A DNA stretch of 38,215 nt from positions 1 through 38,215 of IMG/VR virus record IMGVR_UViG_3300047673_000284; one strand, 5' to 3'. Under the pieces are notes generated by a model. It saw nothing but the letters and a program-made list of their open reading frames with translations. It was not told the origin of the DNA and made no database searches. This document shows positions 1 through 38,215 of the stretch, piece by piece. The translations under genes and the position numbers were made by a program. Numbering within the stretch: position 1 is the stretch's first letter; each line of letters opens with the position of its first letter. The DNA comes from a virus.

Positions 1-184
1 GTGGTTTCGCGCCTCCCTGCCAAGTGAACCGCGAAACCGCTATGTCCCGTGCCTTCCTTGCTTTCGCTCAGATAGCACTTTGACAACCGAAGAAGGTTCG
101 CCGCCCACGAAACCAATCGTGACGAGCGGCAGATGAATCAATTGTAATCGCAGGTTTGTTCTACACAACGTAGAAACGAACGAT

Positions 185-724
185 TTACGGCGTAAAGCTG
201 GTGCTGGTGGATTGGCCCCCGATCGTCACATCCACCACCACGGTGTAGCCCACCGTCGCGCCGCCGATGTTAAACGTGAGATGGCCCACGCCATCCGCGC
301 CGCTCGTGGTCGCACCCAGATCGGTGTCCTTGCTCTTATAGTGCGCCACGGCGGTCATGGCCGCGCCCGTGACCACCTGCCCACCTTGGATGCGCCGCGC
401 GCAGACCGTGGTAAACGAGAAGCGCGATGGGTTGGGAACCGTCATCCAGGCCTGCGCGCCTTCCGCTGGCGCCGGCGCGTTTTGGTCACAGGGCGCCTCG
501 GGCGCCGGGATGCTCGGCTGTTCGGTCGGTGTCGCCGTGGCCGTCGCCGTCGCCGTGGGCGCGGCAGTTGGCGGGATCTCCGCCCGAACGATCGGCAGAT
601 AGGTGCAGACGCCGGTCGAGCAGTCCACCGCGGCTGACCCGCTGGCCAATGCGGCGCTGGCAATGAGCAGCGTCACGATTGCCGCGATGAGACCGAGCCG
701 CAGACGCATAGCTGGCCTTTTCAT
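185..724 (-). CDS. Secreted protein with Ig-like C-terminal domain, probable host gene
   Basis: The protein has an N-terminal basic stretch and a hydrophobic segment ending in ALASGSA, a typical Sec signal peptide. This is followed by a small Cys-bounded segment with YLPIV, a Pro/Thr/Ala repeat linker, and a C-terminal domain of about 90 residues rich in beta strands. That domain resembles bacterial Ig-like (Big/invasin type) adhesion modules, including a GADGVGHLTF segment. The YLPIV motif plus PTATAT linker is common in exported Chloroflexota proteins, which is the main taxonomic clue in the window. I chose the ATG at 724 over an in-frame GTG at 730; neither has a clear ribosome binding site. 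It lies on the chromosome side of the tRNA fragment, so it is probably a host gene, but a phage gene cannot be excluded. Ligand and function are unknown. Confidence 0.75.
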   Translation of the reverse strand: MKRPAMRLRLGLIAAIVTLLIASAALASGSAAVDCSTGVCTYLPIVRAEIPPTAAPTATATATATPTEQPSIPAPEAPCDQNAPAPAEGAQAWMTVPNPSRFSFTTVCARRIQGGQVVTGAAMTAVAHYKSKDTDLGATTSGADGVGHLTFNIGGATVGYTVVVDVTIGGQSTSTSFTP

Positions 725-745
725 GATCACAGGAACAGTAGAATA

Positions 746-786
746 TGGCTCCCCGACCAGGATTCGAACCTGGAACCTACTGATTT
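746..786 (-). other. tRNA 3'-end fragment, putative attachment-site core
   Basis: Read on the minus strand, this is the 3' part of a tRNA. It has the 3' side of the anticodon stem, a complete T arm at 773-757 (CCAGG-TTCGAAT-CCTGG), the 3' acceptor strand TCGGGGA, a G discriminator and an encoded CCA. To the right, where the 5' half of a tRNA should be, there is a terminator hairpin instead, so this is a fragment and not a whole gene. Its position next to an integrase fits the known habit of tyrosine integrases of using tRNA 3' ends as attachment sites. The orientation implies phage DNA to the right and chromosome to the left. The G discriminator is compatible with tRNA-Asn, among others, but the anticodon is missing and the identity is open. 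Confidence 0.75.
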
Positions 787-798
787 CCTGCGATCACG

Positions 799-831
799 AA
801 AAAGCCAGCTCATTCACGAGCTGGCTTTTTT
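799..831 (-). terminator. Bidirectional intrinsic terminator after the integrase gene
   Basis: A perfect 13-bp stem (799-811 pairing with 818-830) with a 6-base loop has a run of A on the left and a run of T on the right, so it can act as a Rho-independent terminator in both directions. On the minus strand it ends integrase transcription before the attachment core. On the plus strand it shields the phage from outside transcription. Confidence 0.85.
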
Positions 832-862
832 GCGTCCCTTTTTAACCTTGACTGAAAACATG

Positions 863-930
863 GGATTTTCAGCCGTGCGATTCCGCATCCGGGCGCTGAT
901 TACTACGGCTATGCGCACGGCTGAAAATCC
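863..930. repeat. 17-bp inverted repeat by the attachment core, possible integrase arm sites
   Basis: GGATTTTCAGCCGTGCG at 863-879 is exactly complementary to 914-930, with a 34-base spacer. A further related copy, GACTGAAAAC, lies at 850-859. The repeat covers the 3' end of the integrase gene, about 80-150 bases from the attachment core. Lambda-type integrases bind short repeated arm sites at such distances, and that role is an inference here. A simple RNA hairpin at the end of the mRNA is the alternative. Confidence 0.55.
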
Positions 931-1879
931 GCTGGTACGCCTGTTCTAGTCGGTCATCATCATTCCGTAGATAGATGCGCGTGGTTTCCAGATCGGCATG
1001 GCCGAGCAGGTCGGCCAGGTCGGTGATCTGGGCGCCATTGTCGATCGCGGCGTGGGCAAAGCCGTGGCGAATGGCATGCAGCGGCGCGCCCTTGGGCAGC
1101 GTGATGCGCGCCTCAGCGGCGATGCGCTTCAGGGTCGCGCGCACCAGGTCAGGCGTAATCGGGCCACCGTTGTTCCGCACACTACACCCGCGAAACAGCG
1201 GCATGTCTCCGCCGGTCTTGCCCCGCCGCAGCAGCAGATAGCGCGCGAGATGCGCCGCGCCACTGGGCTGCCAGAACACCATGCGGTGCTTGCCGCCTTT
1301 GGCCCTGAGCACGCGGGCGCGTTTTTTCTGCGGCTCGACCACCCGATCGGTCAGGTTGCAGAGCTCGCTAATCCGCATGCCGGTCTCGGCGAGCAAACTG
1401 ATGATCGCCTTGTTCCGGGCCGACTCTTCGGCGCTTGAGTCGCCGCAGGCGATGAGTAATCGCTTAATCGTCGGCTCGTCGACGCTGGGCCGCGGGTCTT
1501 CCGGCACGCTCGGCGCGGTGATGCGGGCGAAGTAGCCGCGCTGATCATGCGTGAGCTGCCCCTCGATCGCCAGGAAGCTCCAGAAGGCCCGCAGCGTGCG
1601 GTGATAGCTCGCCAGGGTGTTCTCACTCAGGCCGCGCGCGAGTACGGGCCTCCGCGTGCTGCGGGCGTCGCTGTAGGGCACGTAGACATCGCGCAGATAG
1701 GCTGCGAAGTCGCGCAGCTCAGCAATCGTCAGATCGGGGATCGCCTGCGGCCGCGTCGAGACGGTCAGCCACCCTCGCCAGACATCGAGCTGGCGGCGAT
1801 AGAGCCGGAGCGTCCCCGGCGCGCAGTTGGCGAGCCTCCGGTGATCCAGGAACTGAACAAGCGCCGAATCGAGATCCAC
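869..1879 (-). CDS. int: Tyrosine recombinase, phage integrase
   Basis: The enzyme catalyses site-specific integration and excision of the phage through a covalent 3'-phosphotyrosine intermediate. The N-terminal part (about residues 1-110) is a SAM-like core-binding domain of the XerC/D type. The C-terminal catalytic domain holds the full active-site set: Arg169 (in GMRIS), Lys194, His268 and Arg271 (HAIR), His294 (LGH) and Tyr303 (IYLR). The length of about 336 residues is normal for the family. I chose the GTG at 1879 because GGGAGGAAG lies six bases upstream; the ATG at 1906 has no clear binding site and would add nine residues. The gene points at the tRNA fragment and ends just before a strong terminator. 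It is the only recombination gene seen, with no excisionase recognised. Confidence 0.93.
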   Translation of the reverse strand: MDLDSALVQFLDHRRLANCAPGTLRLYRRQLDVWRGWLTVSTRPQAIPDLTIAELRDFAAYLRDVYVPYSDARSTRRPVLARGLSENTLASYHRTLRAFWSFLAIEGQLTHDQRGYFARITAPSVPEDPRPSVDEPTIKRLLIACGDSSAEESARNKAIISLLAETGMRISELCNLTDRVVEPQKKRARVLRAKGGKHRMVFWQPSGAAHLARYLLLRRGKTGGDMPLFRGCSVRNNGGPITPDLVRATLKRIAAEARITLPKGAPLHAIRHGFAHAAIDNGAQITDLADLLGHADLETTRIYLRNDDDRLEQAYQRIFSRAHSRSNQRPDAESHG

Positions 1880-1917
1880 AACACACTTCCTCCCCACGAT
1901 GCGCATATTTTGCGCTC

Positions 1918-2013
1918 ATGGCAACAACGTCACAGAACGGGCGATTGGGCTACGCGGACGCGGCAGAGCGCAATCGCGCGGGGTGTGCCTGCGATCGTGA
2001 AAGGAGCTTTTGA
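1918..2013 (+). CDS. Possible 31-residue peptide in the divergent control region
   Basis: A short frame starts at ATG 1918 and ends at TGA 2011-2013. It codes for a polar peptide with two Cys residues and no recognised motif. No ribosome binding site was seen before the ATG. It lies between the divergent integrase and early operon, where phages often keep small regulators, but there is no family match. It may be non-coding leader sequence. Confidence 0.2.
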   Translation: MATTSQNGRLGYADAAERNRAGCACDRERSF

Positions 2014-2069
2014 TGAAATGGTGATCTGACAATCGAAAACGGGGTGGGGATCGTACGCAATCCCCACCC
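2000..2069 (+). promoter_or_regulatory. Leader of the early operon: three-codon minigene plus 10-bp hairpin
   Basis: AAAGGAG at 2000-2006 is placed six bases before ATG 2013, but the frame is only Met-Lys-Trp-stop (2013-2024). Downstream is a perfect 10-bp hairpin (2042-2051 with 2060-2069, loop of eight) without a T run, and the first early gene starts at 2096. A minimal translated leader followed by a hairpin suggests attenuation or a translation-sensing control. I saw no convincing promoter hexamers here. Confidence 0.4.
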
Positions 2070-2095
2070 TATCACCCCGAAGAAATGGAGTGGAC

Positions 2096-2836
2096 ATGGA
2101 ACATCTTACCACAACACCCGACGTACGCGATCTGGACTGCCTGTATCTCGCCACGATCGGCGGCTGTGACTACTACGAGACGCGCCAGATCGTGCGATCG
2201 GATAACGGCGTCCGCAGCGTGGTCGGCCTGGCCAGCGACTGGCCAATCATCCAGCGCGACGTACGGATCCGCGAGCTGACCGCGCTCTTGGTCGCCAGTG
2301 AGCGCCGATCGGTTGAGGCCGATTGCCACGTCGCCGAGCTGCTCGCGCGCCTCAGCGCCTATGAGGAGCTGTTCGCCGTGACGCCGATGGCCGCCGGCGT
2401 CGAGGTGGTCGAGGTGGCGCGAGACGACGGCAAGATCCCGTGCGACCATCCCGACTGCCTCGACTGGGTGAAGCCGCGCGGGCTGGCGGCCCACAAGCGC
2501 CAGGCGCACGGCATCAGCATCACCGGCGCACTCAGCGCCAGTAAGGCCGCGCTGGGTGCTGATAGCGCACCGCCCATGCGGCGCAAGTGCCCGTACTGCA
2601 ACGAGCGCCCGAAAGTGGTCGGTCTGGACGCGCACATCAAACGCAAGCATCCCAACGAGGCGCTCGCGTCCACGGACGCCCCGCCGATCGCCATCGCGCC
2701 CATCGAAACCCCCTGGCGCTGCGCGAGCTGCGGCGGCGACGCGCACGCCCGGTCGCTGAAAGACCCCAATCTGTGTATCCGCTGCGTGGTCGCGCACGCT
2801 GTGCCGCTCACGAACGGCCACCTGGCGGCCGCGTGA
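2096..2836 (+). CDS. Three-zinc-site nucleic-acid-binding protein, first early gene
   Basis: No named family is recognised for the whole protein. The N-terminal half (to about residue 105) is unknown, with a predicted helical stretch near 55-95. The C-terminal half contains two C2H2-like fingers, Cys116-Cys121-His133-His138 and Cys165-Cys168-His180-His185. These are followed by a four-Cys ribbon, Cys209-Cys212-Cys227-Cys230, introduced by TPWRC. Such a layout suggests DNA or RNA binding, perhaps as an early regulator. ATG 2096 was chosen over GTG 2090 because GGAG at 2087-2090 is then correctly spaced. It is the first gene after the control region. The TPWRCxxCGG ribbon recurs in the gene at 4707, with a shared stretch of 17 identical bases. 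Confidence 0.85.
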   Translation: MEHLTTTPDVRDLDCLYLATIGGCDYYETRQIVRSDNGVRSVVGLASDWPIIQRDVRIRELTALLVASERRSVEADCHVAELLARLSAYEELFAVTPMAAGVEVVEVARDDGKIPCDHPDCLDWVKPRGLAAHKRQAHGISITGALSASKAALGADSAPPMRRKCPYCNERPKVVGLDAHIKRKHPNEALASTDAPPIAIAPIETPWRCASCGGDAHARSLKDPNLCIRCVVAHAVPLTNGHLAAA

Positions 2837-2860
2837 GCCGCGCAGACAAGGAGACAACCA

Positions 2861-3130
2861 ATGACCACGCTTGAAGCGGCGATCTGCGATCGGATGGATC
2901 GCGGCATGTTGTTCGAAATCTACTGCGCCGCCTACAGCGCAGGCCAGGGCGTCCCCGACCCGACGCCGCATAGCGATTCGATGCGTCAGTTGCTGTGGCT
3001 GCTCGCCGATCGGCATCGTGAGACATGCCCGCCGCGCCATCTGGACGACATCCCCGGCTGGCTGTTATCACTGGCGCAGCAGGCCGAGACGATCGAGCCG
3101 CAAGAGAACGTCGACGGGTGGCCCGAATGA
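2861..3130 (+). CDS. Small early protein of unknown function (89 aa)
   Basis: The protein is acidic and mostly helical, with Trp-rich segments (LLWLLADRH, PGWLLSLA). No domain or motif was recognised. It follows the zinc-finger gene by 24 bases, with AAGGAG upstream of its ATG, and its TGA overlaps the ATG of the next gene as ATGA, so it is part of the coupled early operon. It is probably real on the grounds of its binding site and operon position. Confidence 0.75.
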   Translation: MTTLEAAICDRMDRGMLFEIYCAAYSAGQGVPDPTPHSDSMRQLLWLLADRHRETCPPRHLDDIPGWLLSLAQQAETIEPQENVDGWPE

Positions 3131-3219
3131 ACACATACGAAACGCCGCCCGACGACGGCCCCGGCGACGATTGCCCCGACCACGGCCCGTATGGAGATGA
3201 TGAATGCCCGAAGTGCTGA
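3127..3219 (+). CDS. Tiny acidic Cys-containing protein (30 aa)
   Basis: The peptide is Asp/Pro-rich and ends in a CPDHGPYGDDECPKC segment, which could bind one zinc ion through Cys and His. The start ATG overlaps the stop of the previous gene as ATGA, which supports translation. Similar miniature zinc peptides are common in phage early operons. No function can be assigned. Confidence 0.55.
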   Translation: MNTYETPPDDGPGDDCPDHGPYGDDECPKC

Positions 3220-3300
3220 CGCGCCCACGATCGGCGCGATGAGCTGGCCACGACTGCCGCCCGCCGCCGGCCCCGACCGCCGGCATGCTCTGGACATGCA

Positions 3301-3338
3301 ATCAGCCGCCCAATGCGATCACGGCGCGGGCGGCTGAT
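3301..3338 (+). promoter_or_regulatory. 11-bp hairpin before the replication initiator gene
   Basis: ATCAGCCGCCC at 3301-3311 pairs perfectly with 3328-3338 around a 16-base loop. The loop contains one iteron half-site, CGATCAC at 3316-3322. There is no T run. It sits 23 bases before the initiator start and after the last small gene, so it may control initiator expression. A 32-codon frame at 3239-3337 overlaps it but has no supporting signal. Confidence 0.45.
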
Positions 3339-3361
3339 CTGAACCCCCTAGGAGATAACCG

Positions 3362-4339
3362 ATGGAAGGATACCACGAACCTACGACGCTGACAAGTAGC
3401 GCTCGCCCGCTCAAAGCCTACGAGTTTATCAGCACGCCCCCGATCCAATTGATCTTGGATGCCATCGCCGCGCACTGCGGCGTCGGCGGCACCATCCGGC
3501 CGGGCGTGCGCCGACTCGCCGCATGGGCGAACTATGCCAGCGCCGGGCGCATTAGCCCGTTGCTTGACCAGCTGGCCAGCGATGGCTGGATCTCCTATGA
3601 CCCGTCAACCGGCCTGATCACGCTCCTCGAAGATCCGAACGGCGGATCGATCACGCCGCGTGATCGCTGGATTGCCGATGCGGCGGACGATGCAGAGTCC
3701 GCGCCGATCACGCGGCGTGATCGCGATGAATCGCACTCTGATGCGGAATACGAATCGATCACGGCCCGTGATCGATCGGCGCCGCGCATGGAAGATCATG
3801 TCTTAGTAGCAGCAGCAGAGTCTGACTCTGAGTCTGCTGCTGCTAGATATAAATTACCATGCAGCGTCGAAACGATCACCGAACGTGATCGCTCCGCCGC
3901 GCTGCTGCTGGCCGAGCTGGGCGCCGACGACGTGATTATCGCCGATGCGCTGGCCGCCCGGCCCGATCTCACCCCGGAACAAATCCGCGCCAGCTGGGCG
4001 CATTTCGAGCCGCGCATCAAAGCCCAGCTGTGTACCGCTGGCGCATTCTTCTCGACAATCCGGCGCGGCCAGCTGCACGCCGCGCCGCCCGACCCGCAGC
4101 GCCCGCTCGATGTGGCGCGATACGCCGAGGATCCGGCCTACCAGCTCGGCAGCCAGGCGCCGCCACAGCGCGAGTCGATCCGCGACCGCGCCCTCCGGCT
4201 GCTCGGGCCGTGGACGGCTGAGAACCACCAGGCCATGGTGCGCAACACGATGTTTTTGCAGGGCCGGCTCGGGGCTGGCGACACCGATGCAGAGGCGCTC
4301 GCCGCGCTGGCCGACTACCGCACGGCGGTGCGCCGATGA
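3362..4339 (+). CDS. Replication initiator, lambda O-like, with origin iterons inside the gene
   Basis: The N-terminal part (about residues 10-85) looks like a winged-helix DNA-binding domain, with LDAIAAHCG, RPGVRRLAAWA and LLDQLASDGWI. A disordered linker (about 95-175) contains four copies of an ITxRDR peptide (SITPRDR, PITRRDR, SITARDR, TITERDR). The C-terminal region (180-325) resembles phage and plasmid initiator tails, including an AFFSTIRRG segment. Each ITxRDR is encoded by a 19-bp palindromic iteron. In lambda, the O protein binds four iterons located inside the O gene, and this arrangement matches closely. The expected role is to bind the iterons and recruit a helicase or helicase loader, although no helicase gene was found nearby. 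AGGAG lies upstream of the ATG, and the stop overlaps the next start as ATGA. Assignment by architecture is good; sequence-level homology to O is not claimed. Confidence 0.8.
   Translation: MEGYHEPTTLTSSARPLKAYEFISTPPIQLILDAIAAHCGVGGTIRPGVRRLAAWANYASAGRISPLLDQLASDGWISYDPSTGLITLLEDPNGGSITPRDRWIADAADDAESAPITRRDRDESHSDAEYESITARDRSAPRMEDHVLVAAAESDSESAAARYKLPCSVETITERDRSAALLLAELGADDVIIADALAARPDLTPEQIRASWAHFEPRIKAQLCTAGAFFSTIRRGQLHAAPPDPQRPLDVARYAEDPAYQLGSQAPPQRESIRDRALRLLGPWTAENHQAMVRNTMFLQGRLGAGDTDAEALAALADYRTAVRR
3648..3891 (+). repeat. Putative phage replication origin: four 19-bp iterons, hairpin and AT-rich patch
   Basis: Four copies of CGATCAC-N5-GTGATCG occur at 3648-3666, 3705-3723, 3756-3774 and 3873-3891. 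The 7-base arms are identical in every copy and only the central five bases differ. Spacings are 57, 51 and 117 bases, all multiples of three, so the copies also stay in coding frame. Between copies 3 and 4 lie a 13-bp hairpin (3807-3819 with 3833-3845) and the AT-rich stretch AGATATAAATTACCAT (3845-3860), the only such patch in this part. Each iteron contains two GATC sites. Iterons plus hairpin plus AT-rich patch inside an initiator gene is the layout of the lambda origin. A set of operators for a dimeric regulator is the alternative. Confidence 0.85.
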
Positions 4340-4710
4340 AGCCACGTGATCTGATTGCCACGGTCGCCGCCACGTTCGACGTGACGCTCGCGGACGTGCT
4401 CGGCCAGAGCCGTATGCGCCATGTCGCCGAGGCGCGCCAGGCGGCGGCCTGGGTGCTCAGGCGCGCGATTCCGGCCATCTCGCTGGAGCAGATCGGGCGG
4501 CTGTTGGGCGGGCGCGACCACACAACGATCATCCACAGTCTGGCCCAAGTCGAGCGGCGCTGTGCAGCCGATCCGCAGCTGCGCGCGGTGCTGCACAGCC
4601 TGCTGCCACAAGCGCCGCTGGTCACGCACCCGCGCGTGCCGCTCGACCAGGCCGGGAGCGCATGGTGGGTGGCGCAGAGCCGCGACAGCTTTTTTGTGAG
4701 GGCTGCATGA
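4336..4710 (+). CDS. Stand-alone DnaA domain IV protein
   Basis: Residues about 1-75 match the C-terminal DNA-binding domain of the bacterial initiator DnaA: the SRMRHVAEARQ helix, the EQIGRLLGG turn and the signature GGRDHTTIIHSL at 58-69. The ATPase and oligomerisation domains are absent, so it cannot open DNA alone. It could bind DnaA boxes at the phage origin or compete with host DnaA. The last 45 residues are unassigned. The gene overlaps the initiator by ATGA and so is translated with it, which supports a joint role in replication. I did not find a consensus TTATCCACA box by eye. The family assignment is secure; the role is inferred. Confidence 0.9.
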   Translation: MKPRDLIATVAATFDVTLADVLGQSRMRHVAEARQAAAWVLRRAIPAISLEQIGRLLGGRDHTTIIHSLAQVERRCAADPQLRAVLHSLLPQAPLVTHPRVPLDQAGSAWWVAQSRDSFFVRAA

Positions 4711-5243
4711 CCAAGCCGAAAACCCCCTGGCGCTGCCAGAAGTGCGGCGGCCTGGGCAAGATCATTCCGCGCGCCGCGCCGCGATCGAAGATCTGCGCCT
4801 GGTGTGACGACGAGCTCAAAAAAGCTGGCCAGCGCTGGTGTACGACCGGGCGGCACGGATCGGCCGATTGGACGGCGGGCGCGGCCATGTGCCGGGCCTG
4901 TCAGCGGGCCGCCAACCAGGCCTACCGCGCGGATCCCGCGCATCACGAAAAGGCGATCGCGGAAAGCCGCGCCTACCACGCCGCGCACTACGCGGAGCGG
5001 ATCGCCGCCAATCGCGCGTACTACCAGGCCCATCGGGCGGAGCTGCTCGACAAGAAGCGCGTGTACTACCAGGAGAAGCGCGAGCTGCTGAAAGCCAAAG
5101 CCCGCGCACACCGGCCGCACATCCCGGCCTGGTCGCGCGAGAAGGCGCGCAATCGCCAGCGCGCCAAGCACCAGATCTACCACCACAATCATAAGCTGAG
5201 TATGCGCCGGCGCTGGCTGGCGCGTTTGCGAGGCGCCGCATGA
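4707..5243 (+). CDS. Zinc-ribbon protein with basic helical repeats
   Basis: The N-terminus holds a ribbon Cys10-Cys13-Cys30-Cys33 introduced by TPWRC. A second Cys set follows at 45, 62 and 65. The rest is a long Tyr/Ala/Arg-rich helical region made of loose 13-residue repeats (ESRAYHAAHYAER, ANRAYYQAHRAEL and similar) ending very basic. This composition suggests nucleic-acid binding. Such repeats accompany HNH-type zinc proteins in phages, but no HNH catalytic motif is visible. ATG 4707 was chosen because it overlaps the previous stop as ATGA. The ribbon is a paralogue of the one in the gene at 2096. Function unknown. Confidence 0.8.
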   Translation: MTKPKTPWRCQKCGGLGKIIPRAAPRSKICAWCDDELKKAGQRWCTTGRHGSADWTAGAAMCRACQRAANQAYRADPAHHEKAIAESRAYHAAHYAERIAANRAYYQAHRAELLDKKRVYYQEKRELLKAKARAHRPHIPAWSREKARNRQRAKHQIYHHNHKLSMRRRWLARLRGAA

Positions 5244-5545
5244 GTCTCGCAACGATCTATCTCGATCTGTGGCGCACGGCGCAGGAGACCGGCCAGGACG
5301 TTTCCCGCGAGCTGCACAGCGGCGCCAAGCTGGCCGTGCGGGTGAAAGACAACGTGACCACGCTGACGATCGCGCGCAAGACCAAGCGCGTCGGCGACGT
5401 GGAGATCAAGACATTCGTGCGTGATTGCGGCGTGCCTGATGGGGCCGCGCGCTATCCGCCTTCAGAGCAAGGGCAACGGCGCGACGCCGACGGCGTGTGG
5501 TGGTATTTCGTGGCCTATCGCTGGGCGGAAGGAGTCGACCAATGA
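5240..5545 (+). CDS. Small early protein, unknown (101 aa)
   Basis: The sequence suggests an alpha/beta fold: a first helix (LATIYLDLWRTAQETG), then strands such as LAVRVKDNVTTLTIAR, and a Trp-Trp-Tyr strand near the end. No family was named with confidence. It is linked by ATGA overlaps to the genes on both sides, so expression with the replication operon is likely. Confidence 0.75.
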   Translation: MSLATIYLDLWRTAQETGQDVSRELHSGAKLAVRVKDNVTTLTIARKTKRVGDVEIKTFVRDCGVPDGAARYPPSEQGQRRDADGVWWYFVAYRWAEGVDQ

Positions 5546-5775
5546 CCATCACCCGCTCGCATCTCATCCGCCAGTCCGCCGGCGTCGTGCGCGTGCTGCG
5601 CCTGGTGTGCGCGGACGGCCGCGCGTGGGCTTTAGCCTACGAGGTCAGCCCGCACGAGGATATGTGCCGCGTGTGCGGATGTACTGAGATTTTCGGATGT
5701 CCGGATGGCTGCTCCTGGGCGAATGCCAGTCATACAATTTGTACCAGGTGTCTGGAGAAGGAGTTGCTGCCATGA
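5542..5775 (+). CDS. Cys-rich zinc-binding phage protein (77 aa)
   Basis: Seven Cys residues at about 42, 45, 47, 53, 57, 67 and 70 form the CRVCGCT...C...CSW...CTRC pattern often seen in small phage and actinobacterial proteins of unknown role. Structural zinc binding is likely. The start ATG overlaps the previous stop as ATGA, and the stop overlaps the next start in the same way. Confidence 0.8.
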   Translation: MTITRSHLIRQSAGVVRVLRLVCADGRAWALAYEVSPHEDMCRVCGCTEIFGCPDGCSWANASHTICTRCLEKELLP

Positions 5776-6059
5776 GCAAGGGCCGAAAGGTTCCCCCGCC
5801 ACAGCCCGCATTCGATCTGCCGACGTTCCTGGCCGAGCGGGAAACCGCGCTGCTCAGCATGGATGAGCAGCATATCCGCGCCTTCTTTCAGAAGTATAAC
5901 GGCAATGCCGGCCCGGCCGATAGCGAAACGTTTTGGCGCGGCATCCATAAAGCGCGCACGGCGCTGCAAACACTCCCGATGGAGGCGCGGCAAGAGTCGA
6001 AGCGATGGTTGATCGCTCACGGATCAGAGCCGATGGATGATGGAGACATACCGCTATGA
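5772..6059 (+). CDS. Conserved-looking phage protein starting MSKGR (95 aa)
   Basis: After a short basic, Pro-rich start (MSKGRKVPPP) comes a helical domain with DEQHIRAFFQKYNG and SETFWRGIHKARTA segments. That combination recurs in phage early regions without a known function. It overlaps neighbours by ATGA. The next gene begins with nearly the same N-terminal peptide, MSKGRTPPP, suggesting duplication or a shared binding or localisation tag. Confidence 0.8.
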   Translation: MSKGRKVPPPQPAFDLPTFLAERETALLSMDEQHIRAFFQKYNGNAGPADSETFWRGIHKARTALQTLPMEARQESKRWLIAHGSEPMDDGDIPL

Positions 6060-6538
6060 GCAAAGGCCGCACACCGCCGCCCGCCCCGATCGACCACGCC
6101 GCCGCACTCCGCGATCGGCTGGGCAAAGCGGCATATACACAATGGCAGCGCGAGACGGGTGAGCTGCCCAGTTGGGAACAACTGAGCCATGCTGAGCGTG
6201 TTTCCTGGCAGATGATCGGCCAGGCCGTGATGGATGTCATCGTGGACAAAGGCGATCGGCGCGGCGAATTCGCCGTGTCATCGATCTACGGCTACGCCAG
6301 TCAAAAGCCATACGTGAACATCGAAGTCAGCATGTCGCCGACGCAGGTTACGCCGGCCAAAGCGCGCGAAATGGCGCTCATGCTGCTGGAGAGCGCGGAT
6401 GCGAGCGAGAGCGACGCGGTGCTGATCGGCTATGCCAGGGATGTCCTCGATCTGGACGAGCGCGGCGCGGCGCAGCTGCTCAATCAGCTCCGCCAGTATC
6501 GCGACAAGCAGATCGGCCAGGAGGCGAGAAGCGCATGA
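6056..6538 (+). CDS. Unknown early protein starting MSKGR (160 aa)
   Basis: The N-terminus repeats the MSKGRxPPP peptide of the previous gene. The middle has a helical segment with WEQLSHAERVSWQMIGQAV, followed by strands and a C-terminal helical region that may form a coiled coil (RGAAQLLNQLRQYRDKQI). No catalytic motif is seen. The gene is coupled to both neighbours by ATGA overlaps. Confidence 0.75.
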   Translation: MSKGRTPPPAPIDHAAALRDRLGKAAYTQWQRETGELPSWEQLSHAERVSWQMIGQAVMDVIVDKGDRRGEFAVSSIYGYASQKPYVNIEVSMSPTQVTPAKAREMALMLLESADASESDAVLIGYARDVLDLDERGAAQLLNQLRQYRDKQIGQEARSA

Positions 6539-7677
6539 CCACTGACACGATCGATGCGCCAGCCGATCTGTACGCGCTGGCGCAAGAGGAACAATCCGCG
6601 CTTGATCGCTGTGAGGCGGTGATCGCGCGCGGCGTCCAGACCTTTATCGAGGTTGGCGAGGCACTAACGGAAATTCGCGACAAGCTGCTCTATCGCTTCA
6701 GCCACAAAACCTTCGATCACTACTGCAAGGAGAAGTGGGGAATCGGCCGCGCTCGGGCTTACCAGCTCATGGACGCCGCGCCGATCGCGCGTGAATTGTC
6801 TACCCGGGTAGACAATCCGCCGGCGAACGAGAAGGAGGCGCGGGCCGTCGCCAAGTCCGCGCCCGCCGATCGCCCGCGCGTGATCGAGCGCGCGACGGAG
6901 ATCGCCGGCGGCGAACCGCGCACGGCGAAACATATCCAGCAGGCGGTAGCCGAGATCGCCGCGCCTTTTTGGCAATCCATCGACGCGCACCATCCGACGG
7001 CGCACCTCTGGAGGCGCGAGCGCCCCGATCTACTGAAATCGGCGTGTGGCATGTTCATCCAGAACCGCCTGCCCAGCGGCAGCACGGAGGCGGGACATTG
7101 CAGCAGCTGTGTGCGCGCGACGTGGCCGCAGGCCAAAGAGCAACCGAAGATTCCTGAAGTCGCGCCCGAGCTGCCGCCGGAGTTTGCGATCGTCCAGCGG
7201 CGCTTTGCGGCACATGGATGGAAGCTGATTCGGCATGGCGTATGGTACAAGCTCAGTCAACCAGATGGGACGCTGCACAATACCTATCCGACAATCGAGG
7301 CGCATGCCGCGACGCTTGAGGTATTGGATCGGGCAGCCGCCAGGCAGGGCGCCGCGCCGACGTTTGACCAGCAGTCCGACCGACAGGATCATATCGCCAA
7401 AGAGCAGCGCGATCGCGATCGGATCAGCACCGCCCGCGCCAACATCGGCGTGGGCAACATCGGCGATGCGCGGCGGATTCTCAGCACGATCGAGGTTTCG
7501 ACATGGGAGCGCGATCAGCTGCTCTGTCAGATCGCGCGGGGGGCGGCGCTGGCGTTTCTGGGCGATCAACGCGCGCGGCTGAAGCACTTCAGTGCGGCGG
7601 CGATGATCAGTCAGACGACCTTTACGCAGGCGCTCGATCACATCGAGGCGCTGCTTAATTACGTGGTGACCGAATGA
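6535..7677 (+). CDS. ParB/DUF3102-like DNA-binding protein
   Basis: Residues about 20-105 match the phage and plasmid family in which a protein with 'FIEVGEALTEIRD', 'YRFSHKTFDHYCKEKWGI' and 'ARAYQLMDAA' precedes a 'PPANEKEARAVA' segment. These proteins share the helix-turn-helix region of ParB-type partition proteins and are usually annotated as DNA-binding. The middle (about 140-200) has a Cys pair (CSSC) and is unassigned. The rest includes a short beta segment and a C-terminal helical, TPR-like region. A perfect 22-bp palindrome lies inside this gene at 6795-6816 and could be its own binding site. A partition or transcriptional role is possible, but no ParA is present in the window. Confidence 0.75.
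   Translation: MTTDTIDAPADLYALAQEEQSALDRCEAVIARGVQTFIEVGEALTEIRDKLLYRFSHKTFDHYCKEKWGIGRARAYQLMDAAPIARELSTRVDNPPANEKEARAVAKSAPADRPRVIERATEIAGGEPRTAKHIQQAVAEIAAPFWQSIDAHHPTAHLWRRERPDLLKSACGMFIQNRLPSGSTEAGHCSSCVRATWPQAKEQPKIPEVAPELPPEFAIVQRRFAAHGWKLIRHGVWYKLSQPDGTLHNTYPTIEAHAATLEVLDRAAARQGAAPTFDQQSDRQDHIAKEQRDRDRISTARANIGVGNIGDARRILSTIEVSTWERDQLLCQIARGAALAFLGDQRARLKHFSAAAMISQTTFTQALDHIEALLNYVVTE
6795..6816. promoter_or_regulatory. Perfect 22-bp palindrome inside the ParB-like gene
   Basis: ATTGTCTACCC at 6795-6805 is followed directly by its exact reverse complement at 6806-6816, with no spacer. It lies in the coding sequence of a ParB-like DNA-binding protein, so a self-bound operator or parS-like site is plausible. 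The encoded peptide (LSTRVDNPP) is in a conserved part of the family, so codon constraint may explain part of it. Confidence 0.45.
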
Positions 7678-7931
7678 GCGAAGAGATCGCCAGCGCCGAT
7701 AGCCTGCTACGCGAGATCGCGCGGCTCAGTCGCCAGATCGGTGAACAGCACACGACGATCGGCTACCAGGACGCCATGATCGCGCGCCTCCTGAACGCAC
7801 TGAACGCGATCGATCGGCACATCGTCGGCGCGTGCGAAGCGGGTTCCAGCGGCATGCCGGAGCCGTGCGAGGAATGCGGCGAGATGCGAGAGATCGCCAG
7901 TGGGGCGCTGGTGGCGATGAAGGAGAGATGA
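7674..7931 (+). CDS. Small coiled-coil protein (85 aa)
   Basis: The first 45 residues are heptad-like (LLREIARLSRQIGEQ, MIARLLNALNAI) and probably form a coiled coil. The rest holds a short Cys cluster, CEECGEM, that may bind metal with an upstream Cys. No function is known. Its start overlaps the ParB-like gene by ATGA, and it precedes the exonuclease gene by four bases. Confidence 0.7.
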   Translation: MSEEIASADSLLREIARLSRQIGEQHTTIGYQDAMIARLLNALNAIDRHIVGACEAGSSGMPEPCEECGEMREIASGALVAMKER

Positions 7932-7935
7932 GCGA

Positions 7936-8766
7936 ATGAACGAACAACCATCCGACCGCGAGCAATCCCGCCAGTGGGCACAAGCGCTGCTCACGCGCGA
8001 CGAATTTGTCATCCTCGACTCGGAGACGACCGGACTCGGCGGCACAGCCGAGATCGTCCAGATCGCCATTATTGACCCGCAGGGCCGCGTGCTGCTGGAT
8101 ACGCTGGTCAAACCGACCCGTCCGATTCCGATGGACGCCACTGCGATCCACCACATCACGGATGCGATGGTCGCGGACAGTCCGACGTTCGCAGCTATCG
8201 CCCCGCAGCTGCGCGAGCTGCTCGCCGGCGAGACGGTCGTGATCTACAACAGCGCCTTCGACGTGCGCATGATGGAGCAGAGCGCACAGGCGTGTGGGTT
8301 GACCTATGAGATCCCGATCTTCGCTGGCGAGTACAAATGTGCGATGGAGGAGTATAGCCAGTGGGTGGGGGAGTGGTCGGAATATCACGGCAACTATCGC
8401 TGGCAGAAGTTGCCCGGCGGGGATCATACGGCGCTCGGGGATGCGCGGGCGTGTCTCGCGATCGTCAAGAAAATGGCCGGCCATCTCAACAGCAGCATCA
8501 CGGTTCCGGCGATGGATGACGAGCTGCGCGGGTACGCGCTGCACCACAGCAAATTCTACAAGGACGGCGACTACAACGTGACGCACGACTCGCCGCTCAC
8601 CGATGCGCTCTCGGCATTCATCGCCGATCTCGTGGGCAGCTACAGTGATCGCCACGGCAGCATGGAGCGCGAGCGCCTCGCGAATGACTGGTTTACCGCA
8701 TGGCGGCGCGATCTCGGCTGGCGCCCGATCTATGAGCCGCAGAAGAAAGGAGAAGAAGTCCCATGA
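7936..8766 (+). CDS. DnaQ-like 3'-5' exonuclease
   Basis: The N-terminal 180 residues form a DEDDh exonuclease of the DNA polymerase III epsilon type. The ExoI motif FVILDSETTG has Asp28 and Glu30. An ExoII-like NSAFDVRMM segment and an ExoIII HTALGDARACL segment supply the remaining Asp and His residues. The enzyme removes nucleotides from DNA or RNA 3' ends with two metal ions, and in phages serves proofreading, recombination or host DNA turnover. The last 90 residues (ELRGYALHHSKFYK to the end) are an unassigned extension. No polymerase gene is nearby, so it probably works with the host replisome. It is coupled to the next gene by ATGA. Confidence 0.9.
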   Translation: MNEQPSDREQSRQWAQALLTRDEFVILDSETTGLGGTAEIVQIAIIDPQGRVLLDTLVKPTRPIPMDATAIHHITDAMVADSPTFAAIAPQLRELLAGETVVIYNSAFDVRMMEQSAQACGLTYEIPIFAGEYKCAMEEYSQWVGEWSEYHGNYRWQKLPGGDHTALGDARACLAIVKKMAGHLNSSITVPAMDDELRGYALHHSKFYKDGDYNVTHDSPLTDALSAFIADLVGSYSDRHGSMERERLANDWFTAWRRDLGWRPIYEPQKKGEEVP

Positions 8767-8999
8767 CCGCCCGCCCCCACCCCTCCGGCGCGGATCATTA
8801 CAGCCGGCGCACGCCGGAGCGCATCAAACGCGGCCCGGCCAGCCATGCGGCAAAGCTTTGCGCGGATGACATCGCGCGGCTATATCGGTATGCCGATGCG
8901 GGCTGGCGGTCGTTTGAACTGGCGAGTCATTTTGGCGTGAGTCGCATCACGATCTGGCGCCACCTGAAAGCGCGTACGACGTTTCACGTGAAAGAGTAA
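8763..8999 (+). CDS. Small helix-turn-helix protein
   Basis: The pattern RGPASHAAKLCADDIARLYRY followed by ELASHFGVSRITIWRHLKAR is a resolvase-type helix-turn-helix. It recurs in phage proteins, often as the C-terminal part of HNH homing endonucleases. No HNH motif is present here, so it is either a stand-alone DNA-binding regulator or an endonuclease remnant. It is the last gene of the early operon, coupled by ATGA to the exonuclease and followed by a strong GC hairpin. Confidence 0.75.
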   Translation: MTARPHPSGADHYSRRTPERIKRGPASHAAKLCADDIARLYRYADAGWRSFELASHFGVSRITIWRHLKARTTFHVKE

Positions 9000-9015
9000 C
9001 ACGACAAACATCAGC

Positions 9016-9102
9016 GCGCGGCGGGCGGCCGAACTCCCGCCCGCCGCGCATCGCTGAACTGCAATGCGAACTCATTGCAGCGGTGCCATTGTAGCACTGC
9101 TG
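9016..9102 (+). promoter_or_regulatory. Three consecutive hairpins between early operon and membrane genes
   Basis: Stem 1 has 13 perfect GC-rich pairs (9016-9028 with 9037-9049). Stem 2 has eight perfect pairs (9059-9066 with 9073-9080). Stem 3 has nine pairs, one of them G-U (9078-9086 with 9094-9102), and shares three bases with stem 2, so those two may be alternatives. None has a T run. The first may end early transcripts; the stem 2/3 pair could act as a switch before the gene at 9126. No clear promoter was found. Confidence 0.45.
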
Positions 9103-9125
9103 CCCATCAGAAAGGCTGTTCTACC

Positions 9126-9761
9126 ATGGCACATCGCTCCCCATCCCGCCGGCCCGACGTGGCCCGCCCGCCGCGCATTGCCGTCGCGCTGAGCTACATC
9201 CTGACCATCACCTTCATCATCGTTGGGATCGGCATGCTCATCCTGATCGCGCCGATCATCGCCGCCAACTACACGGGACATGCCAGTCCTCTGGCGCTGC
9301 CCACAGCCGCGACGGGCGCGATCGGCGGGCAGGCGCCGCCATCGGTGCGCGGCAGCTACCCGGACGCGCCGGCCGCCACCCCGATCCCGGGCATTGCCCA
9401 GAGTGCGGATGAGGCGCAGCGGATGTACCAGGCGACCGCACAGGCGGCTTCTGGAGCGCCCCAAGCGGCCACCCCCGTGCCATTTGTCCCGGCGGCCGCC
9501 CCGCTGCCGCTGAACAGCGCCGGACAGCCCGTGATAGACGAAACACAGCAGCAGCAGCTCGACCTATCGGCGCAAATGGCCGCCGATGAGCAGCAAGCGG
9601 CGTTGCGGGCAGCCCAGCTCGCCGACGCGGCCAGCCGCGCGCCCGATGTGTCCTACACCGACGCACAAGCGCTGCTCCACCGCGACCCGTGCCATGTGCC
9701 GCGCGCCGATCCGGCGACGTGCGCCAGGGGATTATTTAAGCCCACGCCGGTGCAGCCATGA
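9126..9761 (+). CDS. Single-span membrane protein with long Ala/Pro/Gln-rich tail
   Basis: After a short basic N-terminus there is one long hydrophobic segment (about residues 18-43, SYILTITFIIVGIGMLILIA). The rest is a low-complexity Ala/Pro/Gln-rich tail of about 165 residues with two Cys near the end, probably outside the membrane. No family recognised. ATG 9126 was chosen because it follows AAAGG and begins just before the membrane segment. It is first of three membrane genes, overlapping the next by ATGA. A role in lysis or in altering the host envelope is possible but not shown. Confidence 0.75.
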   Translation: MAHRSPSRRPDVARPPRIAVALSYILTITFIIVGIGMLILIAPIIAANYTGHASPLALPTAATGAIGGQAPPSVRGSYPDAPAATPIPGIAQSADEAQRMYQATAQAASGAPQAATPVPFVPAAAPLPLNSAGQPVIDETQQQQLDLSAQMAADEQQAALRAAQLADAASRAPDVSYTDAQALLHRDPCHVPRADPATCARGLFKPTPVQP

Positions 9762-10285
9762 GCAACGTTCGCAGCGAGCCGCTGAAAAGCGCCCCGCGCC
9801 CGGCGGCCGGCGGCTGCGCCATCCTGCTCGGCAAGGCCGGCATGTGGCTGGCTGTCGCATCATTCGGCGGGATCTTCTGGGCGGTCAATGGCGGGTTCAG
9901 CGTGATCGGCCTGGGCGTGCTGGCATCGGCGTTCAATAGCGCCGGCGCGCTGTTCTGGGCGGCGGTTTCGAGCTGGACATTTCCCGTGCCGGTGATCGTG
10001 CCGGGGCTGCCGACGACTCAGCCGGTGATCCCCTGGGTCGGCGTGATTGCGGCCAGCCTGTTGCAAATTAGCGTGGCCTGGCTTAAACTGGGTAAGCAGC
10101 CTATTCCCTGGCAACTACTGATGGTCGCGGCGCTGATGAGCGTCTACGATTACGCCACGACGTTTTTCGGCCTGGGGACGATCCCCTGGCTTGAAAAGGG
10201 CGGGCCGATCCCCGCGCTGCTGATCGCCGTACCGCTGACGTTTGCGTTGGAAGTCTCGATCGGCTACGCGCTGAAAAGGAGATAG
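9758..10285 (+). CDS. Multi-span membrane protein, possibly five helices
   Basis: Hydrophobic stretches at about residues 22-42, 46-70, 90-108, 117-136 and 146-168 point to an integral membrane protein. A charged C-terminus (LKRR) is probably cytoplasmic. Holins are a possible match by size and position, but it is larger than most and has no diagnostic motif. It overlaps the previous gene by ATGA and precedes the next by two bases. Function unknown. Confidence 0.75.
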   Translation: MSNVRSEPLKSAPRPAAGGCAILLGKAGMWLAVASFGGIFWAVNGGFSVIGLGVLASAFNSAGALFWAAVSSWTFPVPVIVPGLPTTQPVIPWVGVIAASLLQISVAWLKLGKQPIPWQLLMVAALMSVYDYATTFFGLGTIPWLEKGGPIPALLIAVPLTFALEVSIGYALKRR

Positions 10286-10287
10286 TC

Positions 10288-10779
10288 ATGTTTGGGATCA
10301 ACCCCGGATTGGATGCAGTGTGGGCGGGGATCTGGTTCGGGGCGATCCTGATCCTCTATTTTTACCTGTCGCATATCGAAGAGGACGGCGGCCCGTCACG
10401 TCTCGCGCGCTGGCGGGCGGCGTTCGTTATGTCACGCGATCGGCGCGCGGCCCGCCGCGAAAAAAGCAACGAAGATCCGGCTTTTTCGCAAACAACAACA
10501 ACGCCCGCAACGAGCAACGATGCATTGCAATCAGGTGCAACAAACAGCAATGCGTTGTTGCTCGGGCAAGCGCGGGCGTTGGCCGCAATGGTCAATGCGG
10601 GGAAAATCGGCGAGACTGAGGGTATCAAGTTGGTGTTCGGCGTGTCGCCGTCGTCGACAAACGCACGTTACCAGGCCGCGCGATCGGCGCTGAAAGCTGA
10701 ACTGGCGAAACTCGATAATCCCTATCCCCAGCGGACTGAGGAGCAGCGGCGCGCGAGAGAAGCGTTAGGACTGAAATAG
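10288..10779 (+). CDS. Membrane-anchored protein with C-terminal DNA-binding-like domain
   Basis: A hydrophobic segment at about residues 8-27 (AVWAGIWFGAILILYFYL) anchors the protein. A basic region and a Thr/Asn-rich linker follow, then a helical domain (about 95-160) with 'GQARALAAMVNAGKIGETEG' and 'SSTNARYQAARSAL', resembling a winged-helix sampling unit such as those of small DNA-binding proteins. AAGGAG lies before its ATG. A 16-of-18 inverted repeat lies in the linker at 10511-10564. It is the last plus-strand gene and faces the tail genes. A role in tethering phage DNA to the membrane is conceivable but speculative. Confidence 0.65.
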   Translation: MFGINPGLDAVWAGIWFGAILILYFYLSHIEEDGGPSRLARWRAAFVMSRDRRAARREKSNEDPAFSQTTTTPATSNDALQSGATNSNALLLGQARALAAMVNAGKIGETEGIKLVFGVSPSSTNARYQAARSALKAELAKLDNPYPQRTEEQRRAREALGLK

Positions 10780-10794
10780 CCTCGCGCGCACATC

Positions 10795-10820
10795 GCCCCC
10801 GGCCAACGATGGTTGGGGGC
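10795..10820. terminator. Weak candidate terminator between convergent operons
   Basis: GCCCCC..CCAAC (from 10795) can pair with GTTGGGGGC (to 10820) with a small bulge, in the 45-base gap between converging genes. There is no clear T run on either strand. A terminator is expected here by position, but this hairpin is imperfect. Confidence 0.3.
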
Positions 10821-10824
10821 TTCA

Positions 10825-11541
10825 CTAACCCCACCACCCCAGCACATCCACGAAGCCCTTGGCGATCGGCCCGTTCTCGGTCTTGATGAGCAGCGTTCGG
10901 TTGGCGGCGGCTGAGATGATCCCGCTTTCATAGGCGCGATTCTCCACGCCCAATCCGGTCACGGTCAGCATCGCCGCCGCCTGGAGGTTCGGGTCGGCGA
11001 CCTGCGGCCCGCAGCGGAAGATGATCCCCGGCAGCGCATCGAGCGACAGGCGCACGTTCAAGGCGGAGCAGACCGGGATGCCCAGCGGCGCGAGATTGAC
11101 CGTGACACTGTTGTCAAAGCCATCCTGATCAACAAACACCCGTATGCTGCCATTGGGCGCCCCATGGTAGGCGCCCGTTTGCACCTGCACGGCGCCTGGG
11201 ACACGCGCCGGCGGGCCGGCGGGCCGGATACTCGATCCTTCCCACGACGACCAATACATCCATCCGTCATGCGCAATGTCCAGCCAGCCGCGCCCGGTTC
11301 CGGCGCCACTGATCGGGACATGCACGAGTGCGCCGTTTTTGAGGACGAAGATCGAGAAGTACAGCGGCCCGCCATCCTTTTTCGCGCAGCAGCCGAGGTG
11401 CCAGATGGACGCGCCGTCCAGCGCCCAATTCATGGTCGCGCCACCGTAGGCCTCAACCGCTTGCGCCTGCGGCCCAGCAACGTCCGTTGTGCCGTCTTCG
11501 AGCTCCCAGCCATGTGGGAGTGTCAGCAATGATTCACTCAT
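10825..11541 (-). CDS. Last tail gene: possible tail-tip or receptor-binding protein
   Basis: The protein is mostly beta-strand, Trp- and Gly-rich (WLDIAHDGWMYWSSW), with several Cys residues. It has no clear enzyme motif. It is the most distal gene of the tail operon, where siphophages usually keep tail-tip, fibre or receptor-binding proteins. No match to a named family was made, so the role rests on position and composition. GAGG lies six bases before the ATG. Confidence 0.6.
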   Translation of the reverse strand: MSESLLTLPHGWELEDGTTDVAGPQAQAVEAYGGATMNWALDGASIWHLGCCAKKDGGPLYFSIFVLKNGALVHVPISGAGTGRGWLDIAHDGWMYWSSWEGSSIRPAGPPARVPGAVQVQTGAYHGAPNGSIRVFVDQDGFDNSVTVNLAPLGIPVCSALNVRLSLDALPGIIFRCGPQVADPNLQAAAMLTVTGLGVENRAYESGIISAAANRTLLIKTENGPIAKGFVDVLGWWG

Positions 11542-11584
11542 GTTGGCCTCACATCTCCTGTGCTCATCTGTATCGCGTAGAGAG

Positions 11585-13348
11585 CTACTGACGCCGTGCG
11601 TCTTTCGCGAGCAGCGCCTGCACGCTCGGCAGCGGCGTCAGCGGCTCAACCGTCAGTGTGCGCGCGATCAGGTCACAGCTCGTGCGCGCGATCCGGAAGC
11701 TGCGAATCTGGTCAATGTCGACCGAGACCGTCGGCGGCAGATTGCGAATCACGATCGTGTCGCCCGCTCTGGGCAGCCACAGCGGCACGCGGCCGCCGAC
11801 GCTGTTGTAGACCGCGCTGAAGGTCAGGCCAAAGCGCGGCGGCGGATCGGCCGTATCGTTCAGACTCGCGTCGCGCTGCACATTCGCCTGGGTCAGGCTG
11901 GTCGTGCGTGTGCTGACCGCCTGGGTGCGCGTGATGGCGTGCGACGCCACGCTAGCGGCGTCGGTCGAGACTGCGCCTCTGAGCGTGCGACCGCTCGCGT
12001 CCTGATAGACCGCGTAGGCGCTGTTGAACAGCTGATTGAGACTGCGCTGCACCTGAATGGCCGTCACATCCACGTACCAGGTTTGCGCCACCGCACCCGC
12101 CACGCGATAGTACAGCGTTCTCAGCCCCGTAACGCCCCACTCCCACTGATTGGGGATGGTCGCATTGTCCCCCAGGCCGATCAGCCGATCGAGAATCGCG
12201 CTCGGAGCCTGGTCTTCGTAGGATTCATCGAACAGATCGAGCGCAGGCGACGTGACCTGGCTGGTGTCAGGCAGCAGCTGCGTGCTGTTCAGTGTAGACA
12301 CGGCGCTGACCATATCCTTGACAATCTCGTCGGCGTAGACGACGAACGACTGCACCGTGACGCCGATGCCCTCACCAGCCGCAAAGTCGGCGACAAACTG
12401 CGTGCTATTCAGCACCTGCTTGACGATCACGCTCTCGCCGCCGGTTCCAATGCCGCCGGCGATGAACAGCCGCTGCCCGACGTACATCCGCGCGGTGCTG
12501 CCGACGGTGGCGGTCACGTTCGCGCCGGCCAGGTGCGCGACCGTAAAGGTCGTGTTGACCATGTTTGCGGTTGAGGTCACCAGGCGCAGATTCGTGACGT
12601 GAAAGAAGTTCGCGCCGGTCTCGCCGGCGTACACCGCATCGGCGGCGTTGAAGTCCATGAAGAAGCTGACGATCTTGGCGGCCGCAAAGGTCACGAAGAT
12701 CGACCCGATCGTCGTGCCGGCGCCGGGGGATATAATCCAGGGTACGGCGATCGTCACAAAGGCGGCGGTCTGGGTGATGATCCCGACGCGCCAGTTCGCC
12801 GCCGGCAGGGCGGCGACGTAATCAAACTGCGCGCCGATGATGTCGCGCGTGCCGCCCGAGGGCGGGATGAAACACATGTACGCCTGCTTGGCCGCGCCGG
12901 TCACGCCAAACGTCGCGTTCTTCTGCGGCGCAATCGACACGCGGTTCTGGGTGTCGAACGTGTAGCGATCGGGGGTGGCCGTGGCGATCTCGGTCGCGAT
13001 AACCGGGCGAAAGTCGCCCACCCGCGTGCTGCTCCAGAGCGCCGTGTAGCGCGCGTCGCTGAGTGCCCGCTGGTAGCCGAACGCGGTCATGTCGAGCCCG
13101 TCGCCATGCACCGCGACGTCTTCCACGCGACCCTGAAACGGCGTCGCCGCGCCGTCGGTGATGATCGCGTGCGGCGTGCCCGCGCGGTCGTAGCGCTCAA
13201 ACGCGCTGGTCATGCTCGCCTTCGCCGAGAGTTGCAACGCCTCGTCGCCGTGCAAATTGCTCGACATGATCGCCCGCGTCAGGCGACTCGTGAGGTCGGA
13301 CTGCGTGTTCAAGCCGGGCGTATCCTGGATGGTGAGCGTGAGTGTCAT
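11585..13348 (-). CDS. Minor tail / baseplate-hub-like protein
   Basis: The protein is long and beta-rich, beginning MTLTLTIQDTPGL, followed by segments such as GRVEDVAVHGDGLDMTAFGY. This resembles the start of siphophage tail-hub proteins, where the N-terminal strands dock on the distal tail ring. The middle is beta-rich with Asn/Thr, and the C-terminal third has GDTIVIRNLPP and RSFRIARTSCDLIARTLTVE, also typical of the hub family. ATG 13348 was chosen over the upstream start at 13378, which would overlap the previous gene by 26 bases. It is the second gene after the tape measure, a usual hub position. Confidence 0.65.
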   Translation of the reverse strand: MTLTLTIQDTPGLNTQSDLTSRLTRAIMSSNLHGDEALQLSAKASMTSAFERYDRAGTPHAIITDGAATPFQGRVEDVAVHGDGLDMTAFGYQRALSDARYTALWSSTRVGDFRPVIATEIATATPDRYTFDTQNRVSIAPQKNATFGVTGAAKQAYMCFIPPSGGTRDIIGAQFDYVAALPAANWRVGIITQTAAFVTIAVPWIISPGAGTTIGSIFVTFAAAKIVSFFMDFNAADAVYAGETGANFFHVTNLRLVTSTANMVNTTFTVAHLAGANVTATVGSTARMYVGQRLFIAGGIGTGGESVIVKQVLNSTQFVADFAAGEGIGVTVQSFVVYADEIVKDMVSAVSTLNSTQLLPDTSQVTSPALDLFDESYEDQAPSAILDRLIGLGDNATIPNQWEWGVTGLRTLYYRVAGAVAQTWYVDVTAIQVQRSLNQLFNSAYAVYQDASGRTLRGAVSTDAASVASHAITRTQAVSTRTTSLTQANVQRDASLNDTADPPPRFGLTFSAVYNSVGGRVPLWLPRAGDTIVIRNLPPTVSVDIDQIRSFRIARTSCDLIARTLTVEPLTPLPSVQALLAKDARRQ

Positions 13349-13352
13349 AGCT

Positions 13353-14756
13353 TCACTGCGGCAGCAAAAACGGCGCACGCCGCGATAAGGCCAGCGTGAA
13401 GCTGATCGCCGCCGCGGCGGTCGTGTCCCACGGGCGCCAGAATGTGCCCATGGTGGTCAACCACATGGCGGTCATCACCGCTTCCTTACTCACGAGATAC
13501 GGATCGCCATTGATCGGCCACGGCTCGTCGGTTCCGCCGGTCGCCTCGCGACCAATCACCCCCGGCGCCACTTGGGTCAGGTTCTGCGGGTCGTAGACCA
13601 CGCTAAGCGGACTGGTGGCGACAGCGCCCGCAAACGGCGTGTAGGCGGTCGGGTCGATGATTGTTGCGATGGCCCGCGCGTCATGCGCGTTATTCAGCGC
13701 GATACAGACCACCACGTCGATGTCGAAGGTGCTGTTGAACCAGTCCACGTTGACCTGCACGCCAGTGGCCGCACTGCCACTCGGCATGTCGATAATGCCG
13801 AGAAACACCGGCTGCGGGATGCCGTTCACGCCGAAGTACGTATCATCGACGGGCACGATCGGCCCTAAGACCGGCGCGCTGTTACGAAAGAGCTCCGCCT
13901 GCATCGTGTTCGCGCCCGTCGGCACAGCGTTGATCCGAATCGTCGCAAAGACCGCCACCTGATAGGCATTTGCTGCAAATGGCGCGCTGAAGGCCTTAAA
14001 CAACTGCGCATGCGCCGGCGCAGCCGACAGCCGCATGACGCTGCCATTCGAGGCGTGCGCCGCCGCGTCGGCGGTGCTGGTGGCCGTGCCGCCGCCCGTA
14101 TTCGTCATCGTTTCGGCCTCGATCAGCTCGATCCGGTTTTGCGGCGCGATCAGCAGGTAGCCCAGCTGGAGCGCCAGGATCGATCGGTTGAGCGGCCCGG
14201 AGAGCGTGGCCACCATCGGCGTCAAATGGTCGACCGCGCCGGCCGCAAAGGTCGCGGTCAGCACGCTCGGCATCGCGGCGGTATTCGAGGTCGCACTCTG
14301 CGTGGCGCCCTGAAACAGCGGGCCGCGCACGAACTGAATCGTAATGTTTTGGATGACATACTTGCCGAAATGCTCGTGCCAGATCGGCGGCAGACTCAGC
14401 CCGGCCGGCGCCCCCGCCGCACGCCCGCGCACGAGCGCGACCACGGGACTGGACAAGGTCGAGTCCTGCGCGACGGCGCGGATCGTGACCGCCGACACCC
14501 GCTCGCCCTGCCACCAGCGAAAGGATTGCTCCAGCAAGGTCTGGAGCTTGTCGGCAGCGGTGTAGGCGAGCGCGGCGGTCGTGCCCATGGCATGCACGGT
14601 GATCGTGTCCGTCGCCACGTCATACGGCCCCTGCCCGCCCAGCAGGCTCTCGCGCAGCGGCGCGATCTGCGGCGCATAACTGACCAGGGCATAGCTGATG
14701 TTGTCGGTCAGCTCCAGCTCGGTCACGCCGTCGGTGATGGACAGAAAGCTCAGCAT
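13353..14756 (-). CDS. Distal-tail-like protein
   Basis: The N-terminal third (LSFLSITDGVTELELTD, then a segment with QTLLEQSF and RWWQGE) looks like the first domain of distal tail proteins (Dit/phage tail protein family), which form the ring joining tube and baseplate. The remaining beta-rich part, from about residue 190, may be a carbohydrate-binding or structural insertion, including LIEAETMTNTGGG and a cupin- or jelly-roll-like stretch. The start ATG overlaps the tape-measure stop by one base (TGATG). The position directly after the tape measure is diagnostic of Dit. The assignment is by position and N-terminal pattern. Confidence 0.65.
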   Translation of the reverse strand: MLSFLSITDGVTELELTDNISYALVSYAPQIAPLRESLLGGQGPYDVATDTITVHAMGTTAALAYTAADKLQTLLEQSFRWWQGERVSAVTIRAVAQDSTLSSPVVALVRGRAAGAPAGLSLPPIWHEHFGKYVIQNITIQFVRGPLFQGATQSATSNTAAMPSVLTATFAAGAVDHLTPMVATLSGPLNRSILALQLGYLLIAPQNRIELIEAETMTNTGGGTATSTADAAAHASNGSVMRLSAAPAHAQLFKAFSAPFAANAYQVAVFATIRINAVPTGANTMQAELFRNSAPVLGPIVPVDDTYFGVNGIPQPVFLGIIDMPSGSAATGVQVNVDWFNSTFDIDVVVCIALNNAHDARAIATIIDPTAYTPFAGAVATSPLSVVYDPQNLTQVAPGVIGREATGGTDEPWPINGDPYLVSKEAVMTAMWLTTMGTFWRPWDTTAAAAISFTLALSRRAPFLLPQ

Positions 14757-17700
14757 CAGCCCACCCCCACCCGCATGCGCACGTCCGCTTGCCGGCCCTC
14801 AGCAGCTAAGCCGGCCTGCACCCCGCGCGTGATGTCGGCGACGGTCAGGCTCGACCCGCGCGCGTCGACATTGATGATCGTCTGCGATGCGACCCCGCCC
14901 GCGCCGCCCCTCCCGCCCAGCTGCATCAGGCTGGGCATCGCGCTCCGGATGGCCGCCGTCGGCGTGACATAGCTATTGGTCTGCGGGGTCACGATCTCCG
15001 GCCCTCTTTCCCCCACCAGGTAACTGTCCATCGCCTGCATCGACCCGCCCGCCGCCTTGCCGCCCCCGTCGCCGCCTCCGCTGTCGCCGCCCTGTTCGCC
15101 ATGCCGCTGATCTTTGTAGCCTTTTTCTTGGTAGGTCGTCGTCACCGTGGTGTTAATCTCTTTGGGGATGTTCTCCAGGCTCTGGATATAGTTGTCGGCG
15201 TCGGTTTTGCCCTGCACAAAGTTGTTGGTCTGCTTCGCCACATATTCTTTGGCATAGTCGTCCATCGCCTTCTGGGTGTCTTTGGCCGACTGCTGCTCGT
15301 CGCGCAGCTTGCCGATCAGGCCGTCGATCGAGCCGCCCGAGTCCTTGGCGCTGTCGTCGATGTGCTGCGCCATCCGCAGGAAGGTGGTCGCGGTCGAAGA
15401 CTCTTGGAGCCCGTACTCTTTTTCCAGCGCGGCGGTGATCTCGGCCGCCTTGTCTTTGCTGATATTCCCCAGCTGGGCCTGGGCCACCGTGTAGTCGATC
15501 AGCATCTGGCCCAAATGCTGGGTCTGCGCCGACTGCTGGCGCGCGTAGGACTGCGCCGCCGCGCCCTCCTGGTCAGCGTAGGACTGATTCACCTGCGCGA
15601 TCTGGTCGTCGATGCCCTTTTTCTGCTCTTTGGTGGTCGCGTCCTGCTTTTTGGCCTCCAGGTCGGCGATCTTCTGCGCGTGGTCGCTCGCGCGCTGCTC
15701 GACCGACGACGAAAACTCGCTGTAGCTGGTCGCGTACTTCTGCACCGCGTCCTGGCCGTCCTGGAAGGTCTTCTCGATCTTCTTGCCCAGGTCTTCGATG
15801 TCTTTGGCGGTCAGCGCGGTCTGCGTGCTGAGTCCACTCTCGGCGCTCTGGAGGTTCGCGGCCTGGTTGGTCGCGGTCATGGTGTGCGCGGTCTGCTCGA
15901 TGAGCGCCTGCGACACCTGGTTGTAGGCGGCGGTCACCTGCACCAGGCCGTCGCGGTGGGATTGGATGGTTTTGAGCTCCGCGTTGTACTGGTCTTCCGA
16001 GAGCATCCCGGCCGCCATACGCTTGCCCAGGCTCTCGACCTCGCCCTGGATCTGGTCGCGCAGCACCTGGATGGTCGCGGCGTAGGGCTCAAGCGCTTTT
16101 TTCGCCTCGCCGGTCTGGGTGGCGTAGTCCTCGATCGCGAGCGTTGAGGCCTCCCACCAGGGCTTGGCGTTCAGCAGCTCCTGGGTCGCGGTCTGCACCT
16201 TGCCGATGAAGTCGTTATAGGCCAGCACGACCCCGCCGACCGCGACCGCGATCAGGGCGTAGGGCGCGAGTGCTGCCATGATCGCCGCGGCGTTGGCGTA
16301 GAACGCGGCCGCCTGGGCGGCCAGAGCCGGGATGCTTTCAATGATCGCCGGGATCGCGCTCGCGGTCTGGACAAGCGCGTAGGCGACCAGCGCCGCGGTC
16401 ACGCCGGTGAGGGCTGGGATGGCGAGGGTCTGGGCGGTTCCGGCGAACTTTGCCAGGAAGGTCTCGCCCTTCATCGTTGCGTCGGCGTAGTCGGTGATCG
16501 CGTTGATGCCCGTGGCCAGCACGTTGACCAGCTTGGTCAAGACAGGCAGCATGGCCGTGCCGACCGTGATCTGAAAGGCCTCGACGCTGCCCATCATATT
16601 GTCGACCGCGACGTTAAAGCCCTGCTGCTTCTTGGCGGCCTGCACCGCGGCCGATCCCGCTTTGGCCATCTCCTCGGCCATGTGCTGATAGCCCTCGGCC
16701 CCGGCGTCGGCCAGCATGCCGGCGGTGCGAATCGCGTCACTGCCAAAGGCGGCATTCAAGGCGGCGCTCTTCTGGGCCGCGCTCATGCCTTTCAGGCTGT
16801 CTTGGAGCAGCTGGGCGGCCTTGTCCATCCCGATGAACGCGCCCTGGGCGTCGTAGAACTTGGACGTGCCCTCGGCGGTCAAGAGATTCAGATTCTTGAA
16901 GGCCGCGGCCTGGCTGTCGGTGGTCGGTTGCAACCGGGTGAGGAAGGTCTTGAAGCTGGTGCCCGCGTCGGCCGCGCTGGAGAAGCCTGACGAAATCAGC
17001 GCCATCGATGTCACGGTCTCGCGAAACGACAGCCCGGCGATGTCGGCCGACTTGCCGCTGTTCGCGAGCCCCAGCGCCAGATCGTCCACGTCCACGGTCG
17101 AGGCGTTCGCGGCCTGACTGAGCAGATTGACCGAGTCTTTGAGGAAGGCGGCCTTTTCGGTCGCGCTGGCCGACTGGTCGACCCACACACCCAGCTGCTT
17201 ACTGGCAATCTCGGCCGCCTGCGCGATCGACACCTCGCCGGCCGCCGCCAGGTTCAGCACGTCGCGCAGGCCGCCGGCGGCGATGGTGGCGGGATCGATC
17301 CCGCCCTTGGCCATCTCGATCGCGGCCTGTTGGACTTCGGCGGTCGAGACCGGCAACTCACGCCCGAGCGAAATGAACAGATCCTTGAACTGCTCCAGCG
17401 ACTGGCCGCTTTCGTTCAGTGACGAGCCGGTGACCGAGGCGAAGCGGTTCATGCCGGACTCGAAATCGCCACTCACGTTGATGGTGTCGCCGACGAACTT
17501 CAGAATAGCCCGTCCGGCCTGCTCGGCGGCGTTGGTCAGCAGCACGCCGACTTGCCGCGCCGCGCCGACCGCGACTTGTTGTAAGCCGCTCAGCCCTTTG
17601 GCGCCATCTGCGGCATCATCACCAAGCTGATCGAGCGCTTTACCGGCCCCACTGGCGCTATCGTCCATGTGGTTAATCGCAGCCACCGCAGGCGCGGCGG

Positions 17701-17803
17701 CGCTGGCCAGCTTGGTCTCAGCCGCCGCAACTTGCCCCAGCGTATTGAGATAGGCGTCAGCGCCCTGCGCGACGAGATCGATTCCGACCTGTTCCAGAGC
17801 CAT
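14756..17803 (-). CDS. Tail tape measure protein
   Basis: The tape measure sets tail length and is expelled during DNA injection. At 1015 residues, by the usual rule of about 1.5 angstrom per residue, it implies a tail near 150 nm (a family-based estimate). Residues about 100-400 match the TP901-type core, with VTGSSLNESG, PVSTAEVQQAAIEMAKGGID and an AANASTVDVDDL segment. A hydrophobic cluster at about 450-535 contains several membrane-like stretches. A long coiled coil with many Gln/Lys repeats covers about 560-870. The C-terminus has the frequent SYLVGERGPEIVTP motif. It overlaps the chaperone frame upstream, as in most siphophages. No peptidase or lysozyme domain was seen. Confidence 0.92.
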   Translation of the reverse strand: MALEQVGIDLVAQGADAYLNTLGQVAAAETKLASAAAPAVAAINHMDDSASGAGKALDQLGDDAADGAKGLSGLQQVAVGAARQVGVLLTNAAEQAGRAILKFVGDTINVSGDFESGMNRFASVTGSSLNESGQSLEQFKDLFISLGRELPVSTAEVQQAAIEMAKGGIDPATIAAGGLRDVLNLAAAGEVSIAQAAEIASKQLGVWVDQSASATEKAAFLKDSVNLLSQAANASTVDVDDLALGLANSGKSADIAGLSFRETVTSMALISSGFSSAADAGTSFKTFLTRLQPTTDSQAAAFKNLNLLTAEGTSKFYDAQGAFIGMDKAAQLLQDSLKGMSAAQKSAALNAAFGSDAIRTAGMLADAGAEGYQHMAEEMAKAGSAAVQAAKKQQGFNVAVDNMMGSVEAFQITVGTAMLPVLTKLVNVLATGINAITDYADATMKGETFLAKFAGTAQTLAIPALTGVTAALVAYALVQTASAIPAIIESIPALAAQAAAFYANAAAIMAALAPYALIAVAVGGVVLAYNDFIGKVQTATQELLNAKPWWEASTLAIEDYATQTGEAKKALEPYAATIQVLRDQIQGEVESLGKRMAAGMLSEDQYNAELKTIQSHRDGLVQVTAAYNQVSQALIEQTAHTMTATNQAANLQSAESGLSTQTALTAKDIEDLGKKIEKTFQDGQDAVQKYATSYSEFSSSVEQRASDHAQKIADLEAKKQDATTKEQKKGIDDQIAQVNQSYADQEGAAAQSYARQQSAQTQHLGQMLIDYTVAQAQLGNISKDKAAEITAALEKEYGLQESSTATTFLRMAQHIDDSAKDSGGSIDGLIGKLRDEQQSAKDTQKAMDDYAKEYVAKQTNNFVQGKTDADNYIQSLENIPKEINTTVTTTYQEKGYKDQRHGEQGGDSGGGDGGGKAAGGSMQAMDSYLVGERGPEIVTPQTNSYVTPTAAIRSAMPSLMQLGGRGGAGGVASQTIINVDARGSSLTVADITRGVQAGLAAEGRQADVRMRVGVG

Positions 17804-17978
17804 GGTGAGCCTTCAAACTTTGCGCGTAGTGATCGACCGCAGCAAAGCGCATCTCGATCCGGTACTCCGCCACGATCAGGGCCTGGCTGTCGCTATCCAG
17901 CGGGTCAAACTGTTCCCATGTGTACCCGCGCCAGCGCGCCGCCCGCAGCAGCTCGTAGTCAGCGCTAAAGCCCATCAC
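17757..17978 (-). CDS. Second tail assembly chaperone frame, probably made by frameshift
   Basis: The ORF codes for a compact helical peptide (LLRAARWRGYTWEQFDPL). It lies between the first chaperone gene and the tape measure and overlaps the tape-measure start by 47 bases. Siphophages usually produce a second, longer chaperone by ribosomal frameshifting at the end of the first. This frame stays open upstream to 18098, inside the first gene, encoding PTYQGKPLFSPSLDPPAG before the apparent Met, so a +1 or -2 shift could fuse the two. A GGGG run at 18018-18021 is a candidate slip site. Independent initiation at GTG 17978 is possible but has no clear binding site. Confidence 0.6.
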   Translation of the reverse strand: MMGFSADYELLRAARWRGYTWEQFDPLDSDSQALIVAEYRIEMRFAAVDHYAQSLKAHHGSGTGRNRSRRAGR

Positions 17979-17991
17979 GCCCGCTGGCGGG

Positions 17992-18555
17992 TCAAGCGAT
18001 GGGCTGAAGAGCGGCTTCCCCTGGTAGGTCGGCTGGAAAGGCGGCGATATGCGCTTGGATCGCCGCCTCCTGCGGAGAAGAGCGTTCGAAGATCGCTTTC
18101 AGCAGATCCGTCCAGTCGTCGTCGCTCCCGACGCACACGAACGCGACATACACGTAGTGGTCATCAAAGGCGCTCAGATCCACGCCCTCAAGCGCCATAT
18201 CCGCGCGCACCGCCGCCACCGCTGCGGCGTCGACCGCGCACACCACGCCGCGTCGGATGGCCAGCCGCTTCAGGCGCAGGCCGGTCTCCTCGTTGACCTT
18301 TTCATTCCAGGCCCGCCGCAAGTCCTGATAGATCGGGTGCGCAGGATTCGGGATGGTCACACTACCATCGCCATAGTCGACCGTCGAGGTCGGCGGCTGC
18401 GGCTCCGCAAACCCCGCCGCCTGCGTGACCTGGCGGCGGGTCTCGGCGCGCAACAGGCTACTGACCTTCCGAATCTGCACGCTGCGCCCGGTGTCCTGAA
18501 AGGTGTGGTCATACAGCGTCTCGGGCGGCGGCGTGCGGCCGTTCTTTTGCGACAT
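17992..18555 (-). CDS. Tail assembly chaperone, first frame
   Basis: The 187-residue protein is helical, with a short beta N-terminus (TFQDTGRSVQIRKVSSLLRAE) and an AWNEKVNEETGLRLKRLAI segment. It lies between the tube protein and the tape measure, the standard place of the chaperone that coats the tape measure during tail assembly (lambda gpG-like role). GGGAG lies six bases before the ATG. Chaperones are poorly conserved, so the call rests on position, size and the overlapping second frame. Confidence 0.75.
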   Translation of the reverse strand: MSQKNGRTPPPETLYDHTFQDTGRSVQIRKVSSLLRAETRRQVTQAAGFAEPQPPTSTVDYGDGSVTIPNPAHPIYQDLRRAWNEKVNEETGLRLKRLAIRRGVVCAVDAAAVAAVRADMALEGVDLSAFDDHYVYVAFVCVGSDDDWTDLLKAIFERSSPQEAAIQAHIAAFPADLPGEAALQPIA

Positions 18556-18565
18556 CGATGCTCCC

Positions 18566-20116
18566 TTACAGGATCGGCGCCTGCCCGATCAGGATAATGC
18601 CGTCGACCAGACCGCCGCCCAGCCCCGAGATCGCGATGTTGTTGGCGGCGACCATCACATCCGGCACGCGCGGCACGGCCAGCCGATTGGCGCGCCCGAA
18701 GGTCGGCAAATTGCCCGGCAACCTACTGGTGTTGTTCTCGCCCCACAGCGCGCCGCCCATCACCGTCGCAAACAGCGCGGCGGTGGGCCCGGTGCGCGTC
18801 GCGGCGATATAGCCCGCCTCTGCGGTCGGCCAGACAATATCCTGGATCGCCGTCAGCGCCGCGCCCGGCAGTACCTGTTGCGTCCAGCTGGCGCCGCCGT
18901 CGAGCGTGTACCAGACCTTGCCGCTGGTGTCGAGCGTGCCCACCCAGTATTCGAGCACGGTCTTGACCGCCACCGCGCTGTGCGCGCCGGTCACGCCCGC
19001 CGCCGTCGCCGCCCAGCTCACGCCGCGATTGGTCGACTTGATGATCGTGTTACTCGCGCCCACCGCCAGCAGCACGCCCGCGCCGCCGTGGATGCGATTG
19101 AGGTTGTTCGAGGTCGTGCCGGCCGCCGACAACACGCTGACGCCCGACAGGATATCGGTTGACAGATAGATGTAGCCGCCATCGGCCACGAAGTAGACCC
19201 GCGTGGGGCTTTCCACGAACATATCGTTCGGCGTTTTGGCAGCCACGAAGCCGCTTGATACCTTTGTCCACGTCCCCGGCACGCCGGTCATCTGATTGAT
19301 CTGACTGACGTAGTAGGCGTTTTCGGTCTTCGAGACCACCACCAGATACTGACCGACGATGTCGATCGCGGTGACGAGACTGCCGATCGCCAGCCCGGTG
19401 ATCGCGCTGGCGGCCCAGGTGCGCCCGCCGTTGGTGGTGTACTCGACCACGCCGTTGACCGCGCTCGACCCGCCGGCGGTCTGCTGCAATTGATAAATCC
19501 ACTGCGTGCCGTCGTTGCCGGGGCCGCAGTCCGAGCACTGCGCAAAGCCGCCGTACACGCCGTCGACCACCTCGGTGGTCACCTCCACCGACGCGACTTC
19601 GCCGATCGGGATGCCGCCGACACTGTACACATCGCCCAGCCACGAGAATTGCACCGCCGCCGTCGACTCGTCACTGCCGTCGAACGGCGTGCGCCCGGCA
19701 TAGGTCTTGTCGCTCGACAGACCGCGCGACAGCACATTCATCGTCAGCCAGCCGTTGAGCGGATCGGCCGGGTCGTTGCACAGCCCCTCCGACTCGTAGA
19801 TATTGATCGGGCAGTTGAGCCGGAACTTGTACCACGGGATGCCGCCGAATTTCTGCTTGAAGGTGATCTCGGCGCTCGGAATGTCCGGCGCGTCGATCGT
19901 GATGCCGGTCTGCTTGAACAGCCCGCGCACCTGCGGGTCGTTGACGTTGATCGCGTTGATACCGCCACGATCGGGCCGCGAGATGTCACCGACCATCAGA
20001 TACTGCTCGTCCATGCCCGCAAACCGATACGGATTATTCGGAGCCGGGCCGCCGCGCTGGGTGAAGGCGCGAATAAAGTTCTGGGTTAGATTTTCGTTCG
20101 TCTGCGTAACTGGCAT
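18566..20116 (-). CDS. Probable tail tube protein carrying an Asp-box beta-propeller
   Basis: Residues about 1-180 have features of tail-tube proteins (EITFKQKFGGIPWYKFRLNC and GEVASVEVTTEV). The middle (about 185-470) holds repeated Asp-box motifs, TTNGGRTW at 227-234, STNRGVSW at 361-368 and TLDGGASW at 404-411. These mark BNR/Ycf48/sortilin-type propellers, which fold as six- or seven-bladed discs. The C-terminal 45 residues (AISGLGGGLVDGIILIG) return to a different composition. The gene lies directly before the chaperones, where the major tail protein is normally encoded. A propeller could decorate the tail surface and bind host glycans or proteins. AAAGGAG is placed before the ATG. No sialidase catalytic residues are seen. 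Confidence 0.65.
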   Translation of the reverse strand: MPVTQTNENLTQNFIRAFTQRGGPAPNNPYRFAGMDEQYLMVGDISRPDRGGINAINVNDPQVRGLFKQTGITIDAPDIPSAEITFKQKFGGIPWYKFRLNCPINIYESEGLCNDPADPLNGWLTMNVLSRGLSSDKTYAGRTPFDGSDESTAAVQFSWLGDVYSVGGIPIGEVASVEVTTEVVDGVYGGFAQCSDCGPGNDGTQWIYQLQQTAGGSSAVNGVVEYTTNGGRTWAASAITGLAIGSLVTAIDIVGQYLVVVSKTENAYYVSQINQMTGVPGTWTKVSSGFVAAKTPNDMFVESPTRVYFVADGGYIYLSTDILSGVSVLSAAGTTSNNLNRIHGGAGVLLAVGASNTIIKSTNRGVSWAATAAGVTGAHSAVAVKTVLEYWVGTLDTSGKVWYTLDGGASWTQQVLPGAALTAIQDIVWPTAEAGYIAATRTGPTAALFATVMGGALWGENNTSRLPGNLPTFGRANRLAVPRVPDVMVAANNIAISGLGGGLVDGIILIGQAPIL

Positions 20117-20128
20117 GTGCGTGCTCCT

Positions 20129-21406
20129 TTAGGCGATGAAGCCCCGACGTAAAATGTTGTCACTCGACATCTTCCAGGCCTGGATATGCCCCAGGCGCGT
20201 GCCGAACGGATTATCGAGATCCCGCTGGCTGCGCTGGTAGCGCTCGGTCTCGGTGGCCTGTAAGGCCATGTCCATCTGTAAATCGTGCAGTCGCTCATTG
20301 GTTTCGCGACACGCGACGATCCGGCGCTTGACCTCCGCTGCGGCCAGCATGGTCACGACCTGTTGCCACTTCTTCGCCATCACGCCGCGCTCTAAGGGGT
20401 AGCCGGCCAGATAGCGCAGGACGACCCGATCCGGCTCGGCGTAGCAGTTGCACGCGCTCATGCCCGACCAGAAGCCGGTGCTGGCGTTGTAGGCCGCTGC
20501 GGCCGGTGTGATCAAGCCCAGCGTGCGGTCGCGAATGCCGGCCCGCGCGATCACCTCCGCGAATGTGCCGGGGTCGGTCGCGCCGTTCAGCGGCCCCACG
20601 CAAAAGCCCGCGCCCCAGCCGCCGCAGTCGCTGCTCTCGTACTGCAAGGTGGCCTGGCAATCCGTCGTCGTCAGCCCGTCGCCGTTCGTGGTGCGCTGGT
20701 ACACGTCCAGGCTGGTCACGAAGTTGGTTGTGCCGAGTGGCGTTAAGGCGTTCAGGATCGGGCTCTCGTAGAGGACGGGACGGACCACGAGCCACCGGCG
20801 GCCGATGATCGTGACGTTGCCGCCGGCGATCGCCACCTGGATCGGCTCGATCCGCCAGCGATCGAACGTGCGCGTGTCGTCGAAGCGATCGGCCGCGCTG
20901 AAATAGACCGCGATCTGACTGATGTCGGTCACACTCGTCGGCAGCGTGATCGTAAAGGTGTCGTCCATGCCGCTGTTGAACTCGTCGCTGTAGACCAGCG
21001 TCCCGCCGCCCACCGTCGCGCTGCCGATCAGGGTGAGCTGCTCGACCCCCATCGCCTGGATGTGAAATTCGGGCGCCATGACCGCCACCCGCCGCCCGGT
21101 CGCGTCCACATCGCGGTAGCGCACCATGGACGCATCGTTAAAACGCGGCCATTCAAGCGGATCGGTCTCGACATACTGCGGCGCGACGCGGTAGCCCAGG
21201 TAGTCCAGGAGCATCTGCTCGGCGCGCTCGATCGCGCGCCTAAGATCGTCCCGCCCCGCCGTATCACTGCCCTGCCAGCTATACTCTCTGAGCAGCCCCG
21301 AGCACTTGGACTGGTCGACGATCGGGCCGCCGGCACAGCCCCAAAACAACCAGGGGTTGAGCCCGATCTCTTGTCTCCAAATGTCTAAAGGCAATAAATT
21401 GCTCAT
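20129..21406 (-). CDS. Head-tail connector-like structural protein
   Basis: A helical stretch near residues 50-75 (DDLRRAIERAEQMLLDYLGY) resembles the start of gp6/YqbG-type head-tail connectors. A large beta-rich middle contains Cys pairs (DCQATL, SACNCYAEP). The C-terminus is helical and charged (ETERYQRSQRDLDNPFGTRLGH). The size of 425 residues is large for a connector, suggesting an inserted domain. The gene stands between the LamG/head-side genes and the tube protein, consistent with a neck or connector role. It is coupled by ATGA to a tiny upstream peptide gene. Confidence 0.55.
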   Translation of the reverse strand: MSNLLPLDIWRQEIGLNPWLFWGCAGGPIVDQSKCSGLLREYSWQGSDTAGRDDLRRAIERAEQMLLDYLGYRVAPQYVETDPLEWPRFNDASMVRYRDVDATGRRVAVMAPEFHIQAMGVEQLTLIGSATVGGGTLVYSDEFNSGMDDTFTITLPTSVTDISQIAVYFSAADRFDDTRTFDRWRIEPIQVAIAGGNVTIIGRRWLVVRPVLYESPILNALTPLGTTNFVTSLDVYQRTTNGDGLTTTDCQATLQYESSDCGGWGAGFCVGPLNGATDPGTFAEVIARAGIRDRTLGLITPAAAAYNASTGFWSGMSACNCYAEPDRVVLRYLAGYPLERGVMAKKWQQVVTMLAAAEVKRRIVACRETNERLHDLQMDMALQATETERYQRSQRDLDNPFGTRLGHIQAWKMSSDNILRRGFIA

Positions 21407-21489
21407 AGCGATCTCAATAGCAGCCAGAACACCAGCCCGGCCAGCGCGAACGCGGCCAGCGCGAGCAGCAGCGGCGTGCGGTCATTCAT
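21403..21489 (-). CDS. Tiny membrane peptide (28 aa)
   Basis: The peptide begins MNDRT and continues as one hydrophobic helix, LLLALAAFALAGLVFWLLL, ending RSL. It fits a single membrane span. Its ATG overlaps the stop of the gene at 21486 and its stop overlaps the start of the connector gene, both as ATGA. This double overlap argues for translation despite the size. It may be a lysis peptide, a small envelope protein or just a translational coupler. No homologue was recognised. Confidence 0.6.
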   Translation of the reverse strand: MNDRTPLLLALAAFALAGLVFWLLLRSL

Positions 21490-21917
21490 ACATCCCCCCA
21501 CGCTAGAGCGTTGAGCTTCAAATAGGCCAGCGCTTCGATGTTACTCTGCCGAATAGGCGAGCGCGTCCCGGCGAACTGGATGAAGCGCATCTTGTCCACG
21601 CCAGAGGCGGCAATCGTGACGATCGCGCTGGGAACGGAGCTATAGGTCACGCCGGCCGTCGCTGATGTGACGGTTGCGATCGGAACCTGCAGCGCGGTCG
21701 CGATCAGCCCCCTTAGGCCGGCCATGGTCATGTCGGCGTCGTTGAACAGCGAGCGCATCAGCACCGCATCGCCATCGAGCCTGGTTCGCCAGTGCATGAG
21801 CTCAGCCGGCTGCGGATGACTGAGCGGCCCGATCACGCGCAACGTCTCACGAAACGCATCTTTCTGCGCCTGGGTCAAGCTGATGTTTTCCGCGCCTAAA
21901 TATAAAGAAACGGTCAT
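21486..21917 (-). CDS. Structural protein of unknown role (143 aa)
   Basis: The protein starts MTVSLYLGAENISLTQAQ and includes a helix (DAFRETLRVIGPL) and segments such as GDAVLMRSLFNDADM, then beta strands (VPIATVTSATAGVTYS). The N-terminus fits small phage tail or head-fibre subunits, but no family is named. ATG 21917 was chosen because it overlaps the LamG gene stop as ATGA. It is coupled on both sides. Confidence 0.65.
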   Translation of the reverse strand: MTVSLYLGAENISLTQAQKDAFRETLRVIGPLSHPQPAELMHWRTRLDGDAVLMRSLFNDADMTMAGLRGLIATALQVPIATVTSATAGVTYSSVPSAIVTIAASGVDKMRFIQFAGTRSPIRQSNIEALAYLKLNALAWGDV

Positions 21918-22849
21918 TGCGTTGCCGCCGCTAACATCTCGGTCGCCGAGAGCGTGCGATTGAACAGCGCGCCGTACCCAAGGATGCCATTCCAGACCTG
22001 TGCGGCGGCCGTCGATAGCGCGCCGATGATCGTCTGGGTGCTGCTCAGGCTGCCGGCGAATACGCCCAGGCCGGTTTGGGTTACGCCCGATTGCACGCCG
22101 GACACGTAAAATTTGACCGCATCGCCGGCCTTGTCCCATGTCAGACCGACGCAAAACGCGATCGACGGGCTGAAGCTGATCACGCCGGCCGTTTTGCTCA
22201 CGCCGCCGGCGACGTACAACCAGTCCACCTCGTTGTTCGCGATCGCCTTATTGATACCGATCCGGTTGTTCGCATCCACTTGCAACAGGATCATGCGGCG
22301 GCTAATGCCGTCCAGCCAGACGCTCGGCGCGCTGACCTTGCCCCAGATCACAAACGATCCTTGCGCGCCATTGAACGCCGCCGCCAGACTGGGGGTAAAG
22401 ATATTGTTAAAGCTCGTCGCGCCGTCGAAGCTGGGCGCCGTGCGCCCGTCGCCGATGCCCGGCTGCCCCAGCGTTACGCCAGTGTACGCGCCGTTCCGCC
22501 CGTTGCCGCTGCGGTCAAAGGCGACGCTGCCCGACGGCTCATCCATCGGCCAGTAGGCGATCGGGCCGAGCGCGGCGATCTTTGCGCCATACGCCGATCC
22601 GAGATAGCCGCTGACCACGCGCACTGGGATGGGCGGCCCTCCAAGGGTGAATCCGTTGCCGCGCGAGACCACGATCGGCACGGGCTCATTCCCCTGCGTC
22701 GGTCGGTTATCGAACACCTCGACCATCGGACGCGCCGGGCCGGCTTCGGTCGGGCGGCCATCGCTCACGACCGCCACGCGCAGCGCCGGGCCGCCGTCGG
22801 GCGGCTGGTTGGACGTAAGCACTGGAATCGCTGGCCCGGCCTGGGTCAT
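21914..22849 (-). CDS. LamG/concanavalin-like lectin protein with N-terminal repeats
   Basis: The N-terminal 95 residues consist of four or five repeats of about 18 residues built around GPAxPVxVVSxxxP (GPAIPV, GPALRVAVVSDGRPTEA, GPARPMVEVFDNRPTQG, NEPVPIVVSRG, GPPIPVRVVSG). Such repeats are seen in phage virion proteins. The rest is a LamG/concanavalin A-like domain beginning AYWPMDEPSGSVAFDRSGNG, with the typical FDGATSF and final GALFNRTLSATEM segments. These domains bind sugars, so host-surface attachment as a capsid or neck decoration is likely. ATG 22849 overlaps the DUF1360 stop as ATGA. It lies beside a sugar-making cassette. Confidence 0.8.
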   Translation of the reverse strand: MTQAGPAIPVLTSNQPPDGGPALRVAVVSDGRPTEAGPARPMVEVFDNRPTQGNEPVPIVVSRGNGFTLGGPPIPVRVVSGYLGSAYGAKIAALGPIAYWPMDEPSGSVAFDRSGNGRNGAYTGVTLGQPGIGDGRTAPSFDGATSFNNIFTPSLAAAFNGAQGSFVIWGKVSAPSVWLDGISRRMILLQVDANNRIGINKAIANNEVDWLYVAGGVSKTAGVISFSPSIAFCVGLTWDKAGDAVKFYVSGVQSGVTQTGLGVFAGSLSSTQTIIGALSTAAAQVWNGILGYGALFNRTLSATEMLAAATQ

Positions 22850-23115
22850 CGCTTGTGCTCCCACTTCCGAATGATCACGGTCACGCCCGACAGCGCCAGC
22901 CAGGTCAGCGGCCAATCGCCCTGATAGTCAATCCACAGCGCGAATGGCAGCGCGATCCACACGGACATACAGATGATGCACGCCAGCCCGCGCCCGATCC
23001 ATGTCTCCGGTTTAGGCAGATTGCGCAGCCAGGTAAACACGGAAAACGGCCCTTCCTCATCCGTCAGCATCCGCGACAGGCGATAGACCGCCAGGCTGGC
23101 CAGCACGAAGGTCAT
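22846..23115 (-). CDS. DUF1360-like small membrane protein
   Basis: Features of the DUF1360 family are present: a first hydrophobic helix followed by LAVYRLSRMLTDEEGPFSVF, a WIGRGLACIICMSVW segment with paired Cys, and a second or third membrane helix at the end. The family occurs in phages and Firmicutes without a known function. ATG 23115 was selected because it overlaps the gmhA-like stop as ATGA; the ATG at 23124 would add three residues. It sits between heptose enzymes and the LamG gene. Confidence 0.75.
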   Translation of the reverse strand: MTFVLASLAVYRLSRMLTDEEGPFSVFTWLRNLPKPETWIGRGLACIICMSVWIALPFALWIDYQGDWPLTWLALSGVTVIIRKWEHKR

Positions 23116-23627
23116 TGCCTGCATAGCGTCTCCGTCAGCCAGTGCCCGATCGCCACATGGCAGTCCTCGATGATACCGTAGTGCTCACTCGGAACCGAAA
23201 CGATCACATCCGGCTCGATATGCGGTCGATTCAGCGGGCCGCCATACAGCGCACTCGTGACCAGCCCGCACGGTATCCCCTTCGCCCTGGCTTCGCGCAG
23301 CGCGTAATAGATATTCGGGCTTGTGCCGCTACACGACAGGCAGATCAGCGCATCATCAGCTCGCACGAGTCGGTTCAGCTCCGCCCCGTAGACATTCGCA
23401 TAGTCGCTATCATTCGCCCACGCCGTCAGCACCGCCAGATTACTGCCGAGCGCCTGTACGCGCCTATTTGCCGCCTTGGATAGGTCGCAGACCCAGTGCT
23501 GCGCGGTACTCGCGCTGCCGCCGTTCCCCGCGAGCCAGAGCGTGCCCTGGCAGGCCTGCACGAAGGCGATCAGCGGCGCAATGTCGAGGCGCGCGAGCGC
23601 CTGGGTCAGCTCTTCGATATAGTTCAC
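23112..23627 (-). CDS. gmhA: Phosphoheptose isomerase, SIS-domain GmhA-like
   Basis: The expected reaction turns sedoheptulose 7-phosphate into D-glycero-D-manno-heptose 7-phosphate, the first step of nucleotide-heptose synthesis. The SIS fold shows AGNGGSAS at about 33-40 with a following AQHW, a second phosphate loop CSGTSPN, and the C-terminal HYGIIEDCHVAIGHWLTE region, whose His residues fit the zinc-binding part of the family. The length of 171 residues is slightly short of the bacterial enzyme (about 190). The start overlaps the kinase stop by ATGA, so the two enzymes are made together. It is unusual inside a phage structural operon. Confidence 0.88.
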   Translation of the reverse strand: MNYIEELTQALARLDIAPLIAFVQACQGTLWLAGNGGSASTAQHWVCDLSKAANRRVQALGSNLAVLTAWANDSDYANVYGAELNRLVRADDALICLSCSGTSPNIYYALREARAKGIPCGLVTSALYGGPLNRPHIEPDVIVSVPSEHYGIIEDCHVAIGHWLTETLCRQ

Positions 23628-24553
23628 GAATACACCACCTGGCAGCCCGGCCCGCCGACACGAATGGGCACATGGCGCAGGCCCAGCGCCCGCACGATCG
23701 CCGCGTGGCGCTCAGGCGGCGCCAGAAACAGCAGGAAGCCGCCGCCGCCCGCGCCGCACAGCTTGCCGCCCCACGCGCCAGCACCGCGCGCGGCATGATA
23801 GAGCTGGTCATAGTGTGCGCCGAGAAACCGACGTTTTATTTTCCATGCCGTGTCCATCAAGAAACCGCAACGGTCGAGCACGCCATCGGCAAGCACTACC
23901 GCGAACTGTGATGCAAGCTCAGCCAGTTGCCGCACATCGTCGCGATCCTGCCTCTGGCTGGCCAGCACCGCGCCCGCGTCGCCCTGCCTTGCGCGGCCCG
24001 TGTCGAGCAACAGGCAGTGTGCAGAGAGCGCATCGAGATCACAGGGAATAGGGTGCGATAGCACCGATCCGCCCGGCTGGAAACTGTACAGACGTAGGCC
24101 GCCGTAGGCCGCCGCATGCTGATCCTGTTGCCCGATGTCGTGGCGACAGCGCTGCATCTCAATTTCGCACGCCATCGCGGCAAGATAGCCCGGTGACCAC
24201 AGCTTGTCGGCCATGAGCGCCTTGAGCAAGCCCACGGTGAAGCTACTGCTGCTGCCCAAGCCCGTGCCACCAGGAATATCCGCGATCGAATGCACCTCGA
24301 TGCCCGATGCCGGGCCGCACATCCGAAGCGCCTCGCGTATGAGCTCGTGCCGCAGCTCCGCCACATCTGACACGTTCTCTGTCAGAGAATACGCCGCGCG
24401 GATCGACCCGTCGTACTTCGGATTGACCGCCACATAGACGTATTTGTCGATCGCGGCCGCGACGACCGCGCCCGGCTCTTCCTGGTAGAAGCTGGGTCGG
24501 TCGCTGCCGCCGCCCACAAAGCTGATTCGGAGGGGTGTTTTCGTGAGAATCAT
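23624..24553 (-). CDS. hddA: D-glycero-D-manno-heptose 7-phosphate kinase, GHMP family
   Basis: The enzyme would phosphorylate heptose 7-phosphate at C1 to the 1,7-bisphosphate. GHMP motifs are intact: the N-terminal TPLRISFVGGGSD, the phosphate loop PGGTGLGSSSS at 94-104, the catalytic-Asp segment GQQDQHAAAYGG (Asp144), and the C-terminal glycine-rich LCGAGGGGFLLF. This order and the SFVGGGSD start fit the HddA branch used for GDP-heptose. In Aneurinibacillus the pathway runs GmhA, HddA, GmhB, HddC; the last two are missing here and must come from the host. ATG 24553 was chosen because the protein then begins at the conserved N-terminus. It follows a glycosyltransferase gene by four bases. 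Confidence 0.88.
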   Translation of the reverse strand: MILTKTPLRISFVGGGSDRPSFYQEEPGAVVAAAIDKYVYVAVNPKYDGSIRAAYSLTENVSDVAELRHELIREALRMCGPASGIEVHSIADIPGGTGLGSSSSFTVGLLKALMADKLWSPGYLAAMACEIEMQRCRHDIGQQDQHAAAYGGLRLYSFQPGGSVLSHPIPCDLDALSAHCLLLDTGRARQGDAGAVLASQRQDRDDVRQLAELASQFAVVLADGVLDRCGFLMDTAWKIKRRFLGAHYDQLYHAARGAGAWGGKLCGAGGGGFLLFLAPPERHAAIVRALGLRHVPIRVGGPGCQVVYS

Positions 24554-24557
24554 GCAT

Positions 24558-25316
24558 TCACCACGTCTTATGCGCGAACAATATCGGCTCGCCATGCAGC
24601 GTCGCGGTCTCTTTCACGCCCCATCCGCCGTAGGGCGGCCCGAGCTCGCCCCAGTGACCATGCGTCGAAAACGACTGCGGCAGCACCACCCGCTCGAAGC
24701 CCTCGTTAATACAGAGATTGAGCGTCCACTGCTGCACGGCGATATGCGCGAAATAGGGCGCGGTGTCCAGCCAGCGGCGCAGATACGCCTGCCAGAGTCT
24801 GAGCCAGGTCGCGCGGGTGGCCACGACGCAGCCGGCATTACCGATCGGGTCGGCCGCGCTGGTGTGAAAGCGTTCGCCGATCTCCTCGTCACTGACCAGC
24901 GGCTGAATGCGGCACAGCTCGTTGATCATATTGTCGCCGCCCACCTTGGGCTCGTTCGGCCCGATGCCGATCTGGCCGTCCTGCCAGCCTTGCAGCCAGG
25001 CCCATTCGTCAGGACTGAAGGGCCGCTGCATCTTCACATCGCCGTCGATACAGATGATCACCGCGTCGTCGACGGTCTCCAGATACGGAAGCCAATTGCC
25101 GTGCTGAATGCAGCCGTTGCCGGGGTTGCCTAAGCTCCGATCGAGCATCCCGGCCGGGATGGTGTAGCAGCTGACGCCATCGGGACAGTCTGGCGGTTCG
25201 CAGCCCACCAGTCCCAGCGCGACGCACGCAGGATCGGCGTGCTGCGCTAACAGCTCCAGCGTGCCGATCTCGGCGAGGCGTGCTAGATAGCCGTGCGTCG
25301 CGATCGTGGTGATCAC
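24558..25316 (-). CDS. Probable glycosyltransferase, GT-A type
   Basis: The start MITTIATHGY resembles the first strand of GT-A enzymes. A DGD motif at about 91-93 (CIDGDVKM) would bind the metal of the nucleotide sugar. Later segments, DPIGNAGCVVATRATW and a C-terminal HGHWGELGPPYGGWG, fit an acceptor-side domain. The GTG at 25316 overlaps the methyltransferase stop (GTGA) and makes the natural start; an earlier frame start at 25406 would run 90 bases into that gene. It is one of three sugar-transferase-like genes in the cassette. The donor and acceptor are unknown. Confidence 0.65.
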   Translation of the reverse strand: MITTIATHGYLARLAEIGTLELLAQHADPACVALGLVGCEPPDCPDGVSCYTIPAGMLDRSLGNPGNGCIQHGNWLPYLETVDDAVIICIDGDVKMQRPFSPDEWAWLQGWQDGQIGIGPNEPKVGGDNMINELCRIQPLVSDEEIGERFHTSAADPIGNAGCVVATRATWLRLWQAYLRRWLDTAPYFAHIAVQQWTLNLCINEGFERVVLPQSFSTHGHWGELGPPYGGWGVKETATLHGEPILFAHKTW

Positions 25317-25873
25317 GACTTCACGAACACCAGCCCCTGCCGCGTACTGAACGGGTGAGCGCCGTTCGCTCTGACCCAGATTGCCGCTTCGGTGTCGAGC
25401 GCCCATCCGTGCTGCTCCAAAAGACTAATCCAGTACCCCTGCGGCTGACAGTTGACATGGTGCCAGCCCGGAAAGCCCGGCGGCGCGGCGGTGAGGAACA
25501 GCACATCGCCGACGGCGAACGTTGCGAGATAGTTGTCCTGGTACTGCGCCTCGACGTGCTCCACGAACTCCATACACCAGATCAGGCCAAAGCTCCGCAC
25601 GGGGACAAATGGCCCCATCGTGTAGTCGTGAATGATGACGTTCGGCCGCTCCATATGCGGATCGCCGTCAATCCCCCAGGCGTCGTAGCCGCGCTCTTCC
25701 GCCGCCTGCACCATGCCGCCCGGCCCGCAGCCCACATCCAAAAACGAGTTCTTGCGAAACCGCACGGTCAGATAGTCGAGCGTGGCCGTGTCGATGTTCG
25801 AGTTGCCGAAATGGCCGCCCAGGTGCGGCGGCAGCGTGCGCTCGGCGTCGGTCAGCGGCTGATCGTCGGCCAT
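25313..25873 (-). CDS. SAM-dependent methyltransferase, class I
   Basis: Motif I, FLDVGCGPGG, lies at about 44-53, with an acidic ribose-binding residue in GIDGD around 68-70. A later segment, MEFVEHVE, is typical of family 11/23 small-molecule methyltransferases. It may methylate a sugar, a lipid or a virion protein. It lies between glycosyltransferase genes, overlapping the upstream one by 22 bases and the downstream one as GTGA, so sugar O-methylation is the simplest guess. Confidence 0.85.
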   Translation of the reverse strand: MADDQPLTDAERTLPPHLGGHFGNSNIDTATLDYLTVRFRKNSFLDVGCGPGGMVQAAEERGYDAWGIDGDPHMERPNVIIHDYTMGPFVPVRSFGLIWCMEFVEHVEAQYQDNYLATFAVGDVLFLTAAPPGFPGWHHVNCQPQGYWISLLEQHGWALDTEAAIWVRANGAHPFSTRQGLVFVKS

Positions 25874-26505
25874 CCGCGCTTCCTCCGATCCTCATACAGC
25901 CGCCCATCGCGCTCGACCTGTGCGCGGCCCTCGGCATACACCCGATCGTCATCCCCGCCGAAATAGGGATGGTCGTGAAAGAGCGTGGCCCACGGCGCTT
26001 TGGCGTACAGGCCATCGACTATCGCGCGCTGGCAGAGTTCCGTGTCCCCAAAGTTATGGTCGTACCAGACCGGCCAGCCGCCATAGCGATCGAGCAGGCT
26101 GCGGCTGATCAGAAAATGACAGCTATGGCCGGTCTCGTGATGGCCATCGTTGAAGCCCACCATGCCCGGCCCATCGCCAAAGGTCTGTGTGTAAGCGGCA
26201 TAGGCGCGCTGGAGCCAGTGCTGGCCTGGTAGGAGATCGTTGGCGAGATTGCAGAGCAGCGGCGCGTCTGCGCGTTCCGTAACCATTGTCAGCGCTTGCC
26301 AGTAGGTCAAGCGCGGCGTTCGGCTTGTCGCCATAATGACCGTTTGCGGCATGGCGCGCACGATGCCGTTGATCATGCTGGCGTCCTCACCACCCCCCGC
26401 GAGATACAGCCGCCACGCCACATCGCCCGCCGTCGCCAGCAGCCGCTTGACGTTGCGCACGGTCTGCTCAGGGCGGCCGCGGCACGGCATAATCGCGGCG
26501 ATCAT
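25852..26505 (-). CDS. Family 2-like glycosyltransferase
   Basis: The protein starts IAAIMPCRGRPEQTVRNVKRLL, the nucleotide-binding first strand of GT-A enzymes. The expected DXD position reads LCNLANDLLPG, so the metal motif is ND rather than DxD and may be weakened. Acceptor-side features are retained: LISRSLLDRYGGWP and NFGDTELCQRAI. At 217 residues it is compact. It overlaps the larger glycosyltransferase stop as ATGA. It probably transfers a sugar to a virion or surface acceptor, but the substrate is unknown. Confidence 0.75.
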   Translation of the reverse strand: MIAAIMPCRGRPEQTVRNVKRLLATAGDVAWRLYLAGGGEDASMINGIVRAMPQTVIMATSRTPRLTYWQALTMVTERADAPLLCNLANDLLPGQHWLQRAYAAYTQTFGDGPGMVGFNDGHHETGHSCHFLISRSLLDRYGGWPVWYDHNFGDTELCQRAIVDGLYAKAPWATLFHDHPYFGGDDDRVYAEGRAQVERDGRLYEDRRKRGWPTISR

Positions 26506-27566
26506 CGTCTGGGCCTCAGCACCTTCGTCTGCGCGTCGGGCGTCAGCACGTCGGTCGGTTTCAAGATCGGCAGCGGCGTAGGCGGCTCAGGCCCGTCGAA
26601 CACCGGGATCACGCGCACCGGAATGCCGTGCTCGATCAACCAGTCGGCCTGATCGCGGGTCACGTCCTTGTAGCGGTCGATCGCATTATTCCCCAGCCGG
26701 ATCGCGTTCGCCCGGTCGGGGTACTCCCAGGTTTGTGCGCCGCGCTCCTCGCCTAAGTACTCCACGCGCACCTTGCCATCCGCCATCTCGGCGGCGTGCG
26801 GGAACGGCGCGCCCATGCTGGCATCGCGGGCCACGCCCACAAGATCGGCGTCGCCGCCACAACATGTCGCCATGGGTATCCTTCCTTCCGTATCACGATA
26901 GCGCACTAACACCGCCTCCATCAGCTCCTGCGGCCCGCCATAGAAGCGCGTCATCCGATCGCCCTCGTACACGCGATAGGTAAAGATCGGCTGCGGCAGC
27001 CGATGGCCGCACACGCCGGCCATTGCGAGGCGCAGATGAAAGCTCCAGTCCTCCCAGGCGTCCACGCCCTCATCGTAGCCGCCCACCTGCAGCGCCAGCT
27101 TGGTCGGAATGAGCGCCGTCACGACGTGGATGTTGTGATGCCGCATATGGTTTTGCACGTACTCCGGCGCCGGCCGGAGCATCGTGCGCCCGTCGCGCTC
27201 TAAGGTGTACGCGTCCGCATACACGTACCCATGCCCCCCGCGCCCGTACTCGCGCAGCAGGTTCTCAACCGCATGCGGCAGCAGATAGTCGTCGGCGTCC
27301 AAAGGTAGGATGAACGCCCCGCGCGCGACCGCTAAGGCCCGGTTGCGCGTGTGCGCCGGCCCGCGCCGCTCGCCGTCCGATGGCAGAATGGTCACGCCGT
27401 CCATGGGCGCGACATCCGCGCCGCCGTCGCAGGCGATGATTATCTCGCAGCGTGAGGCCAGGCTCTGCCAGGCCACGCTGGCGGCCGCCGTGCGGACGTG
27501 TTCGGCGTGGCGCGGCCCGCAGGGCGTGATGATTGAGACTAGCGGTTGAGCCATCGGCGCCACCAT
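26502..27566 (-). CDS. Family 2 glycosyltransferase with a C-terminal virion-like domain
   Basis: Residues 1-225 form a standard GT2 unit: PLVSIITPCG, the DADD metal motif at 90-93 and an ED acceptor motif (WEDWSF, about 171-176). After a Cys-Cys-Gly-Gly segment at 235-238 comes a small domain (about 263-320, with VRVEYLGEERGAQTW and DVTRDQADWLIEHG). I recall similar short domains in small phage virion proteins, so the fusion could hold the enzyme on the particle or its acceptor. The last 30 residues are Pro-rich. The start at 27566 is used; an ATG at 27554 would remove four residues. It is the first transferase of the cassette after the capsid genes. Confidence 0.85.
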   Translation of the reverse strand: MVAPMAQPLVSIITPCGPRHAEHVRTAAASVAWQSLASRCEIIIACDGGADVAPMDGVTILPSDGERRGPAHTRNRALAVARGAFILPLDADDYLLPHAVENLLREYGRGGHGYVYADAYTLERDGRTMLRPAPEYVQNHMRHHNIHVVTALIPTKLALQVGGYDEGVDAWEDWSFHLRLAMAGVCGHRLPQPIFTYRVYEGDRMTRFYGGPQELMEAVLVRYRDTEGRIPMATCCGGDADLVGVARDASMGAPFPHAAEMADGKVRVEYLGEERGAQTWEYPDRANAIRLGNNAIDRYKDVTRDQADWLIEHGIPVRVIPVFDGPEPPTPLPILKPTDVLTPDAQTKVLRPRR

Positions 27567-27772
27567 GGCCTTTCCAGCTTGAGGATGCGCTGGGTGAGAT
27601 CATCAATGCGGCGATTGGTCGCGTTACGTTCGTAGACAAACCAATCGTAGGTCACGAGTGCATCAGCCCGCGGCGCAAAGTACACCGGCGCAGCAGGGAT
27701 TGTGTGATCGGCCAACACCTTTTCGGCTTCATCGCGGGCGATATCAGCGATCCACTCTGCATCATTACTCAT
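27539..27772 (-). CDS. Small protein, unknown (77 aa)
   Basis: The protein is charged and partly helical. It has a Tyr/Phe-rich segment (YDWFVYERNATNRRIDDL), a possible short coiled coil and a C-terminal PWWRRWLNR tail that may bind membranes. No family match. It overlaps the gene above as ATGA and the glycosyltransferase below by 28 bases, so it belongs to the cassette transcript. Confidence 0.65.
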   Translation of the reverse strand: MSNDAEWIADIARDEAEKVLADHTIPAAPVYFAPRADALVTYDWFVYERNATNRRIDDLTQRILKLERPWWRRWLNR

Positions 27773-28041
27773 CGGCCACCCTGCCTTCCGCGCGGTTGTG
27801 GCTGCGCCTGAAGCAACTGCTGCGTTCTGTAGCGGTGCAGCTCAACCGTACCGATCTGATCCAACTCTTCCTGGAGGATACGATCGCGGTTCTCGGCGGC
27901 CGTGCCGGTGATACGCGCTGTGCAGATCAGTTCGCCCTCTAGCCATGCCAGCAGCGTATGCGTCTCCTGATCTGCGATACGCTTGATGTCGTCCGATCGA
28001 ACGATCAGCGTCCCCTCTTTGGTTGTGAAGGTGCACAGCAT
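27769..28041 (-). CDS. Small protein, unknown (90 aa)
   Basis: The N-terminal half looks like a compact beta unit (MLCTFTTKEGTLIVRSDDI) and continues into a helix (ILQEELDQIGTVELHRYR). The tail is Gln/Arg-rich. AAGGAG lies seven bases before the ATG. It follows the capsid gene after a structured gap and overlaps the next gene as ATGA. A capsid accessory role is possible from position only. Confidence 0.65.
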   Translation of the reverse strand: MLCTFTTKEGTLIVRSDDIKRIADQETHTLLAWLEGELICTARITGTAAENRDRILQEELDQIGTVELHRYRTQQLLQAQPQPRGRQGGR

Positions 28042-28071
28042 GCTCGGTCTCCTTCCAAGCCTCCGTGGTGA

Positions 28072-28127
28072 GCGCGCGACGGATAGCGGAGTCTCTATCT
28101 TTTCGGGCCGTCGCCCTAGTCGCGCGC
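28072..28127 (-). ncRNA. Possible three-way-junction RNA element after the capsid gene
   Basis: A 9-bp outer stem (28072-28080 with 28119-28127) encloses two inner hairpins, 28082-28086 with 28095-28099 and 28105-28108 with 28113-28116. It fills the gap between the capsid stop and the next gene. Possible roles are mRNA processing, stability or partial termination to raise capsid output. It may also be an accident of GC-rich sequence. Confidence 0.35.
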
Positions 28128-28136
28128 AATTCCGTC

Positions 28137-29546
28137 CTAGGCGTTTGGATAGAAGTACGGCAGCGGGCTGGTCGGGCTGCCGCCATTCTCGAAGTACGGA
28201 TTAGCCGGATCCCACTCCTGCTCGTGAATGCTGTAGGTGTAGCGCAGGTTCTGGAACCTGGCCGCCAGAAACGGCGTGAGCAGAATCAGGCGCGGGCGCT
28301 CGATCACCTCGACCTGCACACAGGTGTGGGTGGGCGACAGCCGGCTGAACAGGAAGCGTCCGTTGTCCAGCACCTCGAAGTAGCCGCCGGGGGCCATGCG
28401 GCTGGCCGCGGCGACCGCCTCGGCGTTCATATCGAAGTATTCCCAGTACAGACTGGGCTGGCCGTTCACGGTGAGGGGCAGCATGTAGATGTCGCTCTGA
28501 TACGTTCCGACCACGCCGCCGGCGGCAATCGTCTCACTTATCGTGTCGTCGATGACGACCTCGTACTCCTTGCCCTCGATCGGCAGCATGCGCGTCGATC
28601 GCAGCCGGTCGCGCATGTTGGTCTGCTCTTCGAGGCTGGAGGTACGCACGATGCCGTAGCTGGTCGGGCACCCGCTGGTCGCGTACACGCACGGCCAGAT
28701 GCTGCTGAGCGTCAGCCACGCGCCGTAGCGCATACTAAGCGCCCATTTGACATCGAGGCCCAGCTGCTCGCCCAGGCGCTCCATATTGTTGACCGCGTTC
28801 GCGAGCAACGCGTAGATCGTGCCGCCGGCGGTGTTGATGCTCGCGCCGTTGAGATCGACCACCAGGCTATCCACCGCCGCGCACAGCACGCCCGTCCTGG
28901 CGTCGCGCTTGCCGGTCGCGATCTGCCGATCGAGGCCGTTGAACTGCTGATAGCCCAGTGAGCCGGCGGTGGTGATCGCGTTGCCGGTGTAGACGTTGCG
29001 GGCGTAGTCGCGCGCGTAGCCGTTGAACAGCTCGGCGATCTTATACTCGTACTCGGTCTGGAAGATGCGCTGCCAGTTGATCGGCCCGGGCGTCGGCACA
29101 TCGCCGCCGGGCTGCCCCAGCAGCACGTTATCGCGGAACTCGCCGCGATTGATCGTCTGCCCGGCGTACTTGATGTTCAGCACCTGCGACATGCGCCCCT
29201 GCTGGCCGAAGGGGAAGGTCTGGATGCAGGTCTTGAAACTGCCCACGGTCGGCCAGTCGGCGCACGCGGCGGTCGGCTCGCTGCCGGTGCTCGCCAGTTG
29301 CCCGGTCAGCACCGGGTACAGCTCGTTGGTATTCACGCTCTTCATGACCGGGATGCGGCCCGCGATCCCCTTGGGCATGATCATCGCGTTGACGATCTGT
29401 TTGTTCAGGCCGGGGAAGCCGAGCAGGCCGCCGGGGCCGTGCAGCGGCGTGCCTGCGGCCGTGCCGGCGTCTTTCGTCGCGATCATGTTCAGCAGCGCCA
29501 CCGCGTCGGGGCTGAGCGTCTGCTGCTGGAGAGGACTGTAGGTCAT
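28137..29546 (-). CDS. Major capsid protein, HK97-fold candidate
   Basis: At 469 residues, the position directly after the protease/scaffold gene and a strong AAGGAG site indicate the major head protein. The early part contains LLNMIATKDAGTAAG, then GTPLHGPGGLLGFPGL (32-47) and a segment reaching MKSVNTNELYPVL, which may be the N-arm and E-loop. The C-terminal half has VVIDDTISETI and the long strand WEYFDMNAEAVAAASRM, as in P-domain/A-domain regions. The GTPLHGPGGLLG peptide is shared with the protease N-terminus, and ATKDAG with the portal. A cleavable N-terminus is likely, given the protease. The HK97 fold itself is inferred from context. Confidence 0.8.
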   Translation of the reverse strand: MTYSPLQQQTLSPDAVALLNMIATKDAGTAAGTPLHGPGGLLGFPGLNKQIVNAMIMPKGIAGRIPVMKSVNTNELYPVLTGQLASTGSEPTAACADWPTVGSFKTCIQTFPFGQQGRMSQVLNIKYAGQTINRGEFRDNVLLGQPGGDVPTPGPINWQRIFQTEYEYKIAELFNGYARDYARNVYTGNAITTAGSLGYQQFNGLDRQIATGKRDARTGVLCAAVDSLVVDLNGASINTAGGTIYALLANAVNNMERLGEQLGLDVKWALSMRYGAWLTLSSIWPCVYATSGCPTSYGIVRTSSLEEQTNMRDRLRSTRMLPIEGKEYEVVIDDTISETIAAGGVVGTYQSDIYMLPLTVNGQPSLYWEYFDMNAEAVAAASRMAPGGYFEVLDNGRFLFSRLSPTHTCVQVEVIERPRLILLTPFLAARFQNLRYTYSIHEQEWDPANPYFENGGSPTSPLPYFYPNA

Positions 29547-29585
29547 GTCATCACTCCTTCGGGTGGCGTTGGTTACGGGTCAGAA

Positions 29586-30335
29586 CTATTGTGCGGGCGG
29601 CGGCGGCGTCCATCCGGCAAAGCCGCCACCGGCGTCGGTGCGATAGAGCGCGGGCATCGTGCGCGCGGCGATCGCCGCGTAGGGTCGGCTCGGGTCGTTT
29701 GGCACATCGGGCGCGTTCGGATCGGGCGGCGCTTGCGGCCCGGCGCTCTTCAGCGCTTGCGCCACGTCGTCCGGTAGGATGGTGGCGGGCTGATCACCCT
29801 CGATCTGGGCCAGCTTCTGCGCAAGCGTGGCGATCTGTGACTTGATGGCGACGACCTCTGCCGCGCGCGCGTCGTCTTTCTGGGCCACGCCGCCGTACAT
29901 GCCCTTCAGCTCGGCGTGCGCGTCGCCGATCGACTTGACCATATCCTGCATCTTCAGCACCGGCGCTAAGAGCGCGCCGAGCTTGGCGGCGAATTCATCC
30001 CAGGACATGTCGCCGAGATAGTCGCCCTGCATGTCGCCGCTATCGCCCTCGCCGGCGTCCATTTCGGCGGTCTCTTCCTCCGGGGTTTCGGCGGCCTCCT
30101 CCTCGGGCGAGCCCTCGACCATCGCCGGCGCGGCAGCCTTGACGGTGTAGACCACCCCGCCGATCGTGATCTCCTCCGGAGGCGCGAGCGTCGCCTCCTT
30201 GAAGGCAATCTGCTGCGCGTGCGCGTCCTTTTCGGTGGTGAGCAGCTGCTTCCCCAGCTCCAACCCCTGCTCAGGGGTCAGGCCCAGCTCCTGATACATC
30301 GCCTTAAAGCGGCGCTCCATTTCGGCTAGTTCCAT
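29586..30335 (-). CDS. Nested in-frame scaffold protein
   Basis: AAGGAG at 30347-30342 stands six bases before ATG 30335, in the same frame as the larger gene, so a separate 249-residue scaffold starting MELAEMERRFKAMYQELG can be made. Lambda C/Nu3 uses the same trick: protease-scaffold fusion plus free scaffold from an internal start. The product is acidic with a Glu/Thr cluster and coiled-coil segments (AELKGMYGG, IKSQIATLAQKLAQIEG), and ends in a Pro-rich tail, fitting an internal core that is later degraded. Confidence 0.75.
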   Translation of the reverse strand: MELAEMERRFKAMYQELGLTPEQGLELGKQLLTTEKDAHAQQIAFKEATLAPPEEITIGGVVYTVKAAAPAMVEGSPEEEAAETPEEETAEMDAGEGDSGDMQGDYLGDMSWDEFAAKLGALLAPVLKMQDMVKSIGDAHAELKGMYGGVAQKDDARAAEVVAIKSQIATLAQKLAQIEGDQPATILPDDVAQALKSAGPQAPPDPNAPDVPNDPSRPYAAIAARTMPALYRTDAGGGFAGWTPPPPAQ

Positions 30336-32072
30336 GGTGTGCTCCTTGACCGTAAAGCCGGTAAACAGATTCGACGCGCGTGCGAACCGGCGCGGCACCG
30401 GGCTGCGCTCAAACGTGCGAATAGCCGAGAACACGCCGTTATCGTCAGGCTGCTCCGGCGTGTACAAAAAGCCCGGCGACATCTCGTGCCGATCGGCCAC
30501 GCGAGCCATCTTCGTCGCAATCGCCGCGCTGCGAAACGTGCCGCTCTCAATCCGTGTGCGCCCAATCACCACGCTGTAGTCGCAGTCGCCGATATCGATC
30601 CCAGGCCCCCACGGCGCCTCCAGATTGGCCGGATCGGGCTGGCCGATATGCCAGTAGCGCAGCGGGCCGAACTGACCGCTCGCCATCATGCGCTGGCTGT
30701 CGGCGTCTAGGGCGGCCTCGCTGATGATCTCGCCGTCGCGGTCGCGGTAGGCGGTGGTCGTGCGCGCGATCCAGCGATGCTGGCCAGAATGATCTTTGAA
30801 GACGACAAACGACTTCGTGCGCCAGTCCTCCGGCAGCGCGTCCATCGCGCCGATCGCGCGGGCGCGGCGGATAATGCCCTTCTTCACCGCCGCCTTGTCG
30901 TGCTTGGTGCGCCCCAGGCTCCGCACGGCGTCTTTCACATCCTGCGCGGTTTTGATGGGAAACGACCGATCGGGGCCGGCAAAAACGCCATCGTCGAGGT
31001 TGCTGCGCTTGATGCCGCCATACGCCTCAGCCTTGACCCGCCACATGCCGCTCGATTCATCGGCCATCCCCGCGTCGGTGAGTTGATTACGCTGGGCCTG
31101 GGTCAGCTTGGTTCCCGCCTGCGCCTGGCGCTTCAACCGATCGAGCACGCGCTGCTGTTTGGCCTGGCGATCGGCGACGGCTGCAGCGCGGCGCGCTTCC
31201 ACCTGGCGGCGTCGCTCGGCCGTAGCCTGCTGGCGCGCTGATCGCGCCGCGTCAGCGGCCTCCTGCCGAGCCGATCGCGCTATATCGGCGGCCTGGTGGT
31301 TCGCGCTGCCGCCACCACCACCACCACCGCCGCCGCCAGCCGCAGGCTTCTTCTTCGCCGCTGCCGCCGCCGCTGCGCGCTTGGCATCGGCCGCTCTCTT
31401 CCGCTCGGCCGCGGCCTGCTGGCGCTCCGTGCGCGCCGTCGTGCGGTCGCGCGCGCTGGAGATGATCGCGCCAGTGCGCCCCGCGTCGCCCGATGCCGCC
31501 GCCGTCATGGCCGCGCGCCCCGAGGCGCTCAGGCGGTAGCTGCCGTCGCGCGCTTGCTCGACCAGGCCCGCCTCGACGAGCCCCCCGCGCTGCACTGCCG
31601 ACGGGTCGCGCGGCTGCTCGCCGTCCGCCAGGTCGCCCAGCGCCGCCTGCCCGTCGGGCGCGATGTTCATGCCGGAGAGGATCTTCTGTCGGTTCTGGGC
31701 GTGCTCCGTGATGCGCGCTAATCGCTTCTGTTCCGCCGTCTGCGCGACCTTCTTGGGCTTCTTTGCGGCGCCGCCGCCCTTGCCGCCGCCCTTCTTTGGC
31801 TTGGCCGTTTTGATGGGCGCGCGCGCCGTCGGCTTCGGCTGCTTGCTCAGGACAAACCCGCGCTGCGGTTTCGCGCCGGCGGGCGTGCCGCCGCTGCCGG
31901 CCTGGAACTTGCCGGTATCGCCCCGATACAAATTGCCGACGATCTGCTTGGCCTTCAGGCGCATGCCCCACTTGCGGTTTTTGCGCGCGCGCCGCGAGCC
32001 AAGCCCGGGCGTGCCCAGCAGACCGCCGGGGCCGTGGAGCGGGGTTCCTGGTTGTGGTGCGGCGTCGGACAT
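29586..32072 (-). CDS. Prohead maturation protease fused to scaffold, with N-terminal extension
   Basis: The 828-residue product has five parts. Residues 9-24 carry the GTPLHGPGGLLGTPGL peptide. Residues 25-350 are basic and Ala/Gly/Lys-rich, with a Gly10 run near 248 and coiled-coil repeats. Residues about 362-418 hold a domain common in phage prohead proteases (RSFPIKTAQDVKDAV, IIRRARAIG). Residues about 423-576 are the HK97-like protease, with candidate catalytic His475 (LRYWHIG) and Ser532 (MSPGF). Residues 580-828 are an acidic, Gln-rich scaffold. ATG 32072 was chosen because the shared peptide follows at once; it has no ribosome binding site and stands 10 bases after a terminator. A second start at 30335 would give the scaffold alone. 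Confidence 0.85.
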   Translation of the reverse strand: MSDAAPQPGTPLHGPGGLLGTPGLGSRRARKNRKWGMRLKAKQIVGNLYRGDTGKFQAGSGGTPAGAKPQRGFVLSKQPKPTARAPIKTAKPKKGGGKGGGAAKKPKKVAQTAEQKRLARITEHAQNRQKILSGMNIAPDGQAALGDLADGEQPRDPSAVQRGGLVEAGLVEQARDGSYRLSASGRAAMTAAASGDAGRTGAIISSARDRTTARTERQQAAAERKRAADAKRAAAAAAAKKKPAAGGGGGGGGGGSANHQAADIARSARQEAADAARSARQQATAERRRQVEARRAAAVADRQAKQQRVLDRLKRQAQAGTKLTQAQRNQLTDAGMADESSGMWRVKAEAYGGIKRSNLDDGVFAGPDRSFPIKTAQDVKDAVRSLGRTKHDKAAVKKGIIRRARAIGAMDALPEDWRTKSFVVFKDHSGQHRWIARTTTAYRDRDGEIISEAALDADSQRMMASGQFGPLRYWHIGQPDPANLEAPWGPGIDIGDCDYSVVIGRTRIESGTFRSAAIATKMARVADRHEMSPGFLYTPEQPDDNGVFSAIRTFERSPVPRRFARASNLFTGFTVKEHTMELAEMERRFKAMYQELGLTPEQGLELGKQLLTTEKDAHAQQIAFKEATLAPPEEITIGGVVYTVKAAAPAMVEGSPEEEAAETPEEETAEMDAGEGDSGDMQGDYLGDMSWDEFAAKLGALLAPVLKMQDMVKSIGDAHAELKGMYGGVAQKDDARAAEVVAIKSQIATLAQKLAQIEGDQPATILPDDVAQALKSAGPQAPPDPNAPDVPNDPSRPYAAIAARTMPALYRTDAGGGFAGWTPPPPAQ

Positions 32073-32081
32073 GGCAGGTAC

Positions 32082-32121
32082 AAAAAAGGCGGTGCTACCC
32101 CTCGATAGGAGTAACACCGCC
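32082..32121 (-). terminator. Intrinsic terminator or attenuator just before the protease gene
   Basis: On the minus strand, a 14-bp stem (32121-32108 pairing with 32101-32088, with two G-U or wobble positions) and a 6-base loop is followed by six T (32087-32082). Only 10 bases separate it from ATG 32072. It would stop transcription from the portal operon, or attenuate a promoter close upstream, unless read through. The hairpin may also occupy the region where a ribosome would bind. Confidence 0.75.
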
Positions 32122-32220
32122 CGTATTCCTACGTTCAGCGAACTTAGATTGTGGTGGAGGCCCCGGCTTTCACGGTGGAGATGCCACACGCGGCCGCATG
32201 TGCATTGCTCGCCCCTGATA

Positions 32221-32250
32221 AGTATAGCGCGGGTGTCAATCGCGCGCCAA
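32221..32250 (-). promoter_or_regulatory. Candidate promoter of the protease-capsid operon
   Basis: Minus-strand TTGGCG (32250-32245) and TATACT (32226-32221) are 18 bases apart, near the sigma-70-type pattern. The pair overlaps the end of the small gene at 32236-32391 and precedes the terminator. Only the -10 element is strong. No extended -10 was seen. Confidence 0.35.
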
Positions 32251-32391
32251 CGACTGCCGATCGGATCGCCGCTCCGCGCGAGTAACAACCGGACACGGCT
32301 TGCCTAAGAGCCGCGCCAGCACCACGATCGTGGAGAGCAGCAGGCTATACAGTTGCTCAAGCTCTTCCTTGGTCGCGGCGGCGGGAATCAT
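32236..32391 (-). CDS. Small membrane-associated helical protein (51 aa)
   Basis: The peptide starts MIPAAATKEELEQLYSLLLSTI and continues with an amphipathic or membrane helix (VVLARLLGK), ending in a basic tail. Its ATG overlaps the preceding gene stop as ATGA, which argues for real translation. No homologue was recognised. Its end overlaps a candidate promoter. Confidence 0.6.
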   Translation of the reverse strand: MIPAAATKEELEQLYSLLLSTIVVLARLLGKPCPVVTRAERRSDRQSLARD

Positions 32392-32744
32392 TTCATCACC
32401 TTCAGCGTTGCGCGGCTGTGCGTCGGGTCGTCCACGAAGCGCACGCGCCTACTCACATTGATCTGCTCTGTATGGCCGCGCGCCGCCATCCGCATCGCCT
32501 GGGCCAGCCAGGACGCGGCGCTGTGCCAGTCCGGCCGCATGGCCATGAGCAGCAGCTGCATCAGCGTGGCGTTGCGCTCGACCAGGTCGGGCCGATCGGG
32601 CGGGAAGAGTGCGGCGGCTTCCACGCGATCGGGGAGAATATCCAGCACAAAGCCCTCCGACGTGCCCATGGTGCGCTGCCCGTCTTCGGACTGCGACCAG
32701 ACGAACGACGCCGGCGGCTTGCTGAATAGCTCAACGAGATCCAA
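32388..32744 (-). CDS. Unknown head-region protein (118 aa)
   Basis: The N-terminus (MDLVELFSKPPASFVWSQ) and middle (ILPDRVEAAALFPPDRPDLVERN) suggest a small alpha/beta protein. The C-terminus contains a short basic segment (SRRVRFVDDPTHSR). No family matched. It overlaps the Pro-rich membrane gene by 14 bases and the next by ATGA. It is in the head-completion part of the operon, so a minor virion or assembly role is possible. Confidence 0.65.
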   Translation of the reverse strand: MDLVELFSKPPASFVWSQSEDGQRTMGTSEGFVLDILPDRVEAAALFPPDRPDLVERNATLMQLLLMAMRPDWHSAASWLAQAMRMAARGHTEQINVSRRVRFVDDPTHSRATLKVMK

Positions 32745-33003
32745 AGAAGTCCTCCATCGCCTCCCGCAGCGTCTCGGGTTTCCGGTGCTGCGCCGGCGCG
32801 GGATAGGGCGGCGGGTAGGCCGCTGGCGGGTCGGTCGGCTCCGGAGCAGTGGTCGCGTCGGGATCGGGCGTGGCCGTCGGCGGCGCGGGCGTGAACGTCG
32901 CGCGCGGCGGCAGTGGCGCGGCGCTCCCGTCGGTCACGAGCGGGCTGAACGCCAGCATGGCCAGCAGGAACAGGACGGCAAACAGGACGATCACGATTCG
33001 CAT
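32731..33003 (-). CDS. Membrane-anchored or secreted Pro/Thr-rich protein (90 aa)
   Basis: A signal-anchor at residues 3-20 (IVIVLFAVLFLLAMLAFS) is followed by a Pro/Thr/Ala-rich region with PTATPDPDATTAPEPTDPP and a Tyr-rich segment, then a charged helix ending in FFGSR. Such linkers are common in exported Chloroflexota proteins. The ATG directly follows the previous stop, with AGAGG five bases before it. It could be an envelope, superinfection-exclusion or lysis-related protein. No function is assigned. Confidence 0.7.
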   Translation of the reverse strand: MRIVIVLFAVLFLLAMLAFSPLVTDGSAAPLPPRATFTPAPPTATPDPDATTAPEPTDPPAAYPPPYPAPAQHRKPETLREAMEDFFGSR

Positions 33004-33477
33004 CTACACCTCTGCATCAATGGCCCTTTGCATTATTTGCGCGAACTGCCGGCGCCACTTCTCGGCGATCACCTGGTCGAACGCGCGCGCTTCCGTGCCA
33101 GGGTGATGGATCGGCTTCCGCGTGAATACCACATTCCTGCCCTTGCTGCCCGCCCCGCTCCCGATCGTGCGCGGGACGGTCTTTGATCGGAACGGCGTGC
33201 GAAAGACCAATGTGCCGCCCGGTCGCGGCGCGATAATGTGCGGCCGTGTGCCGACGTTGAGCCGCGTGTAGTTCTCGTCATCCGTCCCGATCGTGCGCGT
33301 GTAGGCGGTTGGGCTGTCGATCGCAAACGTCGGCTTGTCGTCGAACGTCTGCGCGGTCACACGAAAGTCGGTCTGGATCGCCAGCGCGGTCGCGTTCATC
33401 GTGTTGGTGATCGCGCGGGCCATCGCCTGCGGATTCACGCTCAGCTTCTTTGGAATAATAACCCTGCTTTTACCCAC
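33004..33477 (-). CDS. HK97 gp10-like head-tail joining protein
   Basis: Family features are a helical N-terminus (AMARAITNTMNATALAIQTD), a middle with RLNVGTRPHIIAPRPGGTL and the late HHPGTEARAFDQVI segment. The gp10 and tail-completion families regularly show Pro-His and HPGT motifs at these places. The expected role is in the neck joining head to tail. A GTG start at 33477 overlaps the MuF gene end. It is followed by a one-base junction to the next gene. Confidence 0.75.
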   Translation of the reverse strand: MGKSRVIIPKKLSVNPQAMARAITNTMNATALAIQTDFRVTAQTFDDKPTFAIDSPTAYTRTIGTDDENYTRLNVGTRPHIIAPRPGGTLVFRTPFRSKTVPRTIGSGAGSKGRNVVFTRKPIHHPGTEARAFDQVIAEKWRRQFAQIMQRAIDAEV

Positions 33478-34036
33478 CTTGCACTACTCCAAATCGGACT
33501 CTGAGCGGCGCCCAGTCCTGCCCGCGCTGTTTGCAGATCTGGCAGTGGTCGGTCGCGCCGAGCACCCAGGTGCAATCATAGTTGCCGTCCCCCGCAAGCC
33601 GCTGCACGTCCCACATGCACGTACAGTTGGTCAAACACCGGCTGGATCCATCGGCCGGCATGGCCGGCAAAGGCAGCATATCGACCGCGCCCCGCCAGTA
33701 GGGCGTCTTAATCGACCCGGCGTACATATTCGCGCGCGCGTTCCACCCCGCCTGCCACTGGGATCCGTCCTGCAGCTCGATGCCGAACTCACCCAGAAAG
33801 CGCAGCTGCGTCGCGAGATCGGTGGTCACCGCCGTCTCCATCGCCGGCGTGAGCGCGTTCGTCTCACCCCCGGCCAGCATCGCCGCGCCGTGATAGCGTG
33901 CCAGTTGGCGGCTGACCTCCTGCTGCCAGGCCTGCACGCCGTCGGGATAGGCGGCCTCCAAACTGTCGGTCGCGGTCGCGATCAGCTTCGACAACCTAGC
34001 GATCAGCCAGGTCAGCGGCGACGGCGGGCTAGGCAC
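33470..34036 (-). CDS. MuF-like minor head protein with Cys cluster
   Basis: The C-terminal part shows the pattern WRGAVDMLPLPAMPADG, CLTNCTCMW and CQICKQRGQDW, known from Mu gpF/SPP1 gp7-type head proteins (Cys-pair zinc motifs near the end). The N-terminal part is helical. Such proteins sit inside or at the portal and may be injected with DNA. It begins with GTG 34036, overlapping the portal stop. It comes right after the portal, the standard position. Confidence 0.85.
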   Translation of the reverse strand: MPSPPSPLTWLIARLSKLIATATDSLEAAYPDGVQAWQQEVSRQLARYHGAAMLAGGETNALTPAMETAVTTDLATQLRFLGEFGIELQDGSQWQAGWNARANMYAGSIKTPYWRGAVDMLPLPAMPADGSSRCLTNCTCMWDVQRLAGDGNYDCTWVLGATDHCQICKQRGQDWAPLRVRFGVVQGG

Positions 34037-36119
34037 GCCGGGCCGCCTTGCCTAAGCGCTTCGCCCAGCCCATTTCCGACTCGAGCAGCGCGGCCGCGTC
34101 GTCATCCGCCGCGTCCTTGGTGGCCACGCCTGTCCCCAGTGGGGAGTCGAACCGCTCATCACCCCATGCGAGTGTGACTTGTGCGAATGTTACCGGCGTC
34201 TCGACACGGATGGCCGGCGTCGGCGCGTCACTCGGCACATACGCCACGGTGATGTGCGGCGTGAAGCCGTGATTCTGCGCGTAGTCGAAGCCTGATTGCT
34301 CGATCCAATCGACCAGGGACTGGCGCAACTCGGGCAGTCCCGGTACATCGGGCGAGACGAAGACCGCATTTGTGCCATCGTCTTCCGTATGAAAGAATCG
34401 CCCGAGTCCGTTGATGTCGCCCTTCAGCGGCTGGCCCTTTTCCGCCGCCCACTGCTTGACTGCCGCAACCAGACGATCTTTGTTCGTCGCCAGCGCCGTC
34501 TCGCTGCTGTCGCCCAGAAACGCCAGCGTGAGGTGCAGCGTATCGATCGGCTCGGTCACGCCCGCTTGCGCGGCGATCGTGCGTGCGGCGGCGGCATCGG
34601 GGTAGAGCGCGATCATCACGCCGGTGTGTCCAGCATCCTTGGTTGCCGTCGCTAGTCCCGGCGCTTGCTGCTTTGGCGGCGCGGTCGGCGCGCTCTGGAT
34701 GAGCGCGAGACTTGCCGGTGACAGGTCGCCACGATCGGGCTGTTGTTTTTCATCGTCACTGAGCTGCCCGCCGCTGGTCACGTCGCCCGCCACCAACTCC
34801 TGCGGCAGATCCTCACTGTCGACCGCTAGCTGGCGCGCCATCGCCGGGCTAATCTCGCCAGAGTCTACCTGCACCTTGCGGGTGTCGGCGCGCAGCTTCT
34901 GCACCTCAGCACGCGCCTTCTGGTCGCGCATATCGTGCTCGTCCACGAATTGCAGTTCGGTCGTCGCCGGCAGCACGCGGTCGCTCACCGTCTGTTCCCA
35001 CCACTTGATGAACGCCGCGATCCCAATGCCCTGCCCGGCTTCCTGGAGCACCACCGTCTGCGTGCCGGTGCCCAGCCCCTGCCCGGATAAGGGCTGGATA
35101 TCCTGCACCGGCACGCCGATGCAGTTGGCGTAGATCAGGTAGCCGTTGTCGCGCTCGTCTTTGGGCACGAAGTTGCTGAGCAGCTCCTTCAGCTTGACCT
35201 CGACCATGCTGATCGGCGTGTCGCTGGGGATCGCCCCCAGGATCGTGCCGAGATAGTACACCAGCCCGCGCGCCTGGGCGTCGGCCTCGCCACTCCGGAG
35301 GATCGCCTGCAACGTCGGGTCGTTAATGCCCTGCAAAAACACCAGCTTATTCGCGCCGCCGCCGGTCAGGTTCTCGTAGACCAGCTGCTCCATCGCGGCC
35401 AGCTTGGCGATCGTCTTGTAGGCGCGATCGGCAGCGCTGCGCCCGACGCCGAACAGCTCGGCGCGCGGGCTGGGTTGGTCGGCATACATCAGCACCTGAT
35501 CCCACCGGAGGATCTGCTGCATGCCGTTGATGGGCATGTAGCGCACCGGGTAGGCCAGATTGCCGGTGCGAATGCAGCGGAGGGAGTCCATGTGGTAGAG
35601 CCCGGTGATCTTCGCGCCGGGTGAGGAGGTGGTCACCGCCGCCTCGCTGAAATCTTGTCGCAGCGCGCCGCTCACGATCTGCGGCTGGGCGGCCTTGACG
35701 CGGATCGGCGTGGTCGTGTCGCCCTGCCTGCGAATGCGGATAAACACGCCGTTGTTGGGCAGCAGCAGATCCTGCACGACCTTGAGCGCGAACGGAACCC
35801 AGCCCTCGCCGCCGTTCGCCCGCTTCAGCAGCTCCTGGCTGGCCGCGACTTTGCGCGACGAGTCCGTGCTGTCGCTCACGATGTAGCCGTGCGCCGCAAA
35901 CTTGGTGGCCGTGCGCGCGACCGCGGCCGCCCACATCGACTCCTTTTCGAGCGTGTTACAGAGTACCCAGTCGCGGCGCGGGCTCCAGTAGGTTGGGAGG
36001 TCGGTGTAGGACGGCGGCGACATCAGCCAGGGGAAGGCCAGGCCGAACACCGCCGGGGCGCTCGACGGGTACTCCAGCGTGTTGCCCTGGATGGCCGAGG
36101 GGGCGAGGGTGTCAGTCAT
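34029..36119 (-). CDS. Portal protein fused to a 2H phosphoesterase domain
   Basis: Residues 1-420 are a portal: an N-terminal FPWLMSPPSYTDLPTYW stretch, ANGGEGWVPFALKVVQ, a DIQPLSGQGLGTGTQT clip-like segment and a helical crown (KARAEVQKLRADTRK). Residues about 495-655 are a 2H phosphoesterase with both catalytic motifs, His529-Leu-Thr531 in HLTLAFLGD and His622-Ile-Thr624 in TPHITVAYV. Known 2H enzymes include 2',5'-RNA-ligase/cyclic phosphodiesterases and the anti-CBASS protein Acb1. Whether this one degrades immune cyclic nucleotides or processes RNA is unknown. ATKDA peptides flank the domain at 492-496 and 666-670. The ATG overlaps the upstream small gene (TGATG). Confidence 0.9.
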   Translation of the reverse strand: MTDTLAPSAIQGNTLEYPSSAPAVFGLAFPWLMSPPSYTDLPTYWSPRRDWVLCNTLEKESMWAAAVARTATKFAAHGYIVSDSTDSSRKVAASQELLKRANGGEGWVPFALKVVQDLLLPNNGVFIRIRRQGDTTTPIRVKAAQPQIVSGALRQDFSEAAVTTSSPGAKITGLYHMDSLRCIRTGNLAYPVRYMPINGMQQILRWDQVLMYADQPSPRAELFGVGRSAADRAYKTIAKLAAMEQLVYENLTGGGANKLVFLQGINDPTLQAILRSGEADAQARGLVYYLGTILGAIPSDTPISMVEVKLKELLSNFVPKDERDNGYLIYANCIGVPVQDIQPLSGQGLGTGTQTVVLQEAGQGIGIAAFIKWWEQTVSDRVLPATTELQFVDEHDMRDQKARAEVQKLRADTRKVQVDSGEISPAMARQLAVDSEDLPQELVAGDVTSGGQLSDDEKQQPDRGDLSPASLALIQSAPTAPPKQQAPGLATATKDAGHTGVMIALYPDAAAARTIAAQAGVTEPIDTLHLTLAFLGDSSETALATNKDRLVAAVKQWAAEKGQPLKGDINGLGRFFHTEDDGTNAVFVSPDVPGLPELRQSLVDWIEQSGFDYAQNHGFTPHITVAYVPSDAPTPAIRVETPVTFAQVTLAWGDERFDSPLGTGVATKDAADDDAAALLESEMGWAKRLGKAARRA

Positions 36120-36289
36120 TGCTTCAGCCCTTCAAGAAAGCGTTGTGCGGTCGGCATATGCCAGCGCGCGCCGTCCCACACAAAGCCCAGCGCGAGCAGC
36201 CGTTGGGCGCGGCGCCGGCCAGTCCAATGCGGCGCATAGAACCAGCGTTGATAGACGGCCTTGGCAGCGGCGCGCTGTGCGATGCTCAT
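36116..36289 (-). CDS. Small basic protein between terminase and portal (57 aa)
   Basis: The peptide is basic and aromatic (MSIAQRAAAKAVYQRWFY, GFVWDGARWHMPTAQRF). It may bind DNA or RNA. The start overlaps the terminase stop as ATGA and the stop overlaps the portal start, so it is translated with both. No homologue recognised. Small genes in this spot can encode head-completion or packaging factors. Confidence 0.65.
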   Translation of the reverse strand: MSIAQRAAAKAVYQRWFYAPHWTGRRRAQRLLALGFVWDGARWHMPTAQRFLEGLKQ

Positions 36290-37578
36290 TGCTCAAACCG
36301 TTGCGACCAGACCACGTAGCGGCACTCATCCGGCCCGTGGTCGAATTGCTTGATTGGCTTGCCGCTCACGCTATCGCGCCGGTAGCTGGCCATCTCCGCG
36401 CGAAAGTGCGTGCAGCGCGGATGCACGTGGACGCGCCGCCGCCCGTTGCGATCCTTCGCCAGCGCGCTGCGCAGCTCTTTGATACTTTCCTCGACATCAC
36501 TCGGGCTGTTGCGGGTGTAGACGCCGGCGGCGTGCAGCCGGCCCTTCAGCTCGGCCGCCGACTTATCGACCACCGCGAAATCAGGGATCGGGTAGGGCAG
36601 CGCTTGCACCAGCTTGATATGGTCATCCGACAGCATCCCAACCGCATAGCTCTCGGCGAAGCGATTGAGCGATCCATCCGGGCGCAGCTGGTACAGGCCG
36701 AACACGCGCGGGTGGCTGTCGCCGGTGTACTGCCCGCTGCGCGGATCGAGCTTGCCGGTGTAGCCGTCGTCAACCCCCCACAGAATGATACCACCGCCGT
36801 CGATATACTCCGCCTCCGTGGTCACGTTGCCATCAGTCGGGCCGTCCGACCAGACATCATAGACGAGCCCGCTGGCCTGGATCCACTGGCCAAGCACGAG
36901 TCGCTGATACTCCACCCCGGAGAGCGTCGCCAGCCACGCGGTGTAGTCGGCGGGGTTGTGAAAGTTATCCGCGGCTGACGAAAAGTACACCGTCGCCTCG
37001 CCGCCATCGATCAGCCGCCGCTTAATCCAGTGCAGCGGCGCATCGGGGTTGGTCGTAAAAATCAGCTGCCGCCACGGCGCCGCCTTGCCGCGCATACGCG
37101 CCGACATCGCGCTCAGATCCTCTTCCTCGAACTGGGTGCCCTCTTCGAACCAGCCGATATCGACCGCGCCATCCTGCCCGATCGATTTGAGATTGTCGCG
37201 CGCGTTGTCGTCCAGGAGGCCGACGAACTGGAGGATCGATCCGTTGGCGTACTCAAACCGAAACTTGGGGCTGTCGACCCAGCGCACGGCGCGCGTGCTC
37301 CCGACGACCTTGCGACGCATAAACAGGATCGTGCCGCCGCTCATGCTGGTCTTTGCCTTGCGGGCGATCAGCGCGGTCGCGCCGGGATACCGGAGACAGT
37401 AGCCATGGATCTTCTCGCCGGCGAGGCGCGACTTACCGCCGCCGGCCGAGCCGGTCAGCAGCAGCAGCGGGCTTTTGTCGCGCCAGGGCGCGATCTGCCA
37501 CGGCAGCGGATCGAACACCGCGATCGGGTTATGATTCGCCCTCCGGCGGTTTGTCGTCCCAGTCGTCGGGGGAAACAT
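36286..37578 (-). CDS. terL: Terminase large subunit
   Basis: The enzyme packages DNA into the prohead using ATP and cuts the concatemer. It has Walker A GSAGGGKS (43-50), Walker B IGWFEEG (141-147) with the catalytic Glu, and the motif III-like IFTTNP. The nuclease part contains VDDGYTG and FAVVDKSAAEL, giving acidic metal ligands. The length of 430 residues and the order of motifs fit the Terminase_6-type family. It overlaps the small subunit by 50 bases and the next gene by ATGA. Start ATG 37578 accepted; about 20 N-terminal residues are poorly conserved. Confidence 0.93.
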   Translation of the reverse strand: MFPPTTGTTNRRRANHNPIAVFDPLPWQIAPWRDKSPLLLLTGSAGGGKSRLAGEKIHGYCLRYPGATALIARKAKTSMSGGTILFMRRKVVGSTRAVRWVDSPKFRFEYANGSILQFVGLLDDNARDNLKSIGQDGAVDIGWFEEGTQFEEEDLSAMSARMRGKAAPWRQLIFTTNPDAPLHWIKRRLIDGGEATVYFSSAADNFHNPADYTAWLATLSGVEYQRLVLGQWIQASGLVYDVWSDGPTDGNVTTEAEYIDGGGIILWGVDDGYTGKLDPRSGQYTGDSHPRVFGLYQLRPDGSLNRFAESYAVGMLSDDHIKLVQALPYPIPDFAVVDKSAAELKGRLHAAGVYTRNSPSDVEESIKELRSALAKDRNGRRRVHVHPRCTHFRAEMASYRRDSVSGKPIKQFDHGPDECRYVVWSQRFEQ

Positions 37579-38086
37579 GGGTGTAGCCTTTGATATCGAC
37601 GGTGCCGGAATGCTCCACCTGGTCGGTAAAGAGCTTGTGATGCTTGCCCAGCAGCGCTAAGGCGGCTTGCTGGTCGTACAGTTCGATCTCCGGCCCCCAC
37701 TGGCCAGCCTTGAGCTTTTTGATCAGGTGGAGTTTGCCGGCCTTTTTCGCCTTGGCTAAATTCAATCGCCATCCGACGTGCGCCGCATGCGCGTCGTCTA
37801 TGGTTTCAGCAGTTTCGATCGCGGCGTCCAGCTCGCTCACGTCGATGAAGTCACTGAGATCGGCGCGGGCCTGGTGCGAGAGGCGCGTCAGCGTTTCGTC
37901 CGATCCCATCTTCAGCTCAGTCAGGCGACGCTGAATTTCTTCCTGAATCTCAGGTATTCTCAGGTATTCATACGCAACCTGGTCGGGGCGCTTGTAGGTC
38001 GGGTCGGTGCGACGTGCCGCTTCTGCGCCGATCCAGCAGGTAAGATAGTGCGAGATGAACGCCTGGTGCTTTGCAGTCAGTTTCAT
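37529..38086 (-). CDS. terS: Terminase small subunit
   Basis: The protein begins KLTAKHQAFISHYLTCWIGAEA, the helix-turn-helix of many small terminases, followed by the YLRIPEIQEEIQRRL unit seen across the family (LLxxPxVxxxI pattern). It then has helical oligomerisation segments and a C-terminal tail that would bind the large subunit. It selects phage DNA for packaging. ATG 38086 was chosen because it starts at the conserved helix; a TTG 51 bases upstream is the alternative. A 17-bp inverted repeat has one arm inside the gene and one just before it. Confidence 0.88.
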   Translation of the reverse strand: MKLTAKHQAFISHYLTCWIGAEAARRTDPTYKRPDQVAYEYLRIPEIQEEIQRRLTELKMGSDETLTRLSHQARADLSDFIDVSELDAAIETAETIDDAHAAHVGWRLNLAKAKKAGKLHLIKKLKAGQWGPEIELYDQQAALALLGKHHKLFTDQVEHSGTVDIKGYTHVSPDDWDDKPPEGES

Positions 38087-38108
38087 GCCGAACCTGAGAA
38101 TACCTGAG
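37949..38108. repeat. 17-bp inverted repeat around the start of terS, candidate packaging site
   Basis: CTCAGGTATTCTCAGGT at 37949-37965 is exactly complementary to 38092-38108, 126 bases apart. The left arm is itself two tandem copies of TCAGGTATTC (37950-37959, 37960-37969); the right arm has one full and one partial copy. Small terminases of P22 and SPP1 recognise pac sites within or next to their own genes. The left arm is coding, but the right arm lies upstream of the chosen start. Confidence 0.6.
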
Positions 38109-38111
38109 TTT

Positions 38112-38215
38112 TCACGGCGCCGGCTTGCGCTGGCCAAGCACCCACAGGATCGCTTCGTACACCGCGCGCGCGATCACCCAGCCAATCCCCACGAAGAATC
38201 CGAACAAGATCAGGT
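38112..38215 (-). CDS. Membrane protein, C-terminal end only
   Basis: The last 33 codons are present and the start is outside the window. They encode LILFGFFVGIGWVIARAV and then a charged tail ending RKPAP. One membrane helix with a basic end is clear, but the family is unknown. The stop lies 26 bases before the small terminase start. Confidence 0.6.
   Translation of the reverse strand, partial: LILFGFFVGIGWVIARAVYEAILWVLGQRKPAP

Follow-up and report, generated by a model that had tools for sequence, protein, structure and literature searches.

A candidate replication origin within the putative initiator gene of a phage of probable Chloroflexales host

The putative initiator gene and its surroundings

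The window analysed here is the whole of an IMG/VR virus record (IMGVR_UViG_3300047673_000284, positions 1-38,215; 38,215 nt). Pfam and PHROG scans of its ORFs revealed an integrase (869-1906), a tape measure protein, a terminase and a DnaQ-type exonuclease, recognised no helicase, helicase loader, primase or polymerase, and left many ORFs with no assignable function; neither ParA nor ParB was recognised among the window ORFs. A large minus-strand ORF in the structural region (34029-36119) carries a 2'-5' RNA ligase/LigT-type domain at its C-terminus, and an int-alpA RNA (Rfam RF02996, 45.5 bits) is found at 28060-28126 on the minus strand, distant from the integrase gene.

The presumed attachment site (att), at 746-785, is the 3' half of a tRNA-Asn. 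A 38-mer of this half has matches in Chloroflexota genomes only, nearly all of them labelled Chloroflexales (Roseiflexus, Kouleothrix, Chloroflexaceae), and in Kouleothrix aurantiaca (L179) the same half-tRNA-Asn precedes an integrase that shares 74% identity with that of the window. In light of these two observations the host is placed in the Chloroflexales, near Kouleothrix/Roseiflexus and probably close to Kouleothrix, which bears out the Chloroflexota host assumed when the DNA was read from its letters alone.

The putative replication initiator gene, a plus-strand ORF at 3362-4339, translates into 325 aa comprising a putative N-terminal winged helix (about aa 15-90), a linker that carries the sites described below (aa 91-178) and a C-terminal helical part. 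An AF2 model of the N-domain (mean pLDDT 73) has the order beta-alpha-alpha-alpha-beta-beta that is expected for a winged helix; prediction of the whole protein was poor (mean pLDDT 50), too poor for use. Many of the PDB matches of the N-domain were winged-helix regulators; all were generic and weak, the best E in Foldseek being 0.47 and the best Z in VIA 3.1, with the structures of lambda O and RepA_N absent from them, which excludes neither.

At the sequence level, no family in Pfam, PHROG or NCBIfam matched the initiator. Phage_rep_O (PF04492) gave no match to the whole protein at E up to 1, nor, at E up to 10, to its N-part, its C-part or two relatives, in a run in which the control, lambda O (NC_001416), and the protein of contig L125 scored 5.7e-36 and 2.3e-10, respectively. 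Likewise, there was no Pfam match to HTH_36 (PF13730), to which the initiator of contig L006 matches at 2.9e-6, and no Pfam or NCBIfam match of the N-domain to RepA_N of the pSK41 type, the latter in a run that had no positive control. An NCBIfam match to cas_Csy1 (E = 0.003) was disregarded as far below the cut-off.

Two further features adjoin the gene. Directly before its ribosome-binding site is a hairpin (3304-3339, plus strand; ATCAGCCGCCC...GGGCGGCTGAT) that is kept in all relatives and that has two compensated pairs in the relative L005 (ATCGGCAGCCC...GGGCTGCCGAT). It is probably a transcript structure, and it may control initiator expression from outside the origin proper. The end of the initiator gene is overlapped by a plus-strand gene for a stand-alone DnaA domain IV-like protein with no ATPase (4336-4710; PF08299, E = 2e-19), which is absent from the loci of the relatives L005, L145 and L192 and which in L006 adjoins the initiator module. 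There are no DnaA boxes (TTWTNCACA) in the window, and none at up to one mismatch near the candidate origin, so the DnaA-IV protein is not obviously active there.

Palindromic sites, hairpin and weak duplex

The sequence-only reading drew attention to four palindromes with invariant arms, placed in frame within the gene, and to a hairpin and a local AT-rich patch between the third and fourth copies; each of these was found where it had been described. The palindrome CGATCAC-N5-GTGATCG occurs with no mismatch at 3648-3666, 3705-3723, 3756-3774 and 3873-3891 (centres GCCGC, GCGGC, GGCCC and CGAAC, respectively), 286-530 bp into the coding region, and there is no further exact copy anywhere in the window. 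Successive sites start 57, 51 and 117 bp apart, all distances divisible by three, and they read in the initiator frame as ITxRDR preceded by S, P, S and T. Such clustering is far beyond chance: for identical-arm palindromes (7 nt, gap 3-7) within 300 bp the maximum is four copies, versus one in all 100 of 100 Markov-1 random windows with the dinucleotide make-up of the window, and none of 20,000 synonymous-codon shuffles of the gene reached four. Almost all other viral contigs with the 19-mer have it as a single copy, with no comparable cluster. Abutting site 1 is a palindrome of another type, GATCC-N7-GGATC (3632-3648), one of only two in the window and also present in L005 (5271).

Between sites 3 and 4, TAGCAGCAGCAGA (3807-3819) pairs with TCTGCTGCTGCTA (3833-3845) in a hairpin (3807-3845) with perfect 13-bp arms, whose DNA fold has a z of -4.0. 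It is entered by a conserved block (3788-3814, plus strand) containing GATCATGTCTTAGTAGCAGCA (3794-3814), which is identical in all four phages of the family; an IMG/VR search with the 18-mer ATCATGTCTTAGTAGCAG from this block returned only the three relative contigs, and the 18-mer is absent from the 158 Chloroflexia genomes searched. On the other side is the AT-rich patch, in which 3843-3860 is 78% A+T in a genome of 35% A+T. Of the 38,195 stretches of 20 bp in the window, the one that starts at 3840 has the lowest stability by nearest-neighbour energy, and at 40-60 bp the region still ranks among the few weakest duplexes of the window; the patch (3840-3861) is the presumed unwinding element. 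Its TATAAA is present in L192 too and is weaker in L145, and no promoter was called in it. The candidate origin region is also the densest 306 bp of the window for GATC (14 copies, from 3589), a motif that occurs 436 times in the window versus about 123 expected from base composition.

Conservation and change among the relatives

The IMG/VR searches yielded only three relatives of the initiator: L005/L156 (95% identical), L145 (68% in the alignment) and L192 (61% in the N-domain and about 49% over the whole protein). No homologues were found by tblastn in annotated phages, and an alignment search of genome contigs and the 158 Chloroflexia genomes gave nothing convincing. A single match in L188 (E = 0.008) overlies a histidine-kinase gene and was set aside.

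Between the window and L005, none of the 56 arm bases has changed, compared with 4 of the 20 N5 bases, one per site, and 4 of 230 in the remainder of 3602-3907. The N5 excess over the rest is significant (p = 0.0017); taken by themselves, the arm bases are not numerous enough to reach significance. Three of the four N5 changes alter an amino acid, one of them turning an R of ITxRDR into a C; since residues change while the arms stay fixed, the ITxRDR peptide is not what is kept. In L145 the sites are kept at matching positions, and changes are confined to the outermost bases in two of the four. The check proposed with the original reading, that arms would be conserved in relatives while N5 and codons vary, was therefore positive in two of them, L005 and L145. 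The N5 is not wholly free, because it ends in C at 11 of the 12 sites in the three phages that have CGATCAC-type arms.

Synonymous changes against L005 affect 3 of 95 codons in 3602-3907, as opposed to 17 of 76 and 12 of 77 in the flanks (29 of 153; p = 1.6e-4), and it is this suppression that gives the putative extent of the DNA element, 3602-3907, a footprint resting on few independent comparisons because only four family members are known. A recent transfer of the segment between the window phage and L005 could also lower the synonymous count, so the more distant relatives weigh more.

The most distant of these, L192, provided an unplanned comparison that is stronger than the search for conserved arms. 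It has none of the CGATCAC-type sites of the window; at the same linker positions are five GATCC-N6/7-GGATC palindromes (1626, 1646, 1691, 1743 and 1853), and the turn and recognition-helix stretch reads YASAGHVAELLGQLA where the window has YASAGRISPLLDQLA. Little has changed in any of the four phages in the block that separates the last two sites: it shows 2 of 19 synonymous changes between the window and L192, versus 41 of 98 for the N and C parts (p = 0.009), and 1 of 18 between L145 and L192, versus 44 of 95 (p = 0.001), the N and C parts having about 42-46% synonymous changes in the L192 comparisons. In the L192 hairpin one CAG is missing from the left arm and one CTG from the right, and because the triplet loss is matched, 11 bp still pair. 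A joint change of sites and DNA-binding domain beside a constant block is the pattern that a specific initiator with its putative origin predicts. The GATCC-N7-GGATC palindrome at 3632 has the same type and codon position as the first site of L192 and is possibly a leftover of the older site type, unless it arose by chance.

The candidate origin, its alternatives and its counterparts

Because the palindromic sites, the DNA-level constraint, the concerted switch, the constant hairpin/AT block and the weak duplex coincide, the segment of about 300 bp at 3602-3907 is likely the replication origin of the phage, located within its own initiator gene, and we infer that replication starts there. In the proposed mechanism the initiator would dimerise on each palindrome through its putative N-terminal winged helix, with one subunit on either GATCAC half, and the four occupied sites would come together in a nucleoprotein assembly that puts strain on the duplex. 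The strained duplex would open at the AT patch (3840-3861), beside the hairpin, and the host replicative helicase would then be recruited by the C-terminal part of the initiator, by a host factor or by the hairpin. Counting against an origin are the wide and uneven spacing of the sites, the failure of the protein to match an established initiator family, the poor whole-protein model and weak structural matches of its N-domain, and the lack of a recognised helicase loader beside the initiator, unlike lambda P or SPP1 gp39. The hoped-for support from GC skew did not materialise: there is no clear turning point at 3.7 kb, and the skew tracks gene direction. It is conceivable, if rather doubtful, that GATCATGTCTTAGTAGCAGCA, the hairpin and the AT patch form a separate, host-recognised signal for helicase or primase loading. 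If so, the origin would combine lambda-like dyad iterons with a hairpin-dependent loading site and would have no need of a phage loader.

Among alternative functions, the one that survives best is that the palindromes are operators for expression, bound by the initiator acting as a transcription regulator or by another phage repressor. A half-site, CGATCACG, does lie at 3316, 46 bp upstream of the initiator start, and an XRE-type repressor gene of the unrelated contig L127 is flanked by dyads that share this half-site (CGATCACTAAACGTGATCG). Nevertheless, the upstream half-site is absent from L005, L145 and L192, the four sites themselves lie deep within the coding region, where no plus-strand promoter was called, they are accompanied by the least stable duplex of the window and by a hairpin that is itself conserved, and their placement in a linker is repeated in recognisable replication initiators. 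Operator function is accordingly improbable here. The L127 dyads (CGATCACTAAACGTGATCG and AATCACGGATCGTGATC, 7347-7402) stand directly upstream of the repressor gene, so similar dyads are probably operators elsewhere.

Function in RNA, with the palindromes as 7-bp mRNA hairpins that together with the 13-bp hairpin control translation or transcript stability, is less likely still. Conserved arms around a variable loop would fit RNA hairpins too, one L145 site has changed both of its outer bases together, and the 13-bp hairpin is strong. Stems, however, require pairing rather than identity, and the arms share one sequence within each phage and change jointly to another in L192, whose sites (5-bp arms, 6-7-nt gaps) would make poor stems; the single-site folds tested were no better than shuffles (z of -0.9 and -1.4, DNA parameters), and Rfam has no match at the sites.

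That ITxRDR is a repeated peptide motif, of which the DNA palindrome is a by-product, is very hard to sustain. Every copy is in frame, and ITERDR/H is well kept in L145, but the Arg codon CGT, used in the right arm of all four sites, serves none of the 23 other Arg in the gene (7% in the other window genes), and in L005 the peptide varies, both in x and by the R-to-C change, over fixed DNA arms. The peptides of L192 (IPRGID, IPSSDR, DPEGDQ, IPPSDH) are dissimilar over a single type of DNA palindrome, and the protein sequence in the origin region of pSK41 is reported to be dispensable (PMC5703833). The joint switch of site and domain is predicted neither by RNA hairpins nor by peptide repeats. 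A reading as partition (parS-like) or other segregation sites is suggested by contig L124, in which a ParB-type gene ends in clustered identical palindromes, but it is about as improbable: the window has no recognised ParA or ParB, the phage carries an integrase and a tRNA-Asn att, and a melting patch is unnecessary for partition sites. The L124 cluster (10910-11001) consists of three TGGGACACCGTGTCCCA-type palindromes and is a possible parS inside parB.

Returning to the candidate origin, a close parallel in design is phage lambda, whose ori consists of four 18-19-bp dyad iterons and an A+T-rich element inside the O gene (PMC5043065, PMC6022878), and in which O dimers on the four dyads open the adjoining 40-bp A+T element (PMC5043065; PMC6022878). 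As in lambda, four in-frame dyads lie in the linker of an initiator with an N-terminal DNA-binding domain, putative in the window, adjoining an easily melted patch, and the lambda dyads have comparable arms of about 5-6 bp around a 5-bp centre (TCCCTC-AAAAC-GAGGGA). Several differences are apparent. The spacing is 57/51/117 in the window versus 20/24/23 in lambda, the patch lies between sites 3 and 4 by a conserved hairpin whereas that of lambda is to one side, and the initiator lacks detectable Phage_rep_O homology, with no P-like loader gene recognised in the window. The description of the locus as lambda-type thus holds for the working plan, an initiator gene with its own dyad sites and an easily melted patch; it does not extend to membership in the family of lambda O, because there is no Phage_rep_O match, the spacing is 51-117 bp and there is an extra conserved hairpin.

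Other systems share parts of this plan. In SPP1, the oriL repeats are located in gene 38, so that the origin is likewise inside a replisome-organiser gene and comprises repeats and an AT-rich unwinding element, but SPP1 has direct repeats, a loader (gp39), a helicase (gp40) and a second origin, oriR (PMC6316719). In pSK41 the origin is central in rep, between a winged-helix N-domain, which is exchangeable in plasmids of this RepA_N type (pPR9), and a C-terminal partner domain (PMC5703833); pSK41 differs in being a plasmid, in having no sequence similarity that could be found, and in that its C-domain contacts DnaG (PMC5703833). By its in-frame linker dyads and easily melted DNA, the candidate falls into the working class of intragenic origins. 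The general design is known from lambda, and the candidate in the window is likely a distinct instance of different construction: its initiator matches no recognised family, its sites are widely spaced and it has an additional conserved hairpin block.

No described origin of this kind was found for a Chloroflexota phage in the open-access papers searched, and the locus offers a nucleotide-level origin candidate from a phylum whose phages have received very little molecular study. Furthermore, the four relatives constitute a natural experiment in which recognition sites and helix changed jointly while the hairpin and melting patch stayed constant. Comparing them tells phage-specific recognition apart from the parts of the origin that presumably face the host, with no need for mutagenesis, and opens specificity swaps to direct testing.

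Unrelated winged-helix initiators, too, have sites encoded in frame in their linkers, and lambda O, the control, is built alike, a recurrence that favours the origin reading of the window. The HTH_36 protein of L006, which was found via its DnaA-IV gene, has five linker dyads of 16-18 bp in a 21-bp register, including TTGACACCTGTGTCAA and TTGATCCCAGGATCAA, and behind it come a DnaC/IstB-type ATPase and, next, the DnaA-IV gene; the Phage_rep_O protein of L125 has linker dyads TGTCCACGCCTGTGGACA. Besides its tRNA-Asn att and related integrase, the Kouleothrix aurantiaca contig resembles the window in encoding a winged-helix-like protein with linker-encoded repeats (3653-4762), but these have an 18-bp period around TTGTCCAAAGTGACACGA, and the similarity between the initiators is weak. 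Distant relatives of the Kouleothrix protein in Chloroflexia genomes have up to 22 dyads, mostly in 21-bp steps, so that the recurrence includes arrays of more than 20 sites. Dyad-array loci were located at L207 1725-2529 (G024), L208 781-1756 (G026), L209 1352-1574 (G045) and L210 2213-2414 (G068), in winged-helix-like ORFs of 423-661 aa whose linkers encode 6-22 dyads of the form RCGAY-N6-RTCGY (e.g. ATGCGACGCCAGAGTCGCAT), mostly in 21-bp steps, with a repeated peptide like DATPESHDAILGSY. These ORFs look like initiators carrying their own iteron arrays; a DnaC/IstB-type ATPase comes after one of them and an actin-like gene after another.
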